Of a stretch of 59,870 nt of DNA, positions 1-59,870 are shown one piece after another. The notes under the pieces were generated by a model, which was given only the letters and a program-made list of their open reading frames with translations, had not been told where the DNA came from and searched no databases. Made by a program: the position numbers and the translations under genes. The stretch is from Lachnospiraceae bacterium (GTDB lineage Bacteria > Bacillota > Clostridia > Lachnospirales > Lachnospiraceae): contig JAJQGP010000067.1 of assembly GCA_021200475.1 (NCBI GenBank), forward strand, positions 19,360 to 79,229, read 5' to 3'. Within the stretch, counting starts at the first letter, position 1; each line of letters opens with the position of its first letter.

Positions 1-1
1 G

Positions 2-2635
2 CATGACCACGGACATGAGGAGCATCATCATGATCATGACGAGCACGATGCGTGCGGCTGCGGACACGATCACGGGCATGAGGAGCATCATCACCATGTC
101 GAGGGGCATCCGGAGGACTGCGACTGTGAGCTCTGCCACCCGCATGAGGATTACTGCGACGTCTGCGGACAGAGCCTTGAAAACTGCACCTGCACGATGC
201 CGGATGAAAACTGTGTAAAAAAGGTTTATATTCTGGAAAACTTAGGCTGCGCCAACTGCGCGGCCAAGATGGAGAAGAAAATCAAAGAGCTTCCCGGCGT
301 GACTTATGCAACAATTACATATACCACAAAACAGCTGCGTCTCTCCGCACAGGATCCGGACGCACTGCTGCCTCAGATTCAGGCGATCTGCACCTCGATT
401 GAATCTGAGGTAAAGGTCGTGCCGCGCACGAAATCTCCGGGCTCTCTTGTCACGCGAACCTACACGGTCGAAAATTTAGGCTGTGCCAACTGCGCAGCGA
501 AAATGGAGAGACGAATCAATGAACTCGACGGCATCACGACCGCAACGCTCACATTCGCAACGAAGCAGCTGCGTGTGACCGGCAAAAATCCGGACGGTCT
601 GTTTGAGGAAATGCAGGGAATCTGCCAGGCGATTGAGGCTCCGGTGAAGCTGGTGCCAAAGGATACCCGCCCGAAGAGCAAGGATACCTTAAATATGAAT
701 GAAATCCTGCCGGAAGCCCGCCAGATCGAGCCGCCATTCCAGCTTTCTGAAAATATGAAAACCCTGCTCGGCATCGGGCTGGGCGCTGTGCTGTTTATTG
801 CCGGAGAAATACTGGAGCATCAGGGTATGGACACGGCTTCTCTGCTCGTTCTTTTGATCGGCTATGTTGTCCTCGGCGGGCGCATTGTGCTGACCGCAGT
901 GAAAAACCTGACAAAAGGACAGATTTTCGACGAAAACTTCCTGATGAGCATTGCCACCCTCGGCGCCTTTGCGATCCGTGAATATCCGGAAGCGGTCGGC
1001 GTTATGCTCTTCTACCGCATTGGCGAGTACTTTGAACACATCGCGGTTGAAAAAAGCCGCGGCCAGATCATGGACGCCGTCGATATGCGTCCGGAAACCG
1101 TCAACCTCGTCGTCGGCGAGGGCATCCGTGTGATTGACGCAGAAGAAGCAAATGTCGGCGATATCCTGCTGATCCGTCCGGGCGACCGTATCCCGCTCGA
1201 TGGTGTGATTGTGGAGGGCGAAAGCCGCCTCGATACCTCACCCGTGACCGGTGAACCCGTTCCGGTAAAGGCCGGCTATGGAGATGAAGTGGTCTCCGGC
1301 TGTGTCAACACCTCCGGGGTGCTGAAAATCCGTGTGGAGAAAATTCTCGAGGAATCCATGGTAACCCGCATCCTGGATTCCGTCGAAAATGCGGCGGCCA
1401 GCAAGCCGAAAATCGACCGTTTTATCACACGTTTTGTGCGGATTTACACTCCGGTTGTCGTGATCCTCGCAGCGGCTACGGCCATCCTCCCGTCCCTTGT
1501 GACCGGAAACTGGTATTACTATGTCTACACCGCGCTGACCTTCCTTGTCATGAGCTGTCCGTGCGCGCTTGTCCTCAGTGTCCCGCTGGCATTCTTCTCC
1601 GGTATCGGAGCCGGTTCCAAACGCGGCATTCTCTTCAAAGGCGGCGTTGCTCTGGAAGCCATGAAAAATGTAGACGCGGTCATTATGGATAAAACCGGCA
1701 CCATCACCAAAGGCAACTTTGTCGTACAGCGCGCCGTACCGGCGACCGCGGACGTTACTCCGGAAGAGCTGCTCTCCCTTAGTGCCAGCTGTGAACAGAG
1801 CAGCACTCACCCGATCGGCGTCAGCATCATCACCGCGGCAAATGAACAAAAGGTTCGCTGCGCGCGTCCGACAAAGGTAGAAGAAATCGCAGGACACGGA
1901 ATCCGCGCGATTGTTCCGAATTATGAAAACCAGGAGAAGATTTCCGGTGCAAATGCAGCCGCCAGCACCGTTCTCTGCGGCAACCGCAAGCTGATGGAGA
2001 AATATGGCGTTTCTCTCGAAAACTACCAGAAGAATGGCTTCGGCACCGAAGTTCTTGTCGCGAAAGATGGCGTTTTCCTCGGTCATCTGGTGATCTCCGA
2101 CACCGTCAAGGAGGATGCGAAATCCGCGATCTCCCAGATTAAGAACCTCGGCATCGCCACCGTCATGCTGACCGGAGACGCCGAAGACAGTGCCCAGGCT
2201 GTCGCGGACGCGACCGGCATTGACGAGGTTCACGCGAAGCTGCTCCCGCAGGACAAGCTCACGGAGCTGATTCAGGTCCGGAATGCGCACGGCTGTGTCA
2301 TGTTTGTTGGAGACGGCATCAACGACGCGCCGGTACTCGCAGGTGCGGATGTCGGGGCAGCCATGGGCAGCGGCGCGGACGCGGCCATCGAAGCGGCGGA
2401 CGTCGTCTTCATGACCTCCAGCATGGAAGCCATCCCGCAATCCCTCGCCATCGCCCGGGCAACCAACAATATCGCCTGGCAGAATGTCGTCTTCGCCCTG
2501 GTGATCAAGGTGCTTGTCATGATTCTCGGTCTGTGCGGATTTGCCTCCATGTGGATGGCGGTATTCGCGGACACCGGCGTGGCCATGCTCTGTGTGCTGA
2601 ATTCCATCCGGGTACTGTATAAAAAGAGCATTTAA
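2..2635 (+). CDS. Heavy-metal (Zn/Cd/Pb-type) P1B ATPase, 5' end outside window
   Basis: Membrane pump that uses ATP to export soft divalent metal ions. Counting from the Met at 197, two metal-binding HMA domains carry GCANC motifs (Cys18/Cys21 and Cys96/Cys99). They are followed by the transmembrane CPC metal site (Cys454), the phosphorylated DKTGT (Asp498), an HP motif in THPIG, and the GDGINDAP hinge. The frame stays open without a stop from 197 back to position 2, and those 65 codons encode a His/Asp/Cys-rich stretch (for example HDHGHEEHHHDHDEHD). The ATG at 197 has no ribosome-binding site, so the true start lies beyond the left edge. The His-rich extension resembles the metal-buffering tails known in ZntA/CadA-type pumps. 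Metal specificity is inferred; copper is less likely given the Cys-Cys plus His-rich N-terminus. Confidence 0.93.
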   Translation, partial: HDHGHEEHHHDHDEHDACGCGHDHGHEEHHHHVEGHPEDCDCELCHPHEDYCDVCGQSLENCTCTMPDENCVKKVYILENLGCANCAAKMEKKIKELPGVTYATITYTTKQLRLSAQDPDALLPQIQAICTSIESEVKVVPRTKSPGSLVTRTYTVENLGCANCAAKMERRINELDGITTATLTFATKQLRVTGKNPDGLFEEMQGICQAIEAPVKLVPKDTRPKSKDTLNMNEILPEARQIEPPFQLSENMKTLLGIGLGAVLFIAGEILEHQGMDTASLLVLLIGYVVLGGRIVLTAVKNLTKGQIFDENFLMSIATLGAFAIREYPEAVGVMLFYRIGEYFEHIAVEKSRGQIMDAVDMRPETVNLVVGEGIRVIDAEEANVGDILLIRPGDRIPLDGVIVEGESRLDTSPVTGEPVPVKAGYGDEVVSGCVNTSGVLKIRVEKILEESMVTRILDSVENAAASKPKIDRFITRFVRIYTPVVVILAAATAILPSLVTGNWYYYVYTALTFLVMSCPCALVLSVPLAFFSGIGAGSKRGILFKGGVALEAMKNVDAVIMDKTGTITKGNFVVQRAVPATADVTPEELLSLSASCEQSSTHPIGVSIITAANEQKVRCARPTKVEEIAGHGIRAIVPNYENQEKISGANAAASTVLCGNRKLMEKYGVSLENYQKNGFGTEVLVAKDGVFLGHLVISDTVKEDAKSAISQIKNLGIATVMLTGDAEDSAQAVADATGIDEVHAKLLPQDKLTELIQVRNAHGCVMFVGDGINDAPVLAGADVGAAMGSGADAAIEAADVVFMTSSMEAIPQSLAIARATNNIAWQNVVFALVIKVLVMILGLCGFASMWMAVFADTGVAMLCVLNSIRVLYKKSI

Positions 2636-2706
2636 TTTCATTTTCTACTACCATCCTCCCGAAAAATGTGGTAACTTATACTTATCATTTTTTGGGAGGT
2701 ATTTTT

Positions 2707-4986
2707 ATGAATCGCGATTTAAAATCTCTGGTCAGTCAGATGACCCTCGAGGAAAAAGCCGGCATGTGCTCCGGCCTGGATTTCTGGCACTTAAAGAGTG
2801 TGGAACGCCTTGGCATCCCGGATGTGATGGTCAGCGACGGCCCGCACGGACTGCGCAAGCAGGATGACGAAGCGGACCACCTTGGCATTAATGAGAGCAT
2901 CAAAGCTGTCTGCTTCCCCGCAGGTTCCTTAAGCGCCTGCTCCTTCGACCGCGATCTGATGCGTACCCTCGGCGATGCGCTCGGCAGAGAAGCACAGGCG
3001 ACCAACGTGTCCGTCGTACTCGGACCGGCCGTCAATATCAAGCGTTCTCCGCTTTGCGGGCGCAATTTTGAGTATTATTCCGAAGACCCTTATCTGGCCG
3101 GTGAAGCCGCAGCCGCCTTTATCGAAGGAGTGCAGGCACACCACGTCGGTACCTCGATCAAGCATTTCGCCGCAAACAGCCAGGAGCTGAACCGCATGAG
3201 CGCCTCCTCCAATGTGGATGAGCGCACTCTGAGAGAGATCTATCTCCCCGCGTTTGAAACGGCTGTGAAAAAAGCGCAGCCCTATACGGTGATGTGCTCC
3301 TATAACCGCCTCAACGGAACCTACGCTTCCGAGCATCCATGGCTGCTCACGGAAGTCCTCCGCAAGGAATGGGGATTTGAAGGTTATGTGATGTCCGACT
3401 GGGGCGCCGTCGATGAGCGGGTCGATGGTCTGAAGGCCGGACTGGACCTGGAAATGCCCTCCTCCGGTGGTACGACAGACGCTGAGATTGTACAGGCCGT
3501 TCAGAACGGCTCTCTGGACGAAGCTGTGCTTGACCAGGCGGTAGAGCGCATTCTGCGCATCCTGTTTCTCTATGCGGATAACCGCGAAGAGCAGGAATTT
3601 ACAATGGAAGCGGACCATGCGCTCGCACGGCAGATTGCAGCGGAATCCATGGTTTTGCTGAAGAATGAGCAGGTTCTGCCATTAAAAGAAGAGGAAAAAG
3701 TGGCATTCATCGGCGAATTTGCCGCCAAGCCTCGTTTTCAGGGCGGTGGAAGCTCCCATATCAACTGCTTCCGCATTGACAGCACACTCGATGAAGTAAA
3801 AGAGAACGCAAATATTACCTACGCGAAGGGCTTCTTTGCCGACTCGGACGTATACGACGAAGAACTGGCCGCGGAAGCCATCCAGGCAGCCAAAAATGCC
3901 GACAAGGCCGTTGTTTTTGCCGGACTGCCGGACAGCTTTGAATCCGAAGGATATGACCGCAGCCATATGCGGCTCCCGGACTGCCAGAACCGCCTGATCC
4001 GTGAAGTCCTGAAGGTACAGAAAAATGTCATTGTCGTCCTGCACAATGGTTCCCCGGTAGAGCTGCCGTGGGCGGACGAGGTAAAGGGCATCCTGGAAGC
4101 ATATCTGGGCGGCCAGGCGGCCGGCGGCGCGATTGCCGACCTTCTCTTCGGAAAAGTGAACCCGTCCGGCAAGCTTGCCGAGACCTTCCCATACCGTCTG
4201 GAGGACAACCCGTCCTACCTCACCTTCGGCGATCCGAAAGAGGTAGACTATACGGAAGGCATTTACGTCGGCTATCGTTACTATGATGTAAAAAATATGC
4301 CGGTCGCTTATCCCTTCGGCTATGGGCTTTCCTATACGACCTTCGCGTACAGCAATCTGCGTCTGAGTCAGGATGCCATGACTGAAAAAGAGACCGTCAC
4401 GGTATCCGTAGATATTACAAACACCGGCAACCGTTTTGGCAAGGAAGTCGTTCAGCTCTATCTCGCCGACAAGACCGGCGCTGCACGCAGACCGCTCCGG
4501 GAGCTGAAAGGGTATGAAAAGGTGTCCCTGCAGCCGGGTGAGACCAAAACCGTCACGATGGATATCGACTACCGCAGTCTCGCATGGTACAGCACCCAGC
4601 TGCACGACTGGTATGCGGCCTCCGGCGAATATGAGGTCCTCATCGGCGCTTCCTCCCGGGACATTCGCTTAAGCACGACCCTGTGCCTGAACAACAGCCA
4701 GCTTCTTCCTCTGCACATAACAAAAAATACCACTCTGGGAGAACTCCTGGCCGATCCGCGCACCGCTTCCTTTATAAAGGAATGGCAGCAAAAACTGCTT
4801 GCTGTGTTCGCGCCGCCGGAAGAAGAAGAGAAAACGGAAGAGCCGTCTGCGTCCGCAGAAGCCGTTTCCGATGAAATGAACAACGCCATGATGTTCTCCA
4901 TGCCGCTGCGGAACCTCGTCACTTTCGGTACCTGCACATCGGCTCAGCTGGAAGAAATGATCCGCGCACTGAATGAAACGCTGTAA
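2707..4986 (+). CDS. Glycoside hydrolase family 3 (beta-glucosidase-like)
   Basis: 759-residue GH3 enzyme that releases terminal beta-linked sugars (glucose or xylose) from oligosaccharides, probably in the cytoplasm because no signal peptide is visible. The N-terminal barrel has SDGPHGLR, the KHFAANSQ substrate-binding motif and the nucleophile Asp231 in VMSDWGAV. A second alpha/beta domain follows, and then a C-terminal fibronectin-III-like domain. The last ~80 residues include a Glu-rich linker and an extra helical tail. The start at 2707 (MNRDLKS) is chosen over an ATG 39 bases upstream because GGGAGGT lies 7 bases before it. It stands 71 bases after the ATPase gene and may have its own promoter. 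Exact substrate is not determinable. Confidence 0.93.
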   Translation: MNRDLKSLVSQMTLEEKAGMCSGLDFWHLKSVERLGIPDVMVSDGPHGLRKQDDEADHLGINESIKAVCFPAGSLSACSFDRDLMRTLGDALGREAQATNVSVVLGPAVNIKRSPLCGRNFEYYSEDPYLAGEAAAAFIEGVQAHHVGTSIKHFAANSQELNRMSASSNVDERTLREIYLPAFETAVKKAQPYTVMCSYNRLNGTYASEHPWLLTEVLRKEWGFEGYVMSDWGAVDERVDGLKAGLDLEMPSSGGTTDAEIVQAVQNGSLDEAVLDQAVERILRILFLYADNREEQEFTMEADHALARQIAAESMVLLKNEQVLPLKEEEKVAFIGEFAAKPRFQGGGSSHINCFRIDSTLDEVKENANITYAKGFFADSDVYDEELAAEAIQAAKNADKAVVFAGLPDSFESEGYDRSHMRLPDCQNRLIREVLKVQKNVIVVLHNGSPVELPWADEVKGILEAYLGGQAAGGAIADLLFGKVNPSGKLAETFPYRLEDNPSYLTFGDPKEVDYTEGIYVGYRYYDVKNMPVAYPFGYGLSYTTFAYSNLRLSQDAMTEKETVTVSVDITNTGNRFGKEVVQLYLADKTGAARRPLRELKGYEKVSLQPGETKTVTMDIDYRSLAWYSTQLHDWYAASGEYEVLIGASSRDIRLSTTLCLNNSQLLPLHITKNTTLGELLADPRTASFIKEWQQKLLAVFAPPEEEEKTEEPSASAEAVSDEMNNAMMFSMPLRNLVTFGTCTSAQLEEMIRALNETL

Positions 4987-5044
4987 AACCAGGTTGGGAC
5001 ACCATATACAAACGTCCCCTTATAAACTGAATTTTTCAGACAAC

Positions 5045-5084
5045 AATGAGCCGGTGCGGTCGTCAAGACCCGCACCGGCTCATT
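5045..5084 (+). terminator. Hairpin downstream of GH3 gene
   Basis: A perfect 15-bp stem (ATGAGCCGGTGCGG at 5046 pairing with its reverse complement ending 5083, plus one A-T pair) encloses a 10-base loop. The T-run is short (TTT), so it may be an imperfect intrinsic terminator or an mRNA 3' end. The rest of 4987-5220 shows no gene. Confidence 0.6.
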
Positions 5085-5220
5085 TGCAGGTCACATCATG
5101 GCCAAATTTACGTCTCCTTAATCGCTACATGCATGACCGGTACCCCAGCTCATTCTGTCTATCATGCTCTGCGCAAAATCCTGCTACACAAAATCTTCAA
5201 TAATTGAAATCGCAAACCCC

Positions 5221-5249
5221 TTGGCAAGTACGGAAAAAAGTGATACAAT
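5221..5249 (+). promoter_or_regulatory. cysD promoter (sigma-A type)
   Basis: TTGGCA (5221-5226) and TACAAT (5244-5249) are separated by exactly 17 bp, close to the vegetative consensus. Transcription would start near 5256, about 90 bases before cysD. Confidence 0.75.
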
Positions 5250-5295
5250 CACTAAGATTTTAACAATTCGTAACATTTTTTACATCCTTTATCGT

Positions 5296-5320
5296 GAACG
5301 ACAAGAGAATTCTGTCGTTC
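5296..5320. promoter_or_regulatory. Palindrome in the cysD leader
   Basis: GAACGACA (5296-5303) and TGTCGTTC (5313-5320) form a perfect 8-bp inverted repeat around a 9-base spacer containing GAATTC. It lies downstream of the predicted start of transcription and just before the AGGAG ribosome-binding site. It could be a repressor operator or an RNA hairpin. The factor is unknown. Confidence 0.5.
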
Positions 5321-5345
5321 GCTATAACATATGTAGGAGAATCAT

Positions 5346-6239
5346 ATGAATTATCTGGACAAACTGGAGGCGGAAGCCATCTATATTATGCGGGAAGTGG
5401 TCGCAGAATGTGAAAAGCCAGTCATGCTCTATTCCATCGGCAAGGACTCCTCCGTGATGCTGCACCTCGCCCTGAAGGCGTTTTACCCGGAAAAGCCGCC
5501 TTTCCCGTTTCTGCACGTAAATACGACGTGGAAATTTAAGGAAATGATCGAATTCCGGGACAAGATTGCGAAAAAATACGACCTGGAAATGATCGAGTAT
5601 ATCAACCAGGAAGGGCTCGCGCAGGGGATCAATCCCTTCGACCATGGCTCCGCTTACACGGATATCATGAAAACACAGGCTCTCAAACAGGCCCTTAATA
5701 AATACGGTTTTACCGCTGCCTTTGGCGGAGGCCGCCGAGACGAAGAAAAAAGCCGCGCGAAAGAACGCATCTTTTCCTTCCGCAACGCAGATCACGTCTG
5801 GGACCCGAAAAATCAGCGTCCCGAAATGTGGAAGCTTTTCAATACGGAGATCAATAAAGGCGAGAGCATCCGCGTTTTTCCGATCTCAAACTGGACGGAA
5901 AAAGACATCTGGCAATACATCAAACGGGAAAATATTGAGATTGTGCCCCTTTACTACGCAGCTCTTCGGCCAGTGGTAGAGCGGGACGGCAATCTGATTA
6001 TGGTTGATGACGACCGTATGCGGCTCAAGCCAGGCGAACAGCCGATGATGAAAAAAGTCCGGTTCCGCACTCTGGGCTGCTATCCGCTCTCCGGCGGCGT
6101 AGAATCTGAGGCAGACACGATCGACGGGATCATTGAAGAGACCTTAAGTGCTGTATCCTCCGAGCGGACCAGCCGGGTGATTGACAGGGACGGCGGCGCA
6201 GCCAGCATGGAAAAACGGAAGCGGGAGGGATATTTCTAA
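5346..6239 (+). CDS. cysD: Sulfate adenylyltransferase subunit 2 (CysD)
   Basis: 297-residue ATP sulfurylase small subunit. With the CysN GTPase it makes adenosine 5'-phosphosulfate (APS) from ATP and sulfate in the cytoplasm. The PP-loop family signature is in [14 protein letters not shown] near residue 30, and [16 protein letters not shown] is the conserved CysD segment. Length matches the family (~300). The start is supported by AGGAG at 5335-5339. The stop codon shares its last base with the next start (TAATG), which indicates translational coupling to cysNC. Confidence 0.97.
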
Positions 6240-8062
6240 TGGATTCTTTATTAAAATTCATCACCTGCGGAAGCGTAGACGACGGAAAATCTACCCTGAT
6301 CGGGCACATGCTCTACGATGCAAAGTTATTATTTGCTGACCAGAAGGACGCCCTTGAGCTGGAGTCACGCGTCGGCTCCAATGACGGAAATATCGACTAC
6401 AGCCTGCTCCTCGACGGACTGATGGCGGAACGTGAGCAGGGCATTACCATTGATGTGGCATACCGCTATTTTACGACGGAGCGCCGCTCCTTTATTGTCG
6501 CTGACACACCGGGACACGAAGAATACACGCGCAACATGGCCGTGGGCGCTTCTTTTGCCGACCTCGCTGTGATTCTGGTGGACGCCAGCCAGGGCGTTCT
6601 GACGCAGACCAGACGCCATACGCGCATCTGCTCCCTGATGGGAATCCAGCATGTCGTCTTTGCCGTCAATAAGATGGATCTGATCGATTACAGCCAGGAG
6701 CGGTTTAAGAAAATACAGAAAGAAATCCGAATCCTGCTGGCGGAGTTTGACCACCGGAGTTTCAAAATCATCCCGGTCTCTGCCACCAACGGTGACAACA
6801 TCACCAAAAAATCCGCGAAGATGCCCTGGTACAAGGGACCGACGCTTCTGCACTACCTGGAGACGGTTGATGTCAGCGAAAAACCGACTGACGCCGAGTT
6901 CTCCATGCCGGTACAGCGCGTCTGCCGCCCGAACCGGAGCTTCCGCGGCTTCCAGGGACAGATCGAGAGCGGCAGTATCTCTGTCGGAGATACCGTCACC
7001 GTCCTTCCAAGCCATGAAACCTCTACCGTCAAAGCCATTCTGGAAGGCAATCAGTCCGTACACGACTCCAGCGTCGGTCATCCGGTCACCATCCAGCTTG
7101 ACACCGAGATTGACGTCTCCCGCGGCTGTGTGCTGACCAGAGACCCCGACCTGTATATCAATACCATGTTTTCCGCCACCCTGCTGTGGATGGACGATAC
7201 CAAGCTGGTCGAGGGCAAGAACTATCTGCTCAAATCCGGCACGCAGAAAATCCCCGCCACCGTACTCCACATCCGCCACAAGATTGATGTGAATACCGGT
7301 CGGGAGGTACCTGCAAAAGAAATCTATAAAAATGAGATCACCCAGTGCGACATCTCTGTATCCTCGAATCTGGTGTTTGACCTTTTCGAACACAATAAGG
7401 CGCTTGGCTCCCTGATCCTGATCGACCGCATCAGCCACGCGACCGCGGCCTGCGGTGTGATCACGCAGTCCATCAGCCGAAGCAACGACCTCACCTGGCA
7501 TACCATGGACATCACCCGGGAATTCCGTGAGCACCAGCTCGACCAGAAGGCCAGTACGATCTGGTTCACCGGCCTGTCCGGCTCCGGAAAATCCACCCTC
7601 GCCAACGCGCTGGAAAAGCGTCTGGTCTCCATGGGCAAGCATACGATGCTGCTCGACGGTGACAACATCCGTCTGGGTCTGAATCGGAACCTCGGTTTCT
7701 CCGAGGCCGACCGTATTGAGAACATCCGCCGCATCGCGGAAGTATCCAAGCTGATGAACGATGCCGGACTCATTGTCCTGACCTCCTTCATCTCACCGTT
7801 CGTCCGCGACCGCCGGAAAGCAAAGGAAATCATCGGCGACGGCTTCGTCGAGGTATATGTCAATACACCGATCGAGGAGTGCGAGCGCCGCGACGTGAAG
7901 GGCTTATATGCCGCCGCGCGCGAAGGCAAAATCGAGCATTTTACCGGCATCACCAGTCCTTACGAAAAGCCCCAGCGCCCGGATATCCAGATCGATACCA
8001 CCAGCCGCAGTGTCGAGGAATGTGTTGATCTGCTGATGGAGTACCTGGAGCCGCGGTTGTAG
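6239..8062 (+). CDS. cysN: Bifunctional sulfate adenylyltransferase subunit 1 / APS kinase (CysNC)
   Basis: 607-residue fusion. The N-terminal ~430 residues are a translation-factor-like GTPase (G1 GSVDDGKST, G3 DTPGHEEY, G4 NKMD, then beta-barrel domains), which drives APS synthesis with CysD. The C-terminal ~180 residues are an APS kinase (P-loop GLSGSGKST, LDGDNIRLGLNRNLGFS), which phosphorylates APS to PAPS. The APS-kinase domain keeps its Walker A, so it is expected to be active. No PAPS reductase, sulfite reductase or sulfate transporter lies in this window. The PAPS may therefore serve assimilation or sulfotransfer encoded elsewhere. Confidence 0.96.
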   Translation: MDSLLKFITCGSVDDGKSTLIGHMLYDAKLLFADQKDALELESRVGSNDGNIDYSLLLDGLMAEREQGITIDVAYRYFTTERRSFIVADTPGHEEYTRNMAVGASFADLAVILVDASQGVLTQTRRHTRICSLMGIQHVVFAVNKMDLIDYSQERFKKIQKEIRILLAEFDHRSFKIIPVSATNGDNITKKSAKMPWYKGPTLLHYLETVDVSEKPTDAEFSMPVQRVCRPNRSFRGFQGQIESGSISVGDTVTVLPSHETSTVKAILEGNQSVHDSSVGHPVTIQLDTEIDVSRGCVLTRDPDLYINTMFSATLLWMDDTKLVEGKNYLLKSGTQKIPATVLHIRHKIDVNTGREVPAKEIYKNEITQCDISVSSNLVFDLFEHNKALGSLILIDRISHATAACGVITQSISRSNDLTWHTMDITREFREHQLDQKASTIWFTGLSGSGKSTLANALEKRLVSMGKHTMLLDGDNIRLGLNRNLGFSEADRIENIRRIAEVSKLMNDAGLIVLTSFISPFVRDRRKAKEIIGDGFVEVYVNTPIEECERRDVKGLYAAAREGKIEHFTGITSPYEKPQRPDIQIDTTSRSVEECVDLLMEYLEPRL

Positions 8063-8121
8063 TGCGACTCATAGAATACACTGACATATTTCATATTCGT
8101 CAACCACTCAAAATATAGCAA

Positions 8122-8155
8122 AATCCCCGGGAACAACGACAGGTTTCCGGGGATT
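8122..8155. terminator. Bidirectional terminator between cysNC and the S66 peptidase gene
   Basis: AATCCCCGGGAAC pairs with GTTTCCGGGGATT (13 bp, one G-U pair) around an 8-base loop. T/A-rich bases on both sides suit the two convergent genes. Confidence 0.75.
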
Positions 8156-8238
8156 CTTATAATTATAGTAAATGCTGTAAGTCATTTGTAACTGTTCAGC
8201 ATCTTCACAGTTACGAGGCTGCGAAGATGCGCATCATT

Positions 8239-9423
8239 TCAGGGCCGCAGCTCCATATCCAAACAAATATCATTCCCGTTTACCTGCACCGTAGCGTAGC
8301 TTCCGGTCACCAGCGGCATCGACGGCGGCAGATGACCGAGATCTGCGTCCATAATCACCGGCACACCCTTTCGTGCCGCCACATCAAGCACCGCCTGATA
8401 GCGATCCAGATTCATCATCGGCTCCAGCCCGCTAAGAGGGCGCCCGATCAGGAAGCCCTTTACATAGCGGAACCAGCCCGCGTGCTCCATCTGCCACATT
8501 GCGCGTCGGATGCCAAACACATTCAAATCACAGGCTTCCAGGAACCAGAGAATCCCATCTTCCTTATACTTCTCCACAAAGTCACCCGTGCGGTCATAGC
8601 AAGTGCCAAGCAGATTCACCAGACAATCCATGCACCCGCCCAGCAGACGCCCCGAAAACACCGTCTCCGGTATCTCTTTCCCGGACAGAACCGGGTAGCT
8701 GCCCGAAACAGGGGCTGTTTTGCCGTCATAATATTTTAAAACCTTTCGTTCCGTGAGATTGTAAGATGCAAGCGGATTCTCCTCATCCTTCTTCCCCTCA
8801 ATCTCCCACTTTGGATATCCCTGAACATGGAATACAGGAAATTTGGCCTGGGCACCATCCATTTTTTCAAATCTGCCTGAGACAGCATCCTCTCCCCGAG
8901 CTGCATCCATATCTTCCGTCAGGCTATTACCCGGTCTCCGCTCTTTTCCACACAAAATTGCGAAGGCATCTTTCAACGACTGATGCTGCGGTTTCATGCC
9001 AAAGGACGGCGCGCACGGTCCGTAGATCGATGCCGTATCGCAGAGCGTCGCCAGCAGATAAGTCATATTCGTATTATCTGAAAAACCCATGTACCACTTC
9101 GCCGGTGCCTCCGCAATCCTCTTCCAGTCCACATAATCCAGGATCTCACACATTAACTCCCCGCCGCCGCAGGAAATCAGGCAGTCATTGTCTTCCTTCA
9201 GATAATACCCGGTCAGCTCCTGCCCGCACTGTTCGGGCGTATTGCTGATCCCGATACCCTTTCCCTCATAGCAGTTTGGTCCCAGATCCAGCCGATAGCC
9301 CTGCCGCTTCCATCGGCGCTGCGCGTTTTCAAACGCTGTCTTATAAGGATCCACATTGCACCCAAAGGAAGGGGCCACAAAACCAATCGTTCCGTTTTTC
9401 TGCAGAAATTTACCATATTTCAT
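8239..9423 (-). CDS. S66-family LD-carboxypeptidase (LdcA/MccF-like)
   Basis: 394-residue serine peptidase of family S66. Members trim the terminal D-amino acid from cell-wall tetrapeptides (LdcA) or cleave toxic peptidyl-nucleotides (MccF). The nucleophile is expected in MGFSDNTN (about residue 117), and a C-terminal DADLGHLPP segment supplies the His. Length exceeds LdcA (~300) and is closer to the longer MccF-like group. No signal peptide is seen. The start has AAAGGAGAGTGAAGG upstream. A promoter lies about 200 bases upstream on the same strand. Which of the two roles applies cannot be decided from sequence. Confidence 0.9.
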   Translation of the reverse strand: MKYGKFLQKNGTIGFVAPSFGCNVDPYKTAFENAQRRWKRQGYRLDLGPNCYEGKGIGISNTPEQCGQELTGYYLKEDNDCLISCGGGELMCEILDYVDWKRIAEAPAKWYMGFSDNTNMTYLLATLCDTASIYGPCAPSFGMKPQHQSLKDAFAILCGKERRPGNSLTEDMDAARGEDAVSGRFEKMDGAQAKFPVFHVQGYPKWEIEGKKDEENPLASYNLTERKVLKYYDGKTAPVSGSYPVLSGKEIPETVFSGRLLGGCMDCLVNLLGTCYDRTGDFVEKYKEDGILWFLEACDLNVFGIRRAMWQMEHAGWFRYVKGFLIGRPLSGLEPMMNLDRYQAVLDVAARKGVPVIMDADLGHLPPSMPLVTGSYATVQVNGNDICLDMELRP

Positions 9424-9629
9424 TATCCTTCACTCTCCTTTTTCATTCTTTCCGGCTTTCTTTGCTGTTCCGCATATCTACATCCAGGCGTAACGGTTCC
9501 AGATCGCAGCCTTACATCTGCCGCCTATCCTTCTCCGGCAGCCGTACCGCCTTACTCTCCGGTTTCCCCGGTTTCCGGATGCCTTCCAGAAACTGGCCTG
9601 CCAGACCCTGCGCCATTGTCTTGCGCAGG

Positions 9630-9658
9630 ATAGTACACTATGTTATTCTGTTTGTCAA
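9630..9658 (-). promoter_or_regulatory. Promoter of the S66 peptidase gene
   Basis: Read on the minus strand, TTGACA (9658-9653), a 17-bp spacer and TACTAT (9635-9630) form a near-consensus promoter, which implies a ~200-base leader before 9423. The rest of 9424-9819 shows no convincing gene. A small inverted repeat (TTATTCT/AGAATAA) overlaps the spacer. Confidence 0.7.
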
Positions 9659-9819
9659 GAATAACCTGATCGAGCAGAAGGCGGCTCGTCGACTCCTGTT
9701 CGCCCGCGCCGGCTGCTGTGTGCCAGTGGCACACGTTTGGCGCGGACTGAAACGCAATGCAGAAACACAGACCGTATCCGGCATCAGCCGGAAAACCTCC
9801 CTGCGCGGCCGTGCGCATG

Positions 9820-9853
9820 AAAAAAGATAGGGCAAGTTTTTTCTCACCCTATC
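9820..9853 (-). terminator. Terminator after the ABC permease gene
   Basis: On the minus strand GATAGGG, a 14-base loop and CCCTATC are followed by TTTTTT, a classic intrinsic terminator 24 bases after the permease stop. Its sequence belongs to the hairpin family described at 13431, 14411, 33886 and 38292. The flanking GCGGCCGTGCGCAT (9806-9819) recurs near 33777. Confidence 0.8.
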
Positions 9854-9877
9854 TGCTGCACAGAAAAAATTCTATGT

Positions 9878-10963
9878 TTAATTCGTCCGAATCTCCTGCC
9901 GCATAAACCCGATATAAGAACATCCGAACGCGACGATCATCTCTGCGATCAGGCCGACCAGATGTGGCCACACCAGCAGCAGACTCTGCCCCAGCGACAG
10001 ATAACTGCTGATCGCCCCGACCAGCTGGCTGGTAGTAACGACGTTGACGGATCGTACGGACGGATTCATGATCGTTGTGACCGCCTCACTGTACAGGTAA
10101 TACGGGGAAATCCGGTTCAGGTTCAGCTTCAGCGTGTAATATTTTACCTGATTGAACATCTGACCATAATATGTGTCAATCGGATATACCGCACCCGCAA
10201 TGATGGTCGCCAGAAGGCTCATGAAAATCGAGAAGAAAATCCACAGTGCGATCGTGACCAGTGCCGAGGTCGCGGAATGGCGGCATACGGTGGAAAACAA
10301 GATTGCCAGCGCCAGCCAGAACGCGATATAGACTACCGTAAAGGTCAGGAAAAAGAAAATGCGCAGCACTTCCTCGCCATCCGGCGTCAGTCCGGTCGCC
10401 AGTACGCCAACCGCGCCCAGCGCAATTCCCATGGTGTAAATCACAATCGCAATCACTGCCGTCCCCGCCAGGAACTTTCCTATTATAATAGAGTCCCGGT
10501 AGATCGGCTGCGCGACCAGACGGTTCAGCGTATTGGACTGCCGCTCACTGTTGATTGCGTCAAAGCCAAGCGCCAGCCCGACAATCGGCCCCAGCAGCGC
10601 GATGAACGACATGAAAGAAGGAATCGAACTGCCGCTGGAGGTGTAAAGCTCCAGGAACAGATAGTCGCTCGTCGACTCCGACAGCTCACTGATCGCGCCG
10701 TAAAGGCTCGCGAAACTGGTGCCGCCGATCAGAATCAGCATAATCAGAAAACGCCTGCTGCGCAGCTGATCCGCCATTTCCTTGCGAAAGAGCGCATACA
10801 GACCGGTGAAGCCGCTCACTCGTCTGGTTTTTGATGCCTGCCCGCCATTTCCCGGCTGACCGCTGGCAGGATGCAGCCCAAAATTGCCCTCAGACGGCCT
10901 GCTTTTGCTTCTTCCCGAATCTTCCGCGCCGTTTGTTGTTTTTTTCATAACTGCTTCTTTCAT
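9878..10963 (-). CDS. ABC-2 type transporter permease
   Basis: About 361-residue membrane protein with six or more hydrophobic segments. It opens with an ~35-residue polar, Gly/Ser-rich N-terminus and then FRKEMADQLRSRRFL, typical of ABC-2 permeases of the NatB/NosY type. It pairs with the ATPase encoded just upstream. The start is uncertain: ATG at 10963 (weak GGCAGG) or 10948 (AAGAAG). Both lie inside the 3' end of the ATPase gene, which gives an unusually long overlap of 59-74 bases. The downstream terminator closes a three-gene operon. The exported substrate is unknown. Confidence 0.88.
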   Translation of the reverse strand: MKEAVMKKTTNGAEDSGRSKSRPSEGNFGLHPASGQPGNGGQASKTRRVSGFTGLYALFRKEMADQLRSRRFLIMLILIGGTSFASLYGAISELSESTSDYLFLELYTSSGSSIPSFMSFIALLGPIVGLALGFDAINSERQSNTLNRLVAQPIYRDSIIIGKFLAGTAVIAIVIYTMGIALGAVGVLATGLTPDGEEVLRIFFFLTFTVVYIAFWLALAILFSTVCRHSATSALVTIALWIFFSIFMSLLATIIAGAVYPIDTYYGQMFNQVKYYTLKLNLNRISPYYLYSEAVTTIMNPSVRSVNVVTTSQLVGAISSYLSLGQSLLLVWPHLVGLIAEMIVAFGCSYIGFMRQEIRTN

Positions 10964-11993
10964 CTGCCTGCCCTGCCTTTTCAAAATAAACTCTGTAAAT
11001 CTCATCCAGATCGCCGCCGCGCTGATGCAGGTGATAAACCGTATAGCCGTTTTCACCTAAAAACTGCGTGAGCTTCGGGCGGATATCTTTTTTTGAGGTG
11101 ATCATGAACTTATCGCCCTCTTTTTCGATTTTCTTCACGCCATCCTGCTGATACAGCATCCCCAGCAGTTGATCATCCAGCGGCTGCACCGTCAGCTCCA
11201 GCAGATAGGAGCCTTCCTTGCGGATGTGCTCCTCCAGCTCGCGCAGCGTCCCCTCGACAATCAGATTTCCTTCTATGAAAATACCAACCCGGTCGCAGAT
11301 CTGCTGAATCTGCTGCAGCTGATGAGAGGAAATCAGGATCGTCCGCCCATCCTCCACTGCCAGCTCCCGAATCAGGATCAAAAGCTTGCGCATTCCTTCC
11401 GGGTCAATACCAAGCGTCGGCTCATCCATGATGATCACCTTCGGATCCTTCATCAGCACATCTGCCACGCCCAGCCTCTGGCGCATACCTTTGGAATACG
11501 TGCCGACCTTCTGATCCCCGGCGTACTCGATATCTACACGTTTCAAAAGCGTCTCAATCCGATCTTCGAGCTCCTGCCCTTCCAGGCCATTCAGGCGGCC
11601 GGTAAAGCGCAGATTCTGGCGCCCGGTCATATCCCCGTAAAAGCCCGCGTTGTCCGGCAGATAGCCGACAATCGACTTCACGCCCAGCGGGTCCCGCGTA
11701 CAGTCCATGCCCTCGATCGTCGCCTGTCCTCCGCTCGGCTCCGTCAGCCCCAGAAGCATCAGAATCGTCGTCGTCTTCCCGGCACCGTTCGGGCCAAGCA
11801 GGCCAAACACCTCGCCCCTGCGGATGGAAAGCGTCAGATCATTCACAGCCACTTTTTTGCCATAGCGCTTGGTCAGATGGGACATCTCAATAACGTGATC
11901 ATTTTTTTCGCTTTCAAGCCCATCCCCGCAATTCACGGTTGCCGTGTCCACATCGATTTCGGTTGCCATTTTATTTGTGCCATTATCCGCCAT
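10890..11993 (-). CDS. ABC transporter ATP-binding protein
   Basis: About 367-residue nucleotide-binding subunit. Walker A is GPNGAGKTT, the signature is YSKGMRQRLGVA, Walker B is VIIMDEPTLGIDPEG and the switch is SSHQL. A C-terminal ~80-residue domain follows, as in multidrug or antibiotic-type (DrrA/CcmA) ATPases. The first ~35 residues are a polar extension. ATG at 11993 is preferred over the GTG at 11999 because GGGAG sits 8 bases upstream. It begins 3 bases after the stop of the NEW3 gene. The Lys/Arg-rich C-terminus overlaps the permease start. Confidence 0.94.
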   Translation of the reverse strand: MADNGTNKMATEIDVDTATVNCGDGLESEKNDHVIEMSHLTKRYGKKVAVNDLTLSIRRGEVFGLLGPNGAGKTTTILMLLGLTEPSGGQATIEGMDCTRDPLGVKSIVGYLPDNAGFYGDMTGRQNLRFTGRLNGLEGQELEDRIETLLKRVDIEYAGDQKVGTYSKGMRQRLGVADVLMKDPKVIIMDEPTLGIDPEGMRKLLILIRELAVEDGRTILISSHQLQQIQQICDRVGIFIEGNLIVEGTLRELEEHIRKEGSYLLELTVQPLDDQLLGMLYQQDGVKKIEKEGDKFMITSKKDIRPKLTQFLGENGYTVYHLHQRGGDLDEIYRVYFEKAGQADERSSYEKNNKRRGRFGKKQKQAV

Positions 11994-11995
11994 AG

Positions 11996-13249
11996 TCACC
12001 GTCTCCCGAATTTCTTAAAAATCAATGCCAGCAGAACTACCAGCAAAATAATGATGCCGAGCGCTACAAATCCCCAGGTTGAGGAGGTTTTTACCGATAC
12101 ACGGAACGCTGCGGTATCCGAGGTTTCACTCGTGCTGACCGTGATATCCGTCTCGTAGTCACCCGTGATCGAATCCTCACACGGCGTCACATAGGCAGTC
12201 ACTTCCACCGAAGCCCCTGCTTCCAGCGTGTCAATTGTCGATTCGCTGAACGTTACCTCCCAGTCGGTCGGCGCGGAGGAAGACAGCGTCACATCGGTCA
12301 GGTCCACATTGCCATTGTTTGTGATCACCAGCGTCACAGAGGATTCCTTATTTTCATATGCATCAAAGCTCAGCAAACCGCTCGAAGTAGAAAGAGAAAT
12401 ATCATAGGTGCCGGTGATATTGATGGTCAGCTCCATTGTCAGCGTCTCATTCGCGGAAGAGGCAGTTACCGGAATCGTATATTCGCCCTTTTCTACCGTT
12501 TCCGGCGGCGTCACGGTGATCGTCAGTCCCTGGCTGCTCTCCGCGTCCACATCAATGCTCGCCACCGCGGTAGATGTATCATCCGACGGCGTGATCGTCA
12601 CGGTCCAGCCGCTCGGTGTCTCCGTTGAAAGACTGTAGGTCTGATCGGTCGTACGGTTATTGATCAGTGTCGCGTCAAAGCTGAAGGAAGTGCCGGTCGC
12701 GCCCTCCTGCTCCGGATATTCCGAGGAAAAGCTGCTCTCCCCGCGCACCTCCGCGCTGACATTCAGCGTCAGTGTCAGAGTGTCCGTGTCTCCGGTGTCC
12801 GAGGTCGCCAGAAGCACCACCTCATATTCCCCATCTTCTTCCTCATCCGGGATCGTCAGGCTGTACGTCACCAGACCGCTGTCATTCGACTCATTTCCTG
12901 TGATATGTACCTTCGAAATCTCCGTACTGCTGCCCTTAAAATAGCCTTCCCAGCCATCCGGAAGCGATTCTGTCGTCAGCGTGATGTCATGTCCCGCACC
13001 ATCCGCGCTGATAAAATCCAGCGAGAAGCTGAGCGTATCACCAGCCGTCGCCGCCATCCCCGGATAATCAGTGTTCATCTCAATTCCGGTTGACACTTCT
13101 TCCAAAGCCGTTGTCGCTACCGTCAGATTCTCCGTCTCGACCTCCTCGGCGGCATAGACCGCCACAGAAGAAAACAGCATCGCCGCAGATAAAAGCACCG
13201 AAGCTGTTTTCCACATCGTTTTTCGATTCCAATTCCTTACGCCCTTCAT
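11996..13249 (-). CDS. NEW3-domain surface protein, membrane anchored
   Basis: 417-residue exported protein. A signal peptide (VLLSAAMLFSSVAVYAAEE) is followed by two to three Ig-like NEW3-type beta domains (LPDGWEGYFKG, TPSGWTVTITPS, APTDWEVTF mark the repeats). A C-terminal transmembrane helix (GFVALGIIILLVVLLALIF) and a KKFGRR stop-transfer tail end the protein. It is the first gene of an operon with the ABC ATPase and permease. Such NEW3-ABC triads recur in Firmicutes, but their substrate is not established. The domain is probably extracellular and may bind a polymer or assist the permease. Start at 13249 has AAAGGA upstream. Confidence 0.85.
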   Translation of the reverse strand: MKGVRNWNRKTMWKTASVLLSAAMLFSSVAVYAAEEVETENLTVATTALEEVSTGIEMNTDYPGMAATAGDTLSFSLDFISADGAGHDITLTTESLPDGWEGYFKGSSTEISKVHITGNESNDSGLVTYSLTIPDEEEDGEYEVVLLATSDTGDTDTLTLTLNVSAEVRGESSFSSEYPEQEGATGTSFSFDATLINNRTTDQTYSLSTETPSGWTVTITPSDDTSTAVASIDVDAESSQGLTITVTPPETVEKGEYTIPVTASSANETLTMELTINITGTYDISLSTSSGLLSFDAYENKESSVTLVITNNGNVDLTDVTLSSSAPTDWEVTFSESTIDTLEAGASVEVTAYVTPCEDSITGDYETDITVSTSETSDTAAFRVSVKTSSTWGFVALGIIILLVVLLALIFKKFGRR

Positions 13250-13293
13250 AATCAAATCTGTCCTTTCCCTGGATTTTCAATCTTTTTTTAATA

Positions 13294-13475
13294 GAATCCC
13301 GCCTTGCGGGATTCTCGCGCTGCCGCGCGTCTGCGCAGGCAGACAGTTTCCTCTGGCGCGGCTGTGCTCTACGCTCCGCTTCGGTCGGCGCTAAACAAAC
13401 GTCCACTGGACGTTCAGCGCCCCCGGAGGGTTTTGTCTAATAGGGAAGTTCAGAGAACTTTCCTATTAGACAAAA
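13294..13475. repeat. Dispersed intergenic hairpin repeat, copy A
   Basis: GC-rich element made of successive hairpins. GAATCCCGC-ctt-GCGGGATTC (13294-13314) is perfect. It is followed by GCGCAGG/CTGGCGC, an ACGTCC/GGACGT hairpin and a 21-bp stem with a 3-base loop (13431-13451 with 13455-13475, one G-U pair). The first 69 bases match copy B (33795-33863) with five substitutions and one single-base gap. The stretch 13250-13711 holds no gene besides this element and the nested repeats at 13502-13679. Confidence 0.85.
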
Positions 13476-13501
13476 AAAGTTTACCCAGTAAGTGTGTTTC
13501 A

Positions 13502-13679
13502 TTTTTGACAGTTTTGTGGCAAGAATGTGTAGGGAATGTGAAGATCTGATGAAAAAAGAACTCTGTGCGATGGATCATTTATCTTTCTTTTTGACACGGA
13601 ATCTGGAATATGGCACCTTTACATTCCATGTCAAAGGCTATAAACTTAATTAATTTACAGTGAACGTAACTGTCAAAAA
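13502..13679. promoter_or_regulatory. Nested inverted repeats in the DUF624 leader
   Basis: A perfect 12-bp inverted repeat (TTTTTGACAGTT at 13502-13513, AACTGTCAAAAA at 13668-13679) encloses a second 13-bp one with one G-U pair (13590-13602 with 13623-13635, TTTGACACGGAAT). Both arms contain TTGACA-like -35 cores, so they may also be promoter duplications. The start of transcription is not clear. Confidence 0.5.
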
Positions 13680-13711
13680 CAGTTTCATCAAAAAAGTCTG
13701 AGGTATGATTT

Positions 13712-14401
13712 ATGGATACGATATTTAATGTAGATAACATCGTCTGGCGGACGCTCTCTAAGCTCGGCGATCTGATGTTTCTGAATTTTCTGTTTATGCT
13801 CTGCTGCCTCCCGATCTTTACGGCTGGTGCTTCGCTGACCGCACTCAGCTATGTCACGCTTGCCATGCACGACGGACAGGACGGCTATATCGCCAGACGG
13901 TTTTTCAAATCCTTCCGGCAGAATTTTAAGCAGGCAACCTGTATCTGGATCCCCATGCTCCTGATTGGTGTCGCGCTGATCGCGGATCTGCTGATCCTGC
14001 GGCGTTCCGAGGGTACCATGGTCATGTCGCTGACGATCTGTATTGTGGTATTTATCGTCATTTACTGTATGGTCTTTTGCTATATGTTCGCCCTTCTTGC
14101 GAAATTTGAGACAACCGTGAAAGGCAATGTAGCGAATGCATTCCGTCTGGTCATTTCGCACATTCCACAGACGCTTTCGATGCTCATTGCAGGGGCCGGA
14201 GCTGTCATTCTCCCCCTGATCAATTCCACCACACTGATGTGGGGAATGCTGATCTGGCTGCTTTGCGGATTCTCTCTTCTTTCCTTCTATAATACCTCTA
14301 TTCTGAGAAGGATTTTCCAAAAATACATCCCGGAAGAGGAGGAGGAGACCGACCCGGATAAATGGAATGTGGACGAAACCATGCCGAAAGAGGAAAAGTA
14401 A
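13712..14401 (+). CDS. DUF624 (YesL-family) membrane protein
   Basis: 229-residue integral membrane protein of the YesL/DUF624 family. It has about five to six hydrophobic helices, the conserved LGDLMFLNFLFMLCCLPIFT at the start and an acidic C-terminus (PEEEEETDPD). Family members are usually encoded beside LplB/YtcP-type sugar permeases and glycosidases and are thought to assist uptake, but the mechanism is unknown. Here the matching permeases are 16 kb away, while arabinose and xylose enzymes are adjacent. GAGGT precedes the ATG. Confidence 0.88.
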   Translation: MDTIFNVDNIVWRTLSKLGDLMFLNFLFMLCCLPIFTAGASLTALSYVTLAMHDGQDGYIARRFFKSFRQNFKQATCIWIPMLLIGVALIADLLILRRSEGTMVMSLTICIVVFIVIYCMVFCYMFALLAKFETTVKGNVANAFRLVISHIPQTLSMLIAGAGAVILPLINSTTLMWGMLIWLLCGFSLLSFYNTSILRRIFQKYIPEEEEETDPDKWNVDETMPKEEK

Positions 14402-14410
14402 ACCGGAAGA

Positions 14411-14450
14411 GGCTAGGGAAGTTCTCTCTCCCCTAGCCGGCTCTGTGCAT
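14411..14450. repeat. Hairpin repeat family, copy D
   Basis: GGCTAGGG, loop AAGTTCTCTCTC, CCCTAGCC, then GGCTCTGTGCATAAAAA. The tail CCGGCTCTGTGCATAAAAA also occurs at 38363-38381 in copy E. The loop core AGGGAAGTTC also occurs in copies A and B. Confidence 0.7.
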
Positions 14451-14456
14451 AAAAAG

Positions 14457-14490
14457 AAAAAGGAAGCGGCCATCAATCGCTTCCTTTTTT
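14457..14490. terminator. Bidirectional terminator between DUF624 and GH51 genes
   Basis: AAAAAGGAAGCG and CGCTTCCTTTTT form a perfect 12-bp stem with a 9-base loop. A and T runs on either side suit the convergent genes. Confidence 0.85.
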
Positions 14491-14551
14491 ACTCTTCTGA
14501 TCCATACAGCCCTGAACCTGCGAAAGACCAATCCGGTGCATACCCGTACGA

Positions 14552-16054
14552 TTACCGCACCGTCAGATGCGCCACTGTACACGCCGGAATCGTGAACTTC
14601 AATCCGCTCTCTGTAATCTGAATGCCGTCCATTTCCGTGATCTTCACCGCATCCGGATTCTCAAACGTATTTTTATCCTGCATATCGCCTGTCACCATCT
14701 CACCTGTGACTTCTCTGACTTTCTTCCCGCCGATCTCCGCATCGATCTCATACGCCTGCTCCACAGAAAGATTCGTCACTGTGATGTGCAGTGTGCCGTC
14801 CGCTGTGATAGAAACTGACTCTGTCAGATTCGGCACCTGTACTTCCTTTTCAGAACCAATCTGCTTTGTCTCGATGCTGCTCTCCACCAGCGTGGCGTCC
14901 TGATGGTCGCGATACATCCGGAAGACATACCAGGTCGGTGTCCTGAGCATCTGTGCTCCATCCGTCAGAATCACAGACTGCAGCACATTCACCATTTGCG
15001 CGATATTCGCCATCTTTACCCGGTCGCTGTGCTTATTGAAAATGTTCAGCGTAATGCCTGCTACAAGCGCGTCGCGGATGGTATTCTGCTGATAGAGGAA
15101 GCCCGGATTTGTCCCCGGCTCTACATCATACCAGGTGCCCCACTCATCCACGATCAGGCCAACCTGCTTTTCCGGATCAAACTCGTCCATAATCGCACTG
15201 TGTTTCGTCACCAGCTCCTCCATGTAGAGAGCCTTGTCCATTGTCCGGTACCAGGTCGCTTCATCAAAATCTGTAGCACTGCCCTTATGCTGCCATCCGT
15301 TCGGATGCACATAATAATGCAGAGAAAGGCCATTCATAAAACCATGCTGGTCCGGGTTGTTCCGGCGGAAGCAGGTATCCAGAACGGTTCGCGTCCACTC
15401 ATAGTCGTCCACATTCGCGCCGCAGCAGATCTTATTGATCTTATAATCCTTATGATAATCACGCACATATGTCTGATAGCGGCGATACAGATTCCCGTAA
15501 TATTCCGGGTTCATATTGCCGCCGCAGCCCCAGTTCTCATTGCCGACTCCGAAAAAGTCGACCTTCCAGGGAGCTTCATGACCGTTGTCTGCGCGCAGAT
15601 CCGCCATCGGAGAGACCCCTTCAAATGTCATATATTCCACCCACTCTGACATTTCCTGTACCGAACCGCTGCCGACGTTTCCGTTTACATAGGTCTCACA
15701 GCCGATCTGACGGCAAAGCTCAAAATATTCATGTGTACCAAAGCTGTTGTCTTCCACCACGCCGCCCCAGTGCGTGTTGATCATTTTCTTACGGTTTGCC
15801 TTCGGGCCAATTCCGTCCTTCCAGTGATACTCATCCGCAAAGCATCCGCCCGGCCAGCGCAGTACCGGTACACGGATTTCCTTTAACGCCTCTACCACAT
15901 CCTGACGCATTCCATTTACATTTTCAATCGGAGAATCCTCTCCGACATACAGCCCTTCATAAATACATCTGCCCAGATGTTCGGAAAAATGACCATAAAT
16001 TTCCTTATGAATCCTGCTCAGCGTTTTGTCTGCCTGGATTTTTAATTTTGCCAT
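14552..16054 (-). CDS. abfA: Alpha-L-arabinofuranosidase, GH51
   Basis: 500-residue retaining GH51 enzyme that removes alpha-L-arabinofuranosyl side groups from arabinan or arabinoxylan oligosaccharides. The barrel has acid/base Glu173 in GVGNENWG and nucleophile Glu304 in VDEWGTWY, and a C-terminal beta-sandwich follows. No signal peptide is present, so it acts on imported oligosaccharides. The start at 16054 (MAKLKIQAD) has AAAGGAGG upstream. The longer frame to 16108 is rejected because it would run into the GH127 gene. It lies 16 bases after that gene and is co-transcribed with it. Confidence 0.96.
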
Positions 16055-16070
16055 TTCAAGATGCCTCCTT

Positions 16071-18110
16071 TTACTCTGCGTTCGTCCACACCTGCATTTC
16101 ATTCTCACCGCGATTTGCCCACATATAATATGGTATAAGCTTCAGTTCAACCCGCTCTTTCTTCGCCCTGTGCCAGGTATGATACAAAGCTCCGTTCTCT
16201 TCCTCTGCTTTGGTCTGCCGGAGGCCGGGCCAGATGACCAGCTTCGCCGGAGCACCGCAGACCTCGCCATCCGCCAGCTTTGGTTCTGCTTCCGCATCCA
16301 GGGTAACAAGATGCAGGTCCGCTCCATTGTCCCTTTCTTCCAGGCAATAGACGATCGGACCTCTGACCACCGCGGCCTTTCCCACATCCTCGCGCACCCT
16401 CGCGTTTGCCCCGATCAGCCTCGGCTGCATCGGGAAAAACAGCTGAAACGTGTCCTCATCCGTCCATTCCTTCTGTATGTACAGATAGCCGTCCTTTTCC
16501 TCTGTCTGTGCACCTTCCAGGCCCTCTGTCTGACAATCCTCACACCAGTCAGGCATCCGCAGCGCCAGACGCAGAGCGCTTCCCTTCGCACGCACCCGGA
16601 TCGTCACTGCTCCGTCCCATGGAAAAGCGGATGCAATTGAAATCTCCGCCCTCTGCCCGTTCACCAGCTTTGCAATCTCACTGCCCATATAGAGATGCAC
16701 AAAAAGAGTATCTTCTGACTCCGTGTATGCGTAAGAAGAAACCGACGAAACCAGCCTCGCCAGATTCGGCGGACAGCAGGCGCAGCCGAACCATTTCTGG
16801 CGAACCGCCTTCACATGAGCCTTCCGCTCATCCTTTTGGCACGCCTCCGGAACCACCTCCAGCGGATTCACATAGAAAAAGCTTTTTCCGTCCAGAGCCA
16901 TCCCGGCAAGTACACAGTTATAAAACGCCCGTTCCATCACATTCGCGTATCTGGCGTCCGGATGAATCTCCAGCATGCGGCGCGCAAAGAAAATCAGGCC
17001 GATGGACGCGCAAGTCTCCGCGTAAGCCGTATCATTCGGCAGGTCATACGGATAGGAAAACGCCTCGCCGAGATGCGTCGCGCCAATCCCGCCCGTGACA
17101 TACATTTTTTCGTTCACAATGCTGTTCCAGAGCTTTTCACAGGCCGCATACAGGCTGTCATCCTGTGTAAGCCGCGCCAGGTCCGCCATCCCGGAATAAA
17201 GATAGACGGCGCGCACCGCATGCCCCACCGCCTCATCCTGCTCACGCACCGGCAGATGAGCCTGATTGTATTCATACCGCAGCTCGTCCTTTTGCTGTCT
17301 CTGAGGGCGCTCCCGGTCGTACTCATGGCGTTCAGTGTCAAAATAATAGGGACGCATTCCTCTCTGATCCACAAAAAACCGGCTCAGATTCAGATACCGT
17401 TCTTCCCCGGTCGCCTCATAGAGCCGCACCAGCACCATCTCCGCGATCTCATGCCCCGGATAGCCCTTGCACCTGCCCTCCTCCGGCCCGAAATAATCTG
17501 CGATATAGTCCGCGAAACGACAGGCCGCGTGTAAAAGCCTGTCCTTGCCGGTCGCCTGATAATAGGCCACCGCGCCTTCCGCCAGATGCCCGAAGCAATA
17601 GAGCTCATGATGATCGCGCAGATTGGAAAACGTCTTATCCCTTCCATTAATAATATAATAAGTATCCAGGTAGCCGTCCTCCTGCTGCGCCGCACACACC
17701 AGCTCAATCGCCTCATCCGCGACCCGCTCCAGCTCCGGATCCGGATGCTGCGTCAGCGAATACGCGACCGCCTCAATCCACTTGGAAAAATCACTGTCCT
17801 GGAAAACAAAACCGTAAAACTCATCCTTCAGATGCTCCGGGTCCTCCGGTGTGGCTTCAAACCCCCGGAACGTATACTGCGGTTCCTCATACGCTTCGCC
17901 CTTTTCCCGCTTCTCGCGGTTCATCTTTCCGGCGATTTTGAAATTCCGCATACAGTAGCTCGGCGCGGCTCCTTCCACACGGTCATTCAGCGCCTTCCAC
18001 TGATAAGGAATCACCTCCGTACGCACCAGCTCCATTTCACCCTTCCAGAAAGCATCCGTAACGCGTACACTGCGCAGCGGCAGTTCCCTGTTAAATCTGG
18101 TAGAATCCAT
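16071..18110 (-). CDS. Beta-L-arabinofuranosidase, GH127
   Basis: 679-residue GH127 (DUF1680) enzyme that releases beta-linked L-arabinofuranose. The zinc/cysteine active site known from HypBA1 is present: Glu365 and Cys367 in AETCASIGL, then Cys443, Cys445 and Cys446 in FGCACCPPN. The spacing matches (78 residues between the zinc-binding Cys and the catalytic Cys, against 77 in HypBA1). No signal peptide is present. The start at 18110 has AGGAGGG upstream; the 46 residues read through from further upstream lie in the leader. It is the first gene of the GH127-GH51 operon, with a recognised promoter and an adjacent activator-type site. Confidence 0.95.
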
Positions 18111-18152
18111 TCTGTCCCTCCTGAAAAGAAAAGGAATATAATCTACGTTTTC

Positions 18153-18185
18153 ATACGGCCCTTGCAGCAAATGCAAAGGCCGTAT
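18153..18185. promoter_or_regulatory. 14-bp hairpin in the GH127 leader
   Basis: ATACGGCCCTTGCA and TGCAAAGGCCGTAT pair fully (one G-U) around 5 bases. It lies about 20 bases after the predicted start of transcription and 43 bases before the start codon. No T-run follows on the minus strand, so it is more likely an operator or mRNA-stabilising stem than a terminator. Confidence 0.55.
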
Positions 18186-18212
18186 TCTGAACAATAATAA
18201 AAAATCAATATA

Positions 18213-18270
18213 AGTATAATGCAAAGCTCCGCAAGCGTAAAGAAGCAAAAGGTCAGATTCGGTGGCAAAA
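18213..18270 (-). promoter_or_regulatory. GH127-GH51 promoter with bipartite activator-type site
   Basis: On the minus strand, TTTACG (18241-18236), 17 bp and TATACT (18218-18213) form the promoter. Directly upstream lies TTTTGCC (18270-18264), 5 bases, then ATCTGACCTTTTG (18258-18246), ending 4 bases before the -35. The same arrangement occurs at 20536-20570. Position against the -35 fits an AraC-family activator, probably the one encoded at 22608. Confidence 0.7.
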
Positions 18271-18335
18271 CGTTACAGGTCACACCGCAGTCCAATTTAC
18301 ATTGCATTCATTCCTGCAGTGTGTGACTGATCCTT

Positions 18336-20342
18336 TTACAGCTTCCCCACAAACTCTGCCTGCCGTCCGTCGCGCAGAAAGACCGGAAGGGTCTCAAGCG
18401 GCGCGTCCACCTCGATCCAGGCGCCTCCTGTGTACTGTTCTCCGGTGCCTGCGTGGGTCCACACGGCTCCCACGGGAAGATACACCTTACGTGAGCGCGC
18501 CCCCTCATGGCAGACAGGCGCGATCAGGAAATCCGGCCCATAAAAGTACTCATCCGTGATCTCCCAGCAAACCGGATCCTCCGGGAATTCATAAAACAGG
18601 GTACGGATCACGGGATCTCCCGTTTCATGCGCCTGCGCCATCAGGCTTCTCGTATAATCCCGCAGCTGTTCCCGGATGCCGATGAACTTCACCAGGATCT
18701 TCTCCACGTCTTCCCCGTAGCTCCAGATCTCATTGTCCGCTCCGGTCTGCTCCCGCACTTCCCCGGCCTTATTCACAATCGGCGTCGCCGGCTGGCGGCA
18801 GCCGTGAATCCGCATCACCGGACAGAAGGTGCCAAACTGGAACCAGCGCACAAGCAGCTCACGAAAACCCTCATCCGCGATTACACCGCCGTGGAAGCCG
18901 CCGATATCCGTCGTCCACCACGGAATTCCGCTCAGTCCCATATGCAGCCCCGCGCAGATCTGCTTCCGGAAATCCTCCCAGGTCGACATGATGTCCCCGG
19001 ACCACACGAGCGCGCCATAGCGCTGGCTGCCCGCCCAGGCGCAGCGGATCAGGTTAACAATGTCGTCCTGCCCATTCGCCTTCTGTCCCTCATAGAACAG
19101 ACGCGCGTACTCCCGCGGATACACATTTCCCACCTCCGCGGCCGGCCCTGCCGCATAGCGGTACAGGTCGTGGTCATAGGTCGTAAACTCCGGCTCCGCC
19201 TCATCCAGCCAGAAGGTCCGGATGCCCAGATCCGCGTAATTCTTCCTGCATTTTTCCCAGACATACGCCCTGGTCCGGGGGTTCGTCGCATCCATGAACA
19301 CATTGTTGCCGTGGAATGTCATCTGCACGTCAATACCGGCATTGATCTTCACCAGAAGCCCCTTCTGCTTCATCTCATCATAATTCTCACTGCGCCAGTC
19401 CACCTGCGGCCAGATCGAAACCATCGTCTCGATCCCCATCTCCTTCAGCTCCTTCACCATCGCCGCCGGATCCGGGAAATATTCCCCGTCAAACCTCCAA
19501 TCGCCGCACCGCGGCCAGTGATAATAATCAATCACAAGCACATCCAGCGGAATCCCGCGCCTTTTATACTCCCTGGCCACAGAAAGCACCTGCTCCTGAT
19601 TGTAATAGCGCAGCTTGCACTGCCAGAAGCCCAGCCCATACTCCGGCATCATCGGAGCATAGCCCGTCACCGCGGCATACGCCTCCTCGATCTGTGCCGG
19701 CGTATCGCCTGCCGTGATCCAGTAATCCAGCTGCCTGGTTTCCCGCGCGACCCATTCCGTCGTATTGCTTCCAAAATGGACCTCGCCAATCGCGGCATTG
19801 TTCCACAAAAACCCGTACCCCAGGCTCGACACATAAAACGGTATGCTCGCCTGCGAATTCCGGTGCGCCAGCTCCAGATTACAGCCCTTCAGGTCCATCA
19901 CCTCCTGCTGGTACTGCCCCATTCCGTAAAGCTTCTCTCCCGGATTCGCACAGAAGCTCGCCTTCAGCTCATAGCCGCCGCCCGGCAGCGACCGGAAATG
20001 CCGCGCCTTTTTCTGCAGAGCGCCTCCATTCGGGATCTCCTGCAGCAGCAGCTCCCCCTTTTGATTGTAAAAAGAAATCTGCAGCGCCCGCCCCCAGGGC
20101 TGCACCTCCAGCTTCGCCGTAATTCTCCCATTCTGTACCGTAGCGCTTTCGCTCCCTGCAGAAAAGACCGCTTCACCCGCTTCCGCATCCAGAAGCGCTG
20201 CACTTCCTTCCCCGATCTCTCCGATAAATGCAGCACGCACCCGCAGACCATCCCGTCCCCAGGGCGTCACCATCACCGTCTCTCCATTCTCCCGGAAAAT
20301 CAGGCTCTGGTTCTGTACCTCAAAAAAATGCAAATCTGTCAT
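18336..20342 (-). CDS. Glycoside hydrolase family 31 (alpha-xylosidase-like)
   Basis: 668-residue retaining alpha-glycosidase. The nucleophile is Asp380 in FWLDEAEPE, the acid/base Asp450 in WSGDIMST, and the downstream GIPWWTTDIGGF is typical of GH31. The WLDEAEP context and N-terminal beta domain are closest to the alpha-xylosidase/YicI branch, but alpha-glucosidase cannot be excluded. No signal peptide is present. The start has AAAGGAGG upstream. It is transcribed toward the GH127 gene from its own promoter at 20388 and diverges from the DUF1680 gene at 20703. Confidence 0.93.
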   Translation of the reverse strand: MTDLHFFEVQNQSLIFRENGETVMVTPWGRDGLRVRAAFIGEIGEGSAALLDAEAGEAVFSAGSESATVQNGRITAKLEVQPWGRALQISFYNQKGELLLQEIPNGGALQKKARHFRSLPGGGYELKASFCANPGEKLYGMGQYQQEVMDLKGCNLELAHRNSQASIPFYVSSLGYGFLWNNAAIGEVHFGSNTTEWVARETRQLDYWITAGDTPAQIEEAYAAVTGYAPMMPEYGLGFWQCKLRYYNQEQVLSVAREYKRRGIPLDVLVIDYYHWPRCGDWRFDGEYFPDPAAMVKELKEMGIETMVSIWPQVDWRSENYDEMKQKGLLVKINAGIDVQMTFHGNNVFMDATNPRTRAYVWEKCRKNYADLGIRTFWLDEAEPEFTTYDHDLYRYAAGPAAEVGNVYPREYARLFYEGQKANGQDDIVNLIRCAWAGSQRYGALVWSGDIMSTWEDFRKQICAGLHMGLSGIPWWTTDIGGFHGGVIADEGFRELLVRWFQFGTFCPVMRIHGCRQPATPIVNKAGEVREQTGADNEIWSYGEDVEKILVKFIGIREQLRDYTRSLMAQAHETGDPVIRTLFYEFPEDPVCWEITDEYFYGPDFLIAPVCHEGARSRKVYLPVGAVWTHAGTGEQYTGGAWIEVDAPLETLPVFLRDGRQAEFVGKL

Positions 20343-20387
20343 AGAATCCTCCTTTACCTGTCAGCCGAACCGGCGGCATTTTCTGGA

Positions 20388-20416
20388 AGGATAGCATAGA
20401 AAAACGAATCCTTCAA
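20388..20416 (-). promoter_or_regulatory. GH31 promoter
   Basis: On the minus strand TTGAAG (20416-20411), 17 bp, TATCCT (20393-20388). It lies about 50 bases before the GH31 start. Confidence 0.65.
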
Positions 20417-20535
20417 GAGATTCCGCTCCATTTTCTGCTTTTCAGATTATTAGATTTTGTATCATTCCCGCATGCAATCACCATTCAGACAATTGATTCC
20501 CTTCTGTCACATTTTTGCACCCCATAATTCTTTCC

Positions 20536-20593
20536 TTTTGCCCTCATATCTGACCTTTTGACACTTAACACTTTCGTCTTTTTTTGTAATAAT
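20536..20593 (+). promoter_or_regulatory. Promoter of the DUF1680-AraC operon with bipartite activator-type site
   Basis: TTTTGCC (20536-20542), 5 bases and ATCTGACCTTTTG (20548-20560) are followed after 4 bases by TTAACA (20565-20570) as -35. An AATAAT-like -10 follows 17 bp later (20588-20593). Both site halves and all spacings equal those at the GH127 promoter. The rest of 20343-20702 is leader, with a small GGGGT/ACCCC hairpin near 20620. Confidence 0.65.
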
Positions 20594-20702
20594 ATGGTGG
20601 CGTAACCTATATTTTCAGGGGTCTCAACCCCCAACACGATCATAATAACCAAAACGAATACCTCAGAGAATATGCAGCTGCCTGCGAAAGGAGGACACAG
20701 CT

Positions 20703-22586
20703 ATGCAGCCATTGAAAGCATTTGAATATCAGAATGTGCAGTTGAAGGAAAGTCACTGGAAGAAACAGGTCGATGAGGTAGTCGCGACCTACCTGGGAAT
20801 TGATAACGACGATCTGCTCCATTATTTCCGCGAAATGGCGGGCATCCCGGATACCGCGGACGGACTGGTCGGCTGGTACGGCAGCGACGCGGATGTCTTC
20901 GGGCAGATTCTCGGCGCATACGCGAAGCTGTACTGTGTGACCGGTGATGAACGTCTGCAGAAGAAAGCAACCGCGCTCGCAGACGGCTGGGGAAGCTGCG
21001 CCCGGCAGTCCGCCGCGGTCATCGACTGTAACGGGACTTATGTCTATGACAAGCTAATGGGCGGATTCCTGGATCTGTATGAATATCTGGACTACGCGCC
21101 TGCGAAGGAATATGTGCGCGCACTCACGGAAAGTGCGGCGCGGCGGCTGAACCGGAAGGTCAGCCGGGACGGACTGCAGATTATGGAGCCGGGCATGATC
21201 GAATGGTACACGCTCCCGGAGCAGCTTTTCCGCGCCTGGCGGCTTACCGGTGAGCAGCTGTATCTGGATTTTGCAAAAGAGTGGGAGTATCCCTACTTCT
21301 GGAAAAAGATGCGAAAAAAGGATTTTCAGGTCGGCCCGCGCCACGCTTACAGCCATGTAAACAGCCTCTCCAGTGCTGCCAGAGCCTATGAGGCCACAGG
21401 AAATATCGCGTATCTGGAAGCCATTGAGACCGCTTATGAAGAGATCCTGGCGCATCACTGTTTCGCCACCGGAGGCTACGGACCGGCAGAATGCCTGTTC
21501 CCGGAAGAAGAAGGGTATCTCGGCGATTCCATCCGCGCAAGCTGGGATGAGAAGAAGCGGCATGTCCACTACCGCGATTTCGGAGACGCTATCCGGCACC
21601 GGGACGACCGCTGGGGAAGCTGTGAAGTCTCCTGCTGCTCGTGGGCGGTCTTCAAGCTCACCCGCTATCTGATGGAATTCACCGGAGAAGCAAAATACGG
21701 CAGCTGGGCAGAAAAGCTCCTGTACAACGGCTGCGGCGGGCAGCTTCCGGTCACCCCGGAAGGCAAGGTCATGTATTACGCCAGCTATTTCTCCAACGGT
21801 GCGGTCAAGTCCACAGAAGACGGCAGACTGCAGGACAACGGTTCCTCCTTCGAATGGCAGTGCTGCACCGGCACCTTCCCGCAGGACGTCGCCGAATACG
21901 CGAACCTCCTGTATTATCAGGGAGAAAAAGGACTTTATGTCAGCCAGTATCTTGCTTCCCGTGTCGCCTTCACAGTCGGCGAAACCGGCTACACCCTGGA
22001 GAACACGAGCTTCTATCCAAAGGAAAAACAGCTTCGTTTCCGAATTCACACAGCATCCCCGGCGGGCGGCCGGGCGCAATCCGGGCAGGAGTTTTCTCTC
22101 TTCTTCCGCGTTCCCTCCTGGGCGACCGGACAAAATCGTGTCGCGGTAAACGGAATATGCCTTACGGACGGCGCGAATACCTGTGCGGATGGATGCACAG
22201 GAACTGACAGCCTGAACAGCCAGTGCATTCTCCCGGATACCTGGCTGGAAATCCGCAGGCCATGGGCGGATGGAGACGAAATCACGCTGGAATTCGAATT
22301 TACCCTGCGTTTCGAGGCTGTGGATCCATACGCGCCGGATCTCGCAGCACTCGTATACGGGCCAGTCGTACTGGTCTGCAACAAAATGAGTGTCTTCGAA
22401 GGAAATATGCAGCACCCACAGGACTGGATCGAGCCGATTCAGAAAGACGGCTATTCCTGGGCATTCCGCACCAGGCCAGGGCACGTGCGCCCTTACGCAC
22501 AGCTGACACGGGATTTTTATCCCTATTACGAGGTCGGGGAAATGGAGTGGTACTATATGTACAACCACATAAAGGATACAAAATGA
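20703..22586 (+). CDS. DUF1680-family glycosidase, divergent GH127-like
   Basis: 627-residue protein with the alpha/alpha-barrel pattern of DUF1680, the superfamily of GH127 and GH146. The expected first active-site segment is CEVSCCSW rather than ETCAS. The second is WQCCTGTFPQ rather than CxCCPPN, so Cys/Glu ligands remain but are arranged differently from the GH127 encoded at 16071. The C-terminal region has beta-sandwich features and a Cys-containing low-complexity insert near residue 490 (GANTCADGCTG). No signal peptide is present. AAAGGAGG precedes the start. The AraC regulator gene follows after 21 bases. Sugar specificity is unknown; an L-arabinose- or L-rhamnose-type substrate is a guess. 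Confidence 0.82.
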   Translation: MQPLKAFEYQNVQLKESHWKKQVDEVVATYLGIDNDDLLHYFREMAGIPDTADGLVGWYGSDADVFGQILGAYAKLYCVTGDERLQKKATALADGWGSCARQSAAVIDCNGTYVYDKLMGGFLDLYEYLDYAPAKEYVRALTESAARRLNRKVSRDGLQIMEPGMIEWYTLPEQLFRAWRLTGEQLYLDFAKEWEYPYFWKKMRKKDFQVGPRHAYSHVNSLSSAARAYEATGNIAYLEAIETAYEEILAHHCFATGGYGPAECLFPEEEGYLGDSIRASWDEKKRHVHYRDFGDAIRHRDDRWGSCEVSCCSWAVFKLTRYLMEFTGEAKYGSWAEKLLYNGCGGQLPVTPEGKVMYYASYFSNGAVKSTEDGRLQDNGSSFEWQCCTGTFPQDVAEYANLLYYQGEKGLYVSQYLASRVAFTVGETGYTLENTSFYPKEKQLRFRIHTASPAGGRAQSGQEFSLFFRVPSWATGQNRVAVNGICLTDGANTCADGCTGTDSLNSQCILPDTWLEIRRPWADGDEITLEFEFTLRFEAVDPYAPDLAALVYGPVVLVCNKMSVFEGNMQHPQDWIEPIQKDGYSWAFRTRPGHVRPYAQLTRDFYPYYEVGEMEWYYMYNHIKDTK

Positions 22587-22607
22587 TACAAGGGAAGTGT
22601 TGAAAGA

Positions 22608-23483
22608 ATGAAAAAGAAAGAATACGTCCAGTTTTCCGTAGACAATCCGCTCCAGTACCATATGACTGGAAAGTTTGTCGCACCCAGTGAAAGCTGGATA
22701 CACCAGGAAGCCCCTCTCGACGACTTCGAACTGTTCATTGTCACAGACGACGTCCTGTATATCGAGCATGGCGGTACCCAGTATACCGTAGAAAACGGAG
22801 AATTTCTGCTTCTGCCGCCCCGGACCGGACCGGACAGCCATCGGAAGGGTTTCCGCCCTTCCCGGTGTTCGTTCTACTGGCTGCATTTTCTGCCCGCCAA
22901 TCCTTATACGGTATACCAGGACACCCCCCCTGCGGACGCTTTTTCCAAAAACAGTATCTGCGTCCCACTTTTCGGGCAGATTCCGAACGCGAGCAAGCTG
23001 GTCGTACAGATGCGCCAGCTCCAGAACAACCTGCAGCTGGGCTACGGCGATGTTTTCCTGAACTATGAGTCCACCGTCATCCTCTGCGAGCTCTCGGGCC
23101 AGTTTGCCATCCAGGAAAAACGGGACGACCGCTCCAACTATCAGAAGCAGCTGTATTCCGAGATCATCGACTACGTGAAGCTCAATACTTCCATTATCCT
23201 GCATGTCTCTGATATCGCGGCACGCTTCGGATATAACGAAAAATATATTTCTACCCTATTTAATACCTTTTCCGGTATGCCGCTCAAGAAATTTATCAGT
23301 AAATGCAAGATGGAGGACGCCGACTTCCTGCTCTCTGAGACCTCCCTCTCCATCAATGAGATTTCGGCAAAGCTCGGCTACACCGACGCCCACAACTTCG
23401 CCCGCGCCTACAAAAAACACACCGGGGTATCCCCCAGTGCGTTCCGTGAATCCTGCGCCAAGAAAATGATCTATCATATCTGA
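22608..23483 (+). CDS. AraC-family transcriptional regulator
   Basis: 291-residue regulator with an N-terminal cupin-like sugar-sensing domain (IEHGGTQYTVENGEFLLLPP). The C-terminal double helix-turn-helix has VSDIAARFGYNEKYISTLF and INEISAKLGYTDAHNFARAY, the latter followed by TGVSPSAFR. It sits 21 bases behind the DUF1680 gene, so it is probably in the same transcript. It is the best candidate for binding the conserved sites at 18246-18270 and 20536-20560. A sugar ligand is inferred, not shown. Confidence 0.92.
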   Translation: MKKKEYVQFSVDNPLQYHMTGKFVAPSESWIHQEAPLDDFELFIVTDDVLYIEHGGTQYTVENGEFLLLPPRTGPDSHRKGFRPSRCSFYWLHFLPANPYTVYQDTPPADAFSKNSICVPLFGQIPNASKLVVQMRQLQNNLQLGYGDVFLNYESTVILCELSGQFAIQEKRDDRSNYQKQLYSEIIDYVKLNTSIILHVSDIAARFGYNEKYISTLFNTFSGMPLKKFISKCKMEDADFLLSETSLSINEISAKLGYTDAHNFARAYKKHTGVSPSAFRESCAKKMIYHI

Positions 23484-23491
23484 AAACCTGT

Positions 23492-23536
23492 AAAATGCCA
23501 GGCTCCAATGTATATTGCAAAGGAGCCTGGCATTTT
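23492..23536. terminator. Bidirectional terminator after the AraC gene
   Basis: AAAATGCCAGGCTCC and GGAGCCTGGCATTTT form a perfect 15-bp stem with a 15-base loop between two convergent genes. Confidence 0.88.
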
Positions 23537-23595
23537 CTCACACATACATTCAACATAACTCAACACGGTTGCTCTGGTCTATGGCAATGCAACAG

Positions 23596-25245
23596 TCATC
23601 TCCCTATCCGCATCCGCCGCACCGCCAGGATCTCTGCAACAAACTCCGGATCGTGTGAAATCAGCACAACCGTCTGATCCGTCTCATTCAGCCAGCGAAT
23701 CAGCCATGCACGTGTATCTGCATCAAGGCCATTTTCCGGCTCATCCAGGAAGAAAAGGTCTGCGTCTTTGAGCAGTGCTCTGGCGATGGCCACACGCTTC
23801 TGTTCCCCGCCAGAGAGATTCTTGTGATCCGCGCCTACCAGACGATCTGACAGATGCAGGATTCCCAATTCCTTCAGTACCGCATCGACCTGCCCTTTCG
23901 AAGCGTCCAGATTTCCGATCTGCACATTTTCCCGCACAGTCCCCTCGAACAGATAATCGTCTCGTTCCACTACCGCTGCCCTGCAACGCAGCTGCGCCGA
24001 TACCGACTTTCCGTCTTCGCCCACTCGCAGAATTTCGGATGGCTTCCTCTTTTCTTCCGATATCGTCAACACCATTTTGCCGCTATAGTCATCCTCCAGG
24101 CCACAAAGGATACGAAACAGAGTAGTCTTTCCACTTCCATTCTCTCCTTCCAACAGCAGCTTTTCACCCTTTTCCAGGGAAAGACTGACACCGGCAAAGA
24201 CCTTCCTGACTCCATAGAAAAAGCCCAGATCAGTGCAATCCAGCCGCTGAAAATCTGCCTGTTTCTCTTCACTGGCAGGAAGTTCCTCTTCCAGCTCCCG
24301 ATAAAGTATCTCAACCTTATCAAAAATATTGTTCAGGATCGGAACATTCTGTGCGATATACTGCGCATAAGTAAGCAAAAGGTCAAAAACCGTAAAGTAT
24401 CCATACATGGCAGCAATGGCACCGACGGTAATGTTCCCGTTCGCTGCCAGAATCACACCGCAGACCAGAATCATCAGCACGCAGAAGGTATCCAGCCACT
24501 TGCCAAGCCCGTTTGCCGCAGCCTCCAGCACTGCGCTTTTTTTCAGCACTTTTTCATAATATTCCTCATACAGGGAGGAAAGCTTAGAGAGAATTCCCTT
24601 TTGTATCCCATAGATTCGGATCTTCCAGGCCTGGCCAATCAGCGCAACTTCAAGATTTCTCCGGCTTTGATTATACGCTCTGGTCTCCTGATCATATTTT
24701 ACACGCCACTTTTTCACCGCAATTGGTATCAGAAGCTTCAGAAGGGAAATCACAAAAACAACCAGAGTAAAGAGTACACTCACCTGCAGAGCACTGTAGA
24801 GCAAATAAGCAGTCAGAAACGGGAGCGCGAGCAGATGCTGACCAAGTAATGTCCAGTAAATCCGCATCTCGGTAGCCTCTTCGGAGATCAGATAGGCCAG
24901 ATCTCCCTCATCCATCGAACGAAAGGCTGAATATTTTCGATCAAGAAAGCGCTGAAACAACATTCTCTCATGACGCAGAGTCGCGGAGAACATCTGAATC
25001 TCCGGAAGCGTAGAGAGCAGCGGTATTACGATCGACAGCAGCAGGATACACGCCAGCAGCCTCATCAGTTCTCCACGTCCGACCGAAAGATTCTGCGTCA
25101 GAACAGCATCCGCAAATCTTCCTAACACAGTCGCTATATAGGTAGTCAGCACCCCTGTGACCAATTCAGTCAGGCCATAGATAATAACAGTCAGATTCAT
25201 CGCTTTCCCGCAATCTCGGATCACCTGTTTTCGTTCCGCCCTCAT
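23596..25245 (-). CDS. ABC exporter half-transporter (second gene)
   Basis: 549-residue fused membrane plus ATPase protein. An N-terminal domain of about six helices precedes Walker A GENGSGKTT, signature LSGGEQKRVAIA, Walker B LFFLDEPENGLDAD and switch His in SHDP. Its start overlaps the stop of the upstream half-transporter by 4 bases, so the two probably form a heterodimer. No substrate gene is obvious nearby; a peptide or drug is possible. Codon use is more AT-rich than in the glycosidase genes. Confidence 0.9.
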   Translation of the reverse strand: MRAERKQVIRDCGKAMNLTVIIYGLTELVTGVLTTYIATVLGRFADAVLTQNLSVGRGELMRLLACILLLSIVIPLLSTLPEIQMFSATLRHERMLFQRFLDRKYSAFRSMDEGDLAYLISEEATEMRIYWTLLGQHLLALPFLTAYLLYSALQVSVLFTLVVFVISLLKLLIPIAVKKWRVKYDQETRAYNQSRRNLEVALIGQAWKIRIYGIQKGILSKLSSLYEEYYEKVLKKSAVLEAAANGLGKWLDTFCVLMILVCGVILAANGNITVGAIAAMYGYFTVFDLLLTYAQYIAQNVPILNNIFDKVEILYRELEEELPASEEKQADFQRLDCTDLGFFYGVRKVFAGVSLSLEKGEKLLLEGENGSGKTTLFRILCGLEDDYSGKMVLTISEEKRKPSEILRVGEDGKSVSAQLRCRAAVVERDDYLFEGTVRENVQIGNLDASKGQVDAVLKELGILHLSDRLVGADHKNLSGGEQKRVAIARALLKDADLFFLDEPENGLDADTRAWLIRWLNETDQTVVLISHDPEFVAEILAVRRMRIGR

Positions 25246-27203
25246 GACTGCATCTCCTCCCCTTCTTTTTCAGCCTCTTCACACAGTGCTCCTGAAGACA
25301 CATCATCTTCGGCAGGCAGAACCGCATCCGTAAGCAGGATCACGCGGTCAGCTGTCTCATCGAGTGCCGGGTCATGCGTCACCACCATTGTAAACGCATC
25401 TCTTTCCCCTGATCGTGCTTTTTTTCTATTATTCAAAAGCGTAATCAGTCTCCTCTCGCCTTCCGCATCAAGTCCATTGCCAGGCTCGTCCAACAACAAA
25501 ACTACAGGCTGCATGGAAAAAGCCATCGCCAGGTAAACCTTTTTGCGCTGGCCGGCGGAAAGCTCATCAATTTTCCCGTCACGCAGCAATTCCTCGGAAA
25601 GCCCAAATGAACACGCACATTTCACTGCCTCCGTTACCGAAAGTCCCTCTGTCATCTCATAAAACTGCATGGGTGAGATTCCAATACTGAGATCCTCCTG
25701 TGGCAAAAAAAGGATATCTCCCGGAAAACTCTGTGGCAGCAGATGAACCGGAGCGATTCCCCGCATTGAACTCTCCTCTTCCTTCGATTTGTGCATAATG
25801 TCTCCACACGAAGGTATATCCCTCAGGAGACATTGACTGTCATCCGCTGAAAATCCCGACGCACAGTCCTTGGAACTGACGCAAGTGGGCAATACCAGTG
25901 TAATCGCACCTGACTGTGGCAGCAAAAGTCCGACTGTCAGCTTCAGAAGAGTGGATTTTCCGCTTCCGTTGGCGCCCCGTATCAGCGTGACGCCCGGCTC
26001 TATCCTTTCACTGAAATCGCGAATCGGCACACTCTGTTCGGAATACCGATAACTAACCGCATCGAAATTCAGCATAATTTCATGTCTGCTTTGCTGTTCG
26101 TAGCTTTTAGACTTATCCTTTTTCGTGTTTTCCACTTTTTCCTTTCTCTCCGTCTCTTCGCCACTCACACAGTAATTCGATATTACGGTTTGGGAATTTG
26201 CAGCCTCCCCTTCCGTTTTCCCCTTTTTTCTGCCAGTCATCTCCTGTCCCGTATCTGATTCGAGCCACGAAGCCAACCTCTTCTCTGCCACCTTTACCGT
26301 ACCAAATTCCGGTATGGCCCGAAAAACAGAAAGAACCGCAGCAAAAAACTCAGAAGAAAGAGCGATCGACTGAATCCCAGCCTCCATACTCGTAAAGCCA
26401 AGCAACACCAGATAACCAATCAGACCATAAGTGCCGTACTGAAGGATATTTTTTAACAGGATTTCCATCGAACGCTCCACATGTATTGTAACCGTGGAAC
26501 GATTCCCAATCCGGGCATATTTCTTATGCAGCTTCTTCAGCTTCCCGACCATCCAGTCATTCCGTCCATACAGCCGGATCGTAGAAAAGCCATGGTACGC
26601 TTCCAGAAAAAATCCGTCCAGATTCGCTTCTATCTCGCGGCAGTCCTCATAATTCATCTGCATGTACCTTTTCACAATAACTGGCGGCAGGATCTGCAAC
26701 AGCGAAATCAGCAAAAGAATCCCGGCTGTCACCGGACTGTAGTAAGCGATAAAAATTCCATAAACCGTCACCGTAAGAATGCCGGCCAAAAGCCCTGGTA
26801 TCAGCTCTGTATCACGCTTTGCAACCTCATTGAAATCATTGGTCAGTCCTTCGATGCTCTGCCCCCGCTCATTACAGTAAAGTCTGCTAAGCGGAAGGTT
26901 CAGAAGCTTACGGTAAATACTCATGCGATACGCCTGCAGAACCTCTGTTTTTTCTCTGGTCAGGGCAACCTGCACGGCCGCTTCTACAGCCCTCCATACA
27001 ATCACAGCAAACGTCAGCGCCAGTGCAATCCTGCAGGTATGCCTGACATCCCCCTGCGTCGCAAGCGTGACTGCTCTCGCCACCAGCCTTGCCACAACAA
27101 TTCCCATAGGGACAGAGAACAGACTCACGAAAAACTGATGTCTGCCCACACGCTTCATGCCCAATAAACTTTCAGATGCATCCAACAAACTCTCCCCCCT
27201 CAT
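25242..27203 (-). CDS. ABC exporter half-transporter (first gene)
   Basis: About 653 residues: a membrane domain, a ~60-residue Lys/Glu/Thr-rich linker (EETERKEKVENTKKDKSKS), then an ATPase with Walker A GANGSGKST, a variant signature LSAGQRKKV, LLLDEPGNGLDAE and THDP. An extra ~75-residue segment with several Cys lies between Walker A and the Q-loop. The start is unclear. The first ATG (27203) lacks a ribosome-binding site, while GGGGGAG lies just after it and could serve a TTG at 27185. It is probably the first gene of the pair. Confidence 0.88.
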   Translation of the reverse strand: MRGESLLDASESLLGMKRVGRHQFFVSLFSVPMGIVVARLVARAVTLATQGDVRHTCRIALALTFAVIVWRAVEAAVQVALTREKTEVLQAYRMSIYRKLLNLPLSRLYCNERGQSIEGLTNDFNEVAKRDTELIPGLLAGILTVTVYGIFIAYYSPVTAGILLLISLLQILPPVIVKRYMQMNYEDCREIEANLDGFFLEAYHGFSTIRLYGRNDWMVGKLKKLHKKYARIGNRSTVTIHVERSMEILLKNILQYGTYGLIGYLVLLGFTSMEAGIQSIALSSEFFAAVLSVFRAIPEFGTVKVAEKRLASWLESDTGQEMTGRKKGKTEGEAANSQTVISNYCVSGEETERKEKVENTKKDKSKSYEQQSRHEIMLNFDAVSYRYSEQSVPIRDFSERIEPGVTLIRGANGSGKSTLLKLTVGLLLPQSGAITLVLPTCVSSKDCASGFSADDSQCLLRDIPSCGDIMHKSKEEESSMRGIAPVHLLPQSFPGDILFLPQEDLSIGISPMQFYEMTEGLSVTEAVKCACSFGLSEELLRDGKIDELSAGQRKKVYLAMAFSMQPVVLLLDEPGNGLDAEGERRLITLLNNRKKARSGERDAFTMVVTHDPALDETADRVILLTDAVLPAEDDVSSGALCEEAEKEGEEMQS

Positions 27204-27450
27204 CTGTTTGAAAAAAACATGCCATGCCAATTCACAGTCTTTATTATTATACTATTTATTCTCCCCCCTCCATATCCAAATTACAAGTTCTTGTATCATT
27301 TTTCCGGTTCTTTTCGATAACATGTAAAACCGTATGCAAGCTCTTTTCGCAAATATCGTCACATGGATGTCTTCGAAAAGAATGACTGCCAACCCATGCA
27401 AACCGTTCGTATTAACACAATATAAGCTGAAGTTTTGCTTGCATTTTTCT

Positions 27451-27657
27451 AATGATATGATACAAGGGACAAAAGGTCGGGAATGGAACGCTTGCGTTCC
27501 TATTCATGACCTTGGGGACCGCAAAAACACGAAGAAGTAGCCATTTTGACCATGATTTTGGGTCAAAATGAGCGGATTCTGAGTGTTTTTAGGATTGCGA
27601 GAGTGCGAAGCACGTAGCAATCCGTAGTATCATACCCCTTTTGTCGCTCGAATCATT
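27451..27657. other. Strongly structured intergenic element (candidate noncoding RNA or MITE-like repeat)
   Basis: About 200 bases almost wholly composed of complementary segments. A long hairpin spans 27473-27513 (AAGGTC, GAAT, GGAACGC against their complements). CATTTTGACC pairs with GGTCAAAATG (27542-27570), inside AAAAACAC (27523-27530) with GTGTTTTT (27583-27590). GGATTGC/GCAATCC (27592-27623) holds an inner GTGC/GCAC hairpin. ATGATAC (27457) pairs with GTATCAT (27627), while GACAAAAGG (27468) pairs with CCTTTTGTC (27637) in crossing order, a pseudoknot-like topology. The ends AATGAT and ATCATT also mirror each other. No convincing protein is encoded. The remainder of 27231-27737 shows nothing else. 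Confidence 0.7.
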
Positions 27658-27737
27658 ATATTGCAAAGTTCAAATCTATTATGGACTGCACGCCGACGCA
27701 ATATCGCAAACATTACAATCATTCGTCGGAATCCTTC

Positions 27738-27821
27738 CTAAAAAACAGCAATCGCACAGATAAATACGATCGTAAATAATAGATCAAACGTACCGAATCC
27801 CATGCCTAAACCAATGTACAT
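27738..27821 (-). CDS. 27-residue hydrophobic peptide
   Basis: A very short open frame (begins MYIGLGMGFGTFDLLF) follows a strong GGAGGAAAGGT ribosome-binding site directly before ATG and ends in TAG. The peptide is a single predicted transmembrane helix with no charged residue except one Asp. The GMGFGTFDLLF start resembles the N-terminus of DUF2500-type membrane proteins, so it may be a stand-alone small protein or the stub of a longer, decayed gene; the downstream frame does not continue that family. It lies between the structured element and the Rpn gene. The stretch 27822-28281 shows no other supported gene. Confidence 0.55.
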   Translation of the reverse strand: MYIGLGMGFGTFDLLFTIVFICAIAVF

Positions 27822-28281
27822 ACCTTTCCTCCGTTGTTATCAGACATTTTTAATAATAAATCCTTTCTACTAAACCATTTACATTATCATTATGCTTTGA
27901 GATATATAGAAGCATATGCCTGCTATTCCAGGCAAACTGTTTGTGTAAACATTATAAAACAGGTTTAATAGTTGACAAATATTCTATAGTATGTTATTTA
28001 TATTTATGTTGCTTCATACATATTCATTTTATATTATACTCAGTTTTTACATGTCTAACAAAAGAAAATCCATCTATGACAAAGCATCATTCACTTCTGA
28101 AAAATGCCATAGAGACCAGCAAACAAAAGAGAAAAGAGCATAAAAGAAAGATTTCCGAAAAATCTGCAGAAACAGATAGCTTTTTTGCCCATATTCGTAT
28201 ATAATACAGTACAAGGCAAATGCAAATTTTCAAAATGGCTGCTCTGTTTCTGCGCAAACAACAGAAAGGAGCCGCCGGTAA

Positions 28282-29295
28282 ATGGGAAAGGAAGGAACCA
28301 GTACAGATAACAGAACCAGCAGGAACAATGAGAAAAGCTCAGTCATCACAACAATGGATCATGGTAACAGGGAGGTAAAGTCCTCAGTATTTACCGCTTA
28401 TTTCGGGGAAAGCAAAAACGCTGCGGCACTCTATGACGCGATTGCGGGTACCAGCGGTACCAGACCGGAAGATATCCGATACGAGACTCTGGAGGGTGTT
28501 TTGTTTATGGCACGCAAAAATGATCTTTCATTTTTAGCGAACGAGACGGTATTGGTGATCAGCGAACACCAGTCTACCATCAACGAAAATATGCCGCTTC
28601 GCAACCTCGTCTATTATGGCCGTACCATAGAACGCCTGATAAACCCACGGGACTTATACAGGGAACGACGAATCAAGATCCCGACGCCTGAATTCTATGT
28701 CTTTTATAATGGAGCAAAGGATTACCCTCTCGAAAAAGAAATCAGGCTTTCTGATTCCTTTATGATTTCAAGGGAATCTTACATGATGGATCTCACTACA
28801 AAGGTCATTAACATCAACAAAGGAAAAGGCCATTCGATTCTTGCAAACTGTCAACCCATGAAGGAGTATTCTGATTTTATGGAATATATCCGGCAATTCA
28901 TGAAAACAGAAAATCGTAATCGGGAAAAGGCCATTACCCTTGCCATCCGAAAATGCCGTGAGGAAGGGATCATGACTGAGTTTCTTAACAGACACAGCTC
29001 GGAGGTGGAAAACATGCTTTTTACTCAGTGGAATTGGGATGACGCTCTGGAAGTAGTGAAAGAAGAGGCAATCGAAATAGCAAAAGAGGAGCTCAGAGAC
29101 ACTGTCAAGGCGGAAGTCAAAGAAGAAGTCAAAGAAGAAGTCAAAGAAGAAGTCAGGGCGGAAGTCAAAGAAGAAATAGAGACGGCCAGGAAGGAGACAG
29201 AAAGCGCCAAAAAGGAAGCTGACGATGCCAGAAAAAGGGCAGAAGATGCGCTGGCTGAGTTAAAACGAATTAAGGAGCAGTATGGAATTTCCTGA
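28282..29295 (+). CDS. Rpn-family nuclease / PD-(D/E)XK transposase-like protein
   Basis: 337-residue protein of the Rpn (recombination-promoting nuclease) family. The nuclease-like core holds VLVISEHQSTINENMPLRNL (Glu-x-Gln of the PD-(D/E)XK fold) and FYVFYNGAKDYPLEKEIRLS. After residue ~245 comes a long charged coiled-coil tail with repeated EEVK units and Ala/Lys/Glu helices. GAAAGGAG precedes the start. Family members cut DNA and occur in many variable copies. A strong internal ribosome-binding site and ATG at 29014 are noted separately. A terminator follows directly. Confidence 0.88.
   Translation: MGKEGTSTDNRTSRNNEKSSVITTMDHGNREVKSSVFTAYFGESKNAAALYDAIAGTSGTRPEDIRYETLEGVLFMARKNDLSFLANETVLVISEHQSTINENMPLRNLVYYGRTIERLINPRDLYRERRIKIPTPEFYVFYNGAKDYPLEKEIRLSDSFMISRESYMMDLTTKVININKGKGHSILANCQPMKEYSDFMEYIRQFMKTENRNREKAITLAIRKCREEGIMTEFLNRHSSEVENMLFTQWNWDDALEVVKEEAIEIAKEELRDTVKAEVKEEVKEEVKEEVRAEVKEEIETARKETESAKKEADDARKRAEDALAELKRIKEQYGIS
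29014..29295 (+). CDS. Possible internal small Rpn product (RpnS-like)
   Basis: Within the Rpn gene, GGAGGT (29001-29006) lies 7 bases before an in-frame ATG at residue 245. This would give a separate 93-residue C-terminal protein (begins MLFTQWNWDDALEVVKEE) made only of the helical tail. Intragenic C-terminal products that neutralise the full-length nuclease are known for E. coli Rpn genes; applying this here is inference. Confidence 0.45.
   Translation: MLFTQWNWDDALEVVKEEAIEIAKEELRDTVKAEVKEEVKEEVKEEVRAEVKEEIETARKETESAKKEADDARKRAEDALAELKRIKEQYGIS
29113..29172 (+). repeat. 12-bp tandem repeat inside the Rpn gene
   Basis: Five consecutive 12-base units of GAAGTCAAAGAA, the fourth diverged (GAAGTCAGGGCG), encode Glu-Val-Lys-Glu steps of the coiled coil. 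Copy number may vary by slippage without changing the frame. Confidence 0.85.
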
Positions 29296-29320
29296 AGTTC
29301 GTACAAATTGTGATGATTCC

Positions 29321-29356
29321 AGAGCCATACACGCAGAAGGTATGGCTCTTTTCTTT
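29321..29356 (+). terminator. Terminator of the Rpn gene
   Basis: AGAGCCATAC, 9-base loop, GTATGGCTCT followed by TTTCTTT, 26 bases after the stop. Confidence 0.88.
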
Positions 29357-29391
29357 ATCTGAGCCGCGAAAATCTGGACATAAGGCACCTG

Positions 29392-29733
29392 TCACCGACA
29401 CGCAGCACCCCTGGTATCATCATAGTATTGTGCCTGCATATTCCAAAGCTTCTGATACTTTCCGTTTTCATCTGCCATAAGCTGTTCATGACTTCCCAGC
29501 TGGATCAGGCGGCCTTCCTGGAATACTTCGATGGTATCGCAGAATTTACAGGAGGACAGGCGATGGCTGATGTAAACGGACGTCCTCTCTCCTGTGATTT
29601 CATTCAATTTCGCGTAGATTTCTGCTCCGGCGATCGGAGCCAGCGCGGCTGTCGGCTCATCCATGATGAAAGACGCGTCTGTATACAAAAGACCCCTCTC
29701 TAATATGTACCTGCCTGTTCCATATGGAGACAG
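29392..29733 (-). pseudogene. C-terminal remnant of an ABC exporter ATPase
   Basis: An open stretch without a proper start encodes only the end of an ABC ATPase domain: Walker B FIMDEPTAALAP (the usual LDP has become LAP), the switch YISHRLSSCKFCD and the closing HEQLMADENGKYQKLWNMQ typical of exporters. In-frame codons continue upstream of the first possible TTG start to about 29733 (RYILERGLLY), then the similarity stops. Walker A, the signature motif and the membrane domain are missing. A deletion brought on by insertion of the Rpn region is one explanation. The remaining bases to 29848 show no gene. Confidence 0.8.
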
Positions 29734-29848
29734 ATACCATCTGAAAGGGGTCTTCGCCGTTTTATCTTTTCAATGATTCTCTACCGTTCCGCGTATACAC
29801 AATTAATTGCATACCGCTCTCTTACAGCATGTGTGCAGACGCCATCTG

Positions 29849-30760
29849 TCAGCCCTTCACCGCGCCTACCATAACGCCTTGCTCAAAGTATTTCTGAACA
29901 AACGGGTATACACACAGGATCGGGACGGTGGACACAATGATTACCGCGTATTTCACCTGATCTGCGGAGGACTGAGCATAGCCGCCCTGCACACCGCCGT
30001 TGCCGCTTGAGAATGCCTCATTCAGCAGCAGGATCCGGCGCAGTACCATCTGCAGCGGCTCATAGTCCGAATTGGAGTTGTACATCAATGCAGTAAAGTA
30101 ATCATTCCAGTGGTACACTGCGTAGTACAGAAGCTCCACGGAGATGATTGCCTTGGACAGCGGCATAACGATCTGTCCAAAGTAGCGGAAATGATTGCAG
30201 CCGTCGAGCTGCGCCGCCTCATACAGGTCATTCGGAATGGAGTTCTGAATAAACGTTCGGGCGATGATCAGGTTGTAGGTGTTGACCAGAACCATGAGGA
30301 TCAGGATCCATCTGGTGCTGATCAGGCCAAGGTTGCTGATTGTCATATACAGAGGAACCAGGCCGCCGGAAAAGTACATGGTGAAAACAAAGTACATCAT
30401 GATCGGGTTCTTCGCCCGGAAGTCCGGCCGGGAGAGGGCATAAGCCGCCGGCATGGTGACCGCCAGGTTCAGCGCCGTACCAACTACCACATAAAGGATC
30501 GTATTCGCATAGCCTGTCCATATGCGGGAATCCTCCAGAATCTGCTTAAATCCATAGAAGCGGATATCCTTCGGCAGAAAAACTACCTTCCCCTGATTGA
30601 CGAGGTCTGAATTACTGATTGACGCAATCACGACAAACCAGAGCGGATAGAGGATGATCAGAAATACCACGATGCTGATCAACAGCACGCAGGCGTTGAA
30701 AATCCGGTCCGACTTTCCTCGCTCTTTGATCTTATTAGCTGCCATTTTTTGTTTTGCCAT
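29849..30760 (-). CDS. Carbohydrate ABC permease, YtcP/LplC type
   Basis: 303-residue membrane subunit of a sugar importer with six helices and the EAA loop EAAQLDGCNHFRYFGQIVMPL-like segment that docks the ATPase. The C-terminus GVMVGAVKG is typical of this family. It follows its partner permease by 13 bases in an operon headed by the solute-binding protein gene. No cognate ATPase lies here, so a shared MsmX-like ATPase is expected elsewhere. Confidence 0.95.
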   Translation of the reverse strand: MAKQKMAANKIKERGKSDRIFNACVLLISIVVFLIILYPLWFVVIASISNSDLVNQGKVVFLPKDIRFYGFKQILEDSRIWTGYANTILYVVVGTALNLAVTMPAAYALSRPDFRAKNPIMMYFVFTMYFSGGLVPLYMTISNLGLISTRWILILMVLVNTYNLIIARTFIQNSIPNDLYEAAQLDGCNHFRYFGQIVMPLSKAIISVELLYYAVYHWNDYFTALMYNSNSDYEPLQMVLRRILLLNEAFSSGNGGVQGGYAQSSADQVKYAVIIVSTVPILCVYPFVQKYFEQGVMVGAVKG

Positions 30761-30773
30761 TGCTTCGCACCTC

Positions 30774-31718
30774 CTACAGCAATCCGGAACCGGTCAGCCG
30801 CTTCGAGATGGTATTCGTACCCATCAGGAAGATAAAGTTGATCACGTTCGTAAACAGGCCTACCGCCGTCGCAAAGCTGAACTGCGCCGACTTGATACCT
30901 ACCGTATAGACATAGGTGGAAATTACCTGCGAGGCGCCAAGGTTCAGGCTGTTCTGCATCAGGTAGATCTTATCAAAGCCGACATTCAGAATATTGCCCA
31001 TGTTCATGATCAGCAGGATGACAATCGTCGGGATCAGCGTCGGGAATTCGATATGTACCACCGTCTGGAAGCGGCTCGCGCCATCAATCTTCGCCGCGTC
31101 ATAGAGCTCCGCGTCCACCGAAGATAACGCGGCAATGTAGATGATGCTGTTCCAGCCCATGCTCTGCCATACGCCGGAAATTGCGTACACCCAGACAAAG
31201 TATTTCTGGCTGCCCAGAAGGTTGACATTCTGCGGAACCAGGTGAATCATTTTCAGAGCGTTACTGATGACGCCGTTTGACTGTGCCAGCAGAATATTCA
31301 GCATGGATACCAGTACAACAGTAGAAATAAAATACGGAATATACACCGTCGTCTGTACGACCTTCTTCCACTTTGAGTTGCGCAGCTGATTGATCACCAG
31401 CGCCAGGATAATCGGTGCCGGAAATCCGAGCGCAATACTCACCAGGGACGTCACGAAGGTATTGCGCAGCGTCGGCCAGAAGTTCGTACTGGTGAAATAC
31501 TGGATAAAATATTTGAATCCGACAAATTTGCCGCCATAGAGCCCTGTCGCGTAGCTGTAGTCCTTAAAAGCGAGCTGAATCCCCGCCATCGGGACATAGC
31601 AGAAGATGAAAATATACGCCACGGCCGGAAGCAGCATCACGTAAAGCTGCCACTCCCGTTGAATATGCCAGCCGATGCTCTTTTTTTTGACCACCTGCAG
31701 CTCCTTACTTTTTGCCAT
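30774..31718 (-). CDS. Carbohydrate ABC permease, YteP/LplB type
   Basis: 314-residue partner permease with six helices and an EAA-type loop (YDAAKIDGASRFQTVVHIEFP). This subfamily typically imports complex plant oligosaccharides such as rhamnogalacturonan or arabinan fragments; the actual sugar is unknown. It is separated from the upstream binding-protein gene by 108 bases holding a GC-rich hairpin. Confidence 0.95.
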   Translation of the reverse strand: MAKSKELQVVKKKSIGWHIQREWQLYVMLLPAVAYIFIFCYVPMAGIQLAFKDYSYATGLYGGKFVGFKYFIQYFTSTNFWPTLRNTFVTSLVSIALGFPAPIILALVINQLRNSKWKKVVQTTVYIPYFISTVVLVSMLNILLAQSNGVISNALKMIHLVPQNVNLLGSQKYFVWVYAISGVWQSMGWNSIIYIAALSSVDAELYDAAKIDGASRFQTVVHIEFPTLIPTIVILLIMNMGNILNVGFDKIYLMQNSLNLGASQVISTYVYTVGIKSAQFSFATAVGLFTNVINFIFLMGTNTISKRLTGSGLL

Positions 31719-31750
31719 AAATCTCCCTCCTTCATTTTCATGGAAAAGAA

Positions 31751-31774
31751 GGGGCGCGGAATTCTCCGCGCCCC
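31751..31774 (-). terminator. Attenuating hairpin between binding protein and permeases
   Basis: GGGGCGCGGA-attc-TCCGCGCCCC, a perfect 10-bp stem, is followed on the minus strand by TTCTTTTCC. A leaky terminator here would give more binding protein than permease. Confidence 0.72.
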
Positions 31775-31826
31775 GCTACACATCAACCGCATTCAATTGT
31801 ATGGATGCAATCACTCTTTTCTCCGA

Positions 31827-33437
31827 TTATTCGGATACGCCGCGGTATCTGTCAAATGCTTCCTGACGAATCGCAAGAATATCGGTCAGACCAGCTGCAT
31901 AAACAGACTCTACATAAGAATCCCAGTCATCGTCAATATTTGACTCACCAGTCAGCCACAACGCCCAGTAATTATCTGTAATATTCGTTACATTCGCCTG
32001 AAGCAGAGCCATTGTGTTGTTGTCTTCTGTCGTGTACTTCATAAACATCTGCGGATAATAGTTGGTGTCGTCTACCAGAGCCATAGCATCCTCATACTGG
32101 ACTCTCTCTTCGATCGCGTAGGTCATATCCTGTGCCATCTCGATTTCCGTATCGTCACGGATATACATTGGGCCATTGTCTGCCATTGTAGACGTCCACT
32201 TCCATGTACCAGAATCCGTATCCGGATCCAGCGGATCCAGAACCTTATAGCTGTTGTCGCCGGTCTTCTCTACGCAGCCATCGGAAATACCACCGAAGAG
32301 TACCTGTACAGATACCTCTGCCTCATAAAACTTATCCATGAACCGCATTGCCGCTTCCGGATTCGAGCAGGCAGCGCTCATGCAGATACGGTTCGAGCTC
32401 ATATTCAGGCCAGAGAAGTCATAGGTCCAGTGTGGCTCATAGGTACCCGCTTCTACATCGTAATCATTAACAAACGGGCCTACCGGTACATACTGCTCAT
32501 ACAGAGTCGGTCCAAACTTATCCGTCTCTTCCCAGCCCATTACGCAGCCTACGATCGCGTCGCCATTCTCATCACCACGGGAGAGAGACTGGAACATCGA
32601 ATAGTCGTTCGTGATCGCGTCTACATTGATCAGGCCTTCGGAATACAGATCTGCGAGATATTTAATGAAGTTCTTATAGCGCTCATCTACCGCATAGTTC
32701 TTCACTTCGCCATCCTCTGCAAAATATCCGTCAGTACCCCAGTTGGTCAGCTGGATCCCCCAGGAACCAATCAGGTTTGTCAGAGAATACGCACCGCCAA
32801 ACCAGGAGTTGAAGTCAAGCGGAATCTCATCGGTGCTGTCGCCGTTGCCATTTGCATCGTTGTCGCGGAACGCAATCAGGACGTCCTTCAGTTCAGTCAG
32901 AGTCGTCGGCGCTTCCAGTCCCAGATTATCCAGCCAGTTCTGGTTGATAAACATAACGGTGTTGGAATCCGGCCACTTGCCCTGATACTTCGGCGTTGCA
33001 TAAATCTCACCTTCGTAAGTCTGCGCCAGCACCTTGGTATCCGGCTGCTCCTCGAACATCGCCGTAATATTCGGCGCATACTCCGCGATCAGATCGGTCA
33101 GTTCCATGAACAGTCCATTATAGGTCGCATAGTCAGAATCTGCTGTCGCGTTGATCAGAATATCCGGGATATCTCCGGAAGCAAAACGGGTGGATTTTAC
33201 CTGATCCCAATCCGTATAAATCTGCTCCCATTCGATCTCAACACCTGCCGCTTCCTCGATCTCCTGCAGCCACAGCATCTCATCAAGACTCTTGGTCAGG
33301 GAATGGGAAATAAACAAACCCTTCAGCTTTACCTTCTCCTCTGCGGATGCAGTCATTCCAAGCGATCCGAATGCCATTGTGCCGACTGCTGCTGCTGCAG
33401 AGCCGCGCAGAAAATCTCTTCTGGAAATTGTTTTCAT
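31827..33437 (-). CDS. Extracellular sugar-binding protein (LplA/YtcQ type), Tat-like signal
   Basis: 536-residue substrate-binding component of the importer. The start at 33437 (MKTISRRDFLRG) has AAAGGAG upstream; the longer frame has no ribosome-binding site. The signal has a twin-arginine pattern SRRDFLRG, a hydrophobic Ala-rich stretch and ASAEE as cleavage site, with no lipobox Cys. This is unusual for a Gram-positive binding protein, which is normally a lipoprotein. The mature part has the two-lobed pattern of family 1 binding proteins. The promoter region carries inverted repeats and, further upstream, a looser copy of the bipartite site found at the glycosidase promoters. Confidence 0.92.
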   Translation of the reverse strand: MKTISRRDFLRGSAAAAVGTMAFGSLGMTASAEEKVKLKGLFISHSLTKSLDEMLWLQEIEEAAGVEIEWEQIYTDWDQVKSTRFASGDIPDILINATADSDYATYNGLFMELTDLIAEYAPNITAMFEEQPDTKVLAQTYEGEIYATPKYQGKWPDSNTVMFINQNWLDNLGLEAPTTLTELKDVLIAFRDNDANGNGDSTDEIPLDFNSWFGGAYSLTNLIGSWGIQLTNWGTDGYFAEDGEVKNYAVDERYKNFIKYLADLYSEGLINVDAITNDYSMFQSLSRGDENGDAIVGCVMGWEETDKFGPTLYEQYVPVGPFVNDYDVEAGTYEPHWTYDFSGLNMSSNRICMSAACSNPEAAMRFMDKFYEAEVSVQVLFGGISDGCVEKTGDNSYKVLDPLDPDTDSGTWKWTSTMADNGPMYIRDDTEIEMAQDMTYAIEERVQYEDAMALVDDTNYYPQMFMKYTTEDNNTMALLQANVTNITDNYWALWLTGESNIDDDWDSYVESVYAAGLTDILAIRQEAFDRYRGVSE

Positions 33438-33479
33438 TATACTATTCTCCTTTTCTGAAATTTTTGAAAACGAGTTGCG

Positions 33480-33581
33480 AAAACGACTAACCCCTAAAAA
33501 GTACACATGTCTGCCTAGCCGTTTGGCATATGCATTTCCTACAGATTTGACGCTTTATATGGTTTAATTTTAGTCGTTTTG
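33480..33581 (-). promoter_or_regulatory. Promoter region of the importer operon with paired operator half-sites
   Basis: AAAACGACTAA (33480-33490) and its exact complement TTAGTCGTTTT (33570-33580) are an 11-bp inverted repeat 79 bp apart. A possible promoter TTCAAA (33581-33576), 18 bp, TATAAA overlaps the distal half-site; the proximal one is near the ribosome-binding site. This layout would suit a looping repressor. Confidence 0.5.
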
Positions 33582-33683
33582 AACATGAAATGGAATATCC
33601 ATACTACAGATTCGGTGTCATTTTGTCAGATTATTTTGCAACTTAACGGAATAAAGTGATACCTGCATCCGATTTTCCTATCC

Positions 33684-33709
33684 TTTTGCCCTTTAATCTC
33701 CCCCTTTTG
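33684..33709. promoter_or_regulatory. Looser copy of the bipartite activator-type site
   Basis: TTTTGCC, 5 bases, ATCT-CCCCC-TTTTG matches TTTTGCC-N5-ATCTGACCTTTTG apart from two changed bases and one extra base. It lies about 100 bp upstream of the likely importer promoter, in the opposite orientation relative to the gene compared with the other two sites. Confidence 0.4.
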
Positions 33710-33775
33710 CTCTCTGTTTGTCAGATAATTTCACCCAAATCAGATACAGTGCTGCTGTCAGAAATATTCCTTGTG

Positions 33776-33931
33776 CGGCCGTGCGCATAAAATGGAATCC
33801 CGCTTTGCGGTGATTCTCGCGCTGCCGCGCGTCTGCGCTAGCAGACAATTTCCTCTAGCGCGGTATGTGCATCCCCCGGAGGTTTTTTTGTCCGACAGGG
33901 AAGTTCGGAGAACTTTCCTATCGGATGAAAA
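33776..33931. repeat. Dispersed intergenic hairpin repeat, copy B
   Basis: Begins with TGCGGCCGTGCGCATAAAA (also near 9805), then the block shared with copy A (33795-33863), where GCGCTAG/CTAGCGC pairs perfectly. It ends with a long hairpin (33886-33906 with 33910-33931) that matches copy A in loop-proximal sequence but differs by paired changes in the stem. The stretch 33582-34056 contains no gene. Confidence 0.85.
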
Positions 33932-34056
33932 AAACAGGGCATCCCGGATGATAGTTCAACCAAAATGCTCTGGTTCCTGATAATCGTGACTACTCAAACA
34001 AATACCCCGATGCGAACACGATACCTGGCTTGCTGCTTCGCAAGATTGAAAAGGAA

Positions 34057-34704
34057 TCATAATGCAGCAATTTCTCTAATCCATTTTCTAAAATGAGGAC
34101 ATTGCTCCATTATCACATCAATTCCCATATCTTTTGACAAAATTGTACCATGCCTGATTTTTGCGTACCCTGGAATGATCTGGCTTAACCGCCTTGAAGG
34201 GGCAGTTTCATAAGAATTGTTAATATGCTCCGGGGTTGGAAAAGCATCGCGAATTTTTCGAATAGCATCAACTGTACGTTCATCGGCAATCATCAGAAAT
34301 GACTCCGGCCTGGAAAACAGAATTCCTTCAAATTCGTGCAGCATAAAATGAAATTTTAAATTGGGCAAGGCCAGTTCTTTTTCAATAGCTTCTTCAACAT
34401 GATCTGTCCGGTTAAATATATCTGCATCTTGAAATCTGATTTCTGGCGTTTCCGCTGGCATCGCATAGTAATCAAACATAGTCGTCACATACTCATGAGG
34501 ATGGCTCTTGCAAAGCATCGTAAGTTCTTTTCTAATTTTCCCGAAAGTACTGACTCCTCCTCTGAGTTTTATTTCAGATGTACGCTTTGATGTACAAACA
34601 ATCGGAAAAACATAAATACCCAGATTAAAAAAGTACGGATACAATAATTCGTTAACAAAAGATTCCTCTGTAGGTCCCTCACAATAAATATATACATTCT
34701 TCAT
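34057..34704 (-). CDS. DUF4276 family protein (TOPRIM-like)
   Basis: 215-residue protein. VYIYCEGPTEESFVNELL gives the acidic TOPRIM-like Glu, TMFDYYAMP a second acidic site, and HEFEGILFS is the DUF4276 signature. Such proteins are thought to be nucleases. The start overlaps the stop of the AAA ATPase gene (ATGA), so they form a two-gene unit. The pairing is like OLD and PARIS-type antiphage modules, in which an ATPase controls a TOPRIM nuclease; the role here is inferred. Base composition is AT-rich against thrS next door. Confidence 0.85.
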   Translation of the reverse strand: MKNVYIYCEGPTEESFVNELLYPYFFNLGIYVFPIVCTSKRTSEIKLRGGVSTFGKIRKELTMLCKSHPHEYVTTMFDYYAMPAETPEIRFQDADIFNRTDHVEEAIEKELALPNLKFHFMLHEFEGILFSRPESFLMIADERTVDAIRKIRDAFPTPEHINNSYETAPSRRLSQIIPGYAKIRHGTILSKDMGIDVIMEQCPHFRKWIREIAAL

Positions 34705-35801
34705 CTTGAAAGCCTGCCCCCCAGAATGTTCTTTTTCCATAAGTCACCCAAAGAATAATCTTCTTCCAGCCAGATTCCCAGTTCTCTGGCATCGAGGCGT
34801 TTAAATTCTGAGCCTTCTCTTCCCCGGTCAACAACGATCACATCCTCTGCCGCAAATTCATTTAACAGTTCCACAGATTGTGTTGAAATGATAAGCTGCT
34901 TCTCTTCTGCGATTTGTTTTGCCATCTCTGCAAAAACAGTAATCGCATATGGATGAAGGCCCAGTTCCGGCTCGTCAATAATAATCGTTGCAGGCTGTAG
35001 TTCATGTGGTTGCAATAATAAAACAGCAAGGCAGATAAAACGCAGTGTTCCATCTGATAGCTGAGATGCGTTAAAAACATCTTCGCACCCCTTTTGTTTC
35101 CATTTTAAAATAATAAGTTCCTGGTTTTCCTCCTGTGGTTCCAGCACAAAATCAGAAAAATAAGGTGCAATCAATTGAACAGTGCGTATAATCTCTTCAT
35201 AATTCGCAGTATGGTTTTTTTTCAATCGATAAAGGAAAGCTGCAAGATTAGCTGCATCAAACAAGAGTGCCTGATTATTTGAAACATTATGCTCTTGTTT
35301 TACTCTGGCGCTGTTTCCAGTATCATGGAAATGATAAACCCTCCACATCTGTTTTTTTAAAATAGGCACAACATAGGAATCTATCTGATTTTGAACACCA
35401 TTTTCCCACATAGATTCACTGTTACCCTGAGCAACAATGCTCTCATTCTCCCAATTTCCATGGTATCCGAAATATTCTTTTTGAAAAATCAGTCGATTAT
35501 CATCCGTGGGAACCAATTCAAATCCATAAGAATTATTTCCAAAAAATACCTCAAAGCCTATTTTCTCAGTCACTTTTCTTCCATTATACAGCAAAGAATT
35601 TACTCCCTTTTTCGCCACCGACACTTGCAAATTTTTTGCAAGAATATTTTGCAGCATAGAAAAAGAAGAAATAAAATTCGATTTACCGGCCCCATTACTT
35701 CCGATAAAAACATTAATATTTCCAAATGTAATATCACATTTTTTTATTGATTTAAAACCGCTTATAATAATTCTACTTAACTGATCCTTTTGCAAATGCA
35801 T
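34701..35801 (-). CDS. AAA family ATPase (SMC/OLD-like), partner of DUF4276
   Basis: About 366-residue ATPase with Walker A FIGSNGAGKSN near residue 30, a long insert with coiled-coil character, then the ABC-like SDGTLRF signature, Walker B TIIIDEPELGLHPYA and the ISTQS switch. Three ATGs lie close together (35816, 35807, 35801); the last is preferred because GGAGGAA stands 6 bases before it. A longer frame into thrS is rejected. It resembles ATPases of OLD, Septu and PARIS-type defence pairs. Confidence 0.88.
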   Translation of the reverse strand: MHLQKDQLSRIIISGFKSIKKCDITFGNINVFIGSNGAGKSNFISSFSMLQNILAKNLQVSVAKKGVNSLLYNGRKVTEKIGFEVFFGNNSYGFELVPTDDNRLIFQKEYFGYHGNWENESIVAQGNSESMWENGVQNQIDSYVVPILKKQMWRVYHFHDTGNSARVKQEHNVSNNQALLFDAANLAAFLYRLKKNHTANYEEIIRTVQLIAPYFSDFVLEPQEENQELIILKWKQKGCEDVFNASQLSDGTLRFICLAVLLLQPHELQPATIIIDEPELGLHPYAITVFAEMAKQIAEEKQLIISTQSVELLNEFAAEDVIVVDRGREGSEFKRLDARELGIWLEEDYSLGDLWKKNILGGRLSR

Positions 35802-35871
35802 CTGCATTTCCTCCATACGAATCAAGCACAACTGTTCCGTATTTTCCAAAACCTGGATTGAATCGTTGCTT

Positions 35872-35917
35872 AAAATCCAGGGCATCCCGAGCGTCATATG
35901 TCCGGCATGCCCTGGAT
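35872..35917 (-). terminator. thrS terminator
   Basis: ATCCAGGGCAT pairs exactly with ATGCCCTGGAT (11 bp), and TTTTAAG follows on the minus strand, 24 bases after the thrS stop. Confidence 0.78.
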
Positions 35918-35940
35918 CACCAGTGTAAGTTTTCTTTCTT

Positions 35941-37845
35941 TTACCTCGCCCGCGTCGCGATTTCTTCTTTGATCGTCGCCGTGAAATCTGCGAGGCTGCT
36001 CTGTCCCTTGTCGCCCTCGGAGCGGCTTCTGACGGACACAAGTCCCTCTTCCTCTTCTTTTGCGCCGACTACGAGCATATACGGAGTCTTCGCAATCTGC
36101 GCCTCGCGGATCTTGTAGCCAATCTTCTCCGCACGGGTATCGACGTTCGCCCGAATGCCTTCCTCGCGGAGCGCCGCTTTTACCTTGTCCGCATAATCAA
36201 TATACTTGTCAGAAATCGGCAGAACGCGCACCTGCTCCGGAGAGAGCCAGGTCGGGAACGCGCCTGCAAAATGCTCGATCAGGATACCGATGAAACGCTC
36301 GATGGAGCCGAACGCCACACGGTGAATCATGATCGGGCGGTGCTTTTCGCCGTCCGCGCCGATGTACTCGCACTCAAAGCGCTGCGGCAGCTGGAAGTCG
36401 AGCTGAATGGTGCCGCACTGCCAGGTTCTGCCGATGGAGTCCTCCAGATGGAAGTCAATCTTCGGACCGTAGAACGCGCCGTCGCCCTCATTGACTACAT
36501 AATCCAGGCCCAGCTCGTCGAGCGCGCCGCGCAGACCGTCGGTCGCCATCTCCCAGTCCTCGTCGCTGCCCATGGAATTTTCCGGACGGGTGGAGAGCTC
36601 CACATGATATTTGAATCCAAAGAGCTGATATACCTCATCGATCAGGTTTACCACGCCCTTGATCTCGCCGCGGATCTGCTCCGGGGTCATGAAGATATGC
36701 GCATCGTCCTGCGTAAAGCAGCGCACACGCATCAGGCCGTGCAGCTGGCCGGATTTCTCATGGCGGTGCACGATGCCCAGCTCGCCCATGCGCAGCGGCA
36801 GGTCGCGGTAGGAGCGCGGCTCTGACTTGTACACAAGCACACCGCCCGGGCAGTTCATCGGCTTGATCGCATAGTCTTCATCGTCGATGACCGTCGTATA
36901 CATATTTTCCTTATAATGATCCCAATGACCAGAGGTCTCCCAGAGCTGACGGTTCAGGATAATCGGCGTCGAAATCTCGACATAGCCCGCCCTGGTGTGA
37001 ATCTCTCTCCAGTAATCCAGAAGCGTATTTTTCAGAATCATGCCGTTAGGCAGGAAGAACGGAAAGCCCGGACCCTCATCCGCCATCATGAACAGACCAA
37101 GCTGCTTGCCGAGTTTTCTGTGGTCGCGCTTCTTTGCTTCTTCGATGCGAGCCAGGTGCTCATCCAGGTCTGCCTTTTTGGTAAATGCTGTGCCATAGAT
37201 ACGGGTCAGCATTTTGTTCTTCTCCGAGCCTCTCCAGTAGGCACCGGCAATGCTGGTCAGCTTGAACGCCTTCACCGGCTTCGTACTCATCAGATGCGGA
37301 CCCGCGCACAGGTCTACGAACTCTCCCTGCTGATAAAAGCTGATTTCTGCATCCTCCGGCAGATCCTCGATCAGTTCCACCTTATACGGCTCATTCTTTT
37401 CTTTAAAGTAAGCGATGGCCTCTTCTCTCGGCTTCGTAAAGCGGATAAGCGGCAGCCCTTCCTTCACGATTTTCTTCATCTCCGCCTCGATCTTTTCCAG
37501 ATCCTCCGGCGTGATCGGATTCTCACTGTCAATGTCGTAATAGAAGCCATCCGCAATCGACGGGCCAATCGCCAGCTTCACATCCGGGTACAGACGCTTG
37601 ATCGCCTGTGCCATGATATGCGAGGTCGTGTGGCGGAACGCAGCGGCGCCCTCCGGGCTGTCAAAGGTCAGAATATTCAGCTCGCAGTCTGAATCCACGA
37701 CCGTGCGCAGATCTGCCTCCTCGCCATTGATCTGGGCAACCGTCGCCACCCGTGCCAGGCCTTCGCTGATGTCCTTCGCGATGTCAATGACAGCCATCGG
37801 CTGCGCGTATTCCCGTGTTGATCCGTCTTTCAATGTGATTATCAT
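35941..37845 (-). CDS. thrS: Threonyl-tRNA synthetase
   Basis: 634-residue class II synthetase that charges tRNA-Thr. Domains in order: TGS (residues ~1-60), editing domain with HTTSHIMAQA and DLCAGPH, catalytic core with RDLPLRMGELGIVHRHE (motif 2) and GSIERFIGILIEHFAG (motif 3), then an anticodon-binding domain. Length is normal. AAGGAGG precedes the start. Expression is controlled by the T-box leader about 530 bases upstream; a small gene lies between. Confidence 0.98.
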   Translation of the reverse strand: MIITLKDGSTREYAQPMAVIDIAKDISEGLARVATVAQINGEEADLRTVVDSDCELNILTFDSPEGAAAFRHTTSHIMAQAIKRLYPDVKLAIGPSIADGFYYDIDSENPITPEDLEKIEAEMKKIVKEGLPLIRFTKPREEAIAYFKEKNEPYKVELIEDLPEDAEISFYQQGEFVDLCAGPHLMSTKPVKAFKLTSIAGAYWRGSEKNKMLTRIYGTAFTKKADLDEHLARIEEAKKRDHRKLGKQLGLFMMADEGPGFPFFLPNGMILKNTLLDYWREIHTRAGYVEISTPIILNRQLWETSGHWDHYKENMYTTVIDDEDYAIKPMNCPGGVLVYKSEPRSYRDLPLRMGELGIVHRHEKSGQLHGLMRVRCFTQDDAHIFMTPEQIRGEIKGVVNLIDEVYQLFGFKYHVELSTRPENSMGSDEDWEMATDGLRGALDELGLDYVVNEGDGAFYGPKIDFHLEDSIGRTWQCGTIQLDFQLPQRFECEYIGADGEKHRPIMIHRVAFGSIERFIGILIEHFAGAFPTWLSPEQVRVLPISDKYIDYADKVKAALREEGIRANVDTRAEKIGYKIREAQIAKTPYMLVVGAKEEEEGLVSVRSRSEGDKGQSSLADFTATIKEEIATRAR

Positions 37846-37987
37846 GTTATGTCATCCTCCTTATTTTGCACTTATTTTCCCTGTTTTCATTTCCGCCATG
37901 GAACGGTTCCGTACCTTTCTAAATTAAGAGGCTTTTCCCTCACTCTATGCGGAATGCCATCCGGCAGGGACTTATCTGGCATCTGTA

Positions 37988-38209
37988 TTACTCTTCTTCG
38001 TCATCTTCCTCATCGGAGCCGTAAATGTATTCGTCAGAAGAATTGCCGCTTCCATTGTGGCTGAACAGGGTAATCCCGCCTTTCATCGGCGATGTCAGCC
38101 AGCCAAGCAAAATTCCAAACAGCAACACATCTGTGAGAAGCAGGCCTTTTTCCAGCGGACTCCAGTCTGACAAAAAGACGGTCTTTACTGCTTTCCATTT
38201 TTCTTTCAT
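37988..38209 (-). CDS. Small membrane protein between T-box and thrS
   Basis: 73-residue protein with an amphipathic N-terminus (MKEKWKAVKTVFLSDWSPLE), one hydrophobic helix (GLLLTDVLLFGILLGWL) and a very acidic tail (GSDEEDDEEE). A strong AAAGGAGAG site precedes the ATG. It is the first gene after the thrS T-box and would be co-regulated with thrS by threonine supply. Function is unknown; the protein looks intact and not a fragment. Confidence 0.8.
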   Translation of the reverse strand: MKEKWKAVKTVFLSDWSPLEKGLLLTDVLLFGILLGWLTSPMKGGITLFSHNGSGNSSDEYIYGSDEEDDEEE

Positions 38210-38291
38210 AGATTCTCTCCTTTCTTCAAAACAGGACAGGTACTAAACGAGTAGCAAAACTACCGGATTTTACTCAAACCTGTGTACGATC

Positions 38292-38369
38292 GGATAAGGG
38301 GGAGTCCTCTCACCCTATCCGCTGCGCGAGCCGGGTGCGGTTTTAGCCGCAAAATTCCTTACCCGGCTC
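38292..38369. repeat. Hairpin repeat family, copy E, in the thrS leader
   Basis: A GGATAAGGG/CCCTATCC hairpin is joined to GAGCCGGGT/ACCCGGCTC, which encloses GCGG/CCGC. The flank GGCTCTGTGCATAAAAA equals that of copy D at 14439. It lies between the T-box terminator and the small gene at 38209. Confidence 0.7.
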
Positions 38370-38376
38370 TGTGCAT

Positions 38377-38733
38377 AAAAAAAACCTGACAGCCCAAAAA
38401 GACTGTCAGGGGCGATCATACAATACCGCGGTTCCACCCTGGTTTTTACTCATTCGACGATAACGGAGTCACCGGACCGGATTGGGGTCACTCGGAGGCA
38501 GTTTTCAAATGGTTCCGCATAAGGGCTTTCCAGCAGCCGCCCTCTCTCTGGATGCTTCCGCATTTTACTCTTCTCTTCTACGTGTTATTCTCTATCTATG
38601 CGCAATTTGGCCGCCCGTTCCACAGCTGCCAGGCAAAAATCGAACGCTTATTCTCGATTCTTTCCCAACAATGATTCCGCGAAGTAACGAAACATCCAAC
38701 CGTATTCGCATCGGGATATCTGATTGCGTCACT
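38377..38733 (-). promoter_or_regulatory. T-box riboswitch of thrS
   Basis: On the minus strand the invariant T-box sequence AGGGTGGAACCGCGG (38440-38426) is followed by the terminator CCTGACAG/CTGTCAGG with eight Ts (38410-38377). About 290 bases of leader upstream form the stem I region. Uncharged tRNA-Thr is expected to stabilise the antiterminator and allow transcription of the small gene and thrS. The specifier codon was not assigned with certainty. Confidence 0.92.
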
Positions 38734-38739
38734 CAGACA

Positions 38740-38767
38740 AGTATAGCATTTCAAACCGGTTTGTCAA
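38740..38767 (-). promoter_or_regulatory. Promoter of the thrS T-box transcript
   Basis: Minus strand TTGACA (38767-38762), 16 bp, TATACT (38745-38740), immediately before the T-box leader. Confidence 0.85.
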
Positions 38768-38843
38768 CACCCGATTTTACTATCGGATAACGATTCCGTT
38801 ATTCCACTATTTCCTGCCGTCACAACTATACTCCAGAATCTTT

Positions 38844-39881
38844 TTACTGCTCATATGTCCCGGCAATCATTTCCTTGATCGCCGCGCGGTTCACCGTCAG
38901 ATCCGGCACCAGAACGCTCATGCCGCGGATCGTCTGATTCGTGTAAGAACCATCCACCGGGATCCGGTAAGATCCGAGCTCACTCAAATCCATCGACTGC
39001 GCGAGGTACAGCATGGAAAGGATTTCCGTGTTTGTCATGTCGGTTGACACCAACTCCAGGATATCATCGATCAGCGAAATCTGTGTTGCAAGCCCGACAT
39101 CCTTGTACGCATTAAAAATACTTGTAATTACCGTGCGCTGCCGCTGAGTCCGGCCAAAGTCGTTGGCCTCCGTGGCTGTAGAAACATACCGTGTGCGCGC
39201 ATAGACAAGCGCAAACTCGCCGTACACATGATTGGTGCCTTCCGACACACTATATCCCTGCGCTCGGAAATAGCTTGCCTCCGTCGAGGTCAGCGTGATA
39301 TCCACGCCCCCTAACAGGTCAATGACGCTCTGGAAACCAGAAAAATCAATCTCTACATTATAATCAATCGTCACGCCGAAGTTCTTCTCAATCACCTCAT
39401 CAAGCAGCGTCGCCCCGCCAAACTGGTAAGCAGCGTTGATGCGGTTGTCTGAATAGCCGGGAATCTGTACATACAGATCCCGCATAATAGAAATCATATT
39501 GACCTCATCCGTATCGTCGTTGATCGAAATGAGAATCATGGAATCCGAGCGCTCCCGCGCGCCTGTCGTACGCGTATCCTGCCCGATCAGCAGAATATTC
39601 GTCACGCCTGCACTCTTTTCTGTCTCCTCTTCCACATCCTCTGCCCATTCTACTTCATCCGGATCCATACTGTCCTCACCGGCATCCTCATCCGTCTCAA
39701 AATCTTCGCTTTCCGGATCCAGAAGCTCAACTTCCTCAATCTCGCTGATGCTGCTCATCACATGATTGACCGCAAACGCGGCGACACATGCCAAAATCAG
39801 CATAATTGCCACCACGCTCAATGTCCCCACCAGAACCAGACGCCGTCCGCCTCGTTTTTTCTTTTTATCCCTATCCGCCAT
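38844..39881 (-). CDS. LytR-CpsA-Psr (LCP) family protein
   Basis: 345-residue membrane-anchored enzyme that attaches anionic polymers or other glycans from lipid carriers to peptidoglycan. It has a short basic cytoplasmic start (MADRDKKKKRGGRR), one transmembrane helix, a ~45-residue Asp/Glu-rich linker, then the LCP domain with NILLIGQDTR, RSDSMILISIN, MISIMRDLYVQIPG, INAAYQFGG and the conserved YARTRYVS. AGGAG precedes the start. It is transcribed alone from the promoter at 39994. Confidence 0.95.
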   Translation of the reverse strand: MADRDKKKKRGGRRLVLVGTLSVVAIMLILACVAAFAVNHVMSSISEIEEVELLDPESEDFETDEDAGEDSMDPDEVEWAEDVEEETEKSAGVTNILLIGQDTRTTGARERSDSMILISINDDTDEVNMISIMRDLYVQIPGYSDNRINAAYQFGGATLLDEVIEKNFGVTIDYNVEIDFSGFQSVIDLLGGVDITLTSTEASYFRAQGYSVSEGTNHVYGEFALVYARTRYVSTATEANDFGRTQRQRTVITSIFNAYKDVGLATQISLIDDILELVSTDMTNTEILSMLYLAQSMDLSELGSYRIPVDGSYTNQTIRGMSVLVPDLTVNRAAIKEMIAGTYEQ

Positions 39882-39993
39882 TTCTGTTTCTCCTAAAATT
39901 CTTAATTAATGCTTCGGTTTCACTGCTGTACCGATTCACGCTTTCCGGGACTGTCTTTTCTGCGCGTCCGCACGGAATACGTATGGTAAAGTC

Positions 39994-40022
39994 ATTCTAT
40001 CATACAAAATTCTGTCTTGCAA
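39994..40022 (-). promoter_or_regulatory. LCP gene promoter
   Basis: Minus strand TTGCAA (40022-40017), 17 bp, TAGAAT (39999-39994), about 115 bases before the start codon. Confidence 0.6.
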
Positions 40023-40126
40023 GGCACTCGTTTGGCATCTCGCAGTTCCTGCCTTCAGCCAGAAAGAACCATTCATCAAAAACCAGAACGAACCGCGATC
40101 AGATTTGAAAAATAATAACAACGATC

Positions 40127-41473
40127 TTACAAACAACACGTCATATAAATTGGAATATACGTAATGTCCTCTGCCACATCTAAATCTTTTGCGTAAATCA
40201 GATACCTCTCGTTCATTTTCACCTCATATTTCGTCTTAAAATAATCAAACGATTTATGACTTCGGTAATTAGATGATTTCACTTCTATTGGGACAATTCT
40301 TTTCCCCCTTACCAGTAGGAAATCTACCTCGTACGGCTTTTCCGTCTCATTATTTTCTGCCTTATAAGTAAATTCGTGATAGTACAACTCATAACCATTG
40401 GTGCGAAGCATCTGTGCTACCATATTCTCAAAAATCATACCTTGATTAATCCCCAGATTGTCCAATATAAGCGCTCTGTACATTTTATCTGGTGTCTCCT
40501 TGCTGTTTTGCAATAAATAAGAAATCAGTAATCCGGTATCACCCATATACATTTTAAATTTCGAGCGATCCGAATATAACGCCAATGACACATCGGGCTT
40601 CGTCACATTGAGACAATTATTTACAATCATGGACTCACCCAAAAAATCAATGGCATTCATACAATTCTTTTGCCTCGCGCTTTCATCTACAACCGAATAT
40701 CGGAAGACAGAATTATGGTTCATCAGCTGTTCCGGTAAGGATTTGAAGACCAAAGAGGCGCGATCCCCATCATCTCTATCATGCTTCTTCAAATCCTGCG
40801 TATACAGTTTAATAATGTTTCTTTTCACCCGGTCAATCGCCCGGAAATCTTTTCCCTCCACATAAGCGCTCACAGCCTGCGGCATTCCTCCGACCGCCAT
40901 ATAGTTTCTGAACATCTGCATAATTTTCCTGTGGATGTCGCCGCCCAGCGGTTTTCTGTGTTCAAAAGAATCCCTTATTGCATCCATATACACATAATTG
41001 CCATTCGCCCATAAAAATTCCTCGAAATCCATCGGATACATTTTCAGACTTTCCTCTTCTGATGGAATCAGGATATCTTTTACATTACTGTTTATGGATA
41101 TGAGCGAGCCCGTCTCAACATAATGATATCTTCCGTCCTTCACTAATTGCTTGATTGCTTGACGTGCTTTTGGGAACAATTGAACCTCATCAAATACAAT
41201 CAACGACTGGCCTACAGGCAGCACCTTTTCCATCAATACAAACAAATTCCGAAAGAACATATCCAGGTTCCCTATATTATCAAAATTTGTTTTTATGGCT
41301 TCTTCACATATGGAAAAGTCAATCAGCAGAAATTCTTTATATTCATTCTTCGCAAATTCTGTCACTACCGTACTCTTGCCGATACGCCCTGCTCCCTCTA
41401 TCAAAAGGGCTGACATACCATCCGACTCTTCTTTCCATTTCTTCATTTTATCATAAATCTTGCGTTTAAACAT
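40127..41473 (-). CDS. AAA_14/DUF4143 ATP-binding protein
   Basis: 448-residue P-loop protein. Walker A is IEGAGRIGKSTVV (residues ~25-37; the usual RxxGKS form), Walker B is SLIVFDEVQLFP, and YHYVETGSLIS is the sensor region. A C-terminal DUF4143 domain contains PYEVDFLLVRGKRIVPIEVKSS, which resembles a PD-(D/E)XK nuclease core (Asp-Glu-Lys). Many paralogues exist in gut anaerobes, and their function is unknown. The AT-rich gene has its own promoter with direct repeats just inside the transcript. Confidence 0.88.
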   Translation of the reverse strand: MFKRKIYDKMKKWKEESDGMSALLIEGAGRIGKSTVVTEFAKNEYKEFLLIDFSICEEAIKTNFDNIGNLDMFFRNLFVLMEKVLPVGQSLIVFDEVQLFPKARQAIKQLVKDGRYHYVETGSLISINSNVKDILIPSEEESLKMYPMDFEEFLWANGNYVYMDAIRDSFEHRKPLGGDIHRKIMQMFRNYMAVGGMPQAVSAYVEGKDFRAIDRVKRNIIKLYTQDLKKHDRDDGDRASLVFKSLPEQLMNHNSVFRYSVVDESARQKNCMNAIDFLGESMIVNNCLNVTKPDVSLALYSDRSKFKMYMGDTGLLISYLLQNSKETPDKMYRALILDNLGINQGMIFENMVAQMLRTNGYELYYHEFTYKAENNETEKPYEVDFLLVRGKRIVPIEVKSSNYRSHKSFDYFKTKYEVKMNERYLIYAKDLDVAEDITYIPIYMTCCL

Positions 41474-41573
41474 AATTCTGTCCCCCTCTTCATCCCATGT
41501 TTGAAGTTTCTGTTTTTAAATCGAAATTTCAAACCCGAATAGCTTATTTCAGATGGAAATTTTCGAAATAACG

Positions 41574-41639
41574 ATTTGTTTTATTCATTTTTATCCCGAA
41601 ATATCAATTTGTTTTATTCAAAATAAGCCCGAAATGACG
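41574..41639. repeat. Two 33-bp direct repeats at the DUF4143 promoter
   Basis: Units 41574-41606 and 41607-41639 share ATTTGTTTTATTCA, 7 variable bases and CCCGAAAT. Degenerate pieces (CCCGAAT, TTTCGAAATAA) continue to about 41525. They lie directly downstream of the promoter on the minus strand, a typical place for autorepression. Confidence 0.75.
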
Positions 41640-41648
41640 GTTTTTTAT

Positions 41649-41678
41649 ATTATAGCAAATAATGGGCGTTTTATGCAA
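41649..41678 (-). promoter_or_regulatory. DUF4143 gene promoter
   Basis: Minus strand TTGCAT (41678-41673), 18 bp, TATAAT (41654-41649). Confidence 0.65.
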
Positions 41679-41727
41679 CTATTTTTATCCTTTCAGGCTT
41701 CCTTGTAACATTACAATCAAAAAAAGC

Positions 41728-41756
41728 GTGACATTTTCCCTGGCCATCGCTATAAT
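41728..41756 (+). promoter_or_regulatory. GH5 gene promoter
   Basis: GTGACA (41728-41733), 17 bp, TATAAT (41751-41756). The start of transcription is about 52 bases before the GH5 ATG. Confidence 0.72.
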
Positions 41757-41814
41757 CATGGTAAGCAGCGTTATGAAAAATAAGATTACCATTATATTCA
41801 CAGGGAGGGTTTTT

Positions 41815-43353
41815 ATGAGTCAGAAAATCGCATCTTTTCCATTACCGATGCTCCTGATCCTGGCATTCGGCTTTTTCATCGTACTTGGCTTTCTGAGTGC
41901 CGCAAGTGTACAAGCCGAAGAAAGCGAATCAGCAGCCGAAGATACTTCCGGGGAGGTCTCTGGGGATTCCGCCATTGCGGTCCCGTCCACCTGTGGGGCG
42001 CTGCAGGTCATCGGCACGCAGTTATCGGATTCGGAGGGCAATCCGGTGCAGCTAAAAGGCATTAGCACCCTCGGTGTCGTCTGGTATCCGGAATATATTA
42101 ATAAGGATTGCTTCGCACAGTTCAAAAACGAGTGGAATATAAATATCATCCGTCTGGCGATGTATACCGCGGAATCTGGCGGCTACTGCACAGACGGCGA
42201 CCAGGAATACCTGAAATCTCTGGTAAAAAGCGGCGTAGAATACGCTACCGAGCTGGATATGTATGTCATCATCGACTGGCACATTCTCTCTGATGGGAAC
42301 CCGAATACCTACATTGAGGAAGCGAAAGCTTTCTTTGAGGAAATGTCTTCTACGTATGCAGACAATGTGAACGTCCTCTACGAAATTTGCAATGAGCCAA
42401 ATGGCAGTACAACCTGGGCAGACATCAAAGCTTACGCTGCGGAAATCATCCCGATTATTCGCGCAAATGATCCGGACGCCGTGATTCTGGTCGGGACGCC
42501 GAACTGGTCCCAATACGTCGATCAGGCCGCCGCAGATCCCATCACCGGATATGACAATCTCATGTACACGCTGCATTTTTATGCTGCTACGCACACAGAT
42601 TCTCTGCGCAGCACGCTGACCTCGGCGGTAAATGCGGGGCTGCCTATCTTTGTCTCCGAATACGGCATCTGTGACGCCAGTGGAAACGGCGCGCTTGACA
42701 TCGATCAGGCAAATCAGTGGATTTCACTGCTCGACAGCTGCCAGATCAGCTATGTCATGTGGAACCTTTCCAACCGGGACGAAAGCTCTGCGATCCTCAA
42801 AAGCACCTGCACAAAGACCAGTGATTTCACCGCCGACGATCTCAACGAATCCGGACTGTGGCTGTACGAAATGCTGACCGGAGAGCCGCTTTCCGGGGAG
42901 GATACCGCATCCGGAAGTTCTAACTCTGCGGATACGTCAGAAAATGCTTCCAGTTCCGACGGCAATTCCGATTCCGATAACAATTCCGCTGATACGTCCA
43001 ACGGCGGCACGCAGGCAGGCGCTTCCGGCGATACCAGAACTGCCTCTGAGGGTTCCATCGAATATACGGTTTCCCTCGCGAATCAGTGGGAAAGCAACGG
43101 CCAATATTATTTCCAATATACGATGGAACTGGAAAATATCTCCGGCAGCGGCCTTTCCGGCTGGACGGTGACGCTGAATTTCAGTGACAGCTTCTCCCTG
43201 TCAGACAGCTGGAACGGCGAGTATTCCATTACAGATTCCTCACTGACTATTACACCAAAAAGCTACAATCAGACGATTGAAGCAGACGGAACAATTTCCG
43301 ATATCGGCTTTATTGTTGTGACCGACGCAATGGATTTTACTCTTGAGCAGTAG
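41815..43353 (+). CDS. Secreted GH5 endoglucanase with C-terminal carbohydrate-binding domain
   Basis: 512-residue exported beta-glucanase/cellulase. A signal peptide (LPMLLILAFGFFIVLGFLSAAS, cut near VQA) precedes a GH5 barrel with acid/base Glu194 in EICNEPNG and nucleophile Glu282 in FVSEYGIC, closest to the GH5_2 cellulases. Then come a ~55-residue Ser/Asp/Asn linker and a ~95-residue beta-sandwich resembling CBM2 (TVSLANQWESNGQYYF, ISGSGLSGWTVTLNF). The protein ends without a sorting motif, so it is free or held by the binding domain. GGGAGGG precedes the ATG at 41815; the frame extending to 41662 runs through the promoter. Confidence 0.93.
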   Translation: MSQKIASFPLPMLLILAFGFFIVLGFLSAASVQAEESESAAEDTSGEVSGDSAIAVPSTCGALQVIGTQLSDSEGNPVQLKGISTLGVVWYPEYINKDCFAQFKNEWNINIIRLAMYTAESGGYCTDGDQEYLKSLVKSGVEYATELDMYVIIDWHILSDGNPNTYIEEAKAFFEEMSSTYADNVNVLYEICNEPNGSTTWADIKAYAAEIIPIIRANDPDAVILVGTPNWSQYVDQAAADPITGYDNLMYTLHFYAATHTDSLRSTLTSAVNAGLPIFVSEYGICDASGNGALDIDQANQWISLLDSCQISYVMWNLSNRDESSAILKSTCTKTSDFTADDLNESGLWLYEMLTGEPLSGEDTASGSSNSADTSENASSSDGNSDSDNNSADTSNGGTQAGASGDTRTASEGSIEYTVSLANQWESNGQYYFQYTMELENISGSGLSGWTVTLNFSDSFSLSDSWNGEYSITDSSLTITPKSYNQTIEADGTISDIGFIVVTDAMDFTLEQ

Positions 43354-43385
43354 GAACCGGATTCGCTATTCGTCAGGCGCTTCTC

Positions 43386-44972
43386 TCACCTACCATTCAC
43401 ACACTCAACAAATCTTAAAAACGCTGCCTGACCTTCTTCCGTGCGCTTATAGACCCCGGCGTGCTCCAGCACCTTGCTGAACACCAAGCCAACCTCATCC
43501 TCTATGATCCGGTCGATGGCGTCTGCCGTAAAGCAAAGCGATTCTCCCACGCCGCCCGTTGTACTGGTGCTGTTCCGGTATTTCAGCTTCAGCTCTTCTA
43601 CCCATGGCGCGTGTTTGGCAAGTTCTTCATCCCCGGAAATGTCGCGGCCTTCTACCATTGCTGTCTTTAGGTGTTCCAGTTCTCCCTTCAATCTGGCCGG
43701 AAGCACCGCCAGACCCATGACCTCAATCAGGCCGATGTTTTCTTTTTTGATATGATGCAGCTCCGCATGCGGATGGAAGACCCCGAGCGGATGCTCTTCT
43801 GTCGTAATGTTGTTGCGCAGCACCAGGTCGAGCTCAAATTTGCCGCCGCGTTTCCGGGCAATCGGCGTGATCGTGTTATGCGGCTCCCCTTCGGTCTCGG
43901 CGAACACAAACGCCGCCTCATCCGTATAGCTGCGCCATGCCAGCAGAATTTTGTCCGCCAGATCAATCAGGCGCTCCGCCTGCTCACTGCGGATGCGGAT
44001 AACGGACATTGGCCATTTGGCAATCCCGGCTTCGACATCCTCATATCCGGTAAAGACGAGTTTTTTCTCGACCGGCGCTTTTGCCATCGCGAATTCATAG
44101 CAGCCGCCCTGGAAATGATCGTGACTGAGGATAGAGCCGCCCACAATCGGCAGATCCGCATTGGAGCCGACAAAATAATGCGGGAACTGCCGCACAAAAT
44201 CGAGCAGCTTCGCGAATGTCGCGCGCTCAATCTTCATCGGCACATGCTGCCTGTTGAAGACGATGCAGTGCTCATTGTAATACACATAAGGCGAATACTG
44301 GAAGCCCCACTGGCTGCCGTTGATCGTCACCGGGATGATGCGGTGGTTCTGCCGCGCCGGATGGTTCAGGCGCCCCGCGTAACCCTCATTTTCCATGCAA
44401 AGCTGGCATTTCGGATACGCCGACTGCGCTGCATTCCGCGCCGCCGCAATCGCTTTCGGATCTTTCTCCGGCTTAGAGAGGTTAATCGTGATATCCAGAT
44501 CGCCATATTCCGTCGGCGCCACCCATTTCATATCGCGTGCGATGCGGTAACGGCGGATATAGTCGGTATCCTGACTGAATTTATAATGAAAGTCTGTCGC
44601 CAGCTTCGGATCCTTCTGATAGCGCTCATTAAATTTACGGATCACATTGGAAGGACGGTCGACCAGCAGGCTCATCACCTTCGTGTCAAACAGATCACGG
44701 TAGCCGATCGTATTTTCCTCCAGAATCCCGTTTTCATACGCATAGTCACAGATCGCGCCGAGGATGTCCGGCAATGCCGCAATGAAATCCTCGTCATTAC
44801 TCCCCGCCTTTTCGGCCGCAAAATCCAGAATTTCTGCTTCCGCTGTCTCATCCAGAGCGTCAATTTTCAGCAGCTCCAGAACACGGTTGGCTGTATAAAT
44901 CGCGTCCTCCGCCCCAATCAGACCAGTCGTAAGACCATATTGCACCAATTGAACGATATTTTTCTGAATCAT
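43386..44972 (-). CDS. galT: UDP-glucose--hexose-1-phosphate uridylyltransferase (class II GalT)
   Basis: 528-residue Leloir-pathway enzyme that exchanges galactose-1-phosphate with UDP-glucose. It is the long Firmicute form, with an N-terminal helical part (IVQLVQYGLTTGLI) and the active-site regions HCIVFNRQHVPM, SHDHFQGG and HPHAELHHIKKE. The start at 44972 (MIQKN) has GGGGGAG 7 bases upstream. It lies 107 bases after the beta-galactosidase gene on the same strand, so both are probably co-expressed to use galactosides. Confidence 0.95.
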   Translation of the reverse strand: MIQKNIVQLVQYGLTTGLIGAEDAIYTANRVLELLKIDALDETAEAEILDFAAEKAGSNDEDFIAALPDILGAICDYAYENGILEENTIGYRDLFDTKVMSLLVDRPSNVIRKFNERYQKDPKLATDFHYKFSQDTDYIRRYRIARDMKWVAPTEYGDLDITINLSKPEKDPKAIAAARNAAQSAYPKCQLCMENEGYAGRLNHPARQNHRIIPVTINGSQWGFQYSPYVYYNEHCIVFNRQHVPMKIERATFAKLLDFVRQFPHYFVGSNADLPIVGGSILSHDHFQGGCYEFAMAKAPVEKKLVFTGYEDVEAGIAKWPMSVIRIRSEQAERLIDLADKILLAWRSYTDEAAFVFAETEGEPHNTITPIARKRGGKFELDLVLRNNITTEEHPLGVFHPHAELHHIKKENIGLIEVMGLAVLPARLKGELEHLKTAMVEGRDISGDEELAKHAPWVEELKLKYRNSTSTTGGVGESLCFTADAIDRIIEDEVGLVFSKVLEHAGVYKRTEEGQAAFLRFVECVNGR

Positions 44973-45079
44973 GTTGCTTCTCCCCCTCTTATTGTTTTCA
45001 GTTATTTCTTCAAGCTGCTGTATATTTTTTACGCGTTGTTCATCGGAGTATTTCATGCCACCAATCGCCTTTCGATTCC

Positions 45080-48523
<3,444 letters not shown>

Positions 48524-48564
48524 TCATTTCACTTATAATTCTGCTGTTCTGAACTGTTACGAAT

Positions 48565-48593
48565 ATTGTACAAATCTCAACTCCTGTCGTCAA
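48565..48593 (-). promoter_or_regulatory. lacZ-galT promoter
   Basis: Minus strand TTGACG (48593-48588), 17 bp, TACAAT (48570-48565), about 60 bases before lacZ. Confidence 0.75.
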
Positions 48594-48658
48594 GCAGAAA
48601 AAGTCAAGATTTCTGTTTCTTTTTTCATGATTTTCTGTTATGATGAAGCAAATATGTA

Positions 48659-48676
48659 AAACGACTTGCGTCGTTT
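48659..48676. promoter_or_regulatory. AAACGAC palindrome between lacZ and AraC
   Basis: AAACGAC-ttgc-GTCGTTT, a 7-bp inverted repeat upstream of both divergent genes. It shares AAAACGACT with the operator pair at 33480. Confidence 0.45.
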
Positions 48677-48740
48677 ACTATAACAATCAGCCGTTGTCGG
48701 CGCGTTCCGGACAACCTGGCACTGAGGAGTACACAAAACA

Positions 48741-49655
48741 ATGGCACGCAAAAAGGAAGCACTGGAATTTCGCTATTATGAAATCCCCTATGGGGAACCG
48801 CTGCTCGCGCTGTATGGCGACGCATGGGCACATCCGTATGGTTACGATGACCATGATTGTTCGGTTCTTGACCTGCACTTTCACAACCTGATGGAGATCG
48901 GCTGCTGTCATGCGGGTACCGGGCTGCTGACCCTGAAGGACACCTCCTACAAATACGCGAACGGCACGATTAGTGTGATTCCAAAGAATTACCCGCATAC
49001 CACGACCGGAGACAACCCCACAGGCAACCACTGGGAATATCTGTTCATCGACGTGGAAAAATCCATCCGTACACTCTATCCCACGGATGATGCGCAGGCC
49101 GAACTGCTGCTTTCCCGCATTAATAAAAATGCTTTTTTCACAACCACGATGGAATCTCCGGAATTATCCGCCCTGATTCAGGCCATCCTGCGTGAGATGT
49201 CCCTGAGACGGGAGATGTATACGGATTCCGTAAATGGGTTTCTGCGCTCCCTCTTCATTGAGATTGCACGCCGTCAGCCTGCCCCGGTGGAGGATGCACC
49301 GCCGCAGTCCGCCGATTCCCTGCAGATCACACGGGCGCTGGAGTACATAGGCGACCACTTCTGGGCTCCGCTGCGAGTGGAAGATCTCGCAGGTCTCTGC
49401 AACATGAGCGAGACCAATTTTCGACGTGTATTTATCAAATGCATGAAGATTGCACCGATTGATTACATCAATCAGGTACGCGTCCACGCTGCCTGCGAAC
49501 GCCTGCGCACCTCCGACGATCCCATCGCCGAAATTGCACAGAAATGCGGCTTTTCTTCCATTGCTACCTTCAACCGCAATTTCCGTCGATATGCGGGAAC
49601 CACACCAAAGGAATGGCGGAAATCGCCTGACACAGAGCCTTTTGATAACCATTAA
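48741..49655 (+). CDS. AraC-family transcriptional regulator (divergent to lacZ)
   Basis: 304-residue regulator. The N-terminal cupin-like domain contains LDLHFHNLMEIGCCHAGTG and a GTISVIPKNYPHTT strand. The C-terminal HTH has VEDLAGLCNMSETNFRRVF and IAEIAQKCGFSSIATFNRNFRRYAGTTPKEWR. It is placed head to head with lacZ, so it probably controls lacZ-galT in response to a galactoside or arabinogalactan sugar. GAGGAG lies 12 bases before the start. No clear terminator follows. Confidence 0.92.
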   Translation: MARKKEALEFRYYEIPYGEPLLALYGDAWAHPYGYDDHDCSVLDLHFHNLMEIGCCHAGTGLLTLKDTSYKYANGTISVIPKNYPHTTTGDNPTGNHWEYLFIDVEKSIRTLYPTDDAQAELLLSRINKNAFFTTTMESPELSALIQAILREMSLRREMYTDSVNGFLRSLFIEIARRQPAPVEDAPPQSADSLQITRALEYIGDHFWAPLRVEDLAGLCNMSETNFRRVFIKCMKIAPIDYINQVRVHAACERLRTSDDPIAEIAQKCGFSSIATFNRNFRRYAGTTPKEWRKSPDTEPFDNH

Positions 49656-49769
49656 AACCAAATGAAACGTTAACAGCCCCGCGATGCGCAGCGAAGGAGT
49701 ATTTCCATTTCTACTCTGACCACCTGGCAAACACGTAATCAGGTTGTTATCAATAACAGGGAGAATACT

Positions 49770-50153
49770 ATGAACGATGAGATCCGTTTGTACCGGAAAA
49801 GAATCATCCCGGAGGAATGCCTCCTGCTCGATGAAGACCATATTCTGTACGCTGACAGGGAAATCATCATCACAAAATGGCACACGATACGACCCAAGAA
49901 AACACTGCATCATGGCTATTCCTGCTATTTTATGGAGAGAGGCTACAAAGTCAGCAAATTCTATGACCATGAAAATAATCTGATCAGCTGGTATTGCGAC
50001 ATCATTGAGTACGAATACAGGGAAAAAGAAAACAGCTACATCTTTACCGATCTTCTCGTAGACGTGATTGTCTACCCGGACGGCTTTGTGCGGGTGGTTG
50101 ATCTCGACGAGCTCGCGGACGCCGCGCGCGATCACCAGATCACAGAAGAGTAG
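49770..50153 (+). CDS. DUF402 family protein, cut short by an in-frame amber codon
   Basis: 127 residues of a DUF402 (FomD-like) hydrolase-fold protein: GYSCYFMERGYKVSKFYDHENN, SWYCDIIEYEYRE, LLVDVIVYPDGFVRVVDLDEL are the family segments. The coding sequence stops at TAG (50151-50153), but the same frame continues for 43 codons that look like the missing C-terminal helix. CAG to TAG would explain it. GGGAG precedes the start. Family members act on nucleoside diphosphates or phosphonate intermediates; a role is not assignable here. Confidence 0.8.
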   Translation: MNDEIRLYRKRIIPEECLLLDEDHILYADREIIITKWHTIRPKKTLHHGYSCYFMERGYKVSKFYDHENNLISWYCDIIEYEYREKENSYIFTDLLVDVIVYPDGFVRVVDLDELADAARDHQITEE

Positions 50154-50285
50154 ATGCAGCGCGCGCTGCGCCGCACGGACAAGCTGCTCTCCGTGATCTA
50201 TAAAGGAGCGTTTGGAAAGCTCCAGCAATACATAGAAGACGCCGAAGCGCAGGATCAGGACGCCGGATCTTCCGCGTATTTTTGA
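50151..50285 (+). other. Continuation of the DUF402 frame beyond the amber codon
   Basis: After TAG the frame encodes 43 residues beginning MQRALRRTDKLLSVIYKG and ends in TGA at 50283-50285. The helix with KLL-IYKG-F-LQ is what DUF402 proteins carry after the DLDEL segment. The end overlaps the tail of the convergent GH53 gene by 31 bases. Confidence 0.65.
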
Positions 50286-51475
50286 ATTTCCTCCAGCGCC
50301 GGCAGCGCGTTTCCATCATAGTCAAAGAGCGCCTGGTTCGCCCACTCGTTTCCGTATGGCCCAGCCTCCTGAATGTACGCGCAGGAGGCCGCGTTTGCCC
50401 AGCCGACGCCCGGCACCGGCAGCCACGCCGGTTCCCAGTAGATAAAACCACAGCCAAGTTTGTTCGGCACCTGCCGGGCTACCCGGAGCACATCCCTCAT
50501 AAAATCTGCCTGTCCCTGCGGGCTCATCGGGTATGGCACCTTTGCGGCAAGCTCCGGTTTCGTCGCCATCCCTTTGCGCTCACTGGCATTCAGCTTTTCG
50601 TAAGAAGCATAGTCCTCCATCGTAAAGCCCGTTGACACTTCCGCTATCACCAGCTTTTTTCCGTAACGCAGGGCAATGTCATTCATATTATCGCGCAGCA
50701 TATCCAGCGTCCCATGCCAGAACGGGTAATATGACAGGCCAATGTATTCAAAGTCTTCTCCACCATTTGAAAAATACTGATCAAACCATCTGCGGTAGAG
50801 TTCGTTGTTGCCGCCGTTGTCAAGGTGAAGCATGACAGGTATGTGATATCCTGCCTCTGCCGCAGCTTCTGTTTCAGAACGATTTCCACCTGGTTTCCCA
50901 TCCGCGACAGAGATTTTCACCTCAAAATCCCGCACTGCGTGTATTCCCGCGCTCACAAATGCGGCGACATTCCGGTATGCCTCCGGGTTTCTTTCCACGT
51001 CTGGCGACAGCTGTCCCAGCGGCCACAAAAGACCGTTCGAAAGTTCATTGCCGACCGCCACCATCTGCGGCAAAATATCCTCCCTCCGGCAGCGCTCCAG
51101 CACCTGCGCCGTAAAATCATACACGGCCTGCTCCAGCTGCTTCGCATCCATCCCGCGCCACGCCTTCGGCACACGCTGCTTTCCGGGGTCCGCCCAGAAG
51201 TCACTGTAATGGAAATCCAGCAGCCAGCCAACGCCCAGCCTCTTTGCACGCTTTGCAAGAGCAAGCGTCGTCTCCAGGTCGCCGCCGCCCGCTCCGTAGG
51301 AATTTCCTTCCGCGTCAAACGGGTCATTCCAGAGACGCAGGCGCACCAGATTCATGCCGTATCCCCGCAAAATCTCCATCGCATCCTTCGGCTGGCCCTT
51401 GTCATAAAATTTGCCGCCGTTTTTCTCCACCGCCAGAAGGGTGGACAAATCCATTCCTGTAATCCAATCGCTCAT
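50255..51475 (-). CDS. Arabinogalactan endo-beta-1,4-galactanase, GH53
   Basis: 406-residue GH53 enzyme that cuts beta-1,4-galactan of pectin. It has acid/base Glu144 in GNELSNGLLWP and nucleophile Glu279 in VIAEVSTGFT, with the family start DWITGMDLSTL. There is no signal peptide at the chosen start (51475, GGAGAAAGAGG upstream), so it acts on imported galacto-oligosaccharides or is released otherwise. It is the last gene of a minus-strand group from the MalE-type importer. With lacZ and galT it completes a galactan pathway. Confidence 0.95.
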   Translation of the reverse strand: MSDWITGMDLSTLLAVEKNGGKFYDKGQPKDAMEILRGYGMNLVRLRLWNDPFDAEGNSYGAGGGDLETTLALAKRAKRLGVGWLLDFHYSDFWADPGKQRVPKAWRGMDAKQLEQAVYDFTAQVLERCRREDILPQMVAVGNELSNGLLWPLGQLSPDVERNPEAYRNVAAFVSAGIHAVRDFEVKISVADGKPGGNRSETEAAAEAGYHIPVMLHLDNGGNNELYRRWFDQYFSNGGEDFEYIGLSYYPFWHGTLDMLRDNMNDIALRYGKKLVIAEVSTGFTMEDYASYEKLNASERKGMATKPELAAKVPYPMSPQGQADFMRDVLRVARQVPNKLGCGFIYWEPAWLPVPGVGWANAASCAYIQEAGPYGNEWANQALFDYDGNALPALEEIQKYAEDPAS

Positions 51476-51593
51476 TTTGCCTCTTTCTCCAGGAAATGCG
51501 AAACAACAATCTGTCCCGCATTTCCAAAAGGTCATATCATATTTTTTCTAATCCAAACGCGCAGAGAACATTCCTTATCAGGTGTAAAACAAT

Positions 51594-51827
51594 TCAGCCC
51601 TCGGAAAAATCCTCAAAATCTTTCTCCTCAAACCGCTTCATCATCGCGCCATAGCGGAAGCGTGCCATCTGATTTTTCTCCAGGACATCGGCCTCGCTGC
51701 CGCGGTACTGACAGCGGATGCAGTAGTATTCCTCTTTTTCCTTATCATAAAACATATCAATATCCAGATCGCGCATAAAGCAGGACGGACAGCGGTAATT
51801 TAATTTGCCTTTTCCAGATTGAGCCAT
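51594..51827 (-). CDS. Small zinc-ribbon protein
   Basis: 77 residues with two CxxC pairs (YRCPSCF and YYCIRCQ) 24 residues apart, a typical zinc ribbon, then a charged helical tail ending DFEDFSEG. AAGGAGG precedes the start, and its first 28 bases overlap the end of the upstream gene, so they are translationally coupled. Function is unknown; a nucleic-acid or protein-binding role is plausible. Confidence 0.8.
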   Translation of the reverse strand: MAQSGKGKLNYRCPSCFMRDLDIDMFYDKEKEEYYCIRCQYRGSEADVLEKNQMARFRYGAMMKRFEEKDFEDFSEG

Positions 51828-53791
51828 GTCGTGAAGACCTCCTTCTCACATAATTTTCCGGTATAACCGATCGTAAACATCGGGCTGAACGCATATCCCT
51901 CTTTGATATAACCCGCCTTATCGCGTCCCTCGCAGGTCATGGAAACCTTCGTTTCAATCGGCGGAACGATACAGGTCGCGCAGTCCGCACCTTCCAGGGA
52001 GGCCTCACGGCACTTATACTCATAAGGAATCTCTGTCTTTTCGCCGTCCTTCGTTACGCGCAGCGTCAGACTGGACATATCCTCCGTGTACTCCGTCGTG
52101 CCATAGCAGCCCACCATGTACTCATTAATCGTAATCTCGGCAGCTGCGCAACGCATAGCATTCTCGGAATCGCAGCTGCGGTCTGCCGCCGAACTGCTGT
52201 GAGGGGGCATTTCCTCAGCGGCTGACACATCCGCGCCCTCTTCCTTCGGCGTGATCTCCAGCACCCTGCGGTCAATGCGGATGCTGCCCGTACCTTCTGC
52301 AAAGGTCAGCACCGTCTGCAGCTTCACGGTCAGGTCGGAAAACTCAATGTCTACCGGATCCAGAGTGAGGATGCGGTTCTTCGCGACTTTTGCTGCGCTG
52401 CCGTCTGCCGATGCAGTCTCTGCGGAAGCAGCCAGCGGCTCCTCGGAAAAATGCGCTTTTGTACGGCACAGACACAGATCAACCTCTTCGCCATTGTGGC
52501 AGATTTTCGCGCTGCGAACCGTTCCCTCGCCCGCATAATGAGTAAAGTAACCCGCGCGGTATTTTTCCTGGATCAGGAACGGATAGCTCGCATCCTGAAT
52601 ATGCGGAGTGCCGATGCCAACCGGCCAGTTCAGCTTCGCGACATATGGGCGCAGGTCGACAATCGCGCCGCCCTGATCCATATTGACGCCTGCGCGCAGA
52701 TACGGATCGCAGTACCAGAATACCTGCTTTTTGCTTCCATATAAAATATCTCTCCAGAGCGCGCACTCCGGTTCAGTATATGACTTCTTCTGACGATAGT
52801 AATCCGCGAACTCACTCATTGTCATATCGATCAGCTTGCCTTCTTTTTTCAGCTTGCCATAATATGCGCAGCCATCCTCGTAGGATTTCAGAAGCAGCTC
52901 ATACGGCGCCTCCCAGCGTCCCATCTTATTCATCCAGCCTGGTCCTACAAACATCATATTGTAAGAATAGCCGTCATTGAACTTCGCCTGATAACGGTAC
53001 TGGTCAATCAAATTATATAAATACGGATACTCCCAGGTCTCGGTATCGTAAATCATGCCACGCAGCACGTTCTGCGGATGCGTTCCAAAGTTCGAGCCAT
53101 TGCCATCGTAGCACGCGATCAGGTCACGGCTCAGATGCGGGATTGCCACAATGCCGGAATCCTCTTCTTCATTCGCCGCTGGAGCGTGTGTGTTCTGCTT
53201 CGACGGAATCCACGGCGCCCAGGGGCCGCCGTCCATAAAGGTGTACCAGCTGTTGTTGCAGGTGTGGTAAGCCTTCGGGCCTTCCTCCCAGCAGGTCGCC
53301 ACCGCGCACTTGACAGACGGATATTTTTCTTTGATGTAATTCGTCAACTCCGCGTCCATATAATAAGAGCCGGTCGACTCCGGATAAAAGCCAAAGCAGT
53401 CATAAAACTTCTCAAACACATCCTGAACAATCGCCTTTTTATCTTCCATCGAAAACATCCAGATGCAGAAATCCTTTGTATTATATTTTTCCCGGAATTC
53501 CTTACAAGGCAGGCCGAGCAGCGTCAGTGCGATCTCGTCGCCGTATTTCTCATGATGCTCCTTCGCAAGCGCAATCGCCTCTTCATTGAAAAGGCTGGCA
53601 TAGGTCATCTCAATCGTCGTCTTTAAGCCGTTTTTGTGCGCGCACTCCTGCTGCGTCTTAAAAATATCCAGGCTTTCCGTCAACAAAGCCTTGCGCCCAA
53701 TGTCTTCCGCCTGTCCGTGGCCGGTCACCTTCTCGGCATACTCCGGCACCATCTCAGGACGGTGGATAATGTTTACAACAAATTTGTCCAT
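51800..53791 (-). CDS. Unrecognised 663-residue protein in the glycan locus
   Basis: No family is recognised with confidence. The first ~420 residues look like a (beta/alpha) barrel with acidic and aromatic clusters (GLKTTIEMTYAS, FGFYPESTGSYYMDAE, VATCWEEGPKAYHT, FMDGGPWAPW, IPHLSRDL), as in deacetylase or glycosidase barrels. The remainder is beta-rich and contains an Ala/Ser/Cys-rich insert near residue 540. A DUF3863/DUF3864-like identity is only a weak suggestion. No signal peptide is present. AAAGGG precedes the ATG at 53791. It lies 47 bases behind the amylase gene and overlaps the zinc-ribbon gene, so it probably belongs to the importer operon. Confidence 0.8.
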   Translation of the reverse strand: MDKFVVNIIHRPEMVPEYAEKVTGHGQAEDIGRKALLTESLDIFKTQQECAHKNGLKTTIEMTYASLFNEEAIALAKEHHEKYGDEIALTLLGLPCKEFREKYNTKDFCIWMFSMEDKKAIVQDVFEKFYDCFGFYPESTGSYYMDAELTNYIKEKYPSVKCAVATCWEEGPKAYHTCNNSWYTFMDGGPWAPWIPSKQNTHAPAANEEEDSGIVAIPHLSRDLIACYDGNGSNFGTHPQNVLRGMIYDTETWEYPYLYNLIDQYRYQAKFNDGYSYNMMFVGPGWMNKMGRWEAPYELLLKSYEDGCAYYGKLKKEGKLIDMTMSEFADYYRQKKSYTEPECALWRDILYGSKKQVFWYCDPYLRAGVNMDQGGAIVDLRPYVAKLNWPVGIGTPHIQDASYPFLIQEKYRAGYFTHYAGEGTVRSAKICHNGEEVDLCLCRTKAHFSEEPLAASAETASADGSAAKVAKNRILTLDPVDIEFSDLTVKLQTVLTFAEGTGSIRIDRRVLEITPKEEGADVSAAEEMPPHSSSAADRSCDSENAMRCAAAEITINEYMVGCYGTTEYTEDMSSLTLRVTKDGEKTEIPYEYKCREASLEGADCATCIVPPIETKVSMTCEGRDKAGYIKEGYAFSPMFTIGYTGKLCEKEVFTTWLNLEKAN

Positions 53792-53838
53792 AATTTTACC
53801 CTTTCGTTCATATATCATGCATCAACAAAAATTTATAC

Positions 53839-55620
53839 TTACCGCAGTACAAGAATCGACTGTGCCGGCATCACCACCGCGTTATCCGCAAGTACAATTT
53901 CCTCATTGTTCAGCGTCAGATACCCGCTGACCTCCATCCCGGAAAGCGCCGTCCCGGAAAGGTCGATTTCCACCTCGTCGTCCGACGTATTATACAAAAT
54001 CGCGATGGTACTGTCTTTCCAGGTTTTTATGATTGCCGCCTGGTTGCCGTCGCAGAGCTCTTCTACCTTTTCAATCGTCCCGCGCGCAATCTCCGGATTC
54101 TCCTTCCGCATCGCAATCGCCCGCTTATAGTAATTGAGAATGGACGTCTCATCCGCCAGCTGCGCATCCGCCGCCGCAAAGGACGACACAATGCCTTCCT
54201 CCGCATCCGCCGGGCCGTCCGTCATTCCCGTGGTGTCCGTTTCCGACCAGTACATCGGCAGGCGTTTGTTTTCATCCGCAGAGCCTTTGCTCTTCATGCC
54301 GATCTCTTCGCCATAGTAGACAAACGTATTGCCGCTCATCGTCATCAGCAGACCCGCCGCCATCTTGATATCGTTCTCATCAGAGGTAAGCGCATTCGAG
54401 ATACGGCCGGTATCGTGATTCGAGATGAACGCAGCATCAATATAATCCGGATTTTCCGCGGAAAAATCCTCCTGCCATTTGATCATAGAATCGACCAGGC
54501 TTGATACCTTTAAAGTTCCCCGCGCCGCTTTGATCAGCTTGCCTTCCGCTTCCGCCATATCAAAGTTGAACATACTCGGCGTGCCGCTCGCGTAATAGTC
54601 GGCGATCGTCGCTTCGTTTGCCCAAACCTCAGAGACCATGTAAAAATCCGGATCCAGCGTCAGACAGTACGAATACAGCCAGTTCAGTACCTCTGTATTA
54701 AAGGAAGTGTCGCTCTCCTCAAAATGCAGTGCCGCATCCATGCGGAACCCGTCAACGCCCATATCAATCCAGTATGCAGCAATCGCCTCCAGGTCTGTCC
54801 GCAGCGCTTCGTTGGAGAGATCCAGATCCGGCATTTCCGACCAGAACACACCCTCATAATACCAGGTCGAACTGCCCGTCACAGGAATCTCGTAATAATC
54901 GCTGCTCTCCTGTGTCTGCGAAAAGTGGTAATATCCCACATAGGGGCAGACACTCACATCCGGCACTTCTTCCTCTTCCAGGGAAGCCAGATACTCGCAG
55001 GCCGTCTGGAACCACACATGCTGCGAGGAAGTGTGGTTGATCACAAAATCGATGACTATTTTGATTCCGCGCGCATGACATTCTTCCACCAGGGCCTGAA
55101 AATCCTCAAGTGTGCCGTATTCTTCATCAATCCCATAATAATCCGTCACATCATACTTGTGGTAGGTCGTCGAAGGCATGACCGGCATCAGCCAGATTCC
55201 GTCAAAACCCATCTCCTCAATGTAGTCCAGCTTTTCCCGGACGCCGTTCAGATCGCCGATCCCGTCTCCGTCCGAATCATAGAAAGAATAAACGAAGATT
55301 TCATAATAACTGCGGTAGTTATCGTCGATTGTGATTTCTTCATCCGACACGGATTCCGTCTCAGATCCCTGAACCATGACATCCGTGTTCGTCTCCGTCT
55401 CCGCAAATTCTGTTGCTTCTGTAATTTCCGTCTCCACAGCAGATTCTGCTTCTGTAAGTTCTACAATCTCTGCGCTCTCCGCTTCCGCCACGACCGGCAT
55501 TATCTGCCCGAAACAGAGCGAAAATACCAGAAACAGAACCGGCAACAGGCGTTTCACCCCGCTGCCGGTTGCTTTCAGGCTTTTCCGGAAAACAGCAGAC
55601 AAATAAGTGTCCCTCTTCAT
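53839..55620 (-). CDS. Secreted alpha-amylase-type enzyme, GH13
   Basis: 593-residue exported GH13 enzyme acting on alpha-glucans. The N-terminus has a ~20-residue basic start, a hydrophobic signal (LLPVLFLVFSLCFG) and then a ~60-residue Glu/Thr/Ala linker. The catalytic barrel has region I DFVINHT, region II GFRMDAALHF (nucleophile Asp), region III SEVWANE (acid/base Glu) and region IV SNHDTGR, and a C-terminal beta domain closes it. No lipobox or sorting motif was seen. The start at 55620 has only a weak ribosome-binding site. The MalG-type permease gene lies 199 bases upstream. Confidence 0.93.
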   Translation of the reverse strand: MKRDTYLSAVFRKSLKATGSGVKRLLPVLFLVFSLCFGQIMPVVAEAESAEIVELTEAESAVETEITEATEFAETETNTDVMVQGSETESVSDEEITIDDNYRSYYEIFVYSFYDSDGDGIGDLNGVREKLDYIEEMGFDGIWLMPVMPSTTYHKYDVTDYYGIDEEYGTLEDFQALVEECHARGIKIVIDFVINHTSSQHVWFQTACEYLASLEEEEVPDVSVCPYVGYYHFSQTQESSDYYEIPVTGSSTWYYEGVFWSEMPDLDLSNEALRTDLEAIAAYWIDMGVDGFRMDAALHFEESDTSFNTEVLNWLYSYCLTLDPDFYMVSEVWANEATIADYYASGTPSMFNFDMAEAEGKLIKAARGTLKVSSLVDSMIKWQEDFSAENPDYIDAAFISNHDTGRISNALTSDENDIKMAAGLLMTMSGNTFVYYGEEIGMKSKGSADENKRLPMYWSETDTTGMTDGPADAEEGIVSSFAAADAQLADETSILNYYKRAIAMRKENPEIARGTIEKVEELCDGNQAAIIKTWKDSTIAILYNTSDDEVEIDLSGTALSGMEVSGYLTLNNEEIVLADNAVVMPAQSILVLR

Positions 55621-55650
55621 TTCTGTTTTCAAAACCCCTGTCTTTCCCTG

Positions 55651-55717
55651 AATTGGTCTTTCACATCCTGAAACCGTGATGCAAAAGACCAATTGATCCG
55701 GCAAGGCAAGCCTTGCC
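55651..55717. promoter_or_regulatory. Two dyads upstream of the amylase gene
   Basis: AATTGGTCTTT (55651-55661) and AAAGACCAATT (55684-55694) form an 11-bp inverted repeat. GGCAAGGC-aa-GCCTTGCC (55700-55717) is an almost continuous palindrome. On the minus strand they lie between the permease stop and the amylase start. No T-run follows either, so operators or a structured leader are possible. Confidence 0.5.
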
Positions 55718-55819
55718 CCCTGCAAGTTTATCGTTGTCTGACAATTGCAGGTCGCACCCTGACCCAATGAACCTTTTTTATCTCAACAGGTGTGACCAGT
55801 AACGTCTGACGTCTGTGTA

Positions 55820-56695
55820 TCAGCCTTTCACAGCACCGCCGGTCACACCTTCCACGTAGTATTTCTGCAGGCACATAAAGAGGATGGTCACCGGGATAGC
55901 TACCAGCACACCGCCCGCGCAGAACCGGGTGTAGTAGCCCTGGTAGTCGTTCGTCCACACCCAGCGCGTCAACGCCACGGCCACGTTGTAGCTGTCGCTG
56001 TAGCCAAACGCTACGTAGGAAGCGAATACATAATCGCACCATGGAGCCATGAAAGCGGTCAGCGCGGTGTAGATGATGATCGGCTTGGTCAGCGGCATAA
56101 TAATCGTCATCATGATACGCGCATTGGACGCACCGTCGATGCGGGCCGCCTCATCCAGCGCCTTCGGAATTGTGTCAAAATAGCCCTTGCATACATAGTA
56201 GCCCATCCCGGAGCTCGCGCAGGTCACCAGAATCAATCCCGGAATCGCGCCCTGCTGTGTCAGGCCAAACTGCTTCAACAGGAAATACAGGCAAATCATA
56301 GTAAGGAACCCCGGGAACATACCAAGGATCAGCCACAGCTGCATCATAAACGTTCTCCCGGCGAAACGGGATCGGGAAAGCGCGTAAGCTACCGCCACGA
56401 TCATAATGGTATTCAGAATCGCTACGAAAATGGCAATAATCAGGGTGTTCAGATACCATCTCGGGAAAGAGCTCTCCGAGCTAAACAGCCACGTATAGTT
56501 ATCCAGTGAAAACTCTTTTGGAACCATATAAGCCACCATGCCGCCATACTCGGTCGCATAGGAGCGGAAGCTCTGCAGCACCAGTCCTACAAACGGAAAC
56601 AGCCAGACTATGCTGATGAGAATCAGGACAATATAGATAACCGCATTGACCGTCCGGTCATGCTTACTTTTGGATCTTAATTTCTTCTCATTCAT
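55820..56695 (-). CDS. malG: Maltodextrin-type ABC permease, MalG-like
   Basis: 291-residue membrane subunit with six helices and the EAA loop DEAARIDGASNARIMMTIIMP. The C-terminus GVTGGAVKG is typical. Its start codon shares one base with the stop of the MalF-type gene (TAATG). No ATPase gene lies here; a shared MsmX-like ATPase is expected. Confidence 0.94.
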   Translation of the reverse strand: MNEKKLRSKSKHDRTVNAVIYIVLILISIVWLFPFVGLVLQSFRSYATEYGGMVAYMVPKEFSLDNYTWLFSSESSFPRWYLNTLIIAIFVAILNTIMIVAVAYALSRSRFAGRTFMMQLWLILGMFPGFLTMICLYFLLKQFGLTQQGAIPGLILVTCASSGMGYYVCKGYFDTIPKALDEAARIDGASNARIMMTIIMPLTKPIIIYTALTAFMAPWCDYVFASYVAFGYSDSYNVAVALTRWVWTNDYQGYYTRFCAGGVLVAIPVTILFMCLQKYYVEGVTGGAVKG

Positions 56696-58098
56696 TATTG
56701 GAATCCCTCCTCATCTCGCACAGACGGCAGGAGCCGATAAACAACCAGAGAAATGACTGCCGTTACCACAAATACCATGATACCAATGACCGCAGCCATG
56801 CGATAGTTTGTATCGTTCACAGTCAGCTTATACAGCCAGGTAATCAGCAAATCCGTATAGCCCGCACCACCCGACAGACTCATGGAAGTCGGATTGCCCT
56901 GTGTCAGCAGATAGATGACATTGAAGTTGTTCAGGTTGCCCGTAAAAGATGTCAGCAGATACGGTCCCAGTACAAAGAACATATACGGAAGCGTAATGCT
57001 CCGGAACATCTGCCAGGCATTTGCTCCGTCAATTCGGGCACTCTCATAGAGGTCCTCCGGGATGTTCATCAAAATACCGGTCGTCATCAGCATCATGTAC
57101 GGAATACCGATCCACACATTAATAAGAATAATCAGAACCCGCGCATACATCGCGTTCGACCAGAACGGGATATATGACTTGATAATCCCCAGATTGAGCA
57201 GCCATGTATTTACCAGTCCGTCATTCGCAAACAGCTTGTACATATACAACAGCGATACAAACTGAGGCACCGCGATGGTAACTACAAGGATGGTTCTCCA
57301 GAGCTTTTTGAACTTAATGCCCTTTTTGTTAATCATAATCGCTACGCCAAGACCCAGGAAGAAGTTCAGGAATGTAGCGAAGAACGCCCAGACCAGTGTC
57401 CAGGCCAATACCGTGAAAAACGTAGAACCATACCCGGAAGTTCCCATTGAAAACAGATTCTTAAAGTTTTCAAATCCAACCCACCAGAACAGGTTCGTCG
57501 GAGACTGATGATTCGCGTCATAGTTTGTAAACGCGATACAGATCATAAAGATGATCGGCAGGATTATAAACACAAATACGCCCAGATTCGGAATCGCCAG
57601 AAGTGTCGCTGCAAAATGTTCATTCAGCAGAGACTTCAGATCCTGTATGCTGGTCGGCAGCGGTCTTCCCGCTTCTTTCAGTTTCTGAATCTGCCGCTGC
57701 TGCCCCACATTCATTCTCCACATAAAGATAAAAGCAGCAATCACAAATATTGTCAGAATACCATATAACAGGATCAGGAAGCTGTTATCCCCATAGACCG
57801 TGATCGGGACAATTCCGGACTTGTCTACATAGGTCTCCACTGTGCCCAGTGTGGGGAGTTTCACCAGATAAGTGGCGCCAAATGTTGCCATATAATAAAT
57901 AAACAGAATTTCCAGCCCCAGGAACAGAACACCGCGTAAAAACTGCTTATGTACAAGCTGTCCAAAGCCCATAATCACAAACGACAGCTTCGCGGTCCAA
58001 TCGCCTTCTTTGAACGTCGTGCCGATCTCCGCAAGATTCCTGCCAAAACGCGTAAAGCCCCTGCTGACGCTGGAAGAAAGACCCTTTTTCTCACTCAT
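56695..58098 (-). CDS. malF: Maltodextrin-type ABC permease, MalF-like
   Basis: 467-residue permease with two extra N-terminal helices and a periplasm-side loop as in MalF, followed by the core with the EAA segment YESARIDGANAWQMFRSITLP. Maltose/maltodextrin import is suggested by length, the downstream amylase and the MalR-like operators; galacto-oligosaccharide import (GanP-type) is the main alternative because of the GH53 gene. Confidence 0.93.
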   Translation of the reverse strand: MSEKKGLSSSVSRGFTRFGRNLAEIGTTFKEGDWTAKLSFVIMGFGQLVHKQFLRGVLFLGLEILFIYYMATFGATYLVKLPTLGTVETYVDKSGIVPITVYGDNSFLILLYGILTIFVIAAFIFMWRMNVGQQRQIQKLKEAGRPLPTSIQDLKSLLNEHFAATLLAIPNLGVFVFIILPIIFMICIAFTNYDANHQSPTNLFWWVGFENFKNLFSMGTSGYGSTFFTVLAWTLVWAFFATFLNFFLGLGVAIMINKKGIKFKKLWRTILVVTIAVPQFVSLLYMYKLFANDGLVNTWLLNLGIIKSYIPFWSNAMYARVLIILINVWIGIPYMMLMTTGILMNIPEDLYESARIDGANAWQMFRSITLPYMFFVLGPYLLTSFTGNLNNFNVIYLLTQGNPTSMSLSGGAGYTDLLITWLYKLTVNDTNYRMAAVIGIMVFVVTAVISLVVYRLLPSVRDEEGFQ

Positions 58099-58144
58099 TG
58101 CGGCCTTTGCCCTCCCTTTTATTTCTAAATATTATCCTTATATT

Positions 58145-58174
58145 AGTACAGACCGCTAAGCGACGGTCTGTACT
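58145..58174. terminator. Hairpin between binding-protein and permease genes
   Basis: AGTACAGACCG and CGGTCTGTACT form a perfect 11-bp stem with an 8-base loop. It has no T-run and probably stabilises or attenuates the binding-protein message. The rest of 58099-58296 shows no gene. Confidence 0.6.
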
Positions 58175-58296
58175 TCATTGTGCACACAAACAATCGTTAT
58201 CCATTACACCATCGAGCAGACCTTTTCCACATCTGCCCCAATAAGTGTAACCAATAACAACAGATATACTATTACAAATCAGGCTGCAAACATTTC

Positions 58297-59547
58297 TCAG
58301 CCTGCGTAGCTCTGCAGAGTCTCCTGGAAGGTCGTCAGAGCTGCCAGCAGATCTTCGTCTGAGCTGTCATTGTAGTTGCCTGCAATGATGTCATCGCCAA
58401 AGGAAGTAGAAAGTGTCCAGAAATCATCCGGATACTGTCCCTGCGGAATCGTATAAGCCAGCTGCTCAGCCAGTGCGGAAAGAGCCTCATCGGCCTGAAC
58501 CGCATCGTCTGCCTGTGCCTCAACGTTCGACGGACCCCACCCTACTTCATTGTAGCGCTCAAGCTGTACTTCCGCGCTTGTGAGGTACTCAGCCAGTTCC
58601 ATGCATACAACAGCCTTGCCAATTTCGGTCTGCGGCTTTACACCAAGAAGCTTGAATCCGCCAAATCCGCTCATCTGATACTCAGTATCGTCTACCGTGA
58701 AGGTCGGAAGCTTCGCACACGCATAACCATCGCCAAACAGTTCTTTCGCTGCGGAAGAATCCCATGTACCGCTGACAACAGCCGCCGCATTCGTCGCATC
58801 ACCTACGGAAGAGCCATTATAGAAAGCACTTGAACCAGCCAGTTCAATAATCTTCTTGAAAGCTACAACGCCTTCGTCTGTAGCATAGGTAATATCAGAG
58901 CCTACAAACGCACCCGTCTCATCGGACTCATAAGTAGCCGTGCAGCCGGTGCCGAAGAAGAATGCCGGCTGATACCAGCCACTGTTGATCTCCATATAGA
59001 AGCCCTTGCCTGCTGCTTCGCAGTCCGCAAGAATCTGCTCCAGAGTCGTCGGGTCAGTGATCACGGTACTGTCATAATACAGGAAATAACCGTTATCAGA
59101 AGTCAGTGGGAACGCATAGGTGGACTCACCGGACATTGCAGCAGAAGCTGCGCCAGAGTCATTGTTCTCAGCAACAAATGTAGCGTAGTCGCCGGTCAGC
59201 TCCATCAGAGCGCCTGCACTCACCAGACGCGCCATCTGATCCTGCGCGAATCCATAGATATCAGCACCGGCCTCTACGTCCGTGATCATGTTGCTCGCCG
59301 CATCGCCTTCACCTACTGACTCAACGCTTACGGTGTAACCGGAATAGTTCTCATTAGAAGCGAGGAATTCCTCCGCCTTCGTCTTTGTAAACTCTGTAAC
59401 TTCATCTGCCACCCAGATCGTAATGGTGCCTTCGCCGTACTCGATCTCATCAGCGGAAACAACCCCTGTCATAGCGCCCGTCAGCGCCAGTGTAGCAAGA
59501 CTTGCGGCAGAACCGCGCAAAAACTCTCTTCTGGATATTCTGTTCAT
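58297..59547 (-). CDS. Extracellular maltodextrin-type binding protein, Tat-like signal
   Basis: 416-residue substrate-binding protein. The start at 59547 (MNRISRREFLRG) has AAGGAGG upstream. As in the other binding protein, the signal carries SRREFLRG and a hydrophobic stretch ending VVSADE, with no lipobox Cys. The mature part follows the MalE pattern (EGTITIWVADEVTEFTKTK, MITDVEAGADIYGFAQDQM, VVSGTWDSSAAKELF). It heads the operon with malF-malG-like genes. The leader is about 220 bases long, with twin palindromic operators just after the promoter. Confidence 0.93.
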   Translation of the reverse strand: MNRISRREFLRGSAASLATLALTGAMTGVVSADEIEYGEGTITIWVADEVTEFTKTKAEEFLASNENYSGYTVSVESVGEGDAASNMITDVEAGADIYGFAQDQMARLVSAGALMELTGDYATFVAENNDSGAASAAMSGESTYAFPLTSDNGYFLYYDSTVITDPTTLEQILADCEAAGKGFYMEINSGWYQPAFFFGTGCTATYESDETGAFVGSDITYATDEGVVAFKKIIELAGSSAFYNGSSVGDATNAAAVVSGTWDSSAAKELFGDGYACAKLPTFTVDDTEYQMSGFGGFKLLGVKPQTEIGKAVVCMELAEYLTSAEVQLERYNEVGWGPSNVEAQADDAVQADEALSALAEQLAYTIPQGQYPDDFWTLSTSFGDDIIAGNYNDSSDEDLLAALTTFQETLQSYAG

Positions 59548-59735
59548 AATGATTGTCCTCCTTATAGACATAATAGGTATACGGCAAACCATGCTCTCGA
59601 TCCGCCGTACCACGGACTGCCTGTGGAAACGCCCCCTCGCTCCTCTTGGCGGCAGGTCGCACCGCATTCTGAAAACGCTTCGCGTTGGAGCATCGCTCCG
59701 GAAAGCTTATCTCACTTCCTGCAATCCGCAATTTT

Positions 59736-59802
59736 GTTGCGCAACTGTTGCGCAACAGTTTGACCATAACAACAGTATACCTTATCTGTTTCTTCATGTC
59801 AA
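59736..59802 (-). promoter_or_regulatory. Promoter and twin palindromic operators of the MalE-type operon
   Basis: Minus strand TTGACA (59802-59797), 17 bp, TATACT (59779-59774). About 18-38 bases downstream of the -10 lie two perfect palindromes GTTGCGCAAC (59747-59756 and 59736-59745) separated by one base, so the whole 21-bp block is itself symmetric. TTGCGCAA cores recall LacI/MalR-family operators. The downstream position implies repression. No regulator gene of that family is in the window. Confidence 0.85.
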
Positions 59803-59870
59803 CTATACTAATTGTACAGTTAGCGTAAAATTTTTGTAGGAAAAAGTAAAAAGGGAACACCAGTTTGTGT

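Follow-up and report, generated by a model that had tools for sequence, protein, structure and literature searches.

The element at positions 27459-27654 of the window (the whole 59,870-nucleotide stretch of Lachnospiraceae DNA that was analysed) is, in the explanation that we consider likely, a non-coding MITE that carries the structured RNA RF01699. We propose that this RNA was ancestrally an intercistronic mRNA domain, captured and made mobile by IS1182-like ends. A first-pass annotation, made from the letters of the sequence, had proposed either an undescribed structured RNA or a MITE-like mobile repeat, with pseudoknot-like pairing. The structured RNA and the MITE-like repeat have both been borne out, whereas the RNA proved to belong to a described family and the pseudoknot found no support.

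The window element and its locus

The first-pass annotation had suggested a scan of Rfam as a check, and that scan (cmscan) gave a match to RF01699 "Clostridiales-1" on the plus strand (27458-27632; 120.3 bits, E 6.8e-27). The match covers model positions 1-166 of 166 and far exceeds the family's curated threshold of 48 bits, making the element a member of the family by covariance model. At 196 bp the element has the size of a MITE, it contains no transposase gene, and its 18-bp ends are within 3 substitutions of the terminal inverted repeat (TIR) motif. The coordinates originally proposed, 27451-27657, were nearly right: the element itself begins 8 nt further in and ends 3 nt earlier, and the likely target duplications lie directly outside it. 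Its features are as follows.

27459..27654, plus strand: whole element, 196 bp, TIR to TIR; end pair found by motif, and homology with genome G501 restarts exactly at 27655
27459..27476, plus strand: 5' TIR, GATACAAGGGACAAAAGG, by motif and complementarity
27637..27654, minus strand: 3' TIR, CCTTTTGTCGCTCGAATC, by motif and complementarity
27452..27458, no strand: left presumed 7-bp target duplication, ATGATAT, 6/7 identical to the right copy
27655..27661, no strand: right presumed target duplication, ATTATAT; identical 7 bases in the intact G501 gene
27458..27632, plus strand: RF01699 Clostridiales-1 RNA, cmscan 120.3 bits
27458..27463, plus strand: 5' strand of stem P1, TGATAC, partner GTATCA at 27627-27632; P1 covaries in 105 copies
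27627..27632, plus strand: 3' strand of P1, GTATCA, by complementarity in the sequence
27473..27513, plus strand: P2 hairpin, AAGGTC (27473-27478) with GACCTT (27508-27513); apical GGAACGC/GCGTTCC
27523..27590, plus strand: P3, 27523-27536 with 27577-27590; inner hairpin 27542-27551 with 27561-27570
27592..27623, plus strand: P4, GGATTGC (27592-27598) with GCAATCC (27617-27623)

The multi-stem pairing that had been noticed is real. The complementary pairs are present in the element (TGATAC/GTATCA; GACAAAAGG/CCTTTTGTC; AAAAACACGAAGAA/TTCTGAGTGTTTTT; CATTTTGACC/GGTCAAAATG; GGAACGC/GCGTTCC; GGATTGC/GCAATCC; and, at the outer edges, TAATGAT/ATCATTA), and the folding of window 27400-27700 beats 100 of 100 dinucleotide shuffles on either strand (z -4.76 and -4.88). 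The window copy also retains the near-invariant core of its relatives, with a compensated pair (GAAGAA/TTCTGA). Two of the complementarities cross, and both exist as had been claimed, but they need not form simultaneously: GACAAAAGG/CCTTTTGTC is best read as the TIR of the mobile element and TGATAC/GTATCA as the RNA stem P1. The presence of both in the window speaks for a true RNA pseudoknot as the functional fold. We nevertheless think such a fold extremely improbable, since 109 of 192 copies have no 3' partner and P1 is kept in them all the same, and since transposition accounts for the TIR. An intrinsic terminator was not favoured either; both terminator-like sites in 27231-28281 fall outside the element. 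Retron RNA and group II intron RNA were further candidates that we did not prefer.

The flanks of the window element carry little weight alone, as they are identical at 6 of 7 positions and 13% of swapped flanks match equally well. In the same-genus genome G501, homology restarts exactly at 27655, within the 3'-terminal part of a gene that is intact there and, judged by eye, probably encodes an AraC-type regulator; window 27655-27727, directly adjoining the element, is a 3'-end remnant of this gene. The left flank (27392-27456) is without a counterpart at the G501 site, and extra G501 genes lie between both flanks. Because the left side in G501 is 98% identical but rearranged, this comparison gives the right border only and no clean empty site for the window. 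The window copy thus sits at a deletion or recombination junction, or else it inserted into a gene that was later lost. It lies 228 bp from the called start of an ABC-transporter gene on the minus strand. Its own genome gave no match to the partner transposase described below at E 1e-30, and for this reason the copy, which is of the mobile type, is probably immobile at present.

Elsewhere in the window, two matches to the GA-cis RNA (RF02987) were barely above the cut-off (52136-52218, plus strand; 59621-59703, minus strand). A 337-aa gene at 28282-29295 (plus strand) has no Pfam family at 1e-5 and no NCBIfam family at 0.001, and its product presumably resembles an Rpn-type nuclease; G501 carries, nearby, a second and partial copy of the region upstream of this gene.

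Mobility of TIR-type copies and their probable partner transposase

Many RF01699 copies extend beyond the Rfam model to a second end, and the 18-bp inverted ends have the consensus GATN4GGGTCAAAAGG (in G038, GATACCAGGGTCAAAAGG on one side and, read inward, GATGTAGGGGTCAAAAGG on the opposite side). Identical 7-bp flanks were seen at 44 of 74 TIR pairs of relatives with ends 150-300 bp apart (43 of 73 distinct pairs, as L008 and L075 are the same and were counted twice; some pairs are mispaired neighbouring ends), against 1.9 on average and a maximum of 9 in 2000 trials when flanks were swapped between partners. Five TIR pairs had an 8-bp duplication. The copy at L066:1999-2181 is missing from the orthologous place in the same-genus genome G508, where the flanks join with one 7-bp target. 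G508 likewise lacks a copy at a second site, L066:11077-11259, though that one is not clean. High copy number and an empty site are features of the relatives (G038 and G508, respectively), not of the window copy: we found at least 111 RF01699 matches in G038 and at least 70 in G027 (E 0.001; best 150 candidates scored), and five in the window's own genome, four of them above the cut-off. Target-site duplications and high copy number were the very signs by which the first-pass annotation had expected a mobile element to be recognised. Together with the empty site, the TIRs and the occurrence of these TIRs around a transposase gene, they support a MITE-like repeat for this copy and its TIR-bearing relatives. 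At the level of genome comparison, the duplications and the empty site demonstrate that TIR-type copies are mobile.

The same ends also enclose other or stripped interiors, in elements of 42, 68-69, 162 and 315 bp. The 42-bp element (L123:1501-1542) consists of nearly nothing but the two inverted ends and has a 7-bp duplication. Another small dispersed family is represented by a 98-bp palindromic repeat (L066:3768-3865), which has numerous matches to either strand in G507-G509 and is missing at the orthologous place in G507.

A partner for these ends was found, among the matches listed, by scanning named genomes for TIRs without an adjoining MITE hairpin. Locus L304, from Lachnospiraceae bacterium UBA3814, is 1901 bp long and has both ends and a 535-aa open frame. 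The domains of its protein are DUF772, DDE_Tnp_1 and DDE_Tnp_1_6, the first two of which are shared with the IS1182 family, and the best NCBIfam model listed is IS1182 (NF033551). We name the partner IS1182-like because its score of 142.1 bits is below the curated cut-off of 270. The flanks of L304 show no matching duplication. Relatives of the transposase occur in 11 of 250 family genomes (E 1e-30); L347 is a complete IS of 1848 bp with an exact 8-bp duplication, ATCAATAT, and a 559-aa open frame, and L349 has an internal stop and no duplication. As its ends are shared with autonomous elements (L304 and L347), we infer that the MITE is mobilised in trans by an IS1182-like transposase.

An end with at most two substitutions lies beside 12 of 17 IS1182-like transposase loci, which are not independent (the ends were what led to L304, and L354, L359 and L362 belong to a single place), versus none of 21 other PF01609 loci, drawn from six genomes. 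Within G001-G149, five genomes have the transposase (G038, G051, G053, G110 and G118), and all five fall among the 29 of 150 genomes with at least 11 RF01699 matches; the hypergeometric value of 2e-4 for this overlap belongs to a threshold picked afterwards and assumes that the transposase search used the same 150-genome draw. No transposase was detected at E 1e-30 in 24 of those 29 genomes. A search of 200 genomes for TIR ends followed by G or T, with a match in 17, returned variants of the MITE along with single ends and further small elements, and scans of IMG/VR, which gave 0 and 3 contigs, yielded no partner. A 1.58-kb end pair in G102 and G111 was rejected as a partner, since it proved to be two MITE fragments with a gene between them that looks MATE-type by eye.

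Another Rfam RNA, TwoAYGGAY (RF01731), was also found between these ends at L117:1206-1520, L291:2945-3259 and L312:6070-6382, in elements of 313-315 bp with exact 7-bp duplications; L268 and L270 have the same arrangement and no duplication. Three of these loci (L268, L270 and L291) come from Roseburia hominis An869. G176, which has the transposase, carries one TwoAYGGAY with both ends (L465). RF01731 was matched in 34 of 200 family genomes, frequently by numerous copies, and is mostly not TIR-borne, with both ends at only 1 of the 24 best loci.

Copies without a 3' TIR in intercistronic spaces

We classed 192 copies by searching about 75 nt of downstream sequence for the best inverted match to their first 18 nt. 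They are the better-scoring matches rather than a random draw: G038 gave 52 of its 111, G027 gave 24 of its 70, the class search gave 24, nine of the 39 genomes of genus g200 gave 61, and the other 31 came from the window's own genome together with 28 more of the family. Seventy copies scored 13 or more (TIR-type) and 109 scored 11 or less (without a 3' TIR), and 13 scoring 12 were excluded; with shuffled downstream sequence, a score of 13 was reached by 1 of 192.

With genes called by a simple ORF caller, TIR-type copies have no strand preference, the upstream gene being on the same strand in 27 of 67 and the downstream gene in 34 of 69. Copies without a 3' TIR are mostly oriented with the genes around them, a same-strand gene lying upstream in 81 of 108 and downstream in 89 of 105 (1e-7 and 1e-13 by a one-sided binomial test that ignores relatedness among copies). 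The upstream stop codon lies within -8 to +11 nt of the first base of the RNA in 58 of the 81 copies without a 3' TIR that have a same-strand upstream gene, versus 9 of 27 TIR-type copies. In genus g200, both neighbours were called for 60 copies, with or without a TIR, and 47 of these lie between two genes on their own strand.

The junctions themselves recur. In 22 of 75 copies without a 3' TIR, both flanking proteins are common to different genomes, and these copies fall into 10 groups, the ten junctions that different species have in common. The neighbours confirmed by Pfam are S15 and PNPase, S11 and S4, Rnf subunits, and a glutamine amidotransferase, which we take to be purF, upstream of adenylosuccinate lyase. 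The rpsK-rpsD and purF-purB junctions are examples in which the RNA meets the upstream stop codon, and at purF the gene's final codons together with its stop codon form P1 and are matched on the 3' side. At rpsO-pnp (S15-PNPase) the RNA begins 68-76 nt past the stop codon, and the copies of the two species differ so greatly that independent gain or replacement seems indicated there. One copy has RNA polymerase beta, likewise confirmed by Pfam, downstream, the nearest called upstream gene being that of ribosomal L10, 452 nt away. A riboswitch was not favoured, as copies without a 3' TIR have diverse genes downstream of them.

Compensatory covariation in these copies is strong, and it is here that the proposal of a structured RNA is upheld. 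In a MAFFT alignment of 26 copies, picked for similar length from 82 listed, 95.7% of cells are paired over 29 consensus pairs, and double-sided changes occur in 24 pairs and 147 cells, compared with 76.7%, 13.6 pairs and 38.5 cells in shuffles, and with 25-48% and 13-35 cells when partners were slid. P1 is paired at 96.7% in 105 copies versus 58.6% with swapped arms. P3, located by a sequence pattern that missed 16 of 105 copies, the window copy included, gives a weaker signal (80.9% paired versus 66.9% swapped in the 89 copies matching; 75.3% versus 49% for its variable pair). The core ATGAGNAA ... GGATTNCGAATG, which may form tandem G-A pairs, and the internal mismatched loops are near-invariant, and the stems vary in a compensated way. 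We conclude, from sequence comparison, that copies without a 3' TIR are under selection for both structure and place. Median within-genome identity is 0.607 (13 copies, G571) and 0.577 (7 copies, G595) for these copies, and 0.968 for the 36 TIR-type copies of G038.

These loops also bear on the idea that the fold matters as DNA, with hairpins or cruciforms serving replication or the transposase and template switching keeping the arms complementary. Both strands do fold equally well, and stripped elements, barely more than two ends, also move. However, under template switching the conserved mismatched loops would be lost, and a strand bias in the 109 copies does not fit a DNA fold, which we consider very unlikely.

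Possible origin, related systems and distribution

Because the 5' end of the RNA resembles an IS end and the copies without a 3' TIR vary more widely, we suggest that the MITE arose from an intercistronic RNA. The ancestral form would have been this RNA, and a second end arising downstream would have made it mobile. Such an RNA would act as a domain of the polycistronic mRNA, most probably one for processing, stability or coupling, its basal stem P1 lying where the terminating ribosome would stand. A position in which P1 meets the stop codon and the RNA takes up the spacer fits a domain for mRNA processing or stability, or one that senses translation of the upstream gene; for the intercistronic copies the first role seems to us quite possible and the second unlikely.

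Alternatively, there could be a single MITE lineage, in which decay of the ends has turned old insertions into copies without a 3' TIR, and the strand and stop-codon bias reflects tolerance by operons and not RNA function. The TIR starts (T)GA, so that insertion near the 3' end of a gene would supply the stop codon; 9 of the 27 TIR-type copies counted above abut a stop codon as well; and some G571 copies classed as lacking the TIR retain a TIR-like 5' end (L391, L393 and L399). It is purF's own last codons, however, that make P1 and are matched on the 3' side. The near-invariance of mismatched loops beside compensated stem changes, and the sharing of ten junctions by different species, also speak against decay, and we judge a single lineage improbable. 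An intercistronic origin, our preferred reading, can be widened: IS1182-like transposons of Lachnospiraceae might repeatedly capture operon RNAs (RF01699; RF01731 in Roseburia hominis) and spread MITEs with RNA cargo, the cargo easing insertion into operons and some copies being domesticated as intercistronic regulators with the basal stem fitted to the upstream stop codon. We regard this wider scenario as doubtful. RF01699 also offers a possible example of mutual feeding between a transposon and an RNA structure in mRNA.

The enterobacterial REP, BIME and ERIC sequences are repeated structured elements of transcribed intergenic spaces and are linked to mRNA stability. The RF01699 element is like them repeated, structured and found in transcribed intergenic spaces, and differs from them in sequence, fold, size and mobilising enzyme. 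The nearest kind is that of the bcr1-type repeats. As described in parts of two papers (PMC3446304, PMC6542083), the bcr repeats of Bacillus cereus, bcr1 included, are likened to MITEs and often lie in UTRs or operon spacers, bcr1 averaging 39 copies per strain; these accounts give them another sequence and a TTTAT-linked, recombination-like mobility, and no IS1182-like partner. IS1272, of the IS1182 family, is described as replacing a stem-loop without target duplication (PMC5678879, in part), whereas the partner here duplicates 7-8 bp. For RF01699 itself, a table in Weinberg et al. 2010 (PMC2864571) rates Clostridiales-1, of Clostridiales and the human gut, as probably RNA and not cis-regulatory; we found no mention in the main text of the family as mobile or intercistronic, and the supplement may say more. 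Nor did we find an account of RF01699 as a MITE or intercistronic element in the open-licence literature that we searched.

RF01699 was found in 83 of 150 genomes of the bacterial family, 64 of them above the cut-off; per-genome counts in this draw came from the best 17 candidates scored and are lower bounds in many genomes. All 39 genomes of genus g200 have it, 38 above the cut-off. In a class-wide draw, 9 of 291 genomes had it: the family to which the window belongs accounts for 7, the window's genome among them, a different family of the order accounts for one, and the ninth, from elsewhere, is a weak match below the cut-off. The split into mobile and intercistronic copies explains this scattered, high-copy distribution, and it follows that RF01699 copy numbers mix transposition with function. 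The role of the RNA becomes testable at named junctions (rpsK-rpsD, purF-purB, rnf and rpsO-pnp). In G038, four RF01699 copies stand in tandem at L053:2136-2642 (G038:C4:37247-37842), with a period of about 146 bp, and neighbouring copies share a P1 stem.
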